Shown piece by piece: positions 1 to 64,000 of a stretch of DNA of 64,000 nt; within the stretch, counting starts at the first letter, position 1; the number at the start of each line of letters is the position of its first letter. The translations under genes and the position numbers were made by a program. The notes beneath the pieces were generated by a model. That model searched no databases. It was not told the origin of the DNA and saw only the letters and a program-made list of their open reading frames with translations. Source of the DNA: Paraburkholderia aromaticivorans (GTDB lineage Bacteria; Pseudomonadota; Gammaproteobacteria; Burkholderiales; Burkholderiaceae); the NCBI RefSeq assembly GCF_012689525.1, contig NZ_CP051516.1, positions 3,472,001 to 3,536,000 on the forward strand, in the 5' to 3' direction.

Positions 1-6
1 TAAATC

Positions 7-2685
7 ATGAGAACAGTCACCCCACACCGCTATTCGAACCGCCGGGCTATCGGCTATACGCTGATCGCAGCCGCCACCTTCCTGCTGGCAGGCCAGGCCA
101 CCTTCGCTCAGGAAATCGAGGAGGCGCCGCAGAGCGCCGCCGCCACGCAGAACACCGATCCGCCCGGCCGCGTCGCGCGCCTGAACTACACGGCGGGCGC
201 CGTGACCGCCGAAGCGGCCGGCGCCACCGACTGGTCGTACGCGCAGATCAACCGCCCGCTCACCACCGGCGACCAGTTGTGGAACGATCAGAACGCGCGC
301 TCCGAGCTGCATATCGGCTCGACCGCGGTGCGCCTCGGGCCGTCCACCAGTCTCGACCTGCTCAATCTCGACGACAACAGCGCCCAGCTCAAAGTCGCGC
401 AAGGCACGTTGTCGGCGCGCGTGCGCGAACTCGCGCCGGGCTCGTCCTATGAGATCGACACGCCGAATCTCGCGCTCAGCCTGGACGGTCCCGGCGACTA
501 TCGCCTCGACGTCGCGCCGGACGGCAGCAGCACGACCGTCACCGTCCGCAGCGGCGGCGCCACGGTCTATGGCGACAGCGGCCAGGTGCCGCTCGCCGCC
601 GGCCAGCAGATCCGCTTCGGCGGCACCAACCTGCAACAGGTCGCCGACAATGGCGCGCCCGGTCTCGACGGCTTCGATCAGTGGGCCGCCGGCCGCGACG
701 CGTCGGAAGACCGCTCGGTGTCGGCGCGCTACGTGTCGCGCGACATTCCCGGCTACCAGGATCTCGACGCCAACGGCACATGGCAAAGCTCGCCGCAATA
801 CGGCGAAGTGTGGGTGCCGCGCGGCACGCCCGCCGGCTGGGCGCCGTATCACGACGGCCATTGGGTCTGGCAGGCGCCGTGGGGCTGGACCTGGGTCGAC
901 GACGCACCGTGGGGCTTCGCGCCCTACCACTACGGCCGCTGGGCCCAGGTCGACGACACGTGGGCATGGGTGCCGGGGCCGGTCGCGGTCAGCGAGCCGC
1001 CCGTCTACGCGCCGGCGCTGGTCGCCTTCGTGGGTGGCGGTGGCGGCGGCCCAAACTGGGGGGTGGATCTGGCGATCGGCGGAGCGATCGCAGCTGGCGT
1101 CGCGTGGTTCCCGCTCGGGCCGGGCGAGCCGTGGCATCCGCATTGGGGCGGTCACGATCACTGGAGTCCCGGTTACTACAACCGCGTCAACCGGACGACG
1201 ATCGTCAACAACTACAACCGCAATGTGAATGTGACCAACATTCACAACACGTACATCAACTACCGGGCGCCGGGCGCCGTGACCGCAGTGCCGGCGACGG
1301 CCTTCGTGCACGGCCAGCCGGTCGGGCGCTTTGCCCAGAAGGTCGATCCGCGGCAATGGCGCAACGCGCAGATCAACCCCGGCGGTCCGGGCATCGCGCC
1401 GGTGCGGGAGAGCTTCGGGCCGGGCCAGCGCAACGCGAATTACCGGCCGCCAGCGACGGTGATGACGCGTCCGGTGGTGGCGACGCGTAGTCCGGCGATG
1501 CCGGCGGCCTACCACGACAGCCTCGCGCAACGTTTCGCGCAAAGCGGCGGACGGGTGCCGGGCGGCGGTCAACCTATCGTGCGGACCTCGGTGCCCGCGC
1601 ACATGGCGGGCGGACCGAGCGCGCTGCCGGTGCAGAACGTGCGGATCGTGCAGTCGCATCTCGCCGGACGTGCGCCGGGCATGGCAGCGGGCGCGCCGGG
1701 TGGACCGGATGGGATGCAGCAGCGGCCGGGCGAAGCACCGCGTGGCGGAGAGCAGCAAGCGCGTCCAGGGATGCCGCCGAGCGCGCCGGGTGGAGCTGGC
1801 GCTATGCAACAGCAAGCCGCACAGCGGCCAGGTGAAGCGCCGCGTGGCGGCGAACCGCAAGCGCGTCCGGGCATGCCGCCGCAGATGGCCAACCAGCGGC
1901 CGCAGTCTGGCGAGGCGGGACATCCGTCGAACGGCGTGCCGCGTCCGCCGCAAGCGAACGGCGGCAATCCGGCGGGGTTTGCACAGCAGCAGCAGCGCGG
2001 TATGCCGCAGCAGGCGGGTCAGCAGTCGGGCGTGAACCCGGCTGTGAACGAGCGTCACGAGCCCGCCTGGACTCAGCCGCACGCGCCGATGGCGCAGCAA
2101 GCCCAGCAGCATGGCGGGGCGCAGTCGCAGGCAGGACGGCCGGAGTTCGCGCAACAGCCCGGTGCGCAGCAGCACGGAGCGGCGCGTCCTGGGGAGAACC
2201 CAGCGATCCAGCAGCAACAGCAGCAGGTGCGTCAACAGGAGAATCGGCCGCAACCGCAGCCGCAGCAGCAGCAGCAGGCCCAGTTGCAGCGTCAACCTGA
2301 GCCGCAGACGCCGCGTCCGGCAGAAATCCAGGCGCAGCAACAACCGCGTCAGGAATATCATCCGCAGCCCGTGCAGCAGCCGATGCAGCAGCCACGCCAG
2401 GAACCGCGTCCGGAGCCGCGTCAGCAGCAGGTGCAGCAACAACCTCGGCCGGAGTTCCATCCCCAGCCGCAGCCGCAGCCTCAGCCGCAGCCGCAACAGC
2501 AGCCGCGCCAGCAGCAGGTGCAACAACAGCCCCGGCCGGAGTTTCATCCGCAACCGCAACCGCAACAGCAGCCACACCAGGAGGCGCGCCCCCAGCAGGT
2601 GCAGCAGCCGCATCCTCAAGCACAGCCACAGCACGGCGACCAGCATTCGGGCGGCGGCAACCACGACGAGCATCGCAAAGGCTGA
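7..2685 (+). CDS. FecR/DUF6600-type exported protein with Gln-rich tail
   Basis: 892 residues. Residues 13-34 look like a cleavable signal peptide ending near AQE. Residues about 60-205 resemble a FecR-like beta domain. Residues about 245-385 form a Trp/His/Tyr-rich repeat region (GWAPYHDGHW, GFAPYHYGRW) typical of DUF6600 proteins. From about residue 560 to the end the protein is Pro/Gln/Gly/Arg-rich low complexity with two internal duplications, annotated separately. The stop is followed directly by a strong terminator. No function is assigned; an exported, surface or periplasmic role is inferred. The ATG at 7 follows a TAA at 1-3, so this is the first in-frame start seen here. Confidence 0.75.
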   Translation: MRTVTPHRYSNRRAIGYTLIAAATFLLAGQATFAQEIEEAPQSAAATQNTDPPGRVARLNYTAGAVTAEAAGATDWSYAQINRPLTTGDQLWNDQNARSELHIGSTAVRLGPSTSLDLLNLDDNSAQLKVAQGTLSARVRELAPGSSYEIDTPNLALSLDGPGDYRLDVAPDGSSTTVTVRSGGATVYGDSGQVPLAAGQQIRFGGTNLQQVADNGAPGLDGFDQWAAGRDASEDRSVSARYVSRDIPGYQDLDANGTWQSSPQYGEVWVPRGTPAGWAPYHDGHWVWQAPWGWTWVDDAPWGFAPYHYGRWAQVDDTWAWVPGPVAVSEPPVYAPALVAFVGGGGGGPNWGVDLAIGGAIAAGVAWFPLGPGEPWHPHWGGHDHWSPGYYNRVNRTTIVNNYNRNVNVTNIHNTYINYRAPGAVTAVPATAFVHGQPVGRFAQKVDPRQWRNAQINPGGPGIAPVRESFGPGQRNANYRPPATVMTRPVVATRSPAMPAAYHDSLAQRFAQSGGRVPGGGQPIVRTSVPAHMAGGPSALPVQNVRIVQSHLAGRAPGMAAGAPGGPDGMQQRPGEAPRGGEQQARPGMPPSAPGGAGAMQQQAAQRPGEAPRGGEPQARPGMPPQMANQRPQSGEAGHPSNGVPRPPQANGGNPAGFAQQQQRGMPQQAGQQSGVNPAVNERHEPAWTQPHAPMAQQAQQHGGAQSQAGRPEFAQQPGAQQHGAARPGENPAIQQQQQQVRQQENRPQPQPQQQQQAQLQRQPEPQTPRPAEIQAQQQPRQEYHPQPVQQPMQQPRQEPRPEPRQQQVQQQPRPEFHPQPQPQPQPQPQQQPRQQQVQQQPRPEFHPQPQPQQQPHQEARPQQVQQPHPQAQPQHGDQHSGGGNHDEHRKG
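1687..1890 (+). repeat. 102-bp in-frame tandem duplication, two copies
   Basis: Two adjacent 34-codon units (for example CAGCGGCC at 1720 and again at 1822) encode near-identical segments containing RPGEAPRGGE and ARPGMPP. The copies differ mainly at third positions, so the duplication is not brand new. Confidence 0.7.
2422..2595 (+). repeat. 87-bp in-frame tandem repeat, two copies, in the Gln-rich tail
   Basis: CAGCAGCAGGTGCA begins at 2422 and again at 2509, a 29-codon period. Both copies encode QQQVQQQPRPEFHPQPQPQ. Units are imperfect, with synonymous CAA/CAG swaps, and sit in a longer Q/P-rich stretch from about 2200. Confidence 0.7.
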
Positions 2686-2717
2686 GTGTCTCCCGCCTGC
2701 GAGTTGGCAGGGAGCAT

Positions 2718-2756
2718 AAAAAAACCGCCGCGATTCGCATCTCGGCGGTTTTTCTT
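2718..2756. terminator. Bidirectional rho-independent terminator
   Basis: An AAAAACCGCCG / CGGCGGTTTTT stem flanked by A and T runs lies between the convergent DUF6600-type gene and thyA. Confidence 0.8.
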
Positions 2757-2790
2757 TATGCGAATGGGCCGCTTACCGGCCCGACGACGA

Positions 2791-3762
2791 TCAAACGGCC
2801 ATCGGCGCCGTGAGCGGCTCGTGATGCCGGTAGCCGACCAGCGAGAAATCCGACGGCTCGATCTTTTCAAGCCATTCCGGCTCGTACACGCGAGTTTTCG
2901 CATATTCCGGCACACGATCGGAGATCGCGAAGGCCGGGCTTTCGTACGGCTCGCGCGTGAGTTGCTGCTGCAGCATGTCGAGCTGGTTTTCGTAAATATG
3001 CGCGTCACCGATGAAATAGGTGAACCAGCGCGGCGTGTAACCCGTCAGACGACCGACCAGATGCAGCAACGCCGCGCCTTCGGTCAGATTGAACGGCGTA
3101 CCGAGCCCGACGTCATTACTGCGAATGTACAGGCACAGCGAAATCTCCCTGGTCACCACATTCGGCAGAAACTGATACAGCAGGTGACAAGCCGGCAACG
3201 CGATCTGGTCGAGCACCGCGGGGTTCCACGCATGAAACAAAATGCGCCGGTCCGCCGGGTTCTGCATGATCGTGTCCAGACACTGGCGCAACTGGTCGAT
3301 CGCCTTGTACAGCAGGATTTTGTTGGTGCCGTCTTCTTCGAATTCGGTCACCACCTGGAAGCCACGTGCGGTCGCGTCGGCAAGCTGCGCGCCCGCGGTC
3401 GCGTCCAGCACCTTGTAGGCCGGCCACTGGCGCCACTGCACGCCATACACGTCGCCGAGATCGTCCGGACCCTGACGATAGGGATTGGCGAGCCATTGCG
3501 GGTTCTGGTTGGCATTCGCGTCCCACACCTTGCAGCCGAGATCGCGGAAATCCGCCGCGCTGCGCGAGGCGCGCAGGAACCCGACCAGTTCGCCCACCGC
3601 CGATTTGAACGCCAGCTTTTTCGTGGTGACCGCGGGAAAACCTTGCTGAAGGTCGAAGCGCAACATCGCGCCCGGCATGCTGATGGTGCGGATGCCAGTG
3701 CGGTTCTCCTGCCACGTGCCGGTGTCGAGAATCGTGCGGACGAGGTCGAGGTATTGTTTCAT
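2791..3762 (-). CDS. thyA: Thymidylate synthase
   Basis: Converts dUMP to dTMP using methylene-tetrahydrofolate. The start is placed at the ATG at 3762 (MKQYLDLVR), giving 323 residues, because the open frame continues upstream with no family similarity. An AAGGA-type ribosome site precedes it. Visible motifs are RTGIRT for phosphate binding, the catalytic Cys in [10 protein letters not shown], and [10 protein letters not shown] and YIGDAHIY-like blocks (here [11 protein letters not shown]). It is longer than the 264-residue E. coli enzyme, as expected for Burkholderia. FolA, its metabolic partner, lies 7 kb away beyond the accessory locus. Confidence 0.97.
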
Positions 3763-4026
3763 TCGGGTTCCTTCGACGAGGCGCGTTCCGGGTCGATCCG
3801 GGCGCCACGGAGATTGAGCGGAAAACCCGATTTTAACAAGCGCGGCGGGACGACGCCTGGTCGTGGCGCGCGGCATCGAAAATATCGAGGGAAAAGGTGA
3901 CGCGAGGGGTGCGAGTTCGGCGCGAGCCGACGGCACGCGGCCGGTCGCAGGATCGCTCGATACGCGCTGAAAGTGCCACTGAAATCGTTTACCGGCCCAC
4001 GAGACCCGCAAGGCCCGTCAAACGAT

Positions 4027-5421
4027 CTACAGATGCGGCACCGAAGCCGGCAATTCGCCGTGCGGCGTGGCGAGCGGCTCCCCTTCCATATGGCGCATCC
4101 CATGCGAGCACAGCAGCCGGTACAACGTGACGCGCGAGATGCCGAGTTCCTGCGCGGCGTCGCCGAGACGCCCGCGGTGACGCAACAGCGCCAGTTCGAT
4201 CGCCTGACGTTCGGCCGCTTCCCGCGCCTGCGCGAGCGATACCGGCACGATCTCCACGTATTCGGCGAGCTCGAGATCGCGCGCCGTGATCGCGCGCCCT
4301 TCCGACATCACGATGGCGCGCCGCACGCGGTTGATCAGCTCGCGCACATTGCCCGGCCAGCCGTAGTTATGCAGCGCCGCGATCGCGTCCGGCGCGAAGC
4401 CGCGCAAGCGGCGGCTTGCATCTTTCTTGAAACGTTCCAGCATGTGCCGCGCGAGCAGTTCGATATCCTTACCGCGCGCGCGCAGCGGCGGTTCATCGAT
4501 CTGCAATACGCACAGGCGGTGGTAGAGGTCGGAGCGGAACCGCCCTTCGATCATCGCCGCGGTCATATCCACGTGCGTGGCCGAGATGATGCGCACGTCG
4601 ACGTCGATCGCACCGTGCCCGCCGAGCCGCTCCACCTTGCGTTCCTGCAGGAAGCGCAGCAGGCTCGCCTGGCTTTCGAGCGGCAGGTCGCCGATTTCGT
4701 CGAGGAAGAGCGTGCCGCCGTTCGCCGCTTCCACCCGGCCGATCTTGCGTTGATTGGCGCCGGTGAACGCGCCGCGTTCATAGCCGAATAGTTCGGATTG
4801 CAATAGATGCGGCGGGATCGCGCCGCAGTTGATCGGCACGAAAGGCGCATTGCGCCGCGCCGAGCGCTCGTGAATCGCGACCGCCGTCAGTTCCTTGCCG
4901 GTGCCCGATTCGCCCGAGATGAATACCGGCGCGTCGGTCATCGCCACTTTGCGGATCGAACGGAACAGCGCGAGCATGGCGTCGCACGAGCCGACCATTT
5001 CGCCTTCGGCGCCTTGCGATGCATCGTTGGAGGCCGTTTCGCCGAGGGAAATCATGCCGTAGGCGTGACCCACCGAATCGACGATCCGGTCGCCCGAATA
5101 CGGCACCGTGACGTAGTCGAAACAGTAGTCGCGCACGAGCCGGCGCAACGCGGCGTCCTGCAGTTGACCCGGCATGGTGGCCGCGACCCAGCCGACGTTC
5201 GGCATGGTCAGGCAAGATTCGAAGGCGGCGATTTCGTGTGGCTGAAATTCGCTAGACAGATCCAGCAGGCCGCCAGCCGCCATTCCGGCGCGAACGGCCC
5301 GGCGCACGTCGCGCGCCGACCCCACGACTTCCACATGCCAGCCGCGCTGGTGAAACCGAGTATTCAGCTCCGCGCTCGGATCGCGCGAAACGTAAATCAG
5401 TTGCCGCGTTGCGGGTTCCAT
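4027..5421 (-). CDS. Sigma-54-dependent activator, VpsR-like
   Basis: 464 residues. The N-terminal 125 residues look like a degenerate receiver-like domain. The AAA+ domain has Walker A GESGTGKE (170-177), an intact sigma-54 contact loop GAFTGA (217-222) and Walker B LFLDEIGDL (238-246). The C-terminus is a Fis-type helix-turn-helix (RLGDAAQELGISRVTLYRLL). It is transcribed divergently from the amyloid-like operon, which has a -24/-12 promoter and an upstream palindrome, so it is the likely activator of that operon. A degraded paralogue lies in inverted orientation at 9327-10606. The signal sensed is unknown; the VpsR-like label is inference from architecture. Confidence 0.88.
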   Translation of the reverse strand: MEPATRQLIYVSRDPSAELNTRFHQRGWHVEVVGSARDVRRAVRAGMAAGGLLDLSSEFQPHEIAAFESCLTMPNVGWVAATMPGQLQDAALRRLVRDYCFDYVTVPYSGDRIVDSVGHAYGMISLGETASNDASQGAEGEMVGSCDAMLALFRSIRKVAMTDAPVFISGESGTGKELTAVAIHERSARRNAPFVPINCGAIPPHLLQSELFGYERGAFTGANQRKIGRVEAANGGTLFLDEIGDLPLESQASLLRFLQERKVERLGGHGAIDVDVRIISATHVDMTAAMIEGRFRSDLYHRLCVLQIDEPPLRARGKDIELLARHMLERFKKDASRRLRGFAPDAIAALHNYGWPGNVRELINRVRRAIVMSEGRAITARDLELAEYVEIVPVSLAQAREAAERQAIELALLRHRGRLGDAAQELGISRVTLYRLLCSHGMRHMEGEPLATPHGELPASVPHL

Positions 5422-5585
5422 TATTCAGATCCTCTCGTCAACGAACGTTAAGGATGACGCACGCACCTGAAACAAGTTCAGACACGCTGACTCATTCGGG
5501 ATTCGCGATATAGCAAAAACCGAACGGCCATTCCATTCCGTGCGGACAGCTGATCCCCAAGAAAGCGGCGTGTGTGTTTGAGACG

Positions 5586-5605
5586 GCCCGTTAGCGGGCT
5601 TTTTT
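5586..5605 (+). terminator. Orphan plus-strand terminator-like hairpin
   Basis: GCCCG-TTAG-CGGGC followed by TTTTTT. The stem is only 5 bp but all G/C. There is no plus-strand coding gene upstream, so it may end a small RNA or stop antisense transcription. Confidence 0.5.
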
Positions 5606-5822
5606 AAATCTGAAGCTCTTTTTCGAGAGCTTACTATACGCGCGCCGCTTGGAAAACAATTATGCGAATTTAATCGCCTACACCTTGCCCAGCAGGGCTC
5701 CGCGGGAGATAAACAGTTATTCAGCCGACGAATAAAACATTAGTGGAAGCGCTTTTCCTGGCGTAGACCCCAAGGTAGTTCGTACCGCCCGAATAAACGA
5801 ATTACAGGTATTTCCTGCTCGC

Positions 5823-5840
5823 CGTTTCAGCGCTGAAACG
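5823..5840. promoter_or_regulatory. Perfect 18-bp palindrome, candidate enhancer site
   Basis: CGTTTCAGCGCTGAAACG is a perfect inverted repeat whose right end is 73 bases upstream of the -24 element. That is the usual position and symmetry of a bacterial enhancer-binding protein site. The binding protein would most simply be the divergent Fis-type activator (inference). Confidence 0.65.
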
Positions 5841-5913
5841 TTTTTGTACGATTTCTCAATTGTTGCTCCGACGTTTTCACTCGCATCCCGATGCATCAAT
5901 GGATTGCGAGCGA

Positions 5914-5929
5914 TGGCACACGTTTCGCT
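5914..5929 (+). promoter_or_regulatory. Sigma-54 (-24/-12) promoter
   Basis: TGGCACACGTTTCGCT matches TGGCACG-N4-TTGCW with the essential GG and GC and correct spacing; deviations are A for G at position 7 and C for T at position 13. The predicted start is near 5940, giving a leader of about 17 bases with AAGGAG at 5944-5949 just before the ATG at 5957. Confidence 0.75.
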
Positions 5930-5956
5930 AAATGTTGTGCACCAAGGAGACACATC

Positions 5957-6454
5957 ATGCGACTCGCTTTCCGCATCGATCTGGGCGGCATTGCACCATG
6001 CGCGGTACTTTGCACCGCAATCGCACTGATCATGCTGCCCATTGGCGCCAATGGACAGGAAGCCGGACAGGCTCCATCCGCCACGCTGACGGAATCTACC
6101 GATGCAGGCTCCGCCATCTTCCCGAACGCCACGCTCGCCACGCCCACCTCATCCGATACGACGACGCGCGCCGCCACCCTATTCTCCCAGCTTGCCGCCA
6201 ACGCGCTGAGCATTCCGGCCGATCGTGCATCCGTGAACGATTTTTCGCGCGACGACCAGGTGCTCTCGCGGCAACGCGGCGGCGCGGTCGGCATGGTGAT
6301 GGTGGCCGCGACGCCGCAACTCATGCGCGGCAACGGCGGCAGCGGCAACAACGTGACGCTGTGGGACGAGATCGCCCCGCCCCCGCCTTTACCGATTCCG
6401 ATCGACGCAGCGCGCGCCGCCCAAGGCAACGTCGCCAACTATCAAAGAAAGTAG
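5957..6454 (+). CDS. Small exported protein with RGG motif, first gene of amyloid-like operon
   Basis: 165 residues. Residues 11-33 form a hydrophobic export signal (CTAIALIMLPIGANGQ). The middle is Ser/Thr-rich. Residues 99-109 read DDQVLSRQRGG followed by a small hydrophobic stretch, and the C-terminus has a PPPPLPIPID proline run. I do not recognise the family. The RGG resembles a double-glycine site, and a C39-type peptidase is encoded downstream in the same operon, so processing there is possible but unproven. The start is fixed by AAGGAG 7 bases upstream and by the sigma-54 promoter. Confidence 0.7.
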   Translation: MRLAFRIDLGGIAPCAVLCTAIALIMLPIGANGQEAGQAPSATLTESTDAGSAIFPNATLATPTSSDTTTRAATLFSQLAANALSIPADRASVNDFSRDDQVLSRQRGGAVGMVMVAATPQLMRGNGGSGNNVTLWDEIAPPPPLPIPIDAARAAQGNVANYQRK

Positions 6455-6556
6455 CCAAAGAAATTAGCCGAACAGATTAGCGAAGCAAACAGGGGGTGGC
6501 GGTGCAGCAAATACACCGCCCGCAGGCAAGACAACAAGACGCAAGCAAGGACCGAC

Positions 6557-7083
6557 ATGACTGCCTCAAACCGGATGCCGCGCGCACTCAGGTCGCGCGT
6601 GTCGTCGCTCATCTCGTTGCCGGCGGCACTAACAAGCGTGCTGGTCTTGCTCAGCGCCTCTTTTGCCGTCGACGCCATGGCACAGCAGGCCGTCAATCCT
6701 GGCGACATCATCGTCGAGCGCACGGTTACGCCGCGCGACGCCTTCGTACCGGTGACGAGAAGTCAGGACCCGGTCGCCGTGCGCGCCACCACTTTCCCGG
6801 CTAACTCATTCAATCCGGCCGTCGCCCAGATCGTGGGCGATACCGATCTGACGAATGCGCACGGGTCGAGCGGCGTGGCGGACGGCGCGTGCTCGGCGGC
6901 ACCGGCATGCAGGCGGTCACCCAGATCCTCAGCGGCAAGGCGACCGGCAACAACGTGGCGCTTAATTCCGGCGGTATCGGCCTGCCCGCGCCGGGCATCG
7001 GCGGGACCATCACCTCGTCGGTGACGGGCGCGCTGGCGCCGCTGTTGAACGCGCTCACCGGCGCGCTTGGAGGGATGAAATGA
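6557..7083 (+). pseudogene. Exported protein of the amyloid-like operon, frameshifted
   Basis: The reading frame starts at the ATG at 6557 with a signal peptide (residues about 18-42, ending AMAQQ) and the motif VNPGDIIVERTVTPRDAFVPV. It leaves the coding frame near 6885-6889. The other frame continues with GGTGMQAVTQILSG...LNALTGALGGMK and stops at 7083, overlapping the next ATG by 4 bases. The total of 527 nt is 175 codons plus 2, consistent with one inserted GC dinucleotide in GGCGCGTGC. The repaired product would be 174 residues. Function unknown; part of the Fap-like operon by position. Confidence 0.7.
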
Positions 7084-7949
7084 GCCCGCTCGTGCATCCG
7101 CTCAAGCTTCGGACGCTACATGCGGCGCTGTGCGTCTGCGTGGGCGCTGCCCTGGTGGCGAACCACGCCCCCGGCTATCAGACCAGCCAGCAGGCAGCGG
7201 TGATCGCCGGCGGCTTCACGCACACCAGCCAGAACGCCGGCGGCCATATCGCAGCCGGCGGCTCGATCGGCGGCAACTACAACTACTCGGGCATCAACAC
7301 GCCGTTCGGCGGCGGCGGGACGTTCCACGCAGCCGGCGGACTCCAGGCCGGCTACAGGGAATCGAGCTACGCCAACACGTTGGGCGTGGCCGGCGGCTTC
7401 GAAGCATCGGAAGCATCCGGACAGGGCAAGGTGTGGGGCTACAAGGCCAGCGAAGGTTCGGGCAACCTGGGCATCAACATCGCGGAAGGCATCAGCAACG
7501 CCCAGAGCAATGACGTGTCGCTCGCCTCGGTCGACATCGGCAACGTGTTCGGCAATGCGCAGATCTTCAGCACGCAATCGTCGAGCGGCACCGCCCGGAT
7601 CAACAACTTCAATCTGAATGCGTCGATCGGGGATGGCTCGCTGTCGGGTGTGACGGGCAACGTCGGGGTGAACGTCGCCTCGGGTATCGGCAACGTGCAG
7701 AACAACAGCCTCGCCGGTGCCGTGACGACGACCAAGCCGGGCAACGCGCTGACCACGGCGATGGTCGCCACGGATGACAACTCGCAAACCGCCGGCATGA
7801 CGGTCACGGGTCAATTCCAGGGCACCGCGATGTTGGGTTCCAACGCGCTCGCTAACGCATCCGGCAACATCGGCGTGAATATCGCCGGCGGCGCGGGCAA
7901 CCTGCAGCACAACGGCCTTGCGATCGCTGCGCTGAACAGCGGCCACTAA
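7080..7949 (+). CDS. Fap-type amyloid subunit (FapB/FapC-like)
   Basis: 289 residues, Gly/Asn/Ala/Ser-rich, with a hydrophobic export signal at residues 11-30. Three imperfect repeats share GNxGxNxAxGxxNxQxN: residues 127-144, 192-209 and 261-278, separated by 65 and 69 residues. From memory, this matches the repeat type of the Pseudomonas functional amyloids FapB and FapC, spaced by variable linkers. Unlike those, no C-terminal CXXC is present. The first 120 residues are a Gly-rich region (GGFTHTSQNAGGHIAAGG). The ATG at 7080 overlaps the previous stop (ATGA), so translation is probably coupled. The frame is intact although its neighbours are broken. Confidence 0.75.
   Translation: MSPLVHPLKLRTLHAALCVCVGAALVANHAPGYQTSQQAAVIAGGFTHTSQNAGGHIAAGGSIGGNYNYSGINTPFGGGGTFHAAGGLQAGYRESSYANTLGVAGGFEASEASGQGKVWGYKASEGSGNLGINIAEGISNAQSNDVSLASVDIGNVFGNAQIFSTQSSSGTARINNFNLNASIGDGSLSGVTGNVGVNVASGIGNVQNNSLAGAVTTTKPGNALTTAMVATDDNSQTAGMTVTGQFQGTAMLGSNALANASGNIGVNIAGGAGNLQHNGLAIAALNSGH
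7458..7913 (+). repeat. Three amyloid-type protein repeats (DNA of R1-R3)
   Basis: R1 at 7458-7511, R2 at 7653-7706, R3 at 7860-7913. Encoded cores are SGNLGINIAEGISNAQSN, TGNVGVNVASGIGNVQNN and SGNIGVNIAGGAGNLQHN. Asn and Gln positions are in register in all three. Confidence 0.85.
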
Positions 7950-8044
7950 GCCGGCGACAGGCAGAAGAAGCCAGAAAGCAGTTGGGGGGGAGGACGCGCC
8001 GGCAGCCATCGCAGCGGCCGGCGCGTATAGAGGGGGAGACCGGC

Positions 8045-8462
8045 ATGTTGGGGCTCAGGAGGTACCCGGCGCTACAGTTCGCCGTAGCGCTGGCCAGCTG
8101 CACGCTGTGCGTGGGCCAAAGTTACGCGCAGGCGACCATCGACACGTCCACGCTGGCGGGCGTTCCGTTGAAAAAGACGGTGCGCTCGATGAAGGACATC
8201 CGCTACAGCCACATCGTCAATCAGCAGTTCGACTACAGCTGCGGTGCGGCGGCGCTGGCTACGCTCCTCAAATACGGCTATGGCATCGATATTCCGGAAA
8301 CCGAACTGATCCGCCGGATGATGGTGTTCTCCACGCCCGAAGTCGTTGTCAAGAATGGCTTCTCCATGCTCGACATGAAGAAATTCGTCGAGACCATCGG
8401 TTTGCGCGGCCGCGGCTTCCGGGTCAACGCCGACGCGCTCCAGCACTCGATCGCCGCCAGTT
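8045..8462 (+). pseudogene. C39-family peptidase (FapD-like), C-terminal half lost
   Basis: Starts at the ATG at 8045 after GGGGAGA. It has a signal peptide (residues 9-29) and the C39 block QFDYSCGAAALATLLKY with the catalytic Cys at residue 66, and is peptidase-like to about residue 134 (GFRVNADALQ). The frame then runs 50 unrelated residues to a stop at 8614; that tail is the next gene read in the wrong frame. The His and Asp of the C39 triad, expected in the lost half, are absent, so the product cannot be an active peptidase. In Fap operons the C39 protein is FapD. Confidence 0.78.
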
Positions 8463-9302
8463 GCAGTTGTCAGCGCGCTCGACGCGATTTTCCTCGGCAA
8501 CATCAACCTGGGCGAGACCAAGTCGCACCAGGTGATGGCGGACCTCGATACGCGCTACGGCCTGACCGACCGCATGAGTATCGACGTCGACGTGCCGTAC
8601 ATCTACCGGCATAGCAACTTCATTGTGGGTGGAGCGGGCGGCGCGGCGAGCACGATGTCGGATGCGTCGGTGAACGGCAGCGATATCGGCGACGTCAACT
8701 TCGGGATCTACTACCAGTTCCTGAAGGAGACCAACAGCCTGCCGGACGTGGTCGGCAGCCTGCGCATCAAGGCGCCGACCGGCACCTCGCCGTTCGGCGA
8801 AAAGCTGGTGCAACTGGACGCCAACAACACCAATCTGGTGGCGCCGGGCAAGCTGCCCACCGGCACGGGCTTCTGGAACATCACGGCCGGCGTCTCGCTG
8901 TTGAAGACCTATGACCCGGTGGTGCTGTTCGGCAGCCTCTCTTACACGTACAACATCGCGCGCTCGTTCGCGGACATCTCGTCGGTGCAGGGGCAAACCC
9001 AGCCGGCGACGGTCAAGCTCGGCGACATCGTGCAGTTCGGCGGCGGCGTGGCGCTCGCATTCTCCGACAAGGACTCGGCCAGCATCTCGTACACGCTGGC
9101 GCTCGCACCCGAATCGAAGACACGCGCGCCCGGGGGCTCATACGAAAAAGTGCCAGGCAGCGAGACGACGGCCGCGGCGCTGAATTTTGGCCTGAACCAC
9201 GTCGTGAACAAGCACCTGACCATCAACGGCTCGGTCTCCGTGGGCTTGACGCCCGACGCGCCGAACTTCGTGGTCGGGCTGCCGTTTCCCTACACATTCT
9301 GA
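8463..9302 (+). pseudogene. Outer-membrane beta-barrel transporter (FapF-like), N-terminus lost
   Basis: The frame is open from about 8463 (SALDAIFLGNINLGETKSHQ) to the stop at 9302, but has no signal peptide. The first in-frame start codons (GTG 8532, ATG 8535) are internal to the conserved region. The sequence is beta-barrel-like, with alternating strands such as LDTRYGLTDRMSIDVDVPYIYR, and ends in PFPYTF, a terminal Phe typical of BAM substrates. By position and type it corresponds to FapF, the outer-membrane exporter of Fap amyloid, with moderate confidence. It abuts the C39 remnant with no start codon, so one deletion probably removed both ends. Confidence 0.7.
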
Positions 9303-9326
9303 CGTGTCAACGATACGAGGTCGAAC

Positions 9327-10606
9327 GTGCGTGAATCACCTCATCTGACCAGTGTTGCTCCGGTCGCCGGAGCGGGGTCGGGAGCGCATCGGGCACGGGC
9401 GCTGCCGAACGAGATGGCGGCGGGCTGTCCCGTCGACGTCGCGACAAGCCGGCCTTCGGCGGTCGTGGCGACGATCGGTGGCGCGGCGCCTCGTGCGCCA
9501 CTACTGTTTCGACTTCGTCAAGGTGCCGGTGGCCAACGCCACGGTCGACTATCTGGTCGGCCACGCATACGGCATGGTGACGCTGTGCGATCCCGAAGTC
9601 GCGCCGCCCATGAGCGAGTCGGGCGACGAAGAAATGGTCGGCACCTGCGAGGCCATGCAGCAACTCTTTCGCACCATCCGGAAAGTGGCGAACACCGACG
9701 CGAGCGTGTTCATCTCCGGCGAGTCGGGCACCGGCAAGGAACTGACCGCGCTCGCGATTCACGAGCGTTCGCCGCGCCGCAAGGCGCCGTTCATCGCGAT
9801 CAATTGCGGCGCGATTCCGCACCATCTGCTGCAGTCCGAATTATTCGGCTATGAACGCGGCGCGTTCACCGGCGCGAATCAGCGCAAGATCGGCCGCGTC
9901 GAGGCCGCCGACGGCGGCACGCTGCTGCTCGACGAAATCGGCGACCTGCCGCTCGAAAGCTAGGCGAGCCTGCTGCGCTTTCTTCAGGAAGGCAAGATCG
10001 AGCGGCTCGGCGGACGCGAATCGATTCCCGTCGACGTGCGTATCATTTCCGCGACGCACGTCGATCTGGAAGGCGCGATGCGCGATGCGCGACGGCCAGT
10101 TCCGCGCCGACCTGTTTCACCGGCTCTGCGTCCTGCGGGTGGACGAGCCGCCGCTGCGCGCGCGCCGCAAGGACATCGAAATTCTCGCGCAGCACATCCT
10201 GCACAAGTTCAAGACCGACAGCGCGCGCAAGATCCGCGGCTTCAAGCCGTCGGCGATCGAGGCGCTCTACAACTACAACTGGCCCGGCAACGTCCGCGAG
10301 CTGATCAACCGGGTGCGCCGCGCGATCGTGATGGCGGAAAACAAGCTGATTTCCGCCGACGACTTCGATCTCGGGCACTTCACCGCGCAGCAGACCATGA
10401 CGCTCTCACAAGCGCGCGAGGCCGCCGAGAAGCGCGCGATCGAAGCGGCGCTGCTGCGCCATCGTCATCGGCTGAACGAGGCGGCGCTGGATCTGAATAT
10501 TTCGCGTGTGACGCTGTATCGTCTGATGGGTCAGCATGGGTTGCGCGAATTGAGTGCCGCCGACGAGAAGGCGGCGTTTGCCGCGGACGATAGCGCGCCG
10601 GAATGA
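9327..10606 (+). pseudogene. Sigma-54 activator paralogue, multiply broken
   Basis: Closely related to the 4027-5421 activator but inverted relative to it. The N-terminal domain is mostly gone; similarity resumes at RRLVRHYCFDF near 9487. It keeps GESGTGKE and GAFTGA. Then codon 9961-9963 is TAG where the intact paralogue has Gln251 (LPLES*ASLLRFLQE). A tandem duplication of CGCGATG (10074-10087) adds 7 bases and shifts the frame; the rest (DGQFRADLFHRLC to the Fis helix-turn-helix) continues in the new frame to 10606. No functional product is expected. Confidence 0.88.
10074..10087 (+). repeat. 7-bp tandem duplication causing a frameshift
   Basis: CGCGATG occurs twice in a row where the paralogous gene needs only one copy. 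Removing one copy restores the frame through AMRDGQFRADLF. Confidence 0.8.
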
Positions 10607-10650
10607 GCGTTGGCGCGGGCTGGATGGGGTCGGCGGCGTCTCGTGAAGCT

Positions 10651-10677
10651 GCGTGACGCCGCGTGACGCCGCGTGAT
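10651..10677 (+). repeat. 10-bp tandem repeat, 2.7 copies
   Basis: GCGTGACGCC, GCGTGACGCC, GCGTGAT. It lies in the non-coding stretch between the broken activator and folA and is followed by a GCAGCCG-CATC-CGGCTGC hairpin at 10681-10698 that lacks a T run. Confidence 0.7.
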
Positions 10678-10786
10678 CAGGCAGCCGCATCCGGCTGCGG
10701 CGAGTTCGTGGCTTGCCGGGCGCGTCCCGCCCGACTGCGTGGCCACGTGCTGGACCCGCCGCCGCGGCGCGGACCCGCACGTCAGG

Positions 10787-10792
10787 TAGAAT
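10787..10792 (+). promoter_or_regulatory. Candidate -10 element of folA
   Basis: TAGAAT 30 bases before the folA ATG. No good -35 is visible in this GC-rich context. Confidence 0.4.
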
Positions 10793-10821
10793 CAGTCTGG
10801 TTACGTTCCCCTTTCCATTCG

Positions 10822-11322
10822 ATGACGACGCTCACCCTGATCGTCGCTCGCGCCAACAACGGCGTGATCGGCCGCGACAACCAGTTGCCCTGGCGACTTC
10901 CCGAAGACCTCGCGTTCTTCAAGCGCACCACCATGGGTGCGCCCATCATCATGGGACGCAAGACGCACGAGTCGATCGGCCGGCCGTTGCCGGGACGCCG
11001 CAACATCGTCGTGACACGGGATGCCACGCGGCGTTTTCAGGGCTGCGACGCAGCCACGACGCTCGAAGACGCGCTCAAGCTCGCCGCGCAGGATCAGGCG
11101 CCGGAAGCGTTTCTGATCGGCGGCGCGCAGTTGTATGCGGAAGGTTTGCGGCAGGCGGACAAGCTGATCATCACCGAAATTTCCGCCGACTTCGAAGGCG
11201 ACGCCACGTTCCCGGCAATCGACGAAAACGAGTGGGAAGAAGTCGCGCATGAAACGCATCGCGCGGATGCGCCGAACGATTTCGACTACGCGTTCGTGAC
11301 ATACGAGCGCAAAGGCGCTTGA
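10822..11322 (+). CDS. folA: Dihydrofolate reductase
   Basis: Reduces dihydrofolate to tetrahydrofolate with NADPH, regenerating the cofactor oxidised by ThyA. The ATG at 10822 gives 166 residues, normal for the family; the frame is open farther upstream but that part is unlike the family. Motifs: [21 protein letters not shown] (Trp loop plus the catalytic acidic residue), [17 protein letters not shown] (NADPH binding), and [11 protein letters not shown]. It stands alone, ending at a bidirectional terminator shared with pmbA. Confidence 0.95.
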
Positions 11323-11396
11323 AGGATTTTTTTGGCTTGAGACGTTAGCGCCGCGCGCAAAGCAAACAGTCGGCGCTGCCCGTCTGATCACGCATA

Positions 11397-11430
11397 AAAA
11401 AACGCCACGCAGTGACTTGCGTGGCGTTTT
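11397..11430. terminator. Bidirectional terminator between folA and pmbA
   Basis: AACGCCACGCA / TGCGTGGCGTT, an 11-bp stem with a 6-base loop flanked by A and T runs. Confidence 0.85.
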
Positions 11431-11481
11431 CGCTTTTTACGGGCCTGGTGAAAGGCCCGCAAGGATGCCGCTGAAACCCGC

Positions 11482-12852
11482 TTACTGCCCCGCGATCGTC
11501 ATCCGTTCGATCAACACAGAGCCGGTTTGCTTGGTGCCGCGCGTGATCGTGTCCGCGCCGATCGCGACGATGTGGTGGAACATCTCCTGCAGCGTGCTCG
11601 CCACCGTAATTTCCTCGACCGGATACTGGATCTTACCGTTCTCGACCCAGAAGCCCGACGCGCCACGCGAATAATCGCCCGTCACGTAGTTCACGCCCTG
11701 CCCCATCAGTTCGGTCAGCAACAGGCCCGTGCCGAGCTTGCGCAGCATCTCTTCGAAGTCGTCCTCGGGGCGCGTGTTCGAGCTCCGCAGCGACAGGTTA
11801 TGCGAGCCGCCCGCATTACCGGTGGTCTGCATACCGAGCTTGCGCGCCGAATAGGTGGACAGGAAATAGCCTTCCACCACGCCGTCTTTCACCACCGAGC
11901 GCTGTTTGGTGCGCACGCCTTCTTCGTCGAACGGCGCGCTGCCCATGGCGCGGGCGACATGCGGGTCTTCGACCACTTGCACGTGCGGCGCGAACACCGG
12001 CTTGCCGAGGCTGTCGACGAGGAATGAAGTCTTGCGATACAGCGCGCCGCCGCTCGTGGCTTGCACGAATGCGCCGAGGATGCCCGCGGCGAGCGGCGCT
12101 TCGAACAGGACCGGCACCTTGCGCGTATCCAGACCGCGCGCACCGATGCGCGCCAGCGCGCGTTGCGCCGCGTAACGGCCGACGGCTTCCGGATCGGCCA
12201 GTTCTTCGGCGCTGCGGGTGGACGTGTACCAATCGTCGCGCTGCATGTTGCGGGCGCTGCCGGCAATCGGCGCGCACGCGATGTAGTGGCGCGAGTATGG
12301 ATAGCCCGACAGAAAGCCACGCGAGGTGGCCAGCACGAACTGCGAGTGCTGTGCCGAGACGCTCGCGCCTTCCGAATTCTTGATCTGCGGATCGGTCGCG
12401 AACGCAGCGTCTTCCGAGCGGCGGGCGATTTCAACCGCTTCGTCCGCGGACAGATTCCACGGGTGATAGAGATCGAGATCGCGCGGCGCCGTTTCCAGCA
12501 GCTCGGCTTCGGCGAGGCCCGCGCAATCGTCTTCCGCCGTGAAGCGGGCGATGTTGTAGGCCGCCGCGACCGTGTCCTTCAAGGCCTGCGACGAAAAGTC
12601 CGAAGTGCTCGCATTGCCGCGCTTGTTGCCGATGAACACCGTCACGCCGACCATCTTGTCGCGGTTGTGTTCGATCGTCTCGACTTCGCCGCGCCGCACG
12701 GAGACGGACAGGCCGTCGCCTTCGGAAATCTCGGTCGCCGCGTCGGTACCGCCGAGCGACTTCGCGTGACGAAGGATGTCCGAGGCGATTTCCTTCAGTT
12801 CATCCTGGGTGTGCGGAAAAAAGCGCTGCTTGACGTCCATGTCTGCTGCCAT
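11482..12852 (-). CDS. pmbA: PmbA/TldE-type metallopeptidase subunit
   Basis: 456 residues from the ATG at 12852 (MAADMDVKQRFFP); an in-frame ATG at 12840 is an alternative. PmbA (TldE) pairs with TldD in a cytosolic protease that trims peptides, known for microcin and CcdA processing. Family features include the N-terminal EISEGDGLSVSVRRGEVETIEHN-type region and the C-terminal GVNYVTGDYSRGASGFWVENG. TldD is not in this window. The roughly 100 residues upstream of the chosen start in the open frame are Arg-rich shadow sequence. Confidence 0.9.
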   Translation of the reverse strand: MAADMDVKQRFFPHTQDELKEIASDILRHAKSLGGTDAATEISEGDGLSVSVRRGEVETIEHNRDKMVGVTVFIGNKRGNASTSDFSSQALKDTVAAAYNIARFTAEDDCAGLAEAELLETAPRDLDLYHPWNLSADEAVEIARRSEDAAFATDPQIKNSEGASVSAQHSQFVLATSRGFLSGYPYSRHYIACAPIAGSARNMQRDDWYTSTRSAEELADPEAVGRYAAQRALARIGARGLDTRKVPVLFEAPLAAGILGAFVQATSGGALYRKTSFLVDSLGKPVFAPHVQVVEDPHVARAMGSAPFDEEGVRTKQRSVVKDGVVEGYFLSTYSARKLGMQTTGNAGGSHNLSLRSSNTRPEDDFEEMLRKLGTGLLLTELMGQGVNYVTGDYSRGASGFWVENGKIQYPVEEITVASTLQEMFHHIVAIGADTITRGTKQTGSVLIERMTIAGQ

Positions 12853-13165
12853 TGTCGTTGCCGTCCTGTTCGGGGCCGAGCGGCCCAGGGTGTGTTCGCT
12901 ATGTTCGCCGTGTTCGCACCGGTCACGCCCATGCCTGACGCATGCGAGCACGCCCGCGTCTGCGCGTGTGTCCGGCGCGTGTGTCCGGTGACGTATCCCG
13001 CGATCATAGCAAGGTACGCGATGCCGTACCTGGCATTCGCTGCGCCTGGCGTCACGGTCGCCTGAGCGCCGCCTGAGCGCCGCAATGTCATCGCTTCGCA
13101 ATGCGTGAGGCCTTGTGCGCGGCAGCACCGCGGGTTCGGCGGGCGCGGCACGCTACAATATCGAA
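12853..13165. other. GC-rich intergenic region with short tandem repeats
   Basis: 313 bases between divergent pmbA and darP. It holds a 13-bp tandem pair GCGTGTGTCCGG(C/T) at 12964-12989, an 11-bp tandem pair GCCTGAGCGCC at 13060-13081 and TTCG-rich short direct repeats near 12895-12925. A TACAAT at 13155-13160 may be the darP -10. No gene is seen. Confidence 0.6.
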
Positions 13166-13780
13166 ATGACACGCAAAACCCGCATTCAACCCATCGAATC
13201 CGCCGAGCCGGAAGTCGACGAGAACGGCTACGACCGTCCCAGCAAATCCCAGCTCAAGCGCGACATGCACGAGCTGCAGGAACTGGGCTCGGCGCTGATC
13301 GCGCTGCCCAAAGACGCGCTCAAGCGCATGCCGATGCCCGAAAAGCTCGACGACGCCGTGCGCGAAGCACGCCGCATCACCGATCACGAAGGCAAACGCC
13401 GCCAGGTGCAATATGTCGGCCGCGTGATGCGCTCGCTGCTGGACGAGGAAACCGCCGCGCTGCGCACCGCGCTCGACACCTTTAACGGCGTCAACAAGGC
13501 GGAAACGGCCAAGCTCCACTGGATCGAGCGCACCCGCGAAAAGCTGCTCGCCGACGACGCCGCGCTGACCGATTTCATCCGCCAGCACCCGAACGCCGAC
13601 CCGCAGCAAGGTCGCACGCTGATCCGCAACGCCCGCAAGGAAGCGCTGCAGAGCAAGCCGCCGCGCTACTTCCGCGAACTGTTCCAGTGGATCAAGAACG
13701 CGGACGGCCCGTCCGCGGCAACCGATGCCGACGCCGACGACGCCCTGGACGAAGACGACGATGACGACCGCGACGCCTAA
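13166..13780 (+). CDS. darP: Ribosome biogenesis factor DarP (YjgA, DUF615)
   Basis: 204 residues from the ATG at 13166 ([12 protein letters not shown]). Helical, charged protein of the YjgA family, which acts late in 50S subunit assembly. Family blocks [18 protein letters not shown] and [12 protein letters not shown] are visible. The C-terminus is very acidic ([15 protein letters not shown]) and this stretch overlaps the start of mog by 20 bases. A TACAAT just 6 bases before the ATG suggests a very short or absent leader. Confidence 0.92.
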
Positions 13781-14417
13781 GCACCCAGGTAAGCAGCCGC
13801 GCCAGCACCCCGACGAAATCGTGATCGGTCTCGTGTCGATCAGCGATCGCGCGTCCACCGGCGTGTACGAGGACAAAGGCCTTCCGGCCTTGCAGGAATG
13901 GCTCGGCGCGGCGCTGACTTCGCCGTGGCAAGTGGTCACGCGCCTGATTCAGGACGACGCGCCGACCATTTCCGCCACGCTGACCGAACTGGTCGACGAA
14001 GTCGGCTGCGATCTGGTACTGACCACCGGCGGCACCGGCCCGTCGCGCCGCGACGTGACGCCCGAGGCGACGCTTGCCGTCGCCACCAAGGAAATGCCGG
14101 GTTTCGGCGAGCAGATGCGGCAGATCAGCCTGAATTTCGTGCCGACCGCGGTTCTGTCGCGCCAGGTCGCGGTGATCCGCGAAACGGCGGAGCACGCGGC
14201 GCTGATCATCAACCTGCCGGGTCAGCCGAAGTCGATCAAGGAAACGCTGGAAGGTTTGCGCGACGCCGAAGCAGGCGGCGCGGTGAAGGTGCCGGGCATT
14301 TTCGCCGCGGTGCCGTACTGCATCGACCTGATCGGCGGACCGTACGTGGAAACCAACGCCGACGTGGTGAAGGCGTTCCGGCCGAAGAACGCGCAGCGCG
14401 CGCCCCGGCCGGCTTAG
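13761..14417 (+). CDS. mog: Molybdopterin adenylyltransferase
   Basis: 218 residues from the ATG at 13761, overlapping darP. Adenylates molybdopterin before molybdenum insertion. The MoCF/MogA fold motif is clear: [20 protein letters not shown], plus [18 protein letters not shown] and a [13 protein letters not shown] end. Molybdenum cofactor made here would serve enzymes such as the formate dehydrogenase whose operon begins at the right end of the window (inference). Confidence 0.93.
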
Positions 14418-14423
14418 GCAATT

Positions 14424-15035
14424 TTATTCCGCGCCGTCGGCGGCGTCCGGTGCCGACGGGATCAGGAAGTGCTCGCGGTAATACTTCAGTTCGTCGATCG
14501 ACTCGTGGATATCGGCCAGCGCCGTGTGCATCGCGCGCTTCTGGAAGCCCTTGTAGATGGCCGGCTGCCAGCGGCGGCACAGTTCCTTCAGGGTGCTGAC
14601 GTCGAGATTACGGTAGTGGAAGAAGCGTTCCAGATCCGGCATCCAGCGCGCCATGAAGCGGCGGTCCTGGCAGATCGAGTTGCCGCACATCGGCGATTTG
14701 CCCGGCGGCACAAATAAGCTCAGGAAATCGCGAATCTGTTCGGTGGCGTCGGCCTCGCTCACCGTGGACGCCTTCACACGGTCGATCAGGCCCGAGCGGC
14801 CATGCGTGTTCTGATTCCACTGATCCATCTTGGCGAGTGTCTCGTCGCTCTGATGAATCGCCAGAACCGGCCCTTCGACCAACCTGTCGAGCGTCGAATT
14901 CGTCACCACCACCGCGATTTCGATGATGCGGTCGGAATCGGGCTCGAGCCCGGTCATTTCCATGTCCAGCCAGACGAGATTCATGTCGCTGCGCACGAGC
15001 GGCGGCTGTTCGGTGGATGCGAGGATGTCAGTCAT
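14424..15035 (-). CDS. orn: Oligoribonuclease
   Basis: 203 residues from the ATG at 15035 ([11 protein letters not shown]). A DEDDh 3'-5' exonuclease that degrades 2-5-mer RNA and pGpG, so it also clears c-di-GMP breakdown products. Motifs: [13 protein letters not shown] (DxE), [21 protein letters not shown] and [11 protein letters not shown] (H...D). Convergent with mog, divergent from the M48 protease. Confidence 0.95.
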
Positions 15036-15147
15036 GAAGGCAACCTTGATAGCCCGGCAAACGGCTCTTCTACAAGCCCGCCTGCCACGGCGATTGTTCG
15101 TTTGAGATTGGTTTAGGCGTGTTCCCGCCGTAAGGCGGGAAGAAACA

Positions 15148-15153
15148 TATAAT
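15148..15153 (+). promoter_or_regulatory. Candidate -10 of the M48 protease gene
   Basis: TATAAT 29 bases before the ATG. A CCCGCC-GTAA-GGCGGG hairpin (15124-15139) with a GNRA loop sits where the -35 would be. Confidence 0.45.
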
Positions 15154-15181
15154 TCTCGCATAGATACCACGGAATCCCCGG

Positions 15182-16441
15182 ATGCCTACCCTGTACTTCA
15201 CCGTTCTGTTCGTCGTCGCCGTCGTGGCGATGGTCGGCACCAAACTTTGGCTCGCCTCGCGGCAAATCCGCTTCGTGGCCGGCCATCGCGAGCAGGTGCC
15301 GAGCCAGTTCGCCGGCACCATCGCGCTCACCGCGCACCAGCGCGCCGCCGACTACACCGTCGAGCGCACCCGCCTCACCATGATCGAAATCGTCGTCAGC
15401 GCGGCCGTGCTGATCGGCCTCACGCTGCTCGGCGGCGTGCAGGCGCTCGATCTCGGCATCTCCGATTGGCTTGGCCGCGGTTACCTCGGACAGATCGCGC
15501 TGGTCGCCGCGGTGATCGCGATCACCAGCGTGATCGACCTGCCGTTCGATTACTACCGCCAGTTCGTGGTCGAGCAGCGCTTCGGTTTCAACCGCATGAG
15601 CAAGGGCATTTTCTTCGTCGACCGGATCAAGGGCGTGCTGCTCGGCACCGCGTTCGGCCTGCCGCTGCTGTTCGTCGTGCTGTGGCTGATGAACCAGGCC
15701 GGCAGCCTGTGGTGGCTGTGGACGTGGATCGTCTGGGTCGCCTTCCAGATGCTCGTGCTGGTGCTGTATCCGTCGTTTATCGCGCCGCTTTTCAACAAGT
15801 TCGAGCCGCTCAAGGACGAAGCGCTGAAAAGCCGCATCGAAGCGCTGATGCAGCGCTGCGGCTTTGCCGCCAAGGGCCTCTTCGTGATGGATGGCAGCCG
15901 CCGTTCGGCGCACGGCAACGCCTACTTCACCGGCTTCGGCGCGGCCAAGCGGATTGTGTTCTTCGACACGCTGCTCGCGCGCCTGTCGGGCAGCGAGATC
16001 GAAGCCGTGCTCGCGCACGAACTCGGCCACTTCAAGCGCCGGCACGTGATCAAGCGCATGCTCGTCACCTTCGCGATCAGTCTCGCGATGCTTGCCCTGC
16101 TCGGCTGGCTCACGCAGTGCGTGTGGTTCTATGAAGGACTCGGCGTGCGGCCGTCGTTGATCGGCGGTAATAGCGGCCTCGCGCTGGTGCTGTTCTTCCT
16201 CGCGCTGCCGGTGTTCCTGTTCTTCGTGACGCCGCTCGGCAGCCTCAGCTCGCGCAAGCACGAGTTCGAAGCCGACGCGTTCGCCGCGACGCAGACCGAT
16301 GCGCAAGACCTCGTCAACGCGCTCGTCAAGCTGTACGAGGACAACGCCTCGACCCTGACGCCCGACCCGCTCTACACCGCGTTCTACTACTCGCATCCGC
16401 CGGCGTCGCAGCGGATCGACCGCCTGCTGCGGCACGCATGA
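15182..16441 (+). CDS. M48 family metallopeptidase (Ste24/CAAX type)
   Basis: 419 residues with several membrane segments. The N-terminal part is CAAX-protease-1-like ([16 protein letters not shown]), followed by the zinc motif HELGH near residue 280 with a downstream EFEADAFA third-ligand motif. An integral inner-membrane protease, probably in membrane-protein quality control. It is the Ste24-like branch rather than the shorter HtpX. Its stop overlaps the rsgA start by 4 bases. Confidence 0.92.
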
Positions 16442-17388
16442 GCGGCCGCTCCCCGAAAGCGCCGCGCGCGCCGTCCAGCACGCGCGTAGGCGGCCTCGTC
16501 GTGGCCGCGCATGGCCGCCACTATCTGGTCGCGCCGGATGACGGCGGCGCCATGCTCCAATGCTTTCCGCGCGGCAAGCGCAGCGAAGTAGCCGTCGGCG
16601 ATCGCGTGATTTACGAGTTGGCTTCGGCGGATCAGGGCGTAATCGTCGAGATCGGCGAACGGCGCAATCTGCTGTATCGCTCGGATCAGTACAAGTCGAA
16701 GCTGTTCGCTGCCAACCTCGATCAGCTATTGGTCGTGTTGGCCACCGAACCGCATTTCAGCGAAGACCTGCTCGGGCGCGCGCTCGTCGCTGCCGAGGCG
16801 AACGAACTGAAGCCGCTGATCGTGCTGAACAAAACCGACGTGACCGATGCGCTTGAAGGCGCGCGCAAGCGGCTCGAATCGTATCGCGCGCTGGGTTATA
16901 CGGTCGTGGAAGTGTCGATCAAGATGCAGCCCGAGGCCGCGCGTGCTGCGTTGATCGAACATCTGCATGGTCATTCGACGCTGCTGCTCGGCCAGTCCGG
17001 CATGGGCAAATCGACGCTCGTGAATCTGCTGATTCCCGATGCCGAAGTCGCCACGCGTGAAATTTCGACCGCACTGAACAGCGGGCGCCATACGACGACC
17101 TTTACGCGTCTCTATCCGCTGCCCGACAGCGCGGACGGCAAAGGCGGCGCGTTGATCGACTCACCGGGCTTCCAGGAATTCGGCCTGCATCATTTGACCG
17201 AAGGCCGGCTTGAGCGCGCGTTTCCGGAGTTCCGGCCGTTGTTGCCGAACTGCCGGTTCTACAACTGCCATCATTTGCAGGAACCCGGTTGCGCGATTCT
17301 CGAAGCCGTGGCTGATGGCCGCATCCGCCGCGAACGGCATGCGCTGTATGCGCAACTCGTACACGAAGCCAGTCAGATCGTCCGCTGA
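16438..17388 (+). CDS. rsgA: Ribosome small-subunit GTPase RsgA
   Basis: 316 residues. Circularly permuted GTPase acting in 30S maturation. After an N-terminal OB-fold region the G motifs come in permuted order: NKTD (G4), then [10 protein letters not shown] (G1), then [10 protein letters not shown] (G3). A zinc-knuckle tail has [16 protein letters not shown]. Start ATGA overlaps the M48 gene, so the two are co-transcribed. Confidence 0.96.
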
Positions 17389-17389
17389 C

Positions 17390-17710
17390 ATGAGACTGAT
17401 GCGCGCGCCGAATCTGATCATCGGACAGCATTGGATCAATGTGCTGGCCACTGCGGGCATTGCTTGCGAGTTGCACAATCGTTATCTGAACGGCGCGCTC
17501 GGCGATATTCCGGCGGATCAGTGCTCGCCGGAGCTTTGGCTCGTCGACGAACGCGACGAAGCGATGGCGCGGAGGTTGATCGACGCGGCTTCGCATGGGC
17601 CAGCGGCGGGGTCGCCTGGCTGGCAGTGTCGTCAGTGCGGCGAGATGCTCGATGCGCAGTTTACGGTCTGCTGGCAGTGTGGGACGGCGCGGGATCCGCT
17701 GGATGGGTGA
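17390..17710 (+). CDS. DUF2007 / zinc-ribbon small protein
   Basis: 106 residues from the ATG at 17390, one base after the rsgA stop. The N-terminal half (VLATAGIACELHNRYLNGALGDIPADQ) is a DUF2007-type signal-transducer fold. The C-terminus is a Cys4 zinc ribbon (CRQCG...CWQCG). Third gene of the M48-rsgA operon. Molecular role unknown. Confidence 0.85.
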   Translation: MRLMRAPNLIIGQHWINVLATAGIACELHNRYLNGALGDIPADQCSPELWLVDERDEAMARRLIDAASHGPAAGSPGWQCRQCGEMLDAQFTVCWQCGTARDPLDG

Positions 17711-17815
17711 AGCGGCTTGTCGCTGACCGGCGCATTGCGCACGGTGCCGCGGCATGAATGGAAAAGGCCAAGGGGGCAGCGCGCCCCACTACGCGATTCT
17801 CCACGCCTGAAAAGC

Positions 17816-17849
17816 GAAACCCTACGCTTCAAAGAAACGTAGGGTTGGT
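17816..17849. terminator. Possible shared terminator
   Basis: AACCCTACG / CGTAGGGTT perfect 9-bp inverted repeat around an 11-base loop, without a T run, between convergent genes. Confidence 0.4.
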
Positions 17850-17908
17850 CGGCAGCCTGACGCCGGATTGCGGCTTTCTTTACAGCGAGCAGCGTTAGCT
17901 TGATGACG

Positions 17909-18847
17909 TCAAGCCAGCCACACCGCAATCGTCAGCATCAGCAACAAAATCATCCACAGCACCACCGCGCGCCACACCAGCCCCACGGCCGATTGTAGCG
18001 TGCGCGGCGTGCAGTCGTCGCCGACCTGCAACGGGCCGCCGTCGCCGGTGGCGAGCGCGTCGAGGCTCGACGGCTCAGCCAGCGGCCCGCTCAGACGTGC
18101 GCCCAGGGCACCGCTGCCCGCGGCCAGCAACACGCCGTCGTTCGCATTCGGCCATTGGCGCGCATGGTTGCGCCATGCATAAATCGCGTCTTCGAAATTG
18201 CCGACGATCGCAAAGCCCAGCGACGTCAGCCGCGCCGGCACCCAGTCGATCACGAAGAAGGCACGCTGTGCGAAGCTCGAAAATGCGACGGTACGGTCAT
18301 CGACCGGCCGCGCCCACGTGCGGGCCAGATATTCGGCAATCCGATACAGCACTGCGCCCGCCGGACCGACCGGAATCAGAAACCAGAAGAACACGCCGAA
18401 CACGTGCCGATGCGAAGCGACCACCGCATGAATCAGCGTGTGGCGCACGATCTCGCTGACAGGCATGTCGACGGTATCAAGCCCGGTCCATTCGTTCAGG
18501 ATCTCACGCGCGCGCGGCACGTCATCGTTATTCAACGCGAGGTGAATGTCGGTGAAGTAATGACTGAACTGGCGGAAGCCCAGCGTGAAGTACAGCACCG
18601 CGACGTTCCACAGGAACGCCAGCGCAAAGTGAATGTGATACAGCACGTAGTAGACGAGCGCGACGACCAGCGTCCAGGGCACCACCACCACGAGCCAGGC
18701 GAGCAGGCCGTGCTTCGGCTTGCCGGCATCGAATCCGTGCGCCGCCGACTCCGCATGGTATTGAAGCAACGCGGACACCGGATTGTTCGGCGACAGCGCG
18801 CGTACCTGTTCAATGATCAGAGCCAGCAATACGGAGAAAAAAGTCAT
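17909..18847 (-). CDS. CobD/CbiB-family membrane protein
   Basis: 312 residues with 4-5 membrane segments. It resembles the CobD/CbiB family of adenosylcobinamide-phosphate synthases: TLGFRQFSHYFTDIHLAL, VSEIVRHTLIHAVVASHRHVFG, WVPARLTSLGFAIVGNFEDA. No other cobalamin gene is near, and this Burkholderiales branch (related to AmpE-like proteins) may not make cobalamin, so a role is not asserted. Confidence 0.75.
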   Translation of the reverse strand: MTFFSVLLALIIEQVRALSPNNPVSALLQYHAESAAHGFDAGKPKHGLLAWLVVVVPWTLVVALVYYVLYHIHFALAFLWNVAVLYFTLGFRQFSHYFTDIHLALNNDDVPRAREILNEWTGLDTVDMPVSEIVRHTLIHAVVASHRHVFGVFFWFLIPVGPAGAVLYRIAEYLARTWARPVDDRTVAFSSFAQRAFFVIDWVPARLTSLGFAIVGNFEDAIYAWRNHARQWPNANDGVLLAAGSGALGARLSGPLAEPSSLDALATGDGGPLQVGDDCTPRTLQSAVGLVWRAVVLWMILLLMLTIAVWLA

Positions 18848-18961
18848 GCGGTGCGCCGTGCTTTTCGAGTTTTACGATTGTTTTATAACGATAGCACAGG
18901 GTCGGATGCCACTGAGCGCGGACGTCGACAAACACCCGACAACTGCACAGTCCGACGCAAC

Positions 18962-19678
18962 TCAGGCCGCGAGGAACCGATAGAAGTTGCGCAGCATCGC
19001 CGCCGTCGCGCCCCAGATGAAATGGTGGCTACCGACTTCACTGCCATTCTCGTCAGCTTCAGCCGATGCGGCGCGCGGATACGGCATGGCGAAAAAGCGG
19101 CGCTCGCCGCCTTCATAGCGGAACACACGGACTTCGTGGTGCACGGGGTTCATCAGAAAGGCGAGCGGCACTTCGAAGACTTCGGCCACTTCGAGCGCGT
19201 CCGCCTTCACCGTGAACGGCGGATGCACGAGGCCGATCACCGGCGTCACGCGAAAACCGGTGCCCGTCAGATAGTCGGGCAATGCGCCGAGAATTTCCAC
19301 ACGCGATGGATCGAGACCGACCTCCTCCTCCGCTTCCCGCAGCGCGGTGGCTGTGGCGTCGGCGTCGAAGGGTTCGTGACGGCCGCCAGGAAAGCTCACC
19401 TGGCCTGCGTGATCGTTCAGATGGTCGGCACGCTGAGTCAGCAGTACGGTCAGGCCGTGCTCGCGGACCACCAGCGGCACCAGCACCGCCGCGACTCGCG
19501 GATCGGCGTGCGTATCGCGCCAGGGCGCGTCGACGATGCGCTCGGGGGTCCAGGCAAGACGCTGCTCAAAGCGTGCGCGCAGGCCGTCAGGCGTGAGACG
19601 CTCGCCGGCCACCGGCGGCAGATCGGCGCCCGTCGCTTCGACAGGCAAGGTTTCAGGCTCAAAGACGGGGCGGATCAA
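18962..19678 (-). CDS. CoA pyrophosphatase (Nudix hydrolase)
   Basis: 238 residues. The Nudix box GGRHEPFDADATATALREAEEEVGL fits GX5EX7REUXEEXGU, preceded by the family block RADHLNDHAGQVSFPGG typical of NudL/YeaB enzymes that split CoA and acyl-CoA to phosphopantetheine and 3',5'-ADP. Located between the CobD-like gene and rplS, same strand, but separated from rplS by a terminator. Confidence 0.9.
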   Translation of the reverse strand: MIRPVFEPETLPVEATGADLPPVAGERLTPDGLRARFEQRLAWTPERIVDAPWRDTHADPRVAAVLVPLVVREHGLTVLLTQRADHLNDHAGQVSFPGGRHEPFDADATATALREAEEEVGLDPSRVEILGALPDYLTGTGFRVTPVIGLVHPPFTVKADALEVAEVFEVPLAFLMNPVHHEVRVFRYEGGERRFFAMPYPRAASAEADENGSEVGSHHFIWGATAAMLRNFYRFLAA

Positions 19679-19732
19679 CGGGTCTCTCGAATGAGCGGAT
19701 AGGGGACATGCCGCTATTTTGACCTGGCAAAC

Positions 19733-19761
19733 AAAAAAGCACCCGCGAGGGGTGCTTTTTC
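19733..19761 (-). terminator. Terminator of the rpsP-rplS operon
   Basis: On the minus strand AAAAAGCACCC-CTCGC-GGGTGCTTTTTTG, directly after rplS. Confidence 0.85.
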
Positions 19762-19770
19762 TTACAGCTT

Positions 19771-20160
19771 TTACGCTTCCGGAGCAGCGCGGTCTTTCTT
19801 CGCGACCAGCTTTTCCTTGATCCGAGCCGACTTGCCCGAACGGTCGCGCAGGTAGTACAGCTTCGCACGACGCACATCGCCACGACGCTTCACGACGATG
19901 CTTGCCAGCAGCGGCGAGTACGTCTGGAACGTACGCTCGACGCCTTCGCCCGACGAAATCTTGCGGACGATGAACGACGAATTCAGACCACGGTTACGCT
20001 TGGCGATCACGACGCCTTCGTAAGCCTGAACACGCTTACGCGTACCTTCAACCACGTTCACGCTGACGATCACCGTATCGCCGGGGGCGAATTCGGGGAT
20101 GGTCTTCTCGCCGAGGGCGCGGCCGATTTCTTCCTGCTCGAGTATTGCAATCAGATTCAT
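19771..20160 (-). CDS. rplS: 50S ribosomal protein L19
   Basis: 129 residues. The start is set at the ATG at 20160, with AGGAG six bases upstream, rather than the in-frame GTG at 20163. The L19 signature [23 protein letters not shown] is visible. Last gene of rpsP-rimM-trmD-rplS; sits at the 30S-50S interface. Confidence 0.97.
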
Positions 20161-20295
20161 CACTGACTCCTAAGTCCATCTTGTCGGCGTTCGTACCTGC
20201 CTTGCGGCTACGGCCCCGATAGAGGATGGGTTCACCTCTGGCGCCGTGCACGCATGCGCGGCGCCGCCTAATGTCCGCTTGAAAGACCCAAGGCT

Positions 20296-21063
20296 TTACG
20301 CCTTCGACTCTTCCTTCGCGAGACTCGCAAGCCATGCCTCGTCGGCACGGCTCAACATCTTGTTCTTTCTGGCCTTCACGATCAGATCCGGCCGTTTGTT
20401 CAACGTGTTGCGCAAGGCTTCCCGCCGACGCCACGCTTCGATCTCCGCATGATGGCCGCCGAGCAGCACATCGGGCACACGCACGCCGTCGTATTCCTCG
20501 GGACGCGTGTAGTGCGGGCAATCCAGCAGCACGTCGACAAAACTATCCTGCACCGCCGACTGCGAGTCGTTGAGCACGCCGGGCAACTGACGCACCACAG
20601 CGTCCATCAAGGCCATGGCCGGCAATTCGCCGCCCGACAGCACGAAGTCGCCAAGGCTGACTTCTTCGTCGACGACACGGTCCAGCAAACGCTGATCGAT
20701 CGCTTCATAGCGTCCGCACAACAGGATCAGGCCAGGTTCGGCCGCGAACTGCATGACGCGGTCGTGATTCAACGTGGCGCCTTGCGGCGACATCATCACG
20801 ACACGCGACGCGCCAATGCCCTGCTCCGCCTGCGCCGCTTTCGCCGCGCCGATCGCGTCTTCCAGCGGTTTGGCCAGCATCACCATGCCGGGGCCACCGC
20901 CATATGGGCGATCGTCGATCGTGCGGTAGTTGTCGATCGTAAAATCGCGCGGATTCCACGTACGCAACCCGTAGCGCTCCTGCTTCGCCGCTCGGCTGGT
21001 GATACCCCAGTCGGTTAGCGCGCGAAACATGTCCGGAAAGAGCGTAACGACATCGAACTGCAT
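20296..21063 (-). CDS. trmD: tRNA (guanine-37-N1)-methyltransferase
   Basis: 255 residues from the ATG at 21063 ([13 protein letters not shown]), preceded by GGAGAGA; an in-frame ATG at 21075 is less likely. Methylates G37 of tRNAs reading CNN codons using SAM. Trefoil-knot residues [22 protein letters not shown] and [13 protein letters not shown] are present. Confidence 0.97.
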
Positions 21064-21088
21064 CGCTCTCTCCATTCAGCGAAATTAT

Positions 21089-21817
21089 TTAGTAATCGGC
21101 TTCCCAGTCGACAGTGATCTGCTTCGCCGCCTGGTCCACCGTTTTGACAAAGACGCCGACGAACGGGATCAAACGCTCGCCGGTGACCGGCTTGCCGCTT
21201 TTGTCGGTATCCGGGTATTCGATGCGCAACACCGAGTGCGCACCGTTGTCGATCATGTCTACAACCTTGCCGAGACTGACTCCGGCAACGTTCACCACAT
21301 CCAGGCCGAGCAGGTCGACCCAGTAGAACTCGTCGGCTTCGAGAGCCGGAAATTCACTGCGGCTGATATAGACGCGGGTGCCGCGCAGCACCAGAGCCAC
21401 ATCGCGGTCAGCGACGCCGCCCAGATGGGCAACCACACTGTCGCTATGCGTTTTCGCCTGCAATGACGGCGCCGATTTGCGCTCCTGGCCTTTGATCAGC
21501 CACCAGCGCTTCGCGCTCAGCAAAGCGTCGCCGCCGTGGCCGGCATCCGCATGCGCGGCTACCTTGACCCAGCCCTTGAGGCCGTAAGCGTCGACGATTG
21601 CGCCGACCTCGACCGCATCGGCCGGCCAGCTTTCCACCGTTTCCATGCGCATTTCTGCCGCACTGGAACCGGCGTTTGCAACTTGGGCTTTCGCCTTGCC
21701 TTCGGCATTTTCGACCGGCTTGCGGACGAACGCACCGAACGGCGCCTGACCAGACGTCTTCGCGCGCGGGGCTGCTGCCTTTACGCGACCTGAACTGCCG
21801 GAATCACGCTCAGACAT
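21089..21817 (-). CDS. rimM: Ribosome maturation factor RimM
   Basis: 242 residues. The conserved RimM part begins at about residue 69 ([18 protein letters not shown]) and includes the PRC-barrel end [15 protein letters not shown]...RLIPFV. The first 68 residues are a charged, Ala-rich extension lacking recognisable domains; a later start cannot be excluded, but no good internal ATG precedes the domain except Met57. Assists 16S 3'-domain folding with S19. Confidence 0.93.
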
Positions 21818-21949
21818 AAGAACACCTCGAAGAGAACCTCGCTGCCAGCTTCGACGCCTGCTTCAGCATAACAACTCGCGCATCGGACTGCTCACGCAAA
21901 CCGCGCGAGCCGCCGGTCGAACCGACGACGATACGCATGCTAGCTACCA

Positions 21950-22204
21950 TTAAGCAGCCGGCTGCGCCTTTGCAGCTTCCTTCACGAGACGCTCGACGGT
22001 CGGCGACAGTTGTGCGCCAACGCCTTGCCAGTACGTCAGGCGGTCCTGAGCGATACGGAGGGACTCACCCTTCGTAGCGACCGGGTTGTAGAAGCCAACG
22101 CGCTCGATGAAGCGGCCGTCACGACGGTTACGCGAATCGGTTGCGACGATGTTGTAGAACGGGCGCTTCTTGGAGCCGCCACGAGCCAAGCGGATGATGA
22201 CCAT
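21950..22204 (-). CDS. rpsP: 30S ribosomal protein S16
   Basis: 84 residues from the ATG at 22204 ([20 protein letters not shown]). First gene of the rpsP-rimM-trmD-rplS operon, behind a good sigma-70 promoter. Confidence 0.97.
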
Positions 22205-22249
22205 ACTAGAATCCTTGAAAACCGGGGTTCGGAACGACTGAAACACGCG

Positions 22250-22278
22250 ATTATAGCGGGAAACTGACGCCATAACAA
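22250..22278 (-). promoter_or_regulatory. Sigma-70 promoter of the rpsP operon
   Basis: On the minus strand TTGTTA (22278-22273), 17-base spacer, TATAAT (22255-22250). Predicted start near 22243, leader about 39 bases. Confidence 0.7.
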
Positions 22279-22376
22279 ACACTTACCCGGATAAACTGAG
22301 CGGCGGGGTTGCGCCAGCCATACAGGCGGGAACTCCGAACCACGTCGAAACGCCCGAATTACCTGACGGAGCGCCC

Positions 22377-23561
22377 GTGAAACTCCTGCCGCCAATTGTG
22401 TTTTTGCGCGCTTTTTTTACCGCCGCCATACGGTTCGCCTCCTCGGCGCGCGCTGCGCGAAGCCGGGCCCTGCGCACAGGCGCGGCCGTGCTGCTCGCCT
22501 CAACTGCCCTGCCGGCGCTCGCCGCGCTGCCGGTCGACCGGATCAAGGTGCCGCCGGGCTTCCATATCGAGGTCTTGTCGGATGCCGTGCCGAGCGCACG
22601 AGCCATGGCGCTCTCGCCGAAGGGCATTCTTTATATAGGCAGCCTCGACGGCCACGTCTACGCGCTCGAATTGCAAAACGGACGCGTAACGGCCCGCCAC
22701 GTGATCGCTTCCGGCCTGGAAACGCCGGCGGGCGTGGCGTGGCACGATGGCGCGCTCTATGTATCCGCAGTGTCGAAAATTGTACGCTTCGATGCGATCG
22801 ATACTCACCTGAACGATCCGCCCAAACCCGCCGTCGTGATCGACACGTTGCCCACGGAGACGCACCACGGCTGGAAATTCATCGCGTTCGGCCCGGACGG
22901 CAAGCTGTACGTGCCGCAAGGTGCGCCCTGCAACGTATGCCTGAAAGATCGCAACCGCTTCGCGCTGATCGGCCGCATGGACGCGGATGGCAGTCACTAC
23001 GAGGTCGTGGCGCGCGGCATCCGCAATTCGGTCGGCTTCGCGTGGCATCCCGTGACGCATGAACTGTGGTTCACCGATAACGGCCGCGACCTGCTTGGCG
23101 ACGACGTGCCGGACGACAAGCTCAACCGCGCGCCGCGCGCCGGGATGGATTTCGGCTTTCCGTACTGCCATGGCGGCGACACGCCCGATCCCGAGTTCGG
23201 CAAAGACCATCCGTGCAATGCGTTTACACCGCCTGTGGTCAAACTCGGTGCGCATGTAGCGGCGCTCGGCATGCGCTTTTACGACGGCTCGATGTTTCCG
23301 GCCACGTACCGGAACAGTATTTTTATCGCCGAGCACGGTTCGTGGAATCGCAGCAAGAAGGTCGGCTATCGCGTCGTGCACGTGATTACGGACCCGGATG
23401 GCAGCAATGCCCACCAGGAAGTGTTTGCCGAAGGCTGGCTCCAGCCCGGCGAAACCGAATGGGGACGCCCCGCCGACGTGCTGCCACTGCCCGACGGTTC
23501 GCTACTGATCAGCGACGATTACGCCGGCGCTGTCTATCGCGTCACCTATTCGGCGCCGTAG
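22377..23561 (+). CDS. Sorbosone dehydrogenase-like exported PQQ beta-propeller
   Basis: 394 residues from a GTG start at 22377, chosen for GGAG eight bases upstream. A long n-region precedes the signal peptide (LLASTALPALA). The rest is a six-bladed propeller of the GDH/sorbosone dehydrogenase family: VPPGFHIEVLSD, GLETPAGVAWHDGALYVS, HHGWKFIAFGPDGKLYVPQG, RNSVGFAWHP, FTDNGRDLLGDD, IAEHGSWNRSKKVGYRV. Periplasmic oxidation of an aldose or alcohol is likely; the substrate is unknown. Two Cys pairs (CNVC; C...C) are present in the propeller. Confidence 0.85.
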   Translation: MKLLPPIVFLRAFFTAAIRFASSARAARSRALRTGAAVLLASTALPALAALPVDRIKVPPGFHIEVLSDAVPSARAMALSPKGILYIGSLDGHVYALELQNGRVTARHVIASGLETPAGVAWHDGALYVSAVSKIVRFDAIDTHLNDPPKPAVVIDTLPTETHHGWKFIAFGPDGKLYVPQGAPCNVCLKDRNRFALIGRMDADGSHYEVVARGIRNSVGFAWHPVTHELWFTDNGRDLLGDDVPDDKLNRAPRAGMDFGFPYCHGGDTPDPEFGKDHPCNAFTPPVVKLGAHVAALGMRFYDGSMFPATYRNSIFIAEHGSWNRSKKVGYRVVHVITDPDGSNAHQEVFAEGWLQPGETEWGRPADVLPLPDGSLLISDDYAGAVYRVTYSAP

Positions 23562-23880
23562 CCCGCCTCAAGTGGCAAGCAGCGTCAAACGCCGAGCGCT
23601 CGAAAAGCTTGTTCAGTCAATCGAGCGCCGACACCCGCGCCGCCGATCCAGCCAGATCCGGCGCTCCTCACACCACTCGCCAAGCTGCCTTGATCACCCG
23701 CTTCGCCGCTGCACCGCTGCCGTAACCACCAACCCTTCGCCCCGCGGCTGAGAGCGCCCCCGACCCTGCCGCGACCACTCGTCAAGTGACCGGCGGCCCG
23801 CGGCGGGCGTAGAATGCGCGTCGGTCCGCACGCGCCGCGCGCCGCTCCTTTCGACCGCCTGTCACTCTGCTCTGGCCTAC
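23562..23880. other. Intergenic region before the TM2 gene
   Basis: 319 bases with no supported gene. A promoter-like pair GTGACC (23786-23791), 18 bases, TAGAAT (23810-23815) lies upstream of the TM2 gene. Confidence 0.5.
23786..23815 (+). promoter_or_regulatory. Candidate promoter of the TM2 gene
   Basis: GTGACC, 18-base spacer, TAGAAT; predicted leader about 60 bases. Confidence 0.4.
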
Positions 23881-24348
23881 ATGTCCACCCTTGTCTCGAC
23901 TTCCCCGCGTTTCAGATCCAAAACGATTACCGCCGCACTGGCGTTCTTCTTCGGCAGCCTCGGCGCTCACCGGTTCTATCTGTACGGCATGCGCGACATC
24001 TACGGCTGGGCACACGTGATCGGCACGCTGATCGGCATTCCGGGCGCCATGCTGTTGGTGGCGAGCGAACGGTCTTCGATGCTCGGCTGGGCGCTGGCCT
24101 TTCCCGGTGCTGTCTCGCCGCTCGCCGCGTTTCTCGCCGCGATCGTCTACGGGCTGCGTCCGGACGAAAAGTGGGACGCGCAGTTCAACGCTCAGACGCA
24201 ACGCAAAAGCCGCTCCGGCTGGACGGTCATTTTCGTCGTGATCTTTTCGCTGCTGATCGGCGCCTTCCTGCTGATGACAGGCCTCGCCATTTCGTTCCAG
24301 ACGTACTTCGAAAGCCAGGTGCAGGCGGCCAAAGCGCTCTCGCAGTGA
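23881..24348 (+). CDS. TM2-domain membrane protein
   Basis: 155 residues. The TM2 signature is clear near the N-terminus (FFFGSLGAHRFYLYGMRDIYG), with membrane segments around residues 18-60, 68-90 and 113-138. Function unknown for bacterial members. Convergent with the radical SAM gene, ending 16 bases from it. Confidence 0.85.
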   Translation: MSTLVSTSPRFRSKTITAALAFFFGSLGAHRFYLYGMRDIYGWAHVIGTLIGIPGAMLLVASERSSMLGWALAFPGAVSPLAAFLAAIVYGLRPDEKWDAQFNAQTQRKSRSGWTVIFVVIFSLLIGAFLLMTGLAISFQTYFESQVQAAKALSQ

Positions 24349-24364
24349 TCCGCCGCGCGCCGCG

Positions 24365-25510
24365 CTAGAAAAGATCCAGTTGAGGGTCGTCGCGCGGCGG
24401 TTCGACGGGGCGCGGCGCCTCGACCCCGCGAAAGTGCGACATATCCAGAATGCCGCGATCACGCAGATTCAGGCCCAGGCGGCGCGCCGCCTTGTGGAAT
24501 CGCTGCTTGAGCAGATCCGCCCACAAGCCTTCACCCTTCATGCGCGTGGAAAAGGACGAGTCATAATCCTTCCCACCCCGCATGTCCCGCACGCGGCCCA
24601 TCACCCGTTCAGCACGATCGGGAAAGTGCGCCGCGAGCCAATCTTTGAATAACGGCGCGACTTCCCACGGCAGACGCAGCACGATATAGCTTGCATTGCT
24701 CGCGCCAGCCTCCGCACAGGCCTCCAGCACGCGCTCCATGTCCGGTTCGGTGACGAACGGAATCACCGGCGCGATGCTGACGCCGACCGGGATGCCCGCC
24801 TCGCTCAACGTGCGGATGGTGCGCAGTCGCCGCGACGGCGTGGCCGCGCGCGGCTCGAGCGTGCGAGCGATCTCGGCGTCCAGCGTAGTGATCGTAATGG
24901 CCGCCATGAATTGCCCGCGCGCCGCCATGGGCGCCAGCAGATCGAGATCGCGTTCGATCAGCGACGACTTGGTGATCGCCGCAAACGGATGGTGACGTTC
25001 GCTGAGCACTTCGATCACCCTGCGCGTGAGTCGCAGGTCACGCTCGACGGGCTGCCAGGCATCCGTATTGACGCCCAGCGCGATCGGCTCCGGCACGTAC
25101 GACTTCTTCGACAATTCCCGCTCGAGCAACTCCGGCGCATTAATCTTGGCGTAGATCCGGCTTTCGAAGTCGAGCCCCGGCGACAGCCCCAGATAACTGT
25201 GCGTGGGCCGTGCGAAGCAATATATGCAGCCGTGCTCGCAGCCGCGATACGGGTTAAGCGACACGCTGAACGGAATATCCGGCGATGCATTGCGCGTAAG
25301 AATGGTCTTGGCCCGCTCTTCGAAGACCTGCGTGCGCAAGACCTTGGGCTCGTCATCGTCTTCCGGCGCCGACAGCCAGCCGTCGTCCACCGCTTCGCGC
25401 TGGTCGACTTCGTAGCGGCCTTGCAGGTTCGTCACTGCGCCACGGCCCTTGCGAGGCGCGGGCGGCGCGATCGGAAATTCGTTGACGAAGTGGGAGTCGG
25501 AGTCGGTCAC
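24365..25510 (-). CDS. Radical SAM protein, PA0069 family
   Basis: 381 residues if the GTG at 25510 is used; the frame is open to a TTG at 25543 with no ribosome site. The [4Fe-4S] cluster motif is CEHGCIYC, preceded by SVSLNPYRG and followed by FARPTHSYLG, as in SplB-like PA0069-family proteins. The C-terminus is FRGVEAPRPVEPPRDDPQLDLF. A LexA-type operator overlaps the putative promoter, so damage-inducible expression is likely. The reaction is unknown. Confidence 0.9.
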   Translation of the reverse strand: MTDSDSHFVNEFPIAPPAPRKGRGAVTNLQGRYEVDQREAVDDGWLSAPEDDDEPKVLRTQVFEERAKTILTRNASPDIPFSVSLNPYRGCEHGCIYCFARPTHSYLGLSPGLDFESRIYAKINAPELLERELSKKSYVPEPIALGVNTDAWQPVERDLRLTRRVIEVLSERHHPFAAITKSSLIERDLDLLAPMAARGQFMAAITITTLDAEIARTLEPRAATPSRRLRTIRTLSEAGIPVGVSIAPVIPFVTEPDMERVLEACAEAGASNASYIVLRLPWEVAPLFKDWLAAHFPDRAERVMGRVRDMRGGKDYDSSFSTRMKGEGLWADLLKQRFHKAARRLGLNLRDRGILDMSHFRGVEAPRPVEPPRDDPQLDLF

Positions 25511-25548
25511 GGCTTGAACACGCAAAAACGGAAAACGGCGCAAAACGC

Positions 25549-25564
25549 CTGTACAAATATACAG
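25549..25564. promoter_or_regulatory. LexA-type operator (SOS box)
   Basis: CTGTACAAATATACAG fits CTGT-N8-ACAG. Read on the minus strand it contains TATATT (25561-25556), which with TCGACA (25583-25578) and a 16-base spacer forms a good sigma-70 promoter for the radical SAM gene. LexA binding would therefore block the -10. Confidence 0.75.
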
Positions 25565-25608
25565 TGTTTACGCCGTTTGTCGAGCCCCGCCGAGCGCTGT
25601 TGTGCCGT

Positions 25609-26097
25609 TCAATCCCCTACCGGAATCATCAGCGTTTCCTTGATCTCCTCCATCACGACGTAGCTTTTCGACTGCACCGCGCCAGGCAGTTGCAGCAGGA
25701 TGTCGCCCAGCAGCTTCCGGTAATCGGCCATTTCGCCGATGCGCGCCTTGATCAGATAGTCGAAATCGCCCGATACCAAATGGCACTCCAGCACCTCGGG
25801 GATCTTCTGCACCTCGCGGCGGAACTGATCGAACATGTTGCCGCTCTTGTGAGCCAGCGTGATCTCGACGAACACCAGCAGCGCCGCGCCTAACTCCGCC
25901 GGGTTCACGCGCGCGTGGTAGCCGGTGATCACACCGTCGCGCTCCATCCGCTTGACGCGCTCGATACACGGCGTGACCGATAGTCCCACCTGTTCGGCCA
26001 GGTCCTTCATGGCCATGCGGCCGTCCTGCTGCAGCAGCCGCAGGATCTTGTGATCGAGTTTGTCGAGGGACCGGACCGGTTGGCGCTGTGTACGCAT
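25609..26097 (-). CDS. Lrp/AsnC-family regulator, probably of dadA
   Basis: 162 residues. N-terminal AsnC helix-turn-helix (LDKLDHKILRLLQQDGRMAMKDLAEQVGLS) and C-terminal RAM effector domain (HLVSGDFDYLIKARIGEMADY). Divergent from dadA with a 167-base AT-rich intergenic, an arrangement typical of DadR/BkdR-type regulators that respond to alanine or other amino acids. Control of dadA is inferred from position. Confidence 0.9.
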   Translation of the reverse strand: MRTQRQPVRSLDKLDHKILRLLQQDGRMAMKDLAEQVGLSVTPCIERVKRMERDGVITGYHARVNPAELGAALLVFVEITLAHKSGNMFDQFRREVQKIPEVLECHLVSGDFDYLIKARIGEMADYRKLLGDILLQLPGAVQSKSYVVMEEIKETLMIPVGD

Positions 26098-26264
26098 GAT
26101 ATTTTTGCTGAAAATCTTGAAAATACAATAACAAAACCTACCTGACTGTTAATAGTATAGCGGTTAACACTGGACGATCCGCGATACACCTTGTTAATCG
26201 AACGAATTCCAACGAATCGACAAGCGCACCGTCCTCAGACCTCATTTGAATACCTGGAGCATCT

Positions 26265-27551
26265 ATGCGAGTCGTCGTTTTGGGCAGTGGCGTCGTCGGC
26301 GTGACCAGCGCGTATTACCTGGCGCGCGCGGGGCACGAAGTGACCGTTATCGATCGCGAGGCCGGCCCGGCGCTCGAAACCAGTTTCGCCAACGCCGGCC
26401 AGATCTCGCCGGGCTACGCGTCGCCGTGGGCTGCGCCGGGCGTGCCGCTGAAGGCCGTCAAGTGGATGTTCCAGAAACACGCGCCGCTGGCAATCCGCCT
26501 CGACGGCACGCAATTCCAGTTGCAGTGGATGTGGCAGATGCTGCAGAACTGCACGTCGTCGCGTTATGCGGTGAACAAGGGCCGCATGGTTCGCCTCGCC
26601 GAATACAGCCGCGACTGTCTGCAAGCGCTGCGCGCCGAAACCGGCATCCAGTACGAAGGCCGCGCCGGCGGCACGCTCCAGGTGTTCCGCACGCAGCAGC
26701 AATTCGAAGGCGCAGCGAAAGACATCGCCGTGCTGGAGGAAGCCAATGTGCCGTATGAACTGCTGTCGCCTGCCGAACTCGCGCGGGCCGAACCGGCGCT
26801 CGCCGCGGTGTCGCACAAGCTGACCGGCGGTCTGCGCCTGCCGGGCGACGAAACCGGCGACTGCCAGATGTTCACCACGCGCCTCGCCGCGCTGGCTGAG
26901 GAACTGGGCGTCAAATTTCGTTACAACACGCCGATCGACGCACTCGCGATGGCCGGCGACCGCATCGCCGGCGTGAAGTGCGGCGAGGAACTGGTGCGCG
27001 CGGATTCGTTCGTCGTCGCGCTGGGTTCGTACTCGACCCAGTTCCTGTCCGGTCTCGTGAAGATTCCGGTCTATCCGCTCAAGGGTTATTCGATCACTGC
27101 GCCGATCGTCAACGAAGCGTCGGCGCCAGTGTCGACCGTGCTCGACGAAACGTACAAGATCGCGATCACGCGTTTCGACGACCGGATTCGTGTGGGCGGC
27201 ATGGCCGAGATTGTCGGTTTCGACAAATCGCTGCGCCAGGCGCGCCGCGAAACGCTCGAACTGTGCGTGAACGATCTGTTCCCGGGCGGCGGCGATACGT
27301 CGAAGGCCACCTTCTGGACCGGTCTGCGTCCGATGACGCCGGACGGCACGCCGATCGTCGGCCGCACGCTGGTGCCGAACCTGTTCCTGAACACGGGCCA
27401 CGGCACGCTGGGCTGGACGATGTCGTGCGGCTCGGGGCAGCTGCTCGCCGACGTGATGTCGGGCAAGCAACCGGCCATCAAGGCGGACGATCTGTCGGTG
27501 CATCGCTATCTCGGCGAGATTGGCGGTGCGCATCGCCCGGCTTATGCCTAA
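26265..27551 (+). CDS. dadA: D-amino acid dehydrogenase small subunit
   Basis: 428 residues. FAD enzyme oxidising D-alanine and other D-amino acids to 2-oxo acids at the membrane. FAD-binding [29 protein letters not shown] at the N-terminus; [16 protein letters not shown] and [16 protein letters not shown] at the C-terminus. Start ATG at 26265 with a TGGAG ribosome site. No alanine racemase gene is adjacent. Confidence 0.95.
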
Positions 27552-27610
27552 GGTTTAACAACGCTTCGCGAGCGGTTGAGCTGGTTTGCGATCTCACAGA
27601 TCGGCGCGAC

Positions 27611-27646
27611 AAAACAAACGGCGCCTCACAGGCGCCGTTTGTTTTT
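27611..27646. terminator. Bidirectional terminator after dadA
   Basis: A perfect 16-bp stem AAAACAAACGGCGCCT / AGGCGCCGTTTGTTTT with a 3-base loop, between convergent dadA and the acyl-CoA dehydrogenase gene. Confidence 0.9.
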
Positions 27647-27673
27647 ATACGCGGAACAGAAGCCGAAGCAACG

Positions 27674-29464
27674 TCAGAACTGATCTTCCGACAAAGCCAG
27701 CACACTCTCTCCGCCCTTCGCGCTGACAATCGACGCCTCGAGCGCCGACGCCAGCGGCAGCACATGCTCCGCGTAGAACTGCGCGGTCGCGATCTTGGCG
27801 CCGTAGAACGACGGGTCTTCGTCGCGCTTCTGAGCCGCCACGAGCAACGCACGCGCCATCTGCCAGCCGCCCAGCACGATGCCCGCGAGTTTAAGATACG
27901 GCACGCTGCCGGCGAATACCGCATTCGGATCGCCCTTCGTATTGGCGACCACAAAATCGACCGCCGCGCCCAACGAGCGCTGGCCCTGCGCGAGATACTT
28001 CTTCATCGAGTCGAACGCCGGGCCTTGCTGCGCGCCGAGTGCCTCGATCGTTGCAGCCACCTCGGCGAGCAGCGACTTCGCCACCTTGCCGCCGTCGCGC
28101 ACGGTTTTTCGGCCGATCAGGTCGTTGGCCTGAATCGCGGTCGTGCCTTCGTAGATCGTCAGAATGCGCGCGTCGCGGTAGTACTGCGCGGCGCCGGTTT
28201 CTTCGATGAAGCCCATGCCGCCGTGCACCTGCACGCCGAGGCTCGCGACGTCGATGGACAACTCCGTGCTCCAGCCCTTCACGATCGGCACGAGGTATTC
28301 GTAGATCGCCTGATGCTCGGCGCGCTTGCCTTCGTCCGCGTGACGATGCGCGATGTCGCAGTGCGCCGCGGCCACATAAGCCAGCGCCCGCGACGCTTCA
28401 GTGAGGCCGCGCATGGTCGCGAGCATACGGCGCACGTCGGGGTGTTGAATGATCGCGACCGGCTGCTTCGCGGAGCCATCGACGGGAAGGCTTTGCACGC
28501 GATCTTTCGCGTACGCCACTGCCTTTTGATAAGCGCGATCCGAGACGCCCACGCCTTGCATGCCGACAGCAAAACGCGCCGCGTTCATCATGATGAACAT
28601 GTATTCGAGGCCGCGATTCTCCTCGCCGACCAGATGACCGATCGCGCCGCCGTGGTCGCCGAATTGCAGCACCGCGGTCGGGCTCGCCTTGATGCCGAGC
28701 TTGTGTTCGATCGACACGCAATGCACGTCGTTGCGCTCGCCGAGCGAACCGTCTTCATTGACGAGGAACTTCGGCACGATGAAAAGCGAAATGCCTTTCA
28801 CGCCTTCGGGCGCATTCGGCGTACGGGCCAGCACGAGATGGGCGATGTTCTTCGCCATGTCGTGCTCGCCCCACGTAATGAAAATCTTCGTGCCGAACAG
28901 CTTGAACGAGCCGTCGCCCTGCGGCTCGGCGCGCGTACGCACGAGCGCGAGATCGGAACCGGCCTGCGGCTCGGTCAGGTTCATCGTGCCGGTCCATTCA
29001 CCGGAAATCAGCTTCGGGACATAGGTCTGTTTTTGCGCTTCGGTGCCGGCGGTGAGCAGCGCTTCGATCGCGCCGTCAGTCAGCAACGGACACAGCGCGA
29101 ACGATAGATTCGACGCGTTGAGCATTTCGACGCACGGCGTCGCGATCAGCTTCGGCAGGCCCTGGCCTTCGTAATCGACGGGATGTTGTACACCTTGCCA
29201 GCCGCCTTCGCCGAACTGGCGAAACGCTTCCTTGAAGCCGGGCGTCGCGGTGACCACGCCGTCTTTCCAACTGCTCGGATTGCGATCGCCTTCGACGTTC
29301 AGCGGCGCCAGCACTCCACCGCACAGTTTCGCCGATTCTTCGAGGACGGCTTGCGCCGTTTCGAGGTTCGCGTCTTCGAAGCCCGGCAAGGTCGCGATGT
29401 CTTCGAGACCGGCCAGTTCTTTCATCACGAACAACATGTCCTTGATGGGCGCCGTATAGCTCAT
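27674..29464 (-). CDS. Acyl-CoA dehydrogenase, long (about 600-residue) type
   Basis: 596 residues; the N- and C-terminal extensions relative to classic 380-residue enzymes place it with the DmdC/AcdA-like group. FAD-binding motifs MNLTEPQAGSDLALVRTRA and KIFITWGEHD, and the C-terminal DARILTIYEGTTAIQANDLIGRK. Excellent GGAGGAG ribosome site upstream. It follows etfB-etfA, its likely electron acceptor, but a terminator lies between. The acyl-CoA substrate cannot be read from sequence. Confidence 0.92.
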   Translation of the reverse strand: MSYTAPIKDMLFVMKELAGLEDIATLPGFEDANLETAQAVLEESAKLCGGVLAPLNVEGDRNPSSWKDGVVTATPGFKEAFRQFGEGGWQGVQHPVDYEGQGLPKLIATPCVEMLNASNLSFALCPLLTDGAIEALLTAGTEAQKQTYVPKLISGEWTGTMNLTEPQAGSDLALVRTRAEPQGDGSFKLFGTKIFITWGEHDMAKNIAHLVLARTPNAPEGVKGISLFIVPKFLVNEDGSLGERNDVHCVSIEHKLGIKASPTAVLQFGDHGGAIGHLVGEENRGLEYMFIMMNAARFAVGMQGVGVSDRAYQKAVAYAKDRVQSLPVDGSAKQPVAIIQHPDVRRMLATMRGLTEASRALAYVAAAHCDIAHRHADEGKRAEHQAIYEYLVPIVKGWSTELSIDVASLGVQVHGGMGFIEETGAAQYYRDARILTIYEGTTAIQANDLIGRKTVRDGGKVAKSLLAEVAATIEALGAQQGPAFDSMKKYLAQGQRSLGAAVDFVVANTKGDPNAVFAGSVPYLKLAGIVLGGWQMARALLVAAQKRDEDPSFYGAKIATAQFYAEHVLPLASALEASIVSAKGGESVLALSEDQF

Positions 29465-29490
29465 TTCAGTTCTCCTCCCGCTTCTGATAT

Positions 29491-29528
29491 AAAAAAAGGG
29501 CGCTGGACTTGATCGGTCCCGCGCCCTT
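29491..29528 (-). terminator. Terminator between etfA and the acyl-CoA dehydrogenase
   Basis: On the minus strand AAGGGCGC / GCGCCCTT stem with an inner GGAC/GTCC and a T7 tail, 27 bases before the dehydrogenase start. Confidence 0.75.
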
Positions 29529-29567
29529 CCTGTGCTGCCAGACGCCTTTTATGCGGCGCTACGGCGC

Positions 29568-30503
29568 TTAACCGAGTTCGCTGACGAGTTGGGGCACGAG
29601 CGTGAACAGATCGCCTACCAGACCGTAATCGGCGACGCTGAAGATCGGCGCTTCTTCGTCTTTGTTGATCGCGACGATGACTTTGCTGTCTTTCATCCCG
29701 GCCAGATGCTGGATCGCGCCCGAGATGCCGACTGCGATGTACAACTGCGGCGCGACGATCTTGCCGGTTTGTCCCACTTGATAGTCGTTCGGCACGAAGC
29801 CCGCATCGACCGCTGCGCGCGATGCGCCGAGCGCTGCGTTCAGTTTGTCCGCCAGCGGTTCCAGAACCTTCGTGTAGTTCTCGCCGTTGCCCAGACCGCG
29901 GCCACCCGAAACGATGATCTTTGCCGCCGTCAGTTCCGGACGGTCCAGCTTCGTCACTTCACGGCTCACGAATGACGAGATGCCGCTGTCGGCGGCCGCT
30001 TCGATTTTTTCCACCGATGCGCTGCCGCCTTCGGCTGCGACAGGGTCGAAACCGGTCGTGCGGACCGTGATGACCTTGATCGGATCAGCGGATTGCACCG
30101 TTGCGATCGCGTTACCGGCGTAGATCGGGCGCTCGAACGTATCCGGGCTGTCCACTGCCGTGATATCGCTGATCTGCGCGACGTCGAGCTTTGCGGCGAT
30201 ACGCGGCGTGATGTTCTTGCCGTACGCGGTTGCTGGCGCGAGGATGTGTGTGTAGTCCTTCGCGATGTTCAGCACCGTGGCTTCGATGTTTTCTGCCAGG
30301 CCTGCTGCGAGTTGCGGCGCGTCAGCCAGCAACACTTTGGAAACGCCTGCAATCTTCGCCGCTGCATCAGCTGCGGCTTGCGCGTTATGCCCTGCCACCA
30401 GCACGTGGATATCACCACCAATCTTCTGCGCGGCTGCAATCGTGTTCAGCGTCGCGGCCTTGATCGACGCGCTGTCGTGTTCTGCAATTACCAGATTCGT
30501 CAT
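29568..30503 (-). CDS. etfA: Electron transfer flavoprotein alpha subunit
   Basis: 311 residues. Binds FAD; passes electrons from acyl-CoA dehydrogenases to ETF-ubiquinone oxidoreductase. C-terminal FAD motifs [54 protein letters not shown] and [13 protein letters not shown] are present. 14 bases downstream of etfB. Confidence 0.97.
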
Positions 30504-30517
30504 TTCGTCCGTCTCCC

Positions 30518-31267
30518 TTACAGCACCTTGGCTTCGTTCTTCAGCTTCTCGACCAGCGTCTTCACGTCCGGCACCTTCACGCCGGCGGAGCGCTTGGGCG
30601 GCTCGACGACCTTCAGCGTCGTCAGGCGCGGCGTGACATCGACGCCGAGATCTTCCGGCTTGAGGACTTCCAGCGGCTTCTTCTTCGCCTTCATGATGTT
30701 CGGCAGCGTCACGTAGCGCGGCTCGTTCAGGCGCAGGTCCGTCGTGATAACTGCGGGAAGCTTTAAAGACAGCGTTTCAGCACCGCCGTCCACTTCGCGC
30801 GAAACGGTTGCCTTGCCGTCAGCGACAACAACCTTCGAAGCAAAGGTCGCTTGCGGTAAACCAGCCAAAGCAGCCAGCATCTGACCCGTCTGGTTCGAAT
30901 CGTCGTCGATAGCCTGCTTGCCGAGAATGACGAGCGAAGGCTGTTCCTTGTCGACCAGCGCCTTAAGCAGCTTGGCCACGGCCAACGGCTGCAGTTCTTG
31001 CGACGACTCGATCAGGATCGCGCGATCCGCACCGATCGCCAGCGCCGTGCGCAGCGTTTCCTGCGCTTGCGTCACGCCGCAGGACACAGCGATCACTTCC
31101 GTCGCCACGCCTGCTTCACGCAGACGAACGGCTTCTTCAACCGCGATTTCGTCGAACGGATTCATCGACATCTTCACGTTGGCGATGTCGACGCCCGTGC
31201 CGTCCGACTTGACTCGAACTTTCACGTTGTAATCGACCACTCTTTTGACTGGCACCAGGATTTTCAT
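30518..31267 (-). CDS. etfB: Electron transfer flavoprotein beta subunit
   Basis: 249 residues from the ATG at 31267 ([17 protein letters not shown]), with an in-frame GTG at 31273 rejected. Signature [11 protein letters not shown] and [23 protein letters not shown] visible. First gene of etfBA. Confidence 0.97.
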
Positions 31268-31307
31268 GCACACGCTCCAAAGTTACGAATACGTCAACCC
31301 AACGAAC

Positions 31308-31313
31308 ATTATA
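31308..31313 (-). promoter_or_regulatory. Candidate -10 of etfBA
   Basis: TATAAT on the minus strand, 41 bases before the etfB ATG; no clear -35. Confidence 0.4.
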
Positions 31314-31414
31314 GCGACTGCCCTCATGGCAGCCTTGTCGCGGGTGCTTTAGCAGGAGGATATCGCTCCTCAGCGGCGTGACGGCAATATCGAACGATCG
31401 TTCTATTTTAATCT

Positions 31415-31443
31415 CGAAAAAACCCGGGAGACAACCCCGGGTT
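31415..31443 (-). terminator. Terminator of the metNIQ operon
   Basis: On the minus strand AACCCGGG-GTTGTCT-CCCGGGTT followed by TTTT, downstream of metQ. Confidence 0.85.
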
Positions 31444-31504
31444 AAGCCTTACGACTCTAATTTTGCATTGCCGTCGTATCTTGCTTGCTCTGCGGACCGC
31501 CGGC

Positions 31505-32302
31505 TCACCACGCAGTGATGACCGACCCGCCGAATTTGCTTTCAACGAACTGCTTCACTTCCGGCGAATGATACGCCGCGACCAGCTTGGCGACCCACGG
31601 CTTATTCTTATCCGCTTCGCGGATTGCGATAATGTTTACGTAAGGACCTTTCGGGTCCTCTATCGCGATGGCGTCCTGCTTGGGCTTCAGACCCGCTTCC
31701 ATCGCGAAGTTCGTGTTGATCGCGGCCGCGTCCACGTCGTTCAGCGAGCGTGGAATCTGCGCGGCGTCGAGTTCGACGATCTTCAGCTTCTTCGGGTTGT
31801 CGACGATGTCGAGCGGCGTCGCCTTCAGCCCCGCGTCGGCACGCAGTTTCAGCAGACCCTGCTTTTGCAGCAACAGCAACGCGCGGCCGCCGTTGGTCGG
31901 ATCGTTCGGCACCGCGATCTTCGCGCCCGGCTGCAGTTCGGCCAGCGTCTTCACTTTCTTCGAATAGATGCCCATCGGGTACGTAACCGTGTCCGCGATG
32001 CCGATCAGCTTGTAGCCGCGGTCCTTCACCTGCGCCTGCAGATACGGCTCGTGCTGGTAGCTGTTCGCGTCCAGATCGCCGCCAGCGAGCGCGGCGTTCG
32101 GCTGCACGTAATCGGAGAATTCGACGATCTTGATGTTCAGACCGTTCTTCGCCGCGACCGTCTTCACGACTTCCATGATCTGCGCGTGCGGGCCGCCGGT
32201 GACGCCGACCTTGATCGTGTCTTCAGCGTGAGCCGCATTGGCGGCGAACAGCGATGCGGCGCCGAGCGCGGCGGCCAGCTTGAGAATGAAACGACGTTGC
32301 AT
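31505..32302 (-). CDS. metQ: Methionine ABC transporter substrate-binding protein
   Basis: 265 residues from the ATG at 32302 (MQRRFILKLAAALG) with GGAAAGG upstream. Signal peptide to AHAED; there is no lipobox Cys, so it is probably periplasmic rather than a lipoprotein. NlpA/MetQ fold: IKVGVTGGPHAQIMEVV, FSDYVQPNAALAGGDLDANSYQHEPYL, ALNDVDAAAINTNFA-like region. Third gene of metNIQ. Confidence 0.93.
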   Translation of the reverse strand: MQRRFILKLAAALGAASLFAANAAHAEDTIKVGVTGGPHAQIMEVVKTVAAKNGLNIKIVEFSDYVQPNAALAGGDLDANSYQHEPYLQAQVKDRGYKLIGIADTVTYPMGIYSKKVKTLAELQPGAKIAVPNDPTNGGRALLLLQKQGLLKLRADAGLKATPLDIVDNPKKLKIVELDAAQIPRSLNDVDAAAINTNFAMEAGLKPKQDAIAIEDPKGPYVNIIAIREADKNKPWVAKLVAAYHSPEVKQFVESKFGGSVITAW

Positions 32303-32336
32303 GATGGACCTTTCCAAACCTATCGACGTTGTTGTT

Positions 32337-32990
32337 TTACTTATGGCTCAAACGACGCACGAGCCAATCCCCGAACGACTGCACCATCTGCACGAAGACG
32401 ATCAGAATCACCACGACCGTCAACATCACTTCCGGCAGGAAACGCTGATACCCGTAGCGAATGCCGAGATCGCCGAGACCGCCGCCGCCGATCGCGCCCG
32501 CCATCGCCGAGTAACCGACCAGCGAGACGAAGGTAATCGTCAAACCGGCGACCACGCCCGGCAGCGATTCCGGCAACAACACCTTGAAGACGATCTGGCT
32601 GGTGGTCGCGCCCATCGCCTGCGCCGCTTCGATCAAGCCGCGATCCACTTCGCGCAGCGCAGTCTCGACCAGACGCGCGATGAATGGCGCGGCGGCGATC
32701 GTCAGCGGCACGACAGCGGCCGCCGTCCCGATCGACGAACCCACCACCAGACGCGTGAACGGAATCACCGCAACCAGCAAGATGATGAACGGCGTCGAAC
32801 GCACCGCGTTGACCATCACGCCCATCACGCGATTCACGGCGATGTTCTGCAGGACGCCTTGACGATCCGTGAGATACAACGCCACGCCGAGCGGCAAACC
32901 CACCAAAGCGCCGACCAGTCCGGAAATGCCCACCATGACGAGCGTTTCCCAGAACGACTGGACGAACATATCGAACATTTCACTCAACAT
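32337..32990 (-). CDS. metI: Methionine ABC transporter permease
   Basis: 217 residues from the ATG at 32990, overlapping metN by 11 bases. Five or so membrane helices and the permease EAA-like loop [27 protein letters not shown]. Partner of MetN and MetQ. Confidence 0.95.
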
Positions 32991-34014
32991 ACGAGAGCTC
33001 CTCCACCACCACACCCTGTTCACGCAGATACGTGAGCGCCTGCGCGACCTTCGTCGGTTCGCCGCCCGCGAGCACCGCGAGCGAGCCGAACGCCTGCCCC
33101 TGGATCTCGTCGATCTGGCCGTGCAGGATATTGAAGTCGAGTTCGTAGCGGCGGATCGTTTCCGACAGGATCGGCTGATCGACGCCCGAGCCGGTGAACG
33201 CGAGGCGCAGCAAGTGGCCGCTGCCGGTCTTGAGTCGTTCCGCGACGCGCGCCTTCATGGCGGGCGGCAGTTCCTGCGCGATCACGTCGCCGATCAGGGC
33301 GCGCGTCACTTCGTGATGCGGTTGCAGGAACACGTCGATGACCTTGCCTTCTTCGACCACACGGCCCGCGTCCAGCACGGCGACGCGGTCGCAGACCTGC
33401 TTGATCACGTCCATCTGGTGCGTGATCAGCACGATGGTCAGGTTCAATTCGCGATTGATACGCTTGAGCAGGTCGAGAATCGCGCGCGTGGTTTCGGGAT
33501 CGAGCGCGGAGGTCGCTTCGTCGGAGAGCAGCACTTTGGGTTTGCTTGCCAAAGCGCGCGCAATGCCGACGCGCTGTTTCTGCCCGCCGCTGATTTGCGC
33601 CGGATAGCGATCTTTCTGCGCCGACAGGCCCACCAACTCGAGCAGCGGCAGCACGTTCGCTTCGATTTCGTCGCGCTTCATGCCGGCGAGTTCGAGCGGC
33701 AACGCGACGTTGTCGTAGACCGTGCGCGACGACAGCAGGTTGAAGTGCTGGAAGATCATGCCGATCTCGCGGCGCGCCTCGCGCAATTGCGCGGCGGGCA
33801 GCGTCGTCAGATCGCGGCCGTTGACGACGATATTGCCTTCGCTTGGGCGCGTCAGCAGGTTCAGGGTGCGCACGAGCGTACTCTTGCCCGCGCCGCTGCG
33901 GCCGATGATGCCGAACACCTCGCCCGCCGGAATCGACAGATTGACGTTGTGCAGCGCCTCGACCCAGCCCCGGGGCCCGGCGAACCGCTGGGAGATATTG
34001 CGTATTTCGATCAT
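32980..34014 (-). CDS. metN: Methionine ABC transporter ATPase
   Basis: 344 residues. Walker [10 protein letters not shown], signature [15 protein letters not shown], Walker [12 protein letters not shown], then a C-terminal NIL/ACT-type regulatory domain (about residues 265-344) that senses methionine in this family. First gene of metNIQ. A minus-strand TAGAAT at 34108-34103 could be its -10. No SAM riboswitch fold was recognised upstream. Confidence 0.96.
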
Positions 34015-34254
34015 GGAAAAACGAAACGGCGGAGTCTGTCAGCGAGCGTTGTGTGCTCCCGACAAGCGGCCGCCGTTGCTTTTATTGGGATTTGAGCCGG
34101 CAATTCTACCGCAGCGTCGTCATTCCCTTTAATAATCAATTCCGATCTTTTCATAACCTGTGGGCATTAGAGGTATGCTCGGTGCGAGAGGCTCGCGCGC
34201 GCACGGTCGCTGCGACTATGATCGGGCGGAACAAAATCAGGATAAGCGGCGGTT

Positions 34255-35163
34255 ATGGAGACATCTCAAAGCAGCAATGTGCGGCCCAGCGCGGGCAACC
34301 GGAACGCCGCCGGCGAACCGCAGCGCGCCTCGGTTACGACCGCCGACGGCGTCGACTTGCCGCTATACCGCTGGCCCGCCGCCGTGCCACCGCGCGCCAC
34401 GGTCGCGCTGCTCCACGGCCTCGCCGAGCACGCCGGCCGCTATGCGGCATTGGCCGCGCGGCTGAACGCGGCCGGCATCGAACTGGTGGCGATCGATCTG
34501 CGCGGCCACGGCCACGCGCCCGGCAAACGGTCCTATGTGAAGCGCTTCGACGACTATCTGCTGGACGCGCAAGCCTTGCTCGACGCCGCCGCGCAAAGTT
34601 GCGCCCCGCTCTTCCTGATGGGCCACAGCATGGGCGGCGCCGTGGCCGCGCTCTACGCGATCGAGCGCCTCGACGAGAGCGGCCGGCGCCTGAACGGCCT
34701 GATTCTGTCGAGTCCGGCGCTCGCACCCGGCCGCGACGTGCCGCGCTGGATGCTCAAGCTGAGCCAGGTGATCAGCCGTCTCTACCCGAGCTTCCCGGCG
34801 ATGAAAATCGACGCCGCCTTGCTCTCGCGCCTTCAGCCCGTGGTGAACGCCAATCGCAACGATCCGCTCGTGCATCACGGCGCGATTCCCGCGCGCACCG
34901 GCGCGGAACTGTTGCTGGCGATGGCGCGCATCGAACGCGGCCGTGCGGGGTTGCGTGTACCGTTGCTCGTTTATCACGGCACCGCTGACAAGCTCACCGA
35001 ACCCGAAGGCAGCCGCGAATTCGGTCAGCACGCAGGCTCGCCGGACAAGACGCTCACGCTGCACGATGGCAGCTATCACGAGACGATGAACGACCTCGAC
35101 CGCGATCGCGTGATCGGCGCTTTGGTCGAGTGGATTGAAAAACGGATGGTGGTAGGAGCCTGA
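34255..35163 (+). CDS. Alpha/beta hydrolase, monoacylglycerol lipase-like
   Basis: 302 residues. Nucleophile elbow GHSMGG, oxyanion-region LLHGLAEHAGRYAALAARL, and the DLRGHGHAPGKR block are those of lysophospholipase/monoacylglycerol lipases (Hydrolase_4). Asp in YHGTADKLTEP and His in DGSYHETMND complete the triad. Cytosolic; no signal peptide. Convergent with the enoyl-CoA hydratase gene, 11 bases apart. Confidence 0.9.
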   Translation: METSQSSNVRPSAGNRNAAGEPQRASVTTADGVDLPLYRWPAAVPPRATVALLHGLAEHAGRYAALAARLNAAGIELVAIDLRGHGHAPGKRSYVKRFDDYLLDAQALLDAAAQSCAPLFLMGHSMGGAVAALYAIERLDESGRRLNGLILSSPALAPGRDVPRWMLKLSQVISRLYPSFPAMKIDAALLSRLQPVVNANRNDPLVHHGAIPARTGAELLLAMARIERGRAGLRVPLLVYHGTADKLTEPEGSREFGQHAGSPDKTLTLHDGSYHETMNDLDRDRVIGALVEWIEKRMVVGA

Positions 35164-35174
35164 ACGACGCGCGC

Positions 35175-35984
35175 CTATTTTTCGTCGCGCTTCCAGTCAG
35201 GCGGTCGTTTGTCGATGAAAGCCTGCACACCTTCGAGCGCTGACTCGTCCATCATGTTGCAGGCCATCGTCTGCCCGGCGAGCTGGTAAGCCGCTTCGAT
35301 ACCCATCTCCAACTGACGATAGAAGAGGCCTTTGCCGGCGCTCACGGCTTCGACGGGTTTCGCGCAGATGCTGGTGGCGAGCCGCGTGATTTCCGCATCG
35401 AGCGCATCCGCTGGGACCACGCGGTTGACGAGACCTTGCTGCTTCGCCTCGGCGGCATCGATGAAATCGCCGGTGAGCAGCATTTCAAGCGCCGCCTTGC
35501 GCGACAGGTTGCGCGACAGCGGCACGGAAGGTGTCGCGCAGAAGAGCCCGAGGTTCACGCCCGACACCGCAAACCGCGCCGTGTCGGCCGCGACCGCCAG
35601 ATCGCACATCGCGACGAGTTGACAGCCGGCCGCCGTGGCAATGCCTTGCACCCGCGCGATCACCGGTTGCGGCAAGCGCTGGATCGTCATCATGAGCTTC
35701 GTGCAGCGCGCGAACAGCGCCTGGTAGTAAACCCGCGACGGCGCCGCGCGCATTTCCTTCAGATCGTGTCCCCCGCAGAACGCGCGCCCGGCGCCGGCGA
35801 TCACGACCACACGCGCGTCCGAGCGCCCGATCTCGCTCAATGCGGTCTGCAGGTCGTCGAGCAAGGCTTCGGAGAGCGCGTTGAAGGCGTCGGGCCGGTT
35901 CATCGTCAACCGCACCACGCCGCGTACGCCGTACGCGTCGTGTTCGATCTCGACCAGTGAGACGTTGCGTGCATCGGCGTTCAT
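35175..35984 (-). CDS. Enoyl-CoA hydratase/isomerase family protein
   Basis: 269 residues from the ATG at 35984 with AGGAGCGAGCC upstream. Crotonase fold: MNRPDAFNALSEALLDDL, GAGRAFCGGHDLKEM (oxyanion hole), VIARVQGIATAAGCQLVAMCDLAVAA. The second catalytic Glu position is not obvious (VNLGLFCATPSVPLSR), so activity may be other than classic hydration. Confidence 0.9.
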   Translation of the reverse strand: MNADARNVSLVEIEHDAYGVRGVVRLTMNRPDAFNALSEALLDDLQTALSEIGRSDARVVVIAGAGRAFCGGHDLKEMRAAPSRVYYQALFARCTKLMMTIQRLPQPVIARVQGIATAAGCQLVAMCDLAVAADTARFAVSGVNLGLFCATPSVPLSRNLSRKAALEMLLTGDFIDAAEAKQQGLVNRVVPADALDAEITRLATSICAKPVEAVSAGKGLFYRQLEMGIEAAYQLAGQTMACNMMDESALEGVQAFIDKRPPDWKRDEK

Positions 35985-36043
35985 GGCTCGCTCCTCATCG
36001 CGTTTTGAGCGGATAGCGCCGCGCGGCCTGGCGACTTGGCGAT

Positions 36044-36967
36044 TCAGATCCCAGCCAGCGAGCGTACGTGGGCGACCACGCTGCGCCCCAACGCGGACAG
36101 GTTGTACCCGCCTTCGAGACAACTCACGATCCGCCCGCGCGCATAACGCTTCGCGATCTCGCGCATCTGATCGGTGATCCAGGCGTAATCGTCTTCGACG
36201 AGACCCATGTTGCCGAGGTCGTCCTCACGATGCGCGTCGAAGCCGGCCGAGATGAACAGCATCTCCGGCTTGAACTCATGCAGGCGCGGCAGCCACAACA
36301 GGTCCACCGCTTCGCGCACCGCCATGCCTTTCGAGCGCGCCGGCATCGGCACGTTGCACATGTTGGCCGCCTGATTGTCGGCGCCGGTGAACGGGTAAAA
36401 CGGATGCTGGAAGATGCTGCACATCAGCACGCGCGAGTCGCCCGAGAAAGCCGCTTCAGTGCCGTTGCCGTGATGCACGTCGAAATCAATGATCGCGACG
36501 CGCTCCAGGCCATGCACTTCGAGCGCATGACGCGCGGCGATCGCGACGTTGTTGAAGAAGCAGAAGCCCATGGCGCGCGCCGGCTCCGCGTGGTGGCCGG
36601 GCGGGCGCACGCTGCAGAAGGCGTTGTCGTAACGGCCTTCGATCACCGCGTCGGTCGCGGCGACCGCGGCGCCCGCCGCGCGCAACGCGGCTTGCAGGGT
36701 ATGCGGGTTCATCGTCGTATCGGGATCGATTTCGGCGACGCCTTCAGCGGGCGAGCGGCTGCGAATATAGTCGACGTGAGCTTGCGTATGCACGCGCAGC
36801 AGCGCGGCATCGTCGGCGAGCGGCGCCGACTCGCGCTCGATCAAGGAGTCGATGCGGCTCGCGATCAACTGATCTTCGATTGCCTGCAGACGCGCGGGGC
36901 ATTCGGGATGCCATTGCCCCATGTCGTGCAGCAGACAATCGGCGTGGGAATAGAAGCCTGTTGCCAT
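36044..36967 (-). CDS. Histone deacetylase-family protein
   Basis: 307 residues from the ATG at 36967. Zinc amidohydrolase of the HDAC/AcuC/APAH family: HPECPARLQAIEDQL, CSVRPPGHHAE, FCFFNNVAIAA, IIDFDVHHGNGTE (metal ligands), SAGFDAHREDDLG and a C-terminal CLEGGYNLSALG. Bacterial members deacetylate acetyl-lysine or acetylpolyamines; the substrate here is not determinable. Confidence 0.93.
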   Translation of the reverse strand: MATGFYSHADCLLHDMGQWHPECPARLQAIEDQLIASRIDSLIERESAPLADDAALLRVHTQAHVDYIRSRSPAEGVAEIDPDTTMNPHTLQAALRAAGAAVAATDAVIEGRYDNAFCSVRPPGHHAEPARAMGFCFFNNVAIAARHALEVHGLERVAIIDFDVHHGNGTEAAFSGDSRVLMCSIFQHPFYPFTGADNQAANMCNVPMPARSKGMAVREAVDLLWLPRLHEFKPEMLFISAGFDAHREDDLGNMGLVEDDYAWITDQMREIAKRYARGRIVSCLEGGYNLSALGRSVVAHVRSLAGI

Positions 36968-37113
36968 GATTCTCTTTCTGCGGCGTCGCGCCTTCGAGGC
37001 GCGCGCGGCATGTCTCCATCCAGGGGCGCACGCCGTCGGCGCGCCAACATTCATCAAGTTACCACACGATGCGGCTGTGACGCGTCAGGCACAGTTTTGC
37101 GGGAGGCGTCGGG

Positions 37114-37119
37114 TATACT
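37114..37119 (+). promoter_or_regulatory. Candidate -10 of mltB
   Basis: TATACT 62 bases before the mltB ATG. Confidence 0.35.
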
Positions 37120-37180
37120 GCCCCGATCGGTTTTTCCCCGTCTTTCCCTTGTCTCCTGCGCCACGCGCCTTTAGCTCACT

Positions 37181-38410
37181 ATGACCGTCAAGCTTGCTCT
37201 GTCTGCACGAAACCGGCTACGCTCCAGAACCATGGCCGCCGCACTGTCCGTCGCATCGTGCATGTTCATGGCAACCAGTCCGGCGAGCGCGCAAAGCGCT
37301 GGCAAGAAAGCGCCGGTGCTGCTCGCGCAAAGCCAGCCGCAACCCGCGGTGCCGCAAGGGCAAACGTTTGAAGAAGAGATCATCCCGCAGCGCTACGCGA
37401 ACAATGCCGATGTCAACGCGTTCATCAACGACATGGTCGCGCGCTACGACTTCGACGAATCCACGCTGCACTCGCTCTTTGCCAGCGTGAGTTATTCGGC
37501 CACCGCGGTCAAGCTCGTGACGCCGTCGCCTTCGCCGTCGGTCAAGAACTGGCGCGTGTATCAGTCGCGCTTCCTCGACCAGATCCGTATCAATGCCGGC
37601 GTGCGCTTCTGGCGCACGAACCAGGCCACGCTGCAACGCGCCTATGAAGAGTTCGGCGTGCCGCCGGAAGTGATCGTCGGCATCATCGGCGTCGAGACGA
37701 TCTATGGGCGCTTCATGGGCAACTTCCGCGTGCTCGATGCGCTGACCACGCTCAGCTTCGACTATCCGAACACCGCCAATCGCGCGGATCGCCAGGCGAC
37801 CTTCCGCAAGAATCTCGAAGACTACCTGGTCTGGACGCGCGACTCGCAGATCGATCCGTCCACGGTGCTCGGCTCCTACACCGGCGCGATCGGTATTCCG
37901 CAGTTCCTGCCGAGCAGCATCGTGCAATACGCGGTGAGCTACGACGGGAATAAGCGTATCGACCTGCGCACGAGCCAGGCGGATGCAATCGGCAGCGTCG
38001 CGAATTATCTGCGTCAGAACGGTTGGGAAAGCGGCCGGCCGGTGGTGTGGAAGATCGGCTCGGACGCCGGCAGCCTGGGCGTCGCGCAAGCAGCCGCCGA
38101 CGGCCAGCCGGAGCCGCACTGGCCGCTCGATCAATTGCTGCGCGCCGGGTTGCTGCTGAACGAACCGGGTGTGGATATCGCGTCGGAAGCCGGCACGCCG
38201 GTGACGGTGGTGGACCTGCCCTCGCCGGGACGTGGCACAGAGTTCATGCTGGGCTTGAAGAATTTCTACGTGCTGACGCGTTATAACCGGAGCTTCTTTT
38301 ACGCGCTTGCGGTGTATCAGTTGGGTCAGCGAGTCAAGGCGCAGATGGAAGCCGGCGACGCGACGAACGCCGTCAACAACGCGGCGCCGCCGGCTGCAGC
38401 TTCGCAATAA
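37181..38410 (+). CDS. mltB: Lytic murein transglycosylase B
   Basis: 409 residues. Signal peptide ending SPASAQS (no lipobox, so soluble periplasmic form). SLT_2 domain with the catalytic Glu in GIIGVETIYGRFMGNFRVLDALTTLSFDYP, plus TGAIGIPQFLPSSI and GKIDL-like DGNKRIDLRTSQADAIGSVANYL. Cleaves peptidoglycan glycan strands, forming 1,6-anhydro ends. Ends at a bidirectional terminator. Confidence 0.94.
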   Translation: MTVKLALSARNRLRSRTMAAALSVASCMFMATSPASAQSAGKKAPVLLAQSQPQPAVPQGQTFEEEIIPQRYANNADVNAFINDMVARYDFDESTLHSLFASVSYSATAVKLVTPSPSPSVKNWRVYQSRFLDQIRINAGVRFWRTNQATLQRAYEEFGVPPEVIVGIIGVETIYGRFMGNFRVLDALTTLSFDYPNTANRADRQATFRKNLEDYLVWTRDSQIDPSTVLGSYTGAIGIPQFLPSSIVQYAVSYDGNKRIDLRTSQADAIGSVANYLRQNGWESGRPVVWKIGSDAGSLGVAQAAADGQPEPHWPLDQLLRAGLLLNEPGVDIASEAGTPVTVVDLPSPGRGTEFMLGLKNFYVLTRYNRSFFYALAVYQLGQRVKAQMEAGDATNAVNNAAPPAAASQ

Positions 38411-38452
38411 CTTTGATGAGAGCGCCGGGTGCGCCACGCGAGTCGACGAGAT

Positions 38453-38487
38453 GAAAAAAAGCGCCGGTCTTGAACCGGCGCTTTTTC
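38453..38487. terminator. Bidirectional terminator between mltB and cysM
   Basis: AAAAAGCGCCGGT-CTTGA-ACCGGCGCTTTTT. Confidence 0.9.
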
Positions 38488-38516
38488 ATTGGCGAGCGAG
38501 ACTTTAAGCGACGCGC

Positions 38517-39419
38517 TTACGCGGGAAACACACCCGTCGACAGATAGCGGTCACCGCGATCGCAGACGATGAACACGATCGTCGCATTCTCAACTTGCCG
38601 TGCGATGCGCAGCGCCACTTCGCACGCGCCGCCCGACGAGATGCCGGCAAAAATCCCTTCCACCGACGCCATGCGGCGCGCCATCGCTTCAGCAGCGGCC
38701 TGGCTCACGTTCTCGACGCGGTCCACGCGGCTGCGATCGAAAATCTTCGGCAGATAGGCTTCCGGCCATTTGCGAATGCCCGGGATACGCGACCCCTCTT
38801 CGGGTTGCGCACCGATGATCTCGATGGCCTGATTCTGCTCTTTCAGATAGGTGGACACGCCCATGATCGTGCCGGTCGTGCCCATCGACGACACGAAGTG
38901 GGTGATGCGCCCTTCCGTGTCGCGCCAAATTTCCGGGCCCGTGCCTTCGACGTGCGCGGCCGGATTATCCGGATTGGCGAACTGATCGAGGATGATGCCC
39001 TTGCCTTCGCGCTGCATCTGCTCGGCCAGATCGCGTGCGTACTCCATGCCGCCCGTGACCGGCGTGAGCACGATCTGCGCGCCATACGCGGCCATGCTCT
39101 GACGTCGCTCCACCGACAGATCTTCCGGCATGATCAACACCATCTTGTAGCCACGGACCGCGGCCGCCATGGCGAGCGCAATGCCCGTGTTGCCGCTGGT
39201 CGATTCGATCAGCGTGTCGCCCGGCTTGATGCGTCCGCGCGCTTCCCCTTTCTTGATCATCGACAACGCCGGGCGATCCTTCACCGAGCCCGCCGGGTTG
39301 TTGCCCTCGAGCTTTGCAAGGATCACGTTATTGCGGCTGCGGATCTCGTCGTCGGGAAGCCGGACGAGTTGTACGAGCGGCGTATTGCCGATCGTGTCTT
39401 CAATCGTTTTGTAAGCCAT
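38517..39419 (-). CDS. cysM: Cysteine synthase B
   Basis: 300 residues. PLP enzyme joining O-acetylserine (or O-phosphoserine in some) with sulfide or thiosulfate. PLP Lys in NPAGSVKDRPAL, the ESTSGNTGIALAM loop, and the CysM-type Arg-containing tail AQPEEGSRIPGIRKW. 300 residues is the CysM rather than CysK length. Confidence 0.95.
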   Translation of the reverse strand: MAYKTIEDTIGNTPLVQLVRLPDDEIRSRNNVILAKLEGNNPAGSVKDRPALSMIKKGEARGRIKPGDTLIESTSGNTGIALAMAAAVRGYKMVLIMPEDLSVERRQSMAAYGAQIVLTPVTGGMEYARDLAEQMQREGKGIILDQFANPDNPAAHVEGTGPEIWRDTEGRITHFVSSMGTTGTIMGVSTYLKEQNQAIEIIGAQPEEGSRIPGIRKWPEAYLPKIFDRSRVDRVENVSQAAAEAMARRMASVEGIFAGISSGGACEVALRIARQVENATIVFIVCDRGDRYLSTGVFPA

Positions 39420-39546
39420 ATCGGTTCAGGAGCTGTCGATGCGCGGAGTCTTCAATCCATCGATTCTAAACCACCGTGCCTGCGGCTGCCGTGCGGCCCT
39501 TCTGCCCGCATGGATGCAGGCGCCCGCCAGTGAGCGCCCGCAACGC

Positions 39547-39573
39547 AAAAAACCCGCGGCTGAGTACCGCGGG
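39547..39573 (-). terminator. Terminator after the ComEA-like gene
   Basis: On the minus strand CCCGCGG-TACTCAG-CCGCGGG followed by TTTTTT. Confidence 0.8.
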
Positions 39574-39693
39574 AGCCAGTCATCTGCATGACAGCTGAAG
39601 GAGCGTTCCTGCCAACTCCGACCATGAAGGAAAAACGATGGGAACGGACTCTGCGCGCAGATCACGACGCCCGCACGCGGAGTCCATGTGAGG

Positions 39694-40059
39694 CTATTTC
39701 TTCACTGCCACCGTGGCGCCGTTCTTTGACGTGGCGGCCGGAACGGCCGCGCCTTTGGTCTGTGCAGACGCCGCAGCCTGCGGGTTAGCAGCCGCGCCAG
39801 CCGGACCGACAGCGAGACCCTCCGCCTGCAGGCGCTCGACGGTATGCCCGCCCATGCCTTTGACGCGCTTGCCGAGGTCGGCCGGGTCCTTGAACGGACC
39901 ATGCGCTGCACGCTCGTCGAGAATGGCTTTCGCCTTGGCAGGACCGATGCCCTTGATGCCACGCAGCGCATCCTCACTGGCCGAATTGACGTCGACCGCC
40001 GCATAAGCGTGACCGAATGCGGCCAGCATGGCCGCGGTAACCAGAATTTTTCGAAACAT
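39694..40059 (-). CDS. ComEA-like helix-hairpin-helix exported protein
   Basis: 121 residues from the ATG at 40059 (MFRKILVTAAML). Signal peptide to AYAAVDVN, then one or two helix-hairpin-helix motifs (VNSASEDALRGIKGIGPAKAKAIL and DLGKRVKGMGGHTVERLQ), then an Ala-rich tail. ComEA proteins bind DNA in the periplasm during uptake, but no competence genes are nearby, so the role is inferred from fold only. Confidence 0.87.
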   Translation of the reverse strand: MFRKILVTAAMLAAFGHAYAAVDVNSASEDALRGIKGIGPAKAKAILDERAAHGPFKDPADLGKRVKGMGGHTVERLQAEGLAVGPAGAAANPQAAASAQTKGAAVPAATSKNGATVAVKK

Positions 40060-40136
40060 ATGGAATCTCCCTCGTACAACCGGTTGGCGACCATCACCAA
40101 CCGGGAGATTCCAGTTTAAAGAGGGATCCGAAAGAT

Positions 40137-41129
40137 TTACACCTGGCCGAATAGCCAACGCACGTAACGGTCGACACCTTCCTGCACGCTCAGAAACGGC
40201 GCGTCGTAGCCGGCCGCGCGCAGCTTCGACTGATCCGCCTGCGTGAAGCATTGATACTTGCCGCGCAACGCATCGGGGAATGGAATGTATTCGATCAACC
40301 CGCGCTGCACCTGATCCGCGAGCGATAGTGCCGGCTCGTTGTTCAGCGAGCGCAGCGTGTTGACCACCGTGCTGGCGATGTCGTTGAACGGTTGCGCGCG
40401 GCCGCTGCCCAGATTGAAGATGCCCGACTTGTCCGGATTGTCGAAGAAGAACAGGTTGACCTTCACCACGTCTTCGACGGAGACGAAATCGCGCGTCTGC
40501 TCGCCCGCGGCGTAGCCGTTGTATTCGCCGAACAGCTTGACCTTGCCCTCGGCGCGGAACTGGTTGAAGTTGTGAAACGCCACCGACGCCATGCGCGCCT
40601 TATGCGTTTCGCGCGGCCCGTAGACGTTGAAATAACGGAAGCCGGCAATCTGGCTCTTCGAGGTGGGCAGCACGCGGCGGATCACCTGATCGAACAGGAA
40701 CTTCGAGTAGCCGTACACGTTCAGCGGCTGCTCGACTTCGCGCTCTTCGACGAAGCGACTCGACCCACCGTACGTTGCCGCCGACGACGCATACAGGAAC
40801 TGGATGTTCTGCTCGAGGCAAACATCGAGCACGTCGCGGCTGTAGCGGAAGTTGTTGTCCATCATGTAGCGGCCGTCGGTTTCCATCGTGTCCGAACAGG
40901 CGCCTTCGTGGAAAATCGCGCGCACTTTGCCGAAGTCGCCACGCTTGAAGCGTTCGACGAACTCGGTCTTGTCGAGGTAGTCGTCGATCTCGCAGTCGAC
41001 GAGGTTTTTGAACTTGTCCGCGCGCGTGAGGTTGTCCACGGCGATGATGCGTTGTTCACCGCGCTCGTTGAGCGCCTTCACGAGATTGCTGCCGATAAAA
41101 CCGGCCGCGCCGGTGACGATGAGGGTCAT
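40137..41129 (-). CDS. hldD: ADP-L-glycero-D-manno-heptose 6-epimerase
   Basis: 330 residues. Last step of ADP-heptose synthesis for LPS inner core. Rossmann [14 protein letters not shown], catalytic [16 protein letters not shown]. Lies downstream of the heptose-phosphate kinase and udg on the same strand. Confidence 0.96.
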
Positions 41130-41270
41130 GATGAGCCTGCGGTAAAGAGCTTTGCATGGGATCGGAGTCAGTGCTCTGCACCAGCTCCAATCGACAGGTC
41201 CAGTTGACGCCCCGCGGATCCCTTTTACGCGCCGCTCATGGGCGCACAGCGAGGGAACCGGCGGGCCGCA

Positions 41271-42278
41271 TCAATGAAAAAGTTCGTCGTAGTCGACGGT
41301 GGCAGTGCCGAGTTTGCCAACCACGATGCCAGCCGCGCGATTCGCGAGCCCGACCGCCTCGACCAGCGTGAGACCCGCGCCGAGCATGGCGGCGAGCGTG
41401 GCGATCACGGTGTCGCCCGCGCCCGAAACATCATACACTTCGCGCGCAACCGCCGACGCGTGCAGGATGCCGCCGTCCGTGAAGAGCGTCATGCCCTCTT
41501 CCGAGCGCGTCAGCAGCAGCGCCTTGAACTGCAGATCGGTGCGCAGTTTCGTCACGCGCGCGATCAGATCTTCTTCCGATTTCCACTGGCCGACCACCTC
41601 CCGCAATTCGGCGCGGTTCGGCGTGATCAGCGTGGCGCCGCGATAGCGTTCCCAGTCGTCGCCCTTCGGATCGACCAGCACCGGCTTGCCCGCCGCATTC
41701 GCCTTCGAGATCATCTGCGTGACGTGGGTCAGGCCGCCCTTCGCGTAGTCGGACATCAGAATCACGTCGTGCAAAGGCAGCAGTTCGTCGAATCGGGCGA
41801 GACTCGCGAGCAGCACTTCGTGCGCCGGCGAGTTCTCGAAGTCGACGCGCAGCAACTGTTGCTGGCGCGACAGCACGCGCAGCTTGATCGTGGTGAGGAG
41901 CGCCGGATCGCGTTCGAGATGCGGCTTCACACCGCTTTCGGCCAGCAGTTGCACGATGCGCTCGCCGGGTTCGTCATGGCCGACCACGCACAACAAGCCG
42001 GCCTGCGCGCCGAGCGCGACCGCGTTGCGCGCGACGTTTGCCGCGCCGCCGAGGCGGTCTTCCTGACGCTGCACGTGCACGACCGGCACCGGCGCTTCCG
42101 GCGAGATGCGGTTCACGTCGCCGAACCAGTAGCGATCGAGCATGACGTCGCCCACCACCAGCACGCGCGCTGCGCCGAGCTGTTCGCGCGGCACTACCGT
42201 GAGTTGCGGCGCGGGCGTGGACGGCGGGGCGCCGGGCACGGTCTCAGGCATTGGCCGGAAGTTCAGAGGGTTGGGCAT
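41271..42278 (-). CDS. hldA: D-glycero-beta-D-manno-heptose-7-phosphate kinase
   Basis: 335 residues if started at the ATG at 42278; ATG 42251 and TTG 42290 are alternatives, and none has a strong ribosome site. PfkB-family kinase with [38 protein letters not shown] and the anion-hole DVSGAGDTV. It is the kinase half only: the adenylyltransferase domain found fused in E. coli HldE is absent and must be a separate gene elsewhere. Overlaps the end of udg. Confidence 0.92.
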
Positions 42279-43647
42279 AAGGGCGTCCAATCGAGTGGTA
42301 GTCGATGCCGAGCTCGGTCATCGCGTCCGGTTCATACAGGTTGCGGCCGTCGAAAATCAGCGGCGACTTCAGCACTGATTTCAGATGAACGAAATCCGGG
42401 CTCTTGAATTCTTTCCATTCGGTCACGATCACGAGGGCGTCGGCGCCGGTGAGCGTTTCGTCTTGCGTGGTCATGAAGCTCAGACGCGCGAACTGCTCCG
42501 GTGCGTCATGCAGGTCGATGGCGAACACGCGGCGCGCTTCGGTCACAGCGACCGGGTCGTAAGCGCGCACCTGAGCGCCGCGCGCCAGCAGTTCCGCGAT
42601 CAGGCGACGGCTCGGCGCCTCGCGCATATCATCGGTATTCGGCTTGAACGCGAGACCCCACACGGCGAACGTGCGGCCGCTCAGATCGTCGCCGAGCGTG
42701 TCCGTGATCTTGTGCACCAGCACGTCTTTCTGCTTGTGGTTCACTTCCTCGACCGCTTCGAGGATGCGCAGATTGTGGCCGCTTTCGCTGGCCGTGCGGA
42801 TCAGCGCCTGCACGTCCTTCGGAAAGCACGAGCCGCCGTAGCCACAGCCGGCGTACAGGAAGTGATACCCGATCCGCGGATCCGAGCCAATGCCGCGACG
42901 CACCGCTTCGATATCCGCGCCGACGCGGTCCGCCAGATTCGACATCTCGTTCATGAACGAGATGCGCGTGGCGAGCATGGCATTGGCGGCGTATTTCGTG
43001 AACTCGGCCGAGCGCACGTCCATGTACAGCGTGCGTTCGTGATTGCGGTTGAACGGTGCGTATAGACGCTTCATCAATTCGCGCGCGCGCACGCCGGGTT
43101 CGTCTTCGTCGATGCCGATCACGATGCGGTCGGGGCGCATGAAGTCGTCGACCGCCGCGCCTTCCTTCAGGAACTCGGGGTTGGACACCACCGAGAAGCG
43201 ATGCTGCGCGCTGCCGGCGAGCCCGCGTTTGGCCAGTTCTTCCTCGACCACCGCGCGCACGCGCTGCGCGGTGCCGACCGGCACCGTCGACTTGTCGACG
43301 ATCACCTTGAAGCCGTTCATCGTGCGGCCAATGTTGCGGGCCGCTTCGAGCACGTATTGCAGATCGGCCGAGCCGTCTTCGTCCGGCGGGGTGCCGACGG
43401 CGATGAACTGCACGTCGCCGTGCGCGACGCTGGCTTCAACATCCGTGGAAAACGTGATGCGGCGCGCCGCGCGCGTGCGGGCGATCATCTCCTGCAAACC
43501 GGGCTCGTGAATAGGCACGCCGCCGTTGTTGAGGATTTCGATCTTGCGCGGATCGACGTCGAGACAGAAAACGTCGTGACCGATCTCGGCGAGACACGCG
43601 CCAGTGACAAGACCCACATAGCCCGTGCCGATAATGGTGATTTTCAT
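42244..43647 (-). CDS. udg: UDP-glucose 6-dehydrogenase
   Basis: 467 residues. Two NAD-dependent oxidations of UDP-glucose to UDP-glucuronate, a precursor for L-Ara4N and capsule sugars. NAD motif [15 protein letters not shown], catalytic Cys in [15 protein letters not shown], and [18 protein letters not shown]. Precedes the heptose kinase with overlap. Confidence 0.96.
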
Positions 43648-43800
43648 ACGCTTTCCGGTAGAGGGTTCCGGTGAGGATTCCCGGCGATGAAGCCGGTCAG
43701 AAACTCGTTGCGAAATCCGCCCGCGCTGGGGCGGTCGCCATGCGCCGGGCGGCGGCGCGACCGCGACCGCGCGGCCGAAGCCAGTGTTGCCGCGCGAGCA

Positions 43801-44976
43801 TCAGTTCGATGCGGTGATCGGCTCGACGCGACGCGGCGCATAGGTTTCCCAACCGCTGCAACCCGGGCATTGCCAATAGAAAAGCCGCGCCCTGAAACCG
43901 CAATTCTGGCACGTATACCGTGGCAGATTTTTGGTGCGCTGGCGGATCAGCGTGCGCATCAGTTCGAGTTCGCTGCGCCGCGGTTCTTCCGCGACGGCTT
44001 CTTGCGCTTCAAGCAGCCGCGTCATACCCGCCAGATTCGGCGACTTCTGCATTTGCGAGCGCGCCAGTGCATGGGCGGCGTCGGGTCCGCGCAGCGATGC
44101 GACGTGCTGATAGGCAACATCGAGCAGGTCGTTGGTCGGATAGCGGTCCACCCACGTGGTGAGCAGATCGGCGCCGTCTTGCGGGCGGCCGAGCGCCTCG
44201 TAGGCCTTCATCAGCTTTTCCGCGACCAGCGGCAAATAGGCCGGATTCTGCTCCTCCACGCGCCGCCATTGGGCGATGGCCGCTTCCGGCGCGCCGCCGG
44301 CGGCGTCGACGTCGCCGAACAGGATCGTGGCGCGCACGTTGGTCGGGTTCGCCTTCAGCGCGAAGCCGAGCTGGCGGCGGGCTTCGTCCGGCTTCTTCTG
44401 TTGTAAAGCTTCCTGGGCGAGTTCGCAGTGGAACTGTGCAATTTCCTTGTCGAGCGACTCCGCGCCCATCGTTTCCAGATGACGTGCCGTGTCGATCGAC
44501 TTGACCCAGTCTTTCTCGATTTCGTAGATGGTGAGGAGCGCGCGCTGCGCGCCCAACGCGTAGTCGCCGGTTTCGAGCGAGCGGAACGTTTCTTCCGCGC
44601 GATCGAGCAGACCCGCTTTCAGGAAGTCTTGCCCCAACTCGTAGAGCGCGTGATCGCGCTCGCTGACCGGCAGGTCGGCGCGGCTCAACAGATTCTGATG
44701 CACGCGAATCGCGCGATCCGTTTCACCACGGCGCCGGAACAGATTGCCCAGCGCGAAGTGCAGCTCGACCGTTTCCGGATCGAGCTTGACCACTTCGATG
44801 AACGCGTCGATCGCCTGGTCCGGCTGCTCGTTGAGCAGGAAGTTCAGGCCGCGGAAATACGAGCGCGGCAGATTGGCGCTTTCGGACAGCAGCGTCTTGA
44901 GGTCGTAGCGCGCGGCCATCCAGCCGAACGCGAACGCGACGGGTATGACGAGCAGCCACCAGAAGTCTAGATCCAT
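43801..44976 (-). CDS. lapB: LPS assembly protein LapB (YciM)
   Basis: 391 residues. N-terminal membrane anchor (residues 5-22), a series of TPR repeats through about residue 340, then a C-terminal rubredoxin-like zinc ribbon CQNCG...CPGC. LapB couples LPS synthesis to LpxC turnover through FtsH. 68 bases downstream of lapA. Confidence 0.94.
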   Translation of the reverse strand: MDLDFWWLLVIPVAFAFGWMAARYDLKTLLSESANLPRSYFRGLNFLLNEQPDQAIDAFIEVVKLDPETVELHFALGNLFRRRGETDRAIRVHQNLLSRADLPVSERDHALYELGQDFLKAGLLDRAEETFRSLETGDYALGAQRALLTIYEIEKDWVKSIDTARHLETMGAESLDKEIAQFHCELAQEALQQKKPDEARRQLGFALKANPTNVRATILFGDVDAAGGAPEAAIAQWRRVEEQNPAYLPLVAEKLMKAYEALGRPQDGADLLTTWVDRYPTNDLLDVAYQHVASLRGPDAAHALARSQMQKSPNLAGMTRLLEAQEAVAEEPRRSELELMRTLIRQRTKNLPRYTCQNCGFRARLFYWQCPGCSGWETYAPRRVEPITASN

Positions 44977-45044
44977 GCGATTAATGCAAATGTGCGGGAA
45001 AGCGAAAACGGAAAGCCGCGCTCAAGGCGCGCGACGGAAGGCAT

Positions 45045-45338
45045 TCAGATCAGCGGCGGCATGGGCGGTTGTTCGACCACGACCGGGGTTTCGCGCGCCA
45101 CCCGCAACTCGCGCTTGAGCCGGCCGTTTTCCATGCGCAAGCGCAGCATGGCCGGCATCGATGACACCAGCCCGGCCAACAGCCCCACCACGAAGAACGC
45201 GAGGCCGATCAGGATCAACGGCGCCGACCATGCGTAGCCGGCGAGGAAATTCAGCGTAGCAGGTTGTGTATTGGCGAGCGCCAGCACCAGCAGCAGCACG
45301 AACACCAGCACACGGATCAACCAGACGATAAATTTCAT
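45045..45338 (-). CDS. lapA: LapA/DUF1049 membrane protein
   Basis: 97 residues with two membrane helices (about 3-20 and 38-60) followed by a short charged coiled region. LapA family, partner of LapB in LPS assembly. Confidence 0.88.
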   Translation of the reverse strand: MKFIVWLIRVLVFVLLLVLALANTQPATLNFLAGYAWSAPLILIGLAFFVVGLLAGLVSSMPAMLRLRMENGRLKRELRVARETPVVVEQPPMPPLI

Positions 45339-45424
45339 GAATAGGTCTCTTGACGGCAGTTGCGGGGTGACGCCGGCTTGATGACGCGTCGCGCCACGGT
45401 GTTGCCCGCGCCGAAGTGACCCGT

Positions 45425-45430
45425 ATTGTA
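45425..45430 (-). promoter_or_regulatory. Candidate -10 of lapAB
   Basis: TACAAT on the minus strand; gives lapAB its own promoter after the ihfB terminator. Confidence 0.4.
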
Positions 45431-45619
45431 ATTGAAGCCCTCGCGGCTGGGCAGGAACTGGCGGATTGGGGGCTTACGCGGTTTTATCTTGCCGCAGACG
45501 GATTCGCGGGCGGACGTGCCAGTTTGTCCGGGTTCGACGGCCATGCTTGCGGGCCGTGCTTGCGGGCCATGCGTCAAGCGGGACGGAACTTCGCGGCGCA
45601 AAGTGCCGAACGTATAAAC

Positions 45620-45647
45620 GAAAAAAAAGCGCCCGAAGGCGCTTTTT
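45620..45647 (-). terminator. Terminator after ihfB
   Basis: On the minus strand AAAAAGCGCC-TTCG-GGCGCTTTTT with an 8-base T run; a 10-bp stem closed by a UUCG-type loop. Confidence 0.88.
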
Positions 45648-45718
45648 CTGGTCTTTTGCCGACTGGCTTTGGCCGCTGACGCTACCAATGCCACGCTGCA
45701 AACAGCACAGCGAAGCAT

Positions 45719-46042
45719 TTACAGGTCGTCATCCGGCTCTTCGGCCTTCAACGGCTCACCCGCGCGACGATCTACCCGCTCGCGCAATTCCTTGCCCGGC
45801 TTGAAGTGCGGTACGTACTTCTCAGGTACCAGCACCTTCTCGCCCGACTTCGGATTACGCCCGACGCGGGAGGGACGGCGGTTAAGGCCGAAGCTGCCGA
45901 AGCCGCGAATTTCGATGCGATGACCGTTGGCAAGTGCCTCCGACATCGCATCAAGCATCGTCTTCACCGCGAAATCCGCATCTTTAAGGACAAGTTGCGG
46001 AAATCGCGCAGCCAGCTGGGCGACCAATTCCGATTTGGTCAT
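45719..46042 (-). CDS. ihfB: Integration host factor beta subunit
   Basis: 107 residues. HU/IHF fold: [39 protein letters not shown] with the DNA-intercalating Pro of RPSRVGRNP. Acidic tail EEPDDDL. Bends DNA; IHF commonly assists sigma-54 promoters such as the one at 5914. Directly downstream of rpsA. Confidence 0.95.
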
Positions 46043-46063
46043 ACTGCAGCAGACCTCTCAGGC

Positions 46064-47779
46064 TTACTGGTTCTGGCCGTCGAGCTTGGCCTTCAACAGC
46101 GCGCCGAGGTTCGTCGTGCCGGTGGCAGCCGAGCTCGAGTCCGACGAAGCCAGGCCGCGGATCGCTTCCTGTTGCTCAGCCGAATCCTTGGCCTTGATCG
46201 ACAGGTTGATGCCACGCGACTTGCGATCGATGTTGATGATCATCGCGTTGACCTTGTCGCCGTCCTTCAGCACGTTGCGAGCATCTTCCACGCGGTCTTG
46301 CGACAGTTCCGAAGCGCGCAGGTAGCCTTCGACTTCCGTCGACAGCTGAACCACGGCACCCTTCGCGTCCACCGTCTTGACCACGCCGTCGACGATCGAA
46401 CCCTTGTCGTTCATGGCAACGAAGTTGCTGAACGGGTCGCCTTCGAGCTGCTTGATACCCAGCGAAATGCGTTCCTTCTCGACGTCGATGCCGAGAACGA
46501 TCGCTTCCACTTCGTCGCCCTTCTTGTACTTGCGAACTGCTTCTTCGCCCGTTTCGCTCCACGACAGGTCCGACAGGTGAACCAGACCGTCGATGCCGCC
46601 CGGCAGACCGATGAAGACGCCGAAGTCGGTGATCGACTTGATTGCGCCTTGCAGCTTGTCGCCCTTCTTGAAGTTGCGGCTGAAGTCATCCCACGGGTTC
46701 GGCTTGCATTGCTTCATGCCAAGGCTGATACGGCGGCGGTCTTCGTCGATTTCGAGAACCATGACTTCGACTTCGTCACCCAGTTGCACAACCTTCGACG
46801 GTGCAACGTTCTTGTTCGTCCAGTCCATTTCCGACACGTGAACCAGGCCTTCGATGCCCGATTCGACTTCGACGAATGCGCCGTAGTCGGTGATGTTGGT
46901 GACCTTACCGAACAGGCGCGTGCCCGACGGGTAACGGCGCGAGATGCCTTCCCACGGATCGTCGCCCAGTTGCTTGATGCCCAGCGAAACGCGGTTCTTC
47001 TCTTGATCGAACTTGAGGATCTTCGCGGTGACTTCCTGACCAACCGACAGCACTTCGCTCGGGTGACGCACACGACGCCATGCGATGTCGGTGATGTGCA
47101 GCAGGCCGTCGATACCGCCGAGGTCCACGAACGCGCCGTAATCCGTGATGTTCTTCACCACGCCTTCCACGATCGCGCCTTCCTTCAGCGTTTCGAGCAG
47201 CTTTGCGCGCTCTTCGCCTTGCGTGGCTTCGATCACGGCACGGCGCGACAGCACGACGTTGTTACGCTTGCGGTCGAGCTTGATGACGCGGAATTCCAGC
47301 GTCTTGCCTTCGTACGGGGTCGTGTCCTTGACCGGACGCGTGTCGACCAGCGAACCCGGCAGGAACGCGCGGATGCCGTTGACCATGACGGTCATGCCGC
47401 CCTTGACCTTGCCCGTGATCGTGCCGGTCACGAGTTCGTTGTTGTCGAGAGCCTTTTCCAGCGACAGCCACGAAGCCAGGCGCTTCGCCTTGTCGCGCGA
47501 CAGGATCGTGTCGCCATAGCCGTTTTCCAGCGCGTCGATCGCGACGGAAACGAAGTCGCCCGCCTGCACTTCTACCTCGCCCGCGTCGTTCAGGAACTCT
47601 TCGAGCGGGATGTAGGCTTCGGACTTGAGACCAGCGTTGACGACCACGAAGTTGTGGTCAACACGCACGACTTCGGCGGAGATCACTTCGCCGGCGCGCA
47701 TGTCTTGCTTGGTCAGCGACTCTTCGAACAGAGCCGCAAAAGATTCGGTATTCGGGGTAGAGGTTTGCAGGTCGGACAT
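46064..47779 (-). CDS. rpsA: 30S ribosomal protein S1
   Basis: 571 residues from the ATG at 47779 ([14 protein letters not shown]); an in-frame ATG at 47797 is less likely. Six S1/OB domains are recognisable from repeated (I/V)TDYGAFV(D/E) and GLVH(V/L)S blocks. No clear ribosome site precedes it, which is known for rpsA mRNA in enterics, where S1 autoregulates. Between cmk and ihfB. Confidence 0.97.
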
Positions 47780-47961
47780 AAAAATCAAAATTTGCATGGT
47801 TCTCGCGGTGCCCGGCTGGCCGGACGGTCAGCAACTTCGGCTAGAGTGCGAATGCCACGCGGGGTTAAAGGGTTAAACACAACGCTCCACGACGATCGCG
47901 AAGCACCTACTGACAACGGACTTCTACTGCGCCCATACCTGACGCACAACTCGTACTTTCA

Positions 47962-48648
47962 TCAGGCATGCGGGACTAAAGCTTCATACCACTGCACCAC
48001 TTGCTCGACCGCCTGGTCGACCGACAATGCGGAGGTATCAAGCAGCTTTGCATCCGCTGCGGGCTTGAGTGGCGCGGCTGCACGCTGACTGTCACGTTCG
48101 TCGCGCTCACGCAAATCCCGGAGCAAGTCATCTATATTAGCAGAAAATCCTTTTTGGATCAATTGCTTATGCCGGCGCGCCGCGCGGGCCTCAACGCTGG
48201 CGGTCATGAACACCTTCAGCACGGCGTCCTGGAAGATCACCGTGCCCATGTCGCGGCCGTCGGCGACCAGCCCCGGTTCCTTACGGAAAGCCCGCTGGCG
48301 CGCCACCAGTGCGGTGCGCACCGGCGCATGCACGGCGATCGCCGAGGCGCGGCCGCCGACTTCCTCGGCGCGAATCTCCGCCGAGACGTCGACGCCGTCG
48401 AGCTGCGCCAGTCCTTCGCGAAACGTGATGTGCAGCTCGTCGATCAGTCTTGCAAGGGCGGGGGCGTCGTTGCCCGAAATGTTGTAGCGCAGGCTCGCAA
48501 GCGCGGCGAGACGGTACAGCGCGCCGCTATCCAACAAGTGGAAGCCGAGGCTCGCGGCCACCAGCGCGGCCACGGTGCCTTTGCCGGAGGCACTCGGGCC
48601 GTCGATCGTAATGACGGGCGTCTGGTGAAAGGGGCGGGTCGGTTTCAT
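47962..48648 (-). CDS. cmk: Cytidylate kinase
   Basis: 228 residues. Phosphorylates CMP and dCMP. P-loop [47 protein letters not shown] (lid). Between aroA and rpsA as in many proteobacteria. Confidence 0.96.
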
Positions 48649-48683
48649 CGAAAAAGTCGCACGTCAGTCGATTCGGGGGCGAA

Positions 48684-49988
48684 TCAGGGTTGAGCGAGCG
48701 CGGCGAAGCGCTCGAAATAATCGGGAAACGTCTTGCCGACGCACTTCGGGTCGTTGATCCGCACCGGCACGCCGCCGAGACTCACCAGCGAGAAGCACAT
48801 GGCCATGCGGTGATCGTCGTAGGTGTCGATAGCGGCGTTCGGAGTCAGCTTTTCAGGCGGTTCGATGACGAGATAATCCTCGCCCTCCTGCACTTTGGCG
48901 CCGACCTTGCGAAGCTCCGTTGCCATCGCGGCGAGCCGGTCGGTTTCCTTCACACGCCAGCTCGCGATGTTGCGCAACGTGGTCGCGCCGTCCGCGAACA
49001 GCGCCGCGACGGCGATCGTCATCGCGGCATCGGGAATCAGGTTGCAGTCCATGTCGATCGGCTCGAGCTTGCCGCTGTCGTGGCCGACACCGCGCACTTC
49101 GATCCAGTCGTCGCCCATCTGCAGGTTCGCGCCCATCTTGATGAGCGCATCGGCAAAGCCGACGTCGCCCTGGATGCTGGCCCGGCCGACGCCCTCCACT
49201 TTCAGCGGCCCGCCGCCAAGCGCGCCGGCCGCGAGGAAATACGAAGCGGACGACGCATCGCCCTCCACCATGATCGTGCCCGGCGACTGATACCGCTGCC
49301 CCGCCGGCACGACGAACTGATGCCAGCCATGGCGTTCGACCTTGATGCCGAAGCGCTCCATCAGCTTGATGGTGATCTCGATGTACGGCTTCGAGATGAG
49401 CTCGCCGTCCACCTGCACGGTGCTAACGCCGCTCTCGGTGCGCAAAAGCGGCAGCGTCATGAGCAGCGAGGTCAGGAACTGGCTCGACACGTCGCCGCGC
49501 ACGGTGATCGGCGCGTCGGCGTTGATTTGCCCCGGGCGGATTCGCAGCGGCGGATAGCCTTCGTTCTCTTCGTAATCGATCTTCGCGCCGAGCTGGCGCA
49601 GGCCGTCGACCAGATCGCCGATCGGCCGCTCGTGCATGCGCGGCACGCCATGGATGCGGTAGTCGCCGCCGTTGACCGCCAGCGCCGCCGTCAGCGGACG
49701 CACCGCCGTGCCGGCGTTGCCGAGAAACAGGTCGGCCGTGCGCGCCGTAAACGCGCCGCGCGTGCCGGTCACGACGCAGGTGTCGCCGTCGCGCTTCAGA
49801 CGCACGCCGAGCTTTTCGAGCGCGTCGAGCATCACGCGGGTGTCGTCGGAGTCGAGCAGATTCGTGATCGTCGTTTCGCCTTCGGCGAGCGCGGCGAGCA
49901 GCAGCACCCGGTTCGAAATGCTCTTCGAGCCAGGCAGACGAACCGTGCCGGACGCGCGGGAAAACGGTCCGAGATCGAGGAATTCCAT
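48684..49988 (-). CDS. aroA: 3-phosphoshikimate 1-carboxyvinyltransferase (EPSP synthase)
   Basis: 434 residues from the ATG at 49988 ([14 protein letters not shown]). Class I type with [17 protein letters not shown] and [15 protein letters not shown] around the PEP site, and DYFERFAAL at the end. Shikimate pathway. 19 bases after tyrA. Confidence 0.97.
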
Positions 49989-50007
49989 GATTGAGTCCAG
50001 TTTCCGG

Positions 50008-50949
50008 TTATTTCGACGCGTCGCTATTGGCGACGCCGGCCGCGCGCTGTTCCTGCCATTCGGTGCGCGCCACGCGCGAGCGCGCGAACACGGTTTCGAG
50101 GGCGGCGCCGTCGGCGGCTTCGATGGCGGCGCGCAGGCGCGCGAGCACGACCGTGTAGGCGTCGAGTTCATCGAGTAGCGCGACGCGATTGGCCACGCAC
50201 ACGTCACGCCACATTTCCGGGCTCGACGCGGCAATGCGCGTGAAGTCGCGAAAACCGCCCGCAGCGAACGAGAATTTCAGCGCGGCGTCGGGCGAATTGA
50301 GAATCTGCTCGACCAGCGCGAACGAGAGCACGTGCGGCAAATGGCTGACCGACGCGAGCACGCGGTCGTGCTGCTCGGGCGCCATGTTGCGCACGAGCGC
50401 GCCCGTGGCGCGCCACATCGCCGCGACGCGCTCCACGTCGGCGGGCGCGTTCTCAGGTAGCGGGCACAACACCACATTGCGGCCCACATACAGGTCGGGC
50501 AAGGCCGCTTCCACACCGCTTGCCTCGCGGCCGGCAATCGGATGCCCCGGCACGAACTGGCCGATGCGCGCGCCGAGCGCCGCGCGGGCAGCGGCGACCA
50601 CGTCCGATTTGGTGCTGCCGGCGTCGGTGACGATCGTCGCGGCATCGAGAAACGGAGCGATGCGTTCGAGCAGCGGCTGCGTCTGCGCGACGGGCGCGGC
50701 CAGCAGCACGAAGTCGGCGCCGCTAAGCGCTTCAATGAGTGCAGCGTCGTCGTTCAGCGCCGCCGAACCGTCGATCACACCCAGCTCCAGAGCGCGCTCA
50801 GTCGATGCGGACGAACGCCCGACACCGATCATCTTGCGCGCACCCTCGGCCTCACCGCGCTCGCGCAACGCGCGCGCAAGCGATCCGCCGATCAGGCCGA
50901 CACCGAAAATTACCAGCTTGTTAAATGAAAACGCGGCCACGTCGGTCAC
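50008..50949 (-). CDS. tyrA: Prephenate dehydrogenase
   Basis: 313 residues from a GTG at 50949 (reading [16 protein letters not shown]); the open frame extends to a TTG at 50991 that has no support. NAD motif [23 protein letters not shown], and [16 protein letters not shown]. Makes 4-hydroxyphenylpyruvate for tyrosine. Between hisC and aroA. Confidence 0.93.
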
Positions 50950-51001
50950 AGATAAAGCGCGCCTTTCATGCCGACGAGGCGCGCGGGTCAAGGGTTACCG
51001 C

Positions 51002-52114
51002 TTACGCGGTGGCGAGCGTCTTTTCGAGCGCCGCGATAAATGCTTCGTTTTCTTCCGGTAGGCCGATCGTGATGCGCAGCCACTGCGGCAAACCGTAGTT
51101 ACCGACCGGACGGACGATCACGCCTTGCTTCAGCAATTCGAGGTTGACGCGATTGCCGGCCGCATCGTCGTTGCCGACACGCACCAGCACGAAGTTGCCA
51201 TCCGACGGCACATACTCCAGGCCGAGCTTGTCGAACGCTTCAGTCAGACGGCGATAGCCCTGCGCGTTCAGCGCCGCGCTCTTTTCCAGAAACGCCTTGT
51301 CGTTCAGCGCGGCGATCGCCGCGGCTTGCGCGAGCGTGTTCACATTGAACGGCTGACGCACACGATTGAGCAAATCGGTCAGTTCAGGTTGTGCGATCGC
51401 GAAACCCACGCGCAAACCCGCGAGGCCGAAGGCCTTCGAGAACGTGCGCGACACCAGCAGATTCGGATAGCGGCGCACCCACGCGATCGAGTCGTAGCGC
51501 TTCTCTTCCGGCAGATATTCCGTGTACGCCTCGTCCAGCACGACGACCACGTTGCGCGGCACCTTGTCGAGAAACGCCTCGAGCTTCGGGCCTTCGATAA
51601 ACGTGCCGGTCGGGTTGTTCGGATTGGCGACGAAAATCAGGCGCGTGTCGTCGGTGACGGCGGCGAGCATCGCGTCGAGATCGTGACCGTATTTGACAGC
51701 CGGCACGACAATCGCGCGCGCGCCCAAGCCTTGCGTGGCCAACGCGTAAACCGCGAACGAGTACTGTGCATAGACGATCGACTGACCCTTTTCCACAAAC
51801 GCGTGCGCGGCGATTTCGAGGATGTCGTTGCTGCCGTTGCCGAGCGTGACCCAGTCGGCCGGCACGCCGTAGCGCTCGCTCAGCGCCGCCTTCAACTCGA
51901 ACGCATTTGCGTCCGGGTAGCGGCCCAGTTCGCTCGCGGCCTGCGCCATGGCGCGCTGCGCCGACTCCGGCATGCCGAGCGGATTTTCGTTCGACGCGAG
52001 TTTCACGATGGTCGCTTCGTCCAGACCGAACTCGCGGGCCACTTCCGAAATCGGTTTGCCTGCGATGTAAGGCGCAATCGCGCGCACGTAGGAAGGACCG
52101 AAAGACGCTGTCAT
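51002..52114 (-). CDS. hisC: Histidinol-phosphate aminotransferase
   Basis: 370 residues from the ATG at 52114 with GGAGATTCTC upstream. PLP Lys in SRTFSKAFGLAGLRVGF, plus NPNNPTGTF and LDEAYTEY. Sitting between pheA and tyrA, it probably also serves as aromatic aminotransferase (inference from context). Confidence 0.93.
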   Translation of the reverse strand: MTASFGPSYVRAIAPYIAGKPISEVAREFGLDEATIVKLASNENPLGMPESAQRAMAQAASELGRYPDANAFELKAALSERYGVPADWVTLGNGSNDILEIAAHAFVEKGQSIVYAQYSFAVYALATQGLGARAIVVPAVKYGHDLDAMLAAVTDDTRLIFVANPNNPTGTFIEGPKLEAFLDKVPRNVVVVLDEAYTEYLPEEKRYDSIAWVRRYPNLLVSRTFSKAFGLAGLRVGFAIAQPELTDLLNRVRQPFNVNTLAQAAAIAALNDKAFLEKSAALNAQGYRRLTEAFDKLGLEYVPSDGNFVLVRVGNDDAAGNRVNLELLKQGVIVRPVGNYGLPQWLRITIGLPEENEAFIAALEKTLATA

Positions 52115-52204
52115 GAGAATCTCCGAACGACTATGAGTAATTGAATGCGCGGCGGCCGCCACGCGATGCTGCGGGCCGCCGCTTGAATGTCCGCTTGAAT
52201 TTCA

Positions 52205-53287
52205 TTAACGGGCGCGCGGATACGAGCCCAGAATCTTCAGGAACGCGGCCTTCTCGCCGAGTTCGGTGAGCGCGGCGGCGACCGCCGGATCGTCGCGATG
52301 CCCTTCGACGTCGATGTAGAAGTAGTACTCCCACGTGCCGACGCGCGCCGGGCGCGATTCGAAGCGGGTCATGGACACGCTGTGACGCGCCAGCGGCTCC
52401 AGCAGCTTGACCATCGCGCCCGGTTCGTTCACGACCGACACAATCAGCGACGTCTGGTCATAACCGCTCGGGCCGGCCGGCTGCTTGCCGATCATCACGA
52501 AGCGCGTGCGGTTGTGCGGATCGTCCTGAATCAGCGCATACGCCACTTGCAGGCCGTAATGGGTCGCGGCGCGATCGCCGGCGATCGCCGCCACGGTCGG
52601 ATCCTCCGCTGCAATGCGTGCCGCTTCGGCATTGCTCGACACAGCCTGGCGCTCGAGATGCGGCGCGTTGGTCGACAGCCAGCGCTGGCATTGGGCGAGC
52701 GCCTGCGCATGCGCGCACACGCGCGTCACGCCAGTGAGGCCGCCGTTCAGCGTCAACAGATTGTGGTGGATTGGCAAAGCCAGTTCGCCGCCAATCGTGA
52801 GTTGCGTTTGCAACAGCAGATCGAGCGTGCGCGACACCGCGCCTTCGGTCGAATTCTCGACCGGCACGACGCCGAATTCCGCGGCGCCGGCTTCGACCGA
52901 GCGAAACACTTCGTCGATCGACGGACACGGCAGGCCTTCGATCGACTGACCGAAGTATTCGTGCATCGCCTGTTCGCTGTAGGTGCCGACCGGGCCGAGG
53001 TATGCAGCCTTGATGGTCTTCTCGAGCGCGCGGCTCGCGGCCATGATCTCGCGCCAGATCGCGCTGATATGCTCACCCGCGAGCGGCCCTTCGCTCATGT
53101 CCTGCAGGCGCGCGATCACCTGCTGTTCACGCTCGGGCCGGAACACCGGCGCGTTGAAATGCTTCTTGACTTCGCCCACTTCGAGCGCCACGGCGGCGCG
53201 CTGATTGAGAAGCGCGATCAACTGCGCGTCGAGCGCGTCGATGCGTTCGCGAAGTGGTTTGAGTCGGGTATTGAGTTCGTCGTCCAT
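52205..53287 (-). CDS. pheA: Chorismate mutase / prephenate dehydratase (P-protein)
   Basis: 360 residues. Chorismate mutase at residues 1-90 (RIDALDAQLIALLNQRAAVA), prephenate dehydratase at about 95-270 (YLGPVGTYSEQAMHEYFG; VPVENSTEGAV), then a C-terminal ACT domain with the Phe-binding ESRP motif (FESRPARVG), so feedback inhibition by Phe is expected. Confidence 0.96.
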   Translation of the reverse strand: MDDELNTRLKPLRERIDALDAQLIALLNQRAAVALEVGEVKKHFNAPVFRPEREQQVIARLQDMSEGPLAGEHISAIWREIMAASRALEKTIKAAYLGPVGTYSEQAMHEYFGQSIEGLPCPSIDEVFRSVEAGAAEFGVVPVENSTEGAVSRTLDLLLQTQLTIGGELALPIHHNLLTLNGGLTGVTRVCAHAQALAQCQRWLSTNAPHLERQAVSSNAEAARIAAEDPTVAAIAGDRAATHYGLQVAYALIQDDPHNRTRFVMIGKQPAGPSGYDQTSLIVSVVNEPGAMVKLLEPLARHSVSMTRFESRPARVGTWEYYFYIDVEGHRDDPAVAAALTELGEKAAFLKILGSYPRAR

Positions 53288-53351
53288 GCGTGAAAACGGC
53301 CCTGCCGGGTAACTGCTGGAAAGGATGCGCGCGCCTGCTAGCCAGTGTGGC

Positions 53352-54434
53352 TCAGGCGCTGCGCTGTTCGAATTCCTTCATGTATTCGACAAGCGCTTTG
53401 ACGCCCTCGAGCGGGACGGCGTTATAAATCGACGCCCGCATGCCGCCGACGGACTTGTGGCCCTTTAGCTGCACCATTCCCCGCGCTTTCGCGCCGGCCA
53501 GGAAATCTTCGTTGCGCGACTCGTCGGCGAGGAAAAACGGTACGTTCATCCGCGAGCGCGAGCCACGTTCGACCTTGTTCAGATAGAAGCGGCTCGAGTC
53601 GATCGCGTCGTACAGCAGTTTCGACTTCTCGAGATTACGCGCTTCCATCGCGGCAAGGCCGCCCTGCTTCTTCAACCACTTGAACACCAGCCCGGCGATG
53701 TAGATTGCGTACGTGGGCGGCGTGTTGTACATCGAATTGTTTTCGGCGACGGTCTTCCATTCGAACGCCGACGGGCAGATCGATTGCGCACGATCCAGCA
53801 TGTCTTCGCGCACGATCACCACCGTCACGCCGGCCATGCCGATGTTCTTCTGCGCGCCGCCGAACAGCACGCCGTATTTGGCGATGTCCATGGGACGCGA
53901 CAGGATATGCGACGAGGCGTCGGCCACGAGCGGAATATCGCTGAGATCGGGAATCTCGAACGTCTCGACGCCGTGGATCGTCTCGTTCGTGCACAGATGC
54001 ACGTAAGCCGGGTCGTCCGACAGTTGCCATTCCGAGCGCGCGGGCGCGCGCGTGAAACCGTCGGCCGTCTGACCGCTCGCCGCCAGATGTACGGTGCCGT
54101 ACTTCTGCGCTTCCTTGAATGACTTCTGCGACCAGGAACCCGTCACGATGAAATCCGCGCGCGGCTTCGCGCCCATCAGATTCATCGGCACGATTGCGTT
54201 CTCGCCGAGACCACCGCCTTGCAGGAACAGAATGCGATGGCTCGCAGGCACCTCGAGCAGGTCGCGCAAATCGACGAGCGCTTCCTCGTGGATCGACATG
54301 AACTCTTTCCCGCGATGGCTCATTTCCATCACGCTCATGCCGCTGCCTTGCCAATCGAGCATTTCGTCGGCGGCTTGACTCAGCACTTCTTCGGGCATGG
54401 CCGCGGGGCCGGCGGAGAAATTAAAGACGCGCAT
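53352..54434 (-). CDS. serC: Phosphoserine aminotransferase
   Basis: 360 residues from the ATG at 54434 ([18 protein letters not shown]). Serine and PLP synthesis. PLP Lys in [20 protein letters not shown]-like substrate region, and a C-terminal [15 protein letters not shown]. First gene of the serC-pheA-hisC-tyrA-aroA block. Confidence 0.97.
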
Positions 54435-54745
54435 CGTGAGATCCTGGAAGCAGGCGCAAAAAAAGGAAAAACGCGCAAAGATCGGCGAAGTTGGCAGCCG
54501 GGCAAACAACCACCGTGAAGCTGACAACGCAATTTTTGCCGGCGCGATTTTCTGACGCGGATTTCGGACCATTTCGCGCCGAAAAAGAAAATGGCCGTCT
54601 GCGCGTGTGCGCAAACGGCCATTATCGCATTGTCACCGCCAAGCCGCCAAACCCAGCGCGCCATCGAGCCTACGAGGCGGACCTGCCAGGCGGCGGCTAG
54701 CGCGATGTCAGCGCAGCCTTTCGACCTTTTGCTTGTTGACTAAGA
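54435..54745. other. Intergenic region between serC and the DUF2059 gene
   Basis: 311 bases, no gene. Holds the minus-strand terminator at 54582-54623; transcription of the serC block must start between this and 54434. Confidence 0.55.
54582..54623 (-). terminator. Terminator after the DUF2059 gene
   Basis: On the minus strand AATGGCCGT-T-TGCGC-ACAC-GCGCA-G-ACGGCCATT, a 14-bp stem with one mismatch, followed by TTTTCTTTTT. Confidence 0.85.
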
Positions 54746-55348
54746 TTACTTAGCCGGCTTGACCGAAGCGACTTCCTTGTCGGCCTGGTCACGCGTTGCC
54801 TTGATCGATTGCGGCATGTACTTTTGCATCAAGCCGTTCACGACGTCGCGGCCAACCTGGTCTTGCACCTGGATGAACTTGCGGCCGGTCGGGCTCTTGT
54901 AGAACGCCGTCAGATCCTTGATTTCCGACGTGCTGTAGTACTTCGCGTACGCGTCGTACTGAGCTTGCATGGCGTCCTGACGGAAATTGTCCGTGGCGAA
55001 CACCTGGCCTGCGCCGTCAACCAGCTTCGGCACTGCGTTCTTTTGCAGCGTCGGGACGGAAGCCTGCTTCTGCTTGTCCGTCATCGTCTTGTTTTCGCTC
55101 AGCGCGTCCGACAGGATGGCCGGAACCAGCTGCTTGGCTTGCATCTGGGCGCTGTTGCCGATCGCGCCGACGAGCTTCTGCGCGTCGATTGCGTCCAACA
55201 GGTCCTTGATTGCAGCCTGCTTGGCCGGATCAACCGGTGCTGCGGCAGCAGCCGGAGCCGCCGGAGCCGGGCTCTGAAGCGCTTGAGCCATGGCAAAGGT
55301 CGGCACGAGGGCAGCCAGCAACATCAGTTGTTTGAATCGTTTTTGCAT
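54746..55348 (-). CDS. DUF2059 exported protein
   Basis: 200 residues from the ATG at 55348 (GGGAG five bases upstream; the adjacent ATG at 55351 is too close to it). Signal peptide to AMAQ. An Ala/Pro linker, then the DUF2059 helical domain ending YYSTSEIKDLTAFYKSPTGRKFIQ. Periplasmic, function unknown; widely conserved between gyrA and serC in this group. Confidence 0.9.
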   Translation of the reverse strand: MQKRFKQLMLLAALVPTFAMAQALQSPAPAAPAAAAAPVDPAKQAAIKDLLDAIDAQKLVGAIGNSAQMQAKQLVPAILSDALSENKTMTDKQKQASVPTLQKNAVPKLVDGAGQVFATDNFRQDAMQAQYDAYAKYYSTSEIKDLTAFYKSPTGRKFIQVQDQVGRDVVNGLMQKYMPQSIKATRDQADKEVASVKPAK

Positions 55349-55471
55349 CATTACTCCCTAATAGAAATGAACTTGAGCAGCAAGCCGCGCGGGACACGTA
55401 TCAGCCCGACACGCCATTATTCCCGGCGCAGCTTTCAACTAATCACTGAGACTGTAAGACGCTGACGCGAA

Positions 55472-58108
<2,637 letters not shown>

Positions 58109-58594
58109 TATCCGTATCTTTTACGTGCCAAGACGACGGCTTAATTTCAATTCGCCGCGCCTTCGCGTAAGCATTGCAGGCGCAACGCATCACGCGATTC
58201 TAACATGCCGCGAATCCGCTCCCGACGAAGGTACGTATACCTATTAGTGGGACGCGCACGAAGCGTTTCCCGACGCTTATTTTTTAGACCGGTCAGGCTC
58301 GATTCGTGCGTGGGGCAATTCGCCGCTCAGCCATGACTGGCGGAGCCTCCAGGGAATTGCTTTTGTTGCGCATGCACCACAATTGGAGGGTGATTCGATC
58401 GGGGGCGGATTTTTTTATCGTTGGAAGGGAACGATATGGCAAAATGCCAACGCACAAAGAGTTAGACACTGCTCGAAGTCTACACAGCACGTTTTTTGTT
58501 CTACACCGATGTTATACTTCGAGCAATGTATGACTTGTCTTCGTCAACAGGCTCGCAGTAAACCTGCGGTAATCTCAATTTCGAGAGGAGAAAT
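58109..58594. other. Divergent gyrA-ompA intergenic region
   Basis: 486 bases. Candidate -10 elements are TAGAAT for gyrA (minus, 58202-58197) and TATACT for the OmpA gene (plus, 58513-58518). A weak AAGCGT-TTCCCG-ACGCTT hairpin followed by ATTTTTT (58261-58285) is present on the plus strand. No coding frame is convincing. Confidence 0.5.
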
Positions 58595-59242
58595 ATGAAT
58601 AAACTTTCAAAGCTCGCGTTCATTGCAGCTACCGCGGTTATGGCTGCATCCGCCATGGCACAGTCGGTGCCGGCGTCGCGACAAGCTACGAACGACAACT
58701 GGGTGAATGGTACCGGCGAATACGTGTGGATGAACGGCACGAACGAGCTGTGCTGGCGCGATGCATTCTGGACGCCGGCAACGGCCAACGCAAAGTGCGA
58801 TGGCGCGCTGGTTGCCCAGGCTCCGACTCCGCCGGCTCCGGTCGCACCTGCACCGGCTATTACTAGCCAGAAGATTACGTATCAAGCTGACGCACTGTTT
58901 GACTTTGACAAGGCAATCCTGAAGCCGGCTGGCAAGGAAAAGCTGGACGATCTGGCATCGAAGATCGGCGCGCTGAACCTCGAAGTCGTCGTCGCAACGG
59001 GTTACACGGACCGTATCGGTTCGGACAAGTACAACGACCGTCTGTCGCTGCGCCGTGCTCAAGCTGTGAAGGCATACCTGGTCAGCAAGGGCATCGAATC
59101 CAACCGTATCTATACGGAAGGCAAGGGCAAGCGCAACCCGGTCACGACCGGTTGCAACCAGAAGAACCACAAGCAACTCATCGCCTGCCTCGCACCGGAT
59201 CGTCGCGTGGAAGTCGAAGTTGTCGGTACTTCGAAGCAGTAA
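58595..59242 (+). CDS. OmpA-family outer-membrane/periplasmic protein
   Basis: 215 residues. Signal peptide to AMAQ; a short Trp-rich middle ([24 protein letters not shown]), a Pro/Ala hinge, then an OmpA C-terminal peptidoglycan-binding domain ([56 protein letters not shown]). It lacks the eight-stranded OmpA barrel. Ends in a textbook UUCG terminator. Confidence 0.93.
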
Positions 59243-59263
59243 GCTACAAATTACCGCAGTATC

Positions 59264-59292
59264 AAAGCCCCGCTTCGGCGGGGCTTTTTTTA
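59264..59292 (+). terminator. Terminator of the OmpA-family gene
   Basis: AAAGCCCCGC-TTCG-GCGGGGCTTT followed by TTTT. Confidence 0.92.
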
Positions 59293-59435
59293 TGTCCGGC
59301 CACGTACGCGGCGCCGCATTGGGAACCGGGCCGGACCTCGAGCGGGTGGCATTTTGCCGCTCCGTCCCTCGACCTATATACTCAGGGTTTATCCTCGAGC
59401 GCCCGCTCACCGCTCTCTTCGAGGCAGCTTCCGCC

Positions 59436-60134
59436 ATGACCAACGCCGATCCCCACGAACTGCAGAAATTTAGCGATCTTGCGCATCGTTGGTGGGACCC
59501 GAATGCCGAATTCAAGCCGTTGCACGAACTCAATCCGATTCGCCTGAGCTGGATCGACACGCACGCGCATCTCGCGGGCAAGACCGTGCTGGATATCGGC
59601 TGCGGCGGCGGCATTCTGTCCGAGTCGATGGCCGGCTTGGGTGCGCACGTGAAGGGCATCGACCTGTCGACCCAAGCTTTGGGCGTGGCCGATCTTCACA
59701 GCCTTGAAAGTGGTGTAACCGTCGACTACGAAGAGATCGCCGCCGAGGCGCTCGCCGCCCGCGAGCCGGGCACGTACGACGTCGTGACCTGCATGGAAAT
59801 GCTGGAGCACGTGCCTCGGCCAGCCGCCATCGTCGAGGCGTGCAAGACGCTGGTGAAACCCGGCGGCTGGGTGTTCTTTTCCACCCTGAACCGCAACGTG
59901 AAGTCGTACCTGTTCGCCGTGATCGGCGCCGAATACATCGCGCGAATGCTGCCCAAGGGCACGCACGACTACGCGCGCTTCATTCGCCCGTCGGAACTGG
60001 CGAGCTTCGTGCGCGCCGCCGACCTGCGCACGGCCGATATCAAAGGCATCGTGTATAACCCGCTCAGCAAGCATTTCACGCTGTCCGCCGACACGAGCGT
60101 GAACTACATGCTCGCCTGCCGTCGCGACGTTTGA
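59436..60134 (+). CDS. ubiG: Ubiquinone biosynthesis O-methyltransferase
   Basis: 232 residues from the ATG at 59436 ([21 protein letters not shown]). SAM motif [16 protein letters not shown], and family blocks [12 protein letters not shown] and [22 protein letters not shown]. Performs both O-methylations of ubiquinone synthesis. Followed 31 bases later by gph. Confidence 0.97.
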
Positions 60135-60165
60135 TCCGCCCCGACCTGCCGGACCTATCGAATCA

Positions 60166-60879
60166 ATGAGCGATCCCACGTCCCTGCCCCAACGCGAAGA
60201 CAACGAAGATGCACTCGGTCTTTGCCATGCCGTCCTGTTCGACCTCGACGGCACGCTAGCCGACACGGCGCCCGACCTCGCGGCGGCCGTCAACAAGATG
60301 CGCCACGATCGCGGGCTCGAGATGGTGCCGCTCGAAGATCTGCGCCCGCTTGCGTCCGCCGGCGCGCGCGGGCTGATCGGCGGCGCGTTCGGGATCGGCC
60401 CCGATAGTCACGAGTTCGCGTCGATGCGCGAGGAGTTCCTCGCCAACTACGAAGCGGACCTGTGCATCGAGACCACGCTGTTTCAAGGCATTCCTGAGAT
60501 GCTCGACGAACTGGACGCACGCGGTGTGCGCTGGGGCATCGTCACGAACAAGGTTGCACGGCTCACCGAGCCGCTGATCGCACAACTCGGCCTCGAAGAG
60601 CGCGCGGGTTGTGTCGTGAGCGGCGACACCACGCCGCATTCGAAACCGCACCCGGCGCCGTTGCTGCATGCAGCGCGCGAGTTGGACGTCGTGCCGGAGC
60701 GCATCGTCTACGTTGGCGATGATCTGCGCGACGTGCAGGCCGGTTTCGCCGCCGGCATGAAAACGGTCGCAGCGGCATACGGCTACTGCGGCAACGATAT
60801 CCCGCCAACGCAATGGCACGCGCAACACGTCGTCCAATCGCCGGCTGAATTGCAGAGGCTGCTGCGCGACATCGGCTGA
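60166..60879 (+). CDS. gph: Phosphoglycolate phosphatase
   Basis: 237 residues. HAD fold: FDLDGTLADTAPDLAAAVN, VTNKVARLTEPL, KPHPAPLLHAA, YVGDDLRDVQAGFAAGM. Co-oriented with ubiG, as is common. Clears 2-phosphoglycolate. Confidence 0.94.
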   Translation: MSDPTSLPQREDNEDALGLCHAVLFDLDGTLADTAPDLAAAVNKMRHDRGLEMVPLEDLRPLASAGARGLIGGAFGIGPDSHEFASMREEFLANYEADLCIETTLFQGIPEMLDELDARGVRWGIVTNKVARLTEPLIAQLGLEERAGCVVSGDTTPHSKPHPAPLLHAARELDVVPERIVYVGDDLRDVQAGFAAGMKTVAAAYGYCGNDIPPTQWHAQHVVQSPAELQRLLRDIG

Positions 60880-60949
60880 AGCACCGACGCGGGCGGCGCA
60901 AAGCAAAAGCCGACGCTTTGCCGCGCCGCCTCACCAATGAGTCGGGACG

Positions 60950-60979
60950 TGACCGTCAATCTATTGTAAAATCTATGAT
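60950..60979 (+). promoter_or_regulatory. Candidate promoter of ssrA
   Basis: GTGACC (60950-60955), 18-base spacer, TATGAT (60974-60979); predicted start near 60986, 21 bases before mature tmRNA. Confidence 0.45.
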
Positions 60980-61006
60980 GGCTCAGAAGCTTGAGCAACG
61001 AACCGC

Positions 61007-61376
61007 GGGGGCGACCTGGTTTCGACAGGGGTTGCGAAGCGGCTAGGGCATGTCGAGGCCCCGTCACCTCGTAAATCAGCGGGAAAAACGTAACTGCAAA
61101 CGACGAAACGTTCGCACTGGCAGCCTAAGGGCCGCCGTCCTCTGCCTAGTTCACTGACGGGCTAGAGTCGCAAGACCGGTAGCAATACCGACAGAGGTCA
61201 TATACGTCAGTTAAGCCTTGGTGGTGTCACGACATCCGGGTCGAAAATCTAGTGAATCGCCGTAGTGCAGCGTGTTCGTCCGCGTCACTATGGTTAAATC
61301 AAATGACAGAACTACACATGTAGAACTAGTCGTAGAGTGCTTCTGGACGCGGGTTCGATTCCCGCCGCCTCCACCA
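61007..61376 (+). ncRNA. ssrA: tmRNA
   Basis: 370 nt. The 5' GGGGGCG (61007-61013) pairs with CGCCTCC before the encoded ACCA at the 3' end, forming the acceptor stem; the T arm GGGTTCGATTCC is near 61350. The tag frame begins at GCA 61096 and reads ANDETFALAA, stop TAA at 61126-61128. The 3' CCA is encoded. Releases stalled ribosomes with SmpB. Confidence 0.97.
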
Positions 61377-61410
61377 GAACACGTTTCAGGCTGCACCTCA
61401 AGTCTCACCG

Positions 61411-61446
61411 AAAACCCGTAAGCGGCCTGCTGCTTACGGGTTTTTC
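61411..61446 (+). terminator. Terminator of ssrA
   Basis: AACCCGTAAGC / GCTTACGGGTT stem followed by TTT. Confidence 0.9.
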
Positions 61447-61649
61447 TTATTCCTCGCGTCCTTCCCGTTGCACTCTTTCCCGCACTATCCTCTTCTTATC
61501 TCATCCCTGCGCTGTCTTCTGACGGACCCTGTTCCGATCCTCTCGCGAAGAAGCGACTGGAATAAACCATTCCGCTCAGTCGTTTGATCCTCACGCGCGC
61601 GCACGCCGTGCCTCGCGTGAGACCAACACCAAAATCAGGAGCCCACATC

Positions 61650-62009
61650 ATGCGCAAGACTCTCTTCTGCCTCGCCCTCCTCGCACTGCAACAAAGCGCT
61701 TTCGCCGAAGCGCCGAAAATCGTCGACGGGCGCTTTGTCAACGCAGACGGCATGACGCTCTACACCTTCGACAAGGACACCACGCCCGGCGCAAGCGCCT
61801 GCACCGGCGGCTGCATGAACTACTGGCCCGCAGCCACCGCTAGCGCGTCGGACAAACCGTCCGGCGACTGGACCGTGATCACTGGCGCAGACGGCAAGCC
61901 GCAATGGGCGTACAAAGGCCATCCGCTCTATCGCTACGCGGCGGACAAGCAGGCGGGAGACATGAAGGGAGAAGGCTTCAAAGACATGTGGCACACGGCA
62001 AAGCCTTAA
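61650..62009 (+). CDS. COG4315-type small exported protein
   Basis: 119 residues from the ATG at 61650 with TCAGGAG upstream. Signal peptide to AFAEAP. One unit of the secreted repeat of unknown function: MTLYTFDKDTTPGASACTGGC, NYWPAA, then WAYKGHPLYRYAADKQAGDMKGEG. Two Cys could form a disulfide. Usually found as a predicted periplasmic protein with no assigned role. Confidence 0.88.
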   Translation: MRKTLFCLALLALQQSAFAEAPKIVDGRFVNADGMTLYTFDKDTTPGASACTGGCMNYWPAATASASDKPSGDWTVITGADGKPQWAYKGHPLYRYAADKQAGDMKGEGFKDMWHTAKP

Positions 62010-62116
62010 GCGCGCGCCGCGAGGCAACAACAACCACACCAGACCGAACCTGAGAGCCAAACGGAAGACGCCGGCAGAACGCCGGCGTCGCACCAACAAC
62101 AGACGCGCGCGTCCGC

Positions 62117-62383
62117 TTATTCGTCTTTAGGGCACTGCAGATTACAGCCGTTCGGATCGCCCAGATCGCCTCGCTTGCGCATGGCCGATTTCTTGTTGGA
62201 CTGGTATTTGTTCGAGGGTGCCGACGCCGCAAACGGCATTTGCGGATGCTCGGCGAGACGGAACTGATCTTGCAGAATGCCGCCCGGAACACCCGGCGAA
62301 TTTTGCGCGAAAGCAACTGACGCGGTCGCGAGGAGCACACCAGCCGTCGCAACGGCAGCACATGCGTGAAGAATGACTTTCAT
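62117..62383 (-). CDS. Small exported hypothetical protein
   Basis: 88 residues with a clear signal peptide ([21 protein letters not shown]). The mature part is short and polar, ending DPNGCNLQCPKDE with two Cys three residues apart. I do not recognise it. It is flanked by two unrelated genes and shows no operon partner. Confidence 0.65.
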   Translation of the reverse strand: MKVILHACAAVATAGVLLATASVAFAQNSPGVPGGILQDQFRLAEHPQMPFAASAPSNKYQSNKKSAMRKRGDLGDPNGCNLQCPKDE

Positions 62384-62491
62384 ATCGATCAGCGCGACGT
62401 AGCGCGCGGTTAAGGCGGAAGCGGAAGCTTAGAGAGTATCCCAAACGGACGCCACACGCAGCGCCAAACACAGCCTGATGTTTACGGCCGC

Positions 62492-63571
62492 TTACGCCAC
62501 CGCTTCGCCCAAGCCCTCTTCGAGATCGACCACCCTGCCGCAGTCATGCGGGTCATAGCCTTCGAGCTGATCGACGCTGCGACGAAACGCGCTGCCGCGC
62601 AGCAAATCGAGCACCGTCGCCAGCGGCATACGTTCGAGACGCGCGCGGTCGCAGGCGAAATAATAGTCTTCGTCGACGACGGGAATGAAGTCGAGACCGA
62701 AGTGGTGCGCCGCGGGCTCCACGCCGAAACCCACATCCGCCATGCCGCTCGCGACGAACGCCGCAATCGCCGAATGCGTGAGTTCGGCCGACGCATAACC
62801 ATTGACCCGATCCGGATCGACTCCGACTTTCCGTAGCGCGAGATCGAGCAACATGCGCGTGCCGGAGCCGGGCTGTCGATTGACGAAACGGATGTCGTCG
62901 CGCGCGAGATCACCCAGGCCGGCGATCCCCTTGGGATTGCCCTTGCCGAGAAAGAGTCCTTGCTTGCGTCGCGTGAGATGCACGAGCACGTGACGCTGCG
63001 GATCGAGCCAGCGCCGATACGCATTGGCGCATGCTGCACGAAACTCGCCAAGCGGCAAATGGAAGCCGGCCAGATCGCATTCGCCGCGCGCAAGCGCGCT
63101 GACGGCGTCCGCGCTGTCGCGATACTTGATGTCGACCGGTAGATTGTTGGCGACCAGCGCCGTCACGAGCGCGGCCACGGCATAACCGTGCGACGCGAAG
63201 ATGCGCACGTCGTCGGCGGGCGGCGCGAGCCAGCGGTTCAGATCGCTCGCCACTTCGCTGGCGAGCGCCTGCATGTTGCCGTCGAGCCGCTCGCCGCACA
63301 GACGCTGCGCACGCAACACCGCTTGCCCGAGTTCGGAGAGCACCGAGCCGCGGCCACGCTCCTTCGCGATCAGCGGACCGCCCAAACGCTCTTCGATACT
63401 GCGCAGCAAACCCCACGCGTGACGGTAGGACAAACCCTTAAGCGTCGCGGCCTGCGCGATGCTGCCGGATTCATCCACCAGCGCAAGCAGCGGCACCACG
63501 TCCGACAGGCTTGCCTCCCGACCGTCCAAGCCCTTCACCACCAATTGCGCCTGACACTCGATTCTGATCAT
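62492..63571 (-). CDS. fdsR: ModE/FdsR-like regulator of formate dehydrogenase
   Basis: 359 residues. The N-terminal part is a ModE/LysR-type winged helix-turn-helix (GSIAQAATLKGLSYRHAWGLLRSIEERLGGPL), followed by a periplasmic-binding-protein-like effector domain (IFASHGYAVAALV; FVNRQPGSGTRMLLD; VASGMADVGFGVEPAA). Divergent from fdsG. In Cupriavidus the ModE-like FdsR controls the fds operon; the same role is inferred here. CATATATG palindromes at 63569 and 63679 are candidate sites. Confidence 0.82.
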   Translation of the reverse strand: MIRIECQAQLVVKGLDGREASLSDVVPLLALVDESGSIAQAATLKGLSYRHAWGLLRSIEERLGGPLIAKERGRGSVLSELGQAVLRAQRLCGERLDGNMQALASEVASDLNRWLAPPADDVRIFASHGYAVAALVTALVANNLPVDIKYRDSADAVSALARGECDLAGFHLPLGEFRAACANAYRRWLDPQRHVLVHLTRRKQGLFLGKGNPKGIAGLGDLARDDIRFVNRQPGSGTRMLLDLALRKVGVDPDRVNGYASAELTHSAIAAFVASGMADVGFGVEPAAHHFGLDFIPVVDEDYYFACDRARLERMPLATVLDLLRGSAFRRSVDQLEGYDPHDCGRVVDLEEGLGEAVA

Positions 63572-63686
63572 ATATGTTGTACTATTTCCTATTGCATCGG
63601 CCGAAATGCCCGCCTATTGTTCGGCTATCCCATATCGAATAAACGAAGCATAAGTGCACGCATTATGAATAACAAGTGCATATATG
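63569..63686. promoter_or_regulatory. Two CATATATG sites in the fdsR-fdsG intergenic region
   Basis: Identical 8-bp palindromes CATATATG at 63569-63576 (overlapping the regulator start codon) and 63679-63686 (20 bases before the fdsG start), in an AT-rich region. ModE-type proteins favour TATATA-containing sites. Confidence 0.45.
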
Positions 63687-63705
63687 ACTCTGGAGGAGCC
63701 CCCAC

Positions 63706-64000
63706 TTGGACGATTCCATCGCCATCGCGCCGGATCAACTCGTTGAGCGTCACGCGCAGCCGGGCGTGTCGTTGCTAGCGGTTTTGCACGCGATTCAGGA
63801 CGAAGTCGGTTACGTGCCACCCGCCGCGGTCGCGCCGCTGGCGCGCGCCATGAACCTGTCGCGCGCGGAAGTGCACGGCGTCATCACTTACTACCATCAT
63901 TTCCGCACGCAACCGGCCGCGCCCGTCACGGTGCAACTGTGCCGCGCGGAAGCCTGCCGCAGCATGGGCACCGAAGCACTCGCGCAACATATCGAGGCGC
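63706..64000 (+). CDS. fdsG: NAD-dependent formate dehydrogenase gamma subunit (partial)
   Basis: The frame starts at a TTG at 63706 preceded by GGAGGAG at 63692-63698 and stays open to the window end (about 98 residues). No in-frame ATG or GTG lies closer to the ribosome site. NuoE-like thioredoxin [2Fe-2S] protein: LLAVLHAIQDEVGYVP, MNLSRAEVHGVITYYHHFR, QLCRAEACRSMG with the first two cluster Cys. The remaining cluster Cys and the fdsBACD partners would lie beyond the window. Confidence 0.85.
   Translation, partial: MDDSIAIAPDQLVERHAQPGVSLLAVLHAIQDEVGYVPPAAVAPLARAMNLSRAEVHGVITYYHHFRTQPAAPVTVQLCRAEACRSMGTEALAQHIEA

Follow-up and report, generated by a model that had tools for sequence, protein, structure and literature searches.

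Does an open reading frame (ORF) with three Fap-type repeats in the genome of Paraburkholderia aromaticivorans encode a new kind of amyloid fibre subunit? The ORF, 289 residues long, lies at coordinates 7080-7949 on the plus strand of the 64-kb stretch of DNA analysed here (the window). A first-pass annotation had proposed an amyloid fibre subunit, possibly of a distinct Fap subclass, with an export signal, a long Gly-rich N-terminus, three regularly spaced repeats and no CXXC motif. With a probability of about 0.85, we conclude that the ORF is a deletion chimera, composed of FapB residues 1-30 and FapC residues ~137-233 and ~302-463, in a recently inactivated fapABCDEF operon of Paraburkholderia.

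The three repeats are genuine. Searching with the core G-X4-N-X3-G-X6-N, taken from the repeat X15GX4NX3GX6NX7 (PMC3792158), gave copies starting at residues 128, 193 and 262, which confirms the proposed spacings of 65 and 69. Because none of 20,000 residue shuffles contained three cores (two were found in 59), their presence is beyond chance. The proposed Fap origin was also borne out. Solved FapC structures matched the ORF (9nqd, E 4.4e-14; 9u4u, E 6.9e-14), both sides having three repeats with conserved Gly/Asn/Gln, and so did the NCBIfam FapC model NF058558 (E 2.5e-15). The score of 57 bits is below the cut-off of 195, which is ill-suited to this group since an intact FapC from the same genus (genome G084, described below) fails it as well, with 58.2 bits. 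A Pfam search of the ORF gave nothing meaningful; its relatives carry the precomputed Pfam family PF27129. The AlphaFold model is all-beta and of low confidence (mean pLDDT 53, pTM 0.36), and the sole solved match that Foldseek found for it with E <= 0.001 was FapC 9u4u (E 7.7e-6). Both the profile and the low-confidence fold thus lead to FapC, in which each repeat corresponds to a single layer of a Greek-key cross-beta fold (PMC12392863), and the repeat part of the ORF would still resemble that protein.

A homologue search, which scored only the 7993 candidates with the most shared words, found 408 proteins with E <= 0.001. Named organisms among the best 120 of these were Paraburkholderia, Burkholderia or Trinickia. 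In 109 of the 120 the length was 440-510 residues, and all 109 full-length relatives contain exactly three cores and no CXXC. The ORF indeed lacks this motif, its two cysteines being residues 18 and 20, and in that respect it differs from FapC as described in PMC6173800, where CXXC is called conserved. Because the full-length relatives lack it too, its absence is a trait of the group and not of this ORF alone. Among the matches listed, the nearest relatives are ordinary 463-residue FapC proteins without CXXC. The full-length relatives inspected each carry a signal-like start of their own, together with an N-terminal stretch of some 135 residues that is absent from the ORF. A further close FapC relative, the incomplete metagenomic protein P0071 (160 residues), has no repeat 3, its end passing directly from linker 2 to the final residues; perhaps it is another decaying copy.

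Two genomes of the same genus with intact fapABCDEF served as references, P. xenovorans LB400 (G089, locus L024) and G084, which is probably P. phytofirmans as judged by its FapC. In both, the gene order is a small exported protein, fapA, fapB, fapC, fapD, fapE, fapF and a regulator. The NCBIfam FapA to FapF models each match the corresponding G084 protein, every score being under the curated cut-off; across the genus the FapF model gave matches in 83 of 97 genomes and passed its cut-off in none of the 97. The window is collinear with G084 over bases 1 to 64000. Location, order and neighbours of the operon are alike in the window and the references, and the remnants show 90-96% DNA identity over the fap part, but the operon is intact in LB400 and G084, whereas that of the window carries four large deletions and smaller lesions. 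These four (977, 207, 1822 and about 296 bp) are the only deletions above 150 bp relative to both references, and all lie within the operon and regulator 2. At 17.7 and 23.6 kb, LB400 differs in size whereas G084 does not, and an extra 3.7 kb at 61.4 kb in G084 is not present in LB400. The region contains the following features:

4027..5421, minus strand: regulator 1, a sigma-54 activator with a VpsR domain, divergent, intact, 464 aa (Pfam Sigma54_activat 228 bits, VpsR 71.8 bits; equal length in LB400)
5914..5929, plus strand: sigma-54-like -24/-12 site, 27 bp 5' of the ATG at 5957 (identical letters in G084)
5957..6454, plus strand: first operon gene, encoding a small protein that belongs to no family and whose start is signal-like (also present in LB400 and G084)
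6557..7083, plus strand: fapA, split into two ORFs, 6557-7024 and 6889-7083, where 1 bp is lost near 6885 (NCBIfam and alignment)
7080..7171, plus strand: fapB remnant, ~30 codons from the start codon onwards, which make up the signal region (87% identity to G084 FapB residues 1-30)
7171..7173, plus strand: junction A, fapB to fapC, in frame, 977 bp missing relative to G084 (genome comparison)
7172..7463, plus strand: fapC part 1, G084 FapC residues ~137-233 (genome comparison)
7458..7463, plus strand: junction B within fapC, in frame, 207 bp missing, at the 6-bp direct repeat TCGGGC (genome comparison)
7464..7949, plus strand: fapC part 2, G084 FapC residues ~302-463, carrying the three cores, the first starting at junction B
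8045..8447, plus strand: fapD remnant, residues 1-134 of 237 (Pfam Peptidase_C39; NF058616 positions 7-122 of 224)
8447..8448, plus strand: junction C, 1822 bp missing, comprising the end of fapD, the whole of fapE and the start of fapF (genome comparison)
8448..9302, plus strand: what is left of fapF, with 7 bp lost near 8473; the longest ORF, 8532-9302, is residues 223-478 of 478 (NF058560 320 bits)
9327..10606, plus strand: regulator 2, a sigma-54 activator, broken (Pfam and alignment)

Deletions A and B explain what had appeared to be distinguishing features. The N-terminus is signal-like, as annotated, but its residues 1-30 are those of FapB and not of FapC; likewise, the N-terminus is odd and Gly-rich, but as the product of these two deletions. 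The ORF is missing FapC residues 1-136, the body of fapB and ~69 further FapC residues, deletion B having taken 69 codons including the first half of repeat 1. Unlike Pseudomonas FapC, it therefore has a FapB signal, no FapC N-terminus and no first half of repeat 1. Junction A falls on the probable signal cleavage site of FapB, as judged by eye, and cleavage may thus be lost. Regulator 2 has about 296 bp missing near 9480 (junction D), a stop codon at 9961-9963 and a 7-bp tandem duplication near 10080; a 1-bp loss near 9476 was left out of the lesion count because it lies at junction D. The two regulators flanking the operon are related, being about 70% identical where compared. Three sigma-54-like sites were found against 2.19 expected, a number not above chance. 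The small protein encoded at 5957-6454 is possibly an unrecognised Fap component, and pieces of its gene occur among the operon scars of three other genomes (G136, G129 and G032).

The damage is concentrated in the operon and regulator 2. After 5 of 56 conserved ORFs that were outside the window or ran off its end had been dropped, 51 were tested, a set that does not contain fapA. All six ORFs of the operon and regulator 2 (fapB, fapC, fapD, fapE, fapF and part of regulator 2) were damaged, as compared to one flagged among the 45 others, namely orn, which differs only by an upstream start extension. The regulator-2 fragment escaped flagging in this test because an intact paralogue matched, and its damage was shown by separate alignment. 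A second filter, which required 80% identity and has neither fapC nor fapE in its count, flagged 7 of 51 tested window ORFs: fapA, fapB, fapD, fapF, regulator 2, the orn extension and L053:376-1518, which overlaps a conserved ORF on the opposite strand. In the flanks (160 kb), the same loose filter flagged 5 of 89 ORFs, individually unvetted, so background breakage is not zero; the 89 are what remained of 100 once 4 located at stretch ends and 7 lacking a match had been set aside. The chance that four randomly placed deletions all fall inside the operon stretch is about 3e-5, assuming independence.

A fault of assembly or sequencing, by which pieces of an operon that is intact in the strain were lost from the deposited sequence, is the alternative that survives best. 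The lesions are peculiar to the source genome: across the matches listed from 144 genomes of the genus, the junctions are spanned by the window's own match alone, and the same junctions were not seen in a sister species or second strain. The remnants also show no sign of relaxed selection. Amino-acid changes account for 19 of 61 substitutions on the window branch, as against 25 of 73 on the branch to G084 (P 0.72); the eight lesions are thus accompanied by few substitutions. Such a pattern would fit a sequence fault, and it also indicates that the decay is young. Compared with eleven intact neighbours (37 of 185), the share in the fap genes of the window branch is higher (P 0.08), and on the G084 branch the fap genes change faster too (25 of 73 versus 25 of 221). 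Assuming a neutral share of 0.72 for amino-acid changes, up to about 20% of the window branch could be post-inactivation. Against a fault, several kinds of lesion (large deletions, small indels, a stop codon and a tandem duplication) occur in one operon with sound neighbours, and the repeats at the junctions are about 0-8 bp, too short for the usual collapse in assembly. The lost operon DNA was found on none of the four contigs of the source genome, with no sign of a move elsewhere in it, and operon scars occur in other species. An assembly fault is thus unlikely as the cause.

Less probable still is that the fapB::fapC fusion works as a short amyloid, retained independently of the operon. Several observations could be read in its favour: the frame is open across two deletions with the FapB start codon retained, regulator 1 and the promoter-like site are intact, and the fold model has FapC 9u4u as its best solved match. 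In the last 161 codons none of the three window-branch changes alters the protein, three being too few to test selection. That both deletions in fapB and fapC preserve the reading frame is a point against decay; under the deletion-chimera reading, the open frame would have survived by chance. On the other side, repeat 1 has been deprived of its first half, the probable cleavage site is disrupted, confidence in the model is low, and the export partners are truncated or absent, with no second FapF found in the source genome as a substitute. We therefore consider a working fibre subunit unlikely in this genome, and of the annotated function the Fap-subunit descent remains. The related proposal that selection has kept the fusion after loss of the secretion genes, as a domesticated short amyloid in the periplasm or with another exit route, perhaps together with the orphan protein described below, is similarly remote. 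The idea of an intact Fap subclass in its own right, Gly-rich at the N-terminus and lacking CXXC, to which three regular repeats after a signal-like start had seemed to point, can be dismissed, since the nearest relatives are ordinary full-length FapC proteins and what sets the ORF apart coincides with the deletion junctions.

The deletion-chimera reading has consequences for secretion. In Pseudomonas, Fap subunits cross the outer membrane via FapF; FapC is no longer secreted when FapD is knocked out or altered in its active site, and its secretion is likewise described as requiring FapE and FapB (PMC5557850). The ancestral operon would have been an ordinary Fap system, its subunits exported via FapF with FapD assisting. 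What the window holds is dismantled machinery, with FapB down to its signal region of ~30 codons, FapE absent, FapD cut to 134 of 237 residues and the FapF ORF without the first 222 of 478 residues. Any fusion protein that is still made could enter the periplasm, where it might aggregate. Because FapB, FapD, FapE and FapF are truncated or gone, its own operon could hardly secrete it, and fibres would not be expected.

Outside the window, the source genome encodes an orphan Fap-like protein of 152 residues (L002:1429-1887, equal to G000:C3:3617289-3617744) with two repeat cores and a signal-like start. Its gene is unbroken and lies beside a tRNA gene, about 138 kb from the window ORF and outside any fap operon. 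The orphan and the 289-residue ORF both have Fap cores and a signal-like start and are about 41% identical over the repeat region. The orphan is absent from G084 and LB400. Matches of this type outside the operon (E <= 1.7e-18) occur in 44 of 144 genus genomes, and all 44 belong to the 117 with a strong fap match (P 1.5e-5, with cut-offs set post hoc and kinship uncorrected). Fragments are all that matches the orphan in G032, G065 and G129, genomes in which the operon is missing entirely or for the most part. Found together with a strong operon match, and as fragments in operon-poor genomes, the orphan could be an accessory subunit dependent on the operon.

Loss of Fap recurs in the genus. No match was found in 2 of 144 genomes, 22 had only matches weaker than E 1e-20, and G117, G065 and G041 had only partial matches, giving 27 genomes with absent, weak or partial matches and 117 with a strong one. 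Eight genomes, chosen for weak or odd matches, were examined for scars. Only pieces of the operon are kept in G041, G065, G032, G129 and G136, G021 has operon gaps and a fapF split across two frames, and longer operon stretches are retained in G043 and G117. In another genome, G049, FapC is split across two frames (C3:3247787-3249159; query residues 1-225 and 218-460), which may reflect inactivation at an early stage or an error in the sequence.

The occurrence of fap operons in Burkholderia and root-associated Burkholderiales was published in 2013, together with remains of partly deleted operons, one of them, a FapE match, in Burkholderia (PMC3792158). Those are fap remains likewise; the available parts of that paper treat them as false positives of HMM searches and give no lesion anatomy. 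The open-access papers searched contained no literature linking fap operon, pseudogene and amyloid, and among the matches listed none named both Paraburkholderia and 'fap operon'. The Fap system is thus known, and the window holds a newly seen decaying copy.

A decaying operon can yield an open, export-tagged and repeat-bearing ORF that mimics a new amyloid class, a tempting misreading that is corrected here. The genus further provides a snapshot of the loss of a biofilm-fibre system, with a strong operon match in most species and scars alone in some. The source genome is intermediate, its operon being broken while the unlinked orphan Fap-like protein is still whole.
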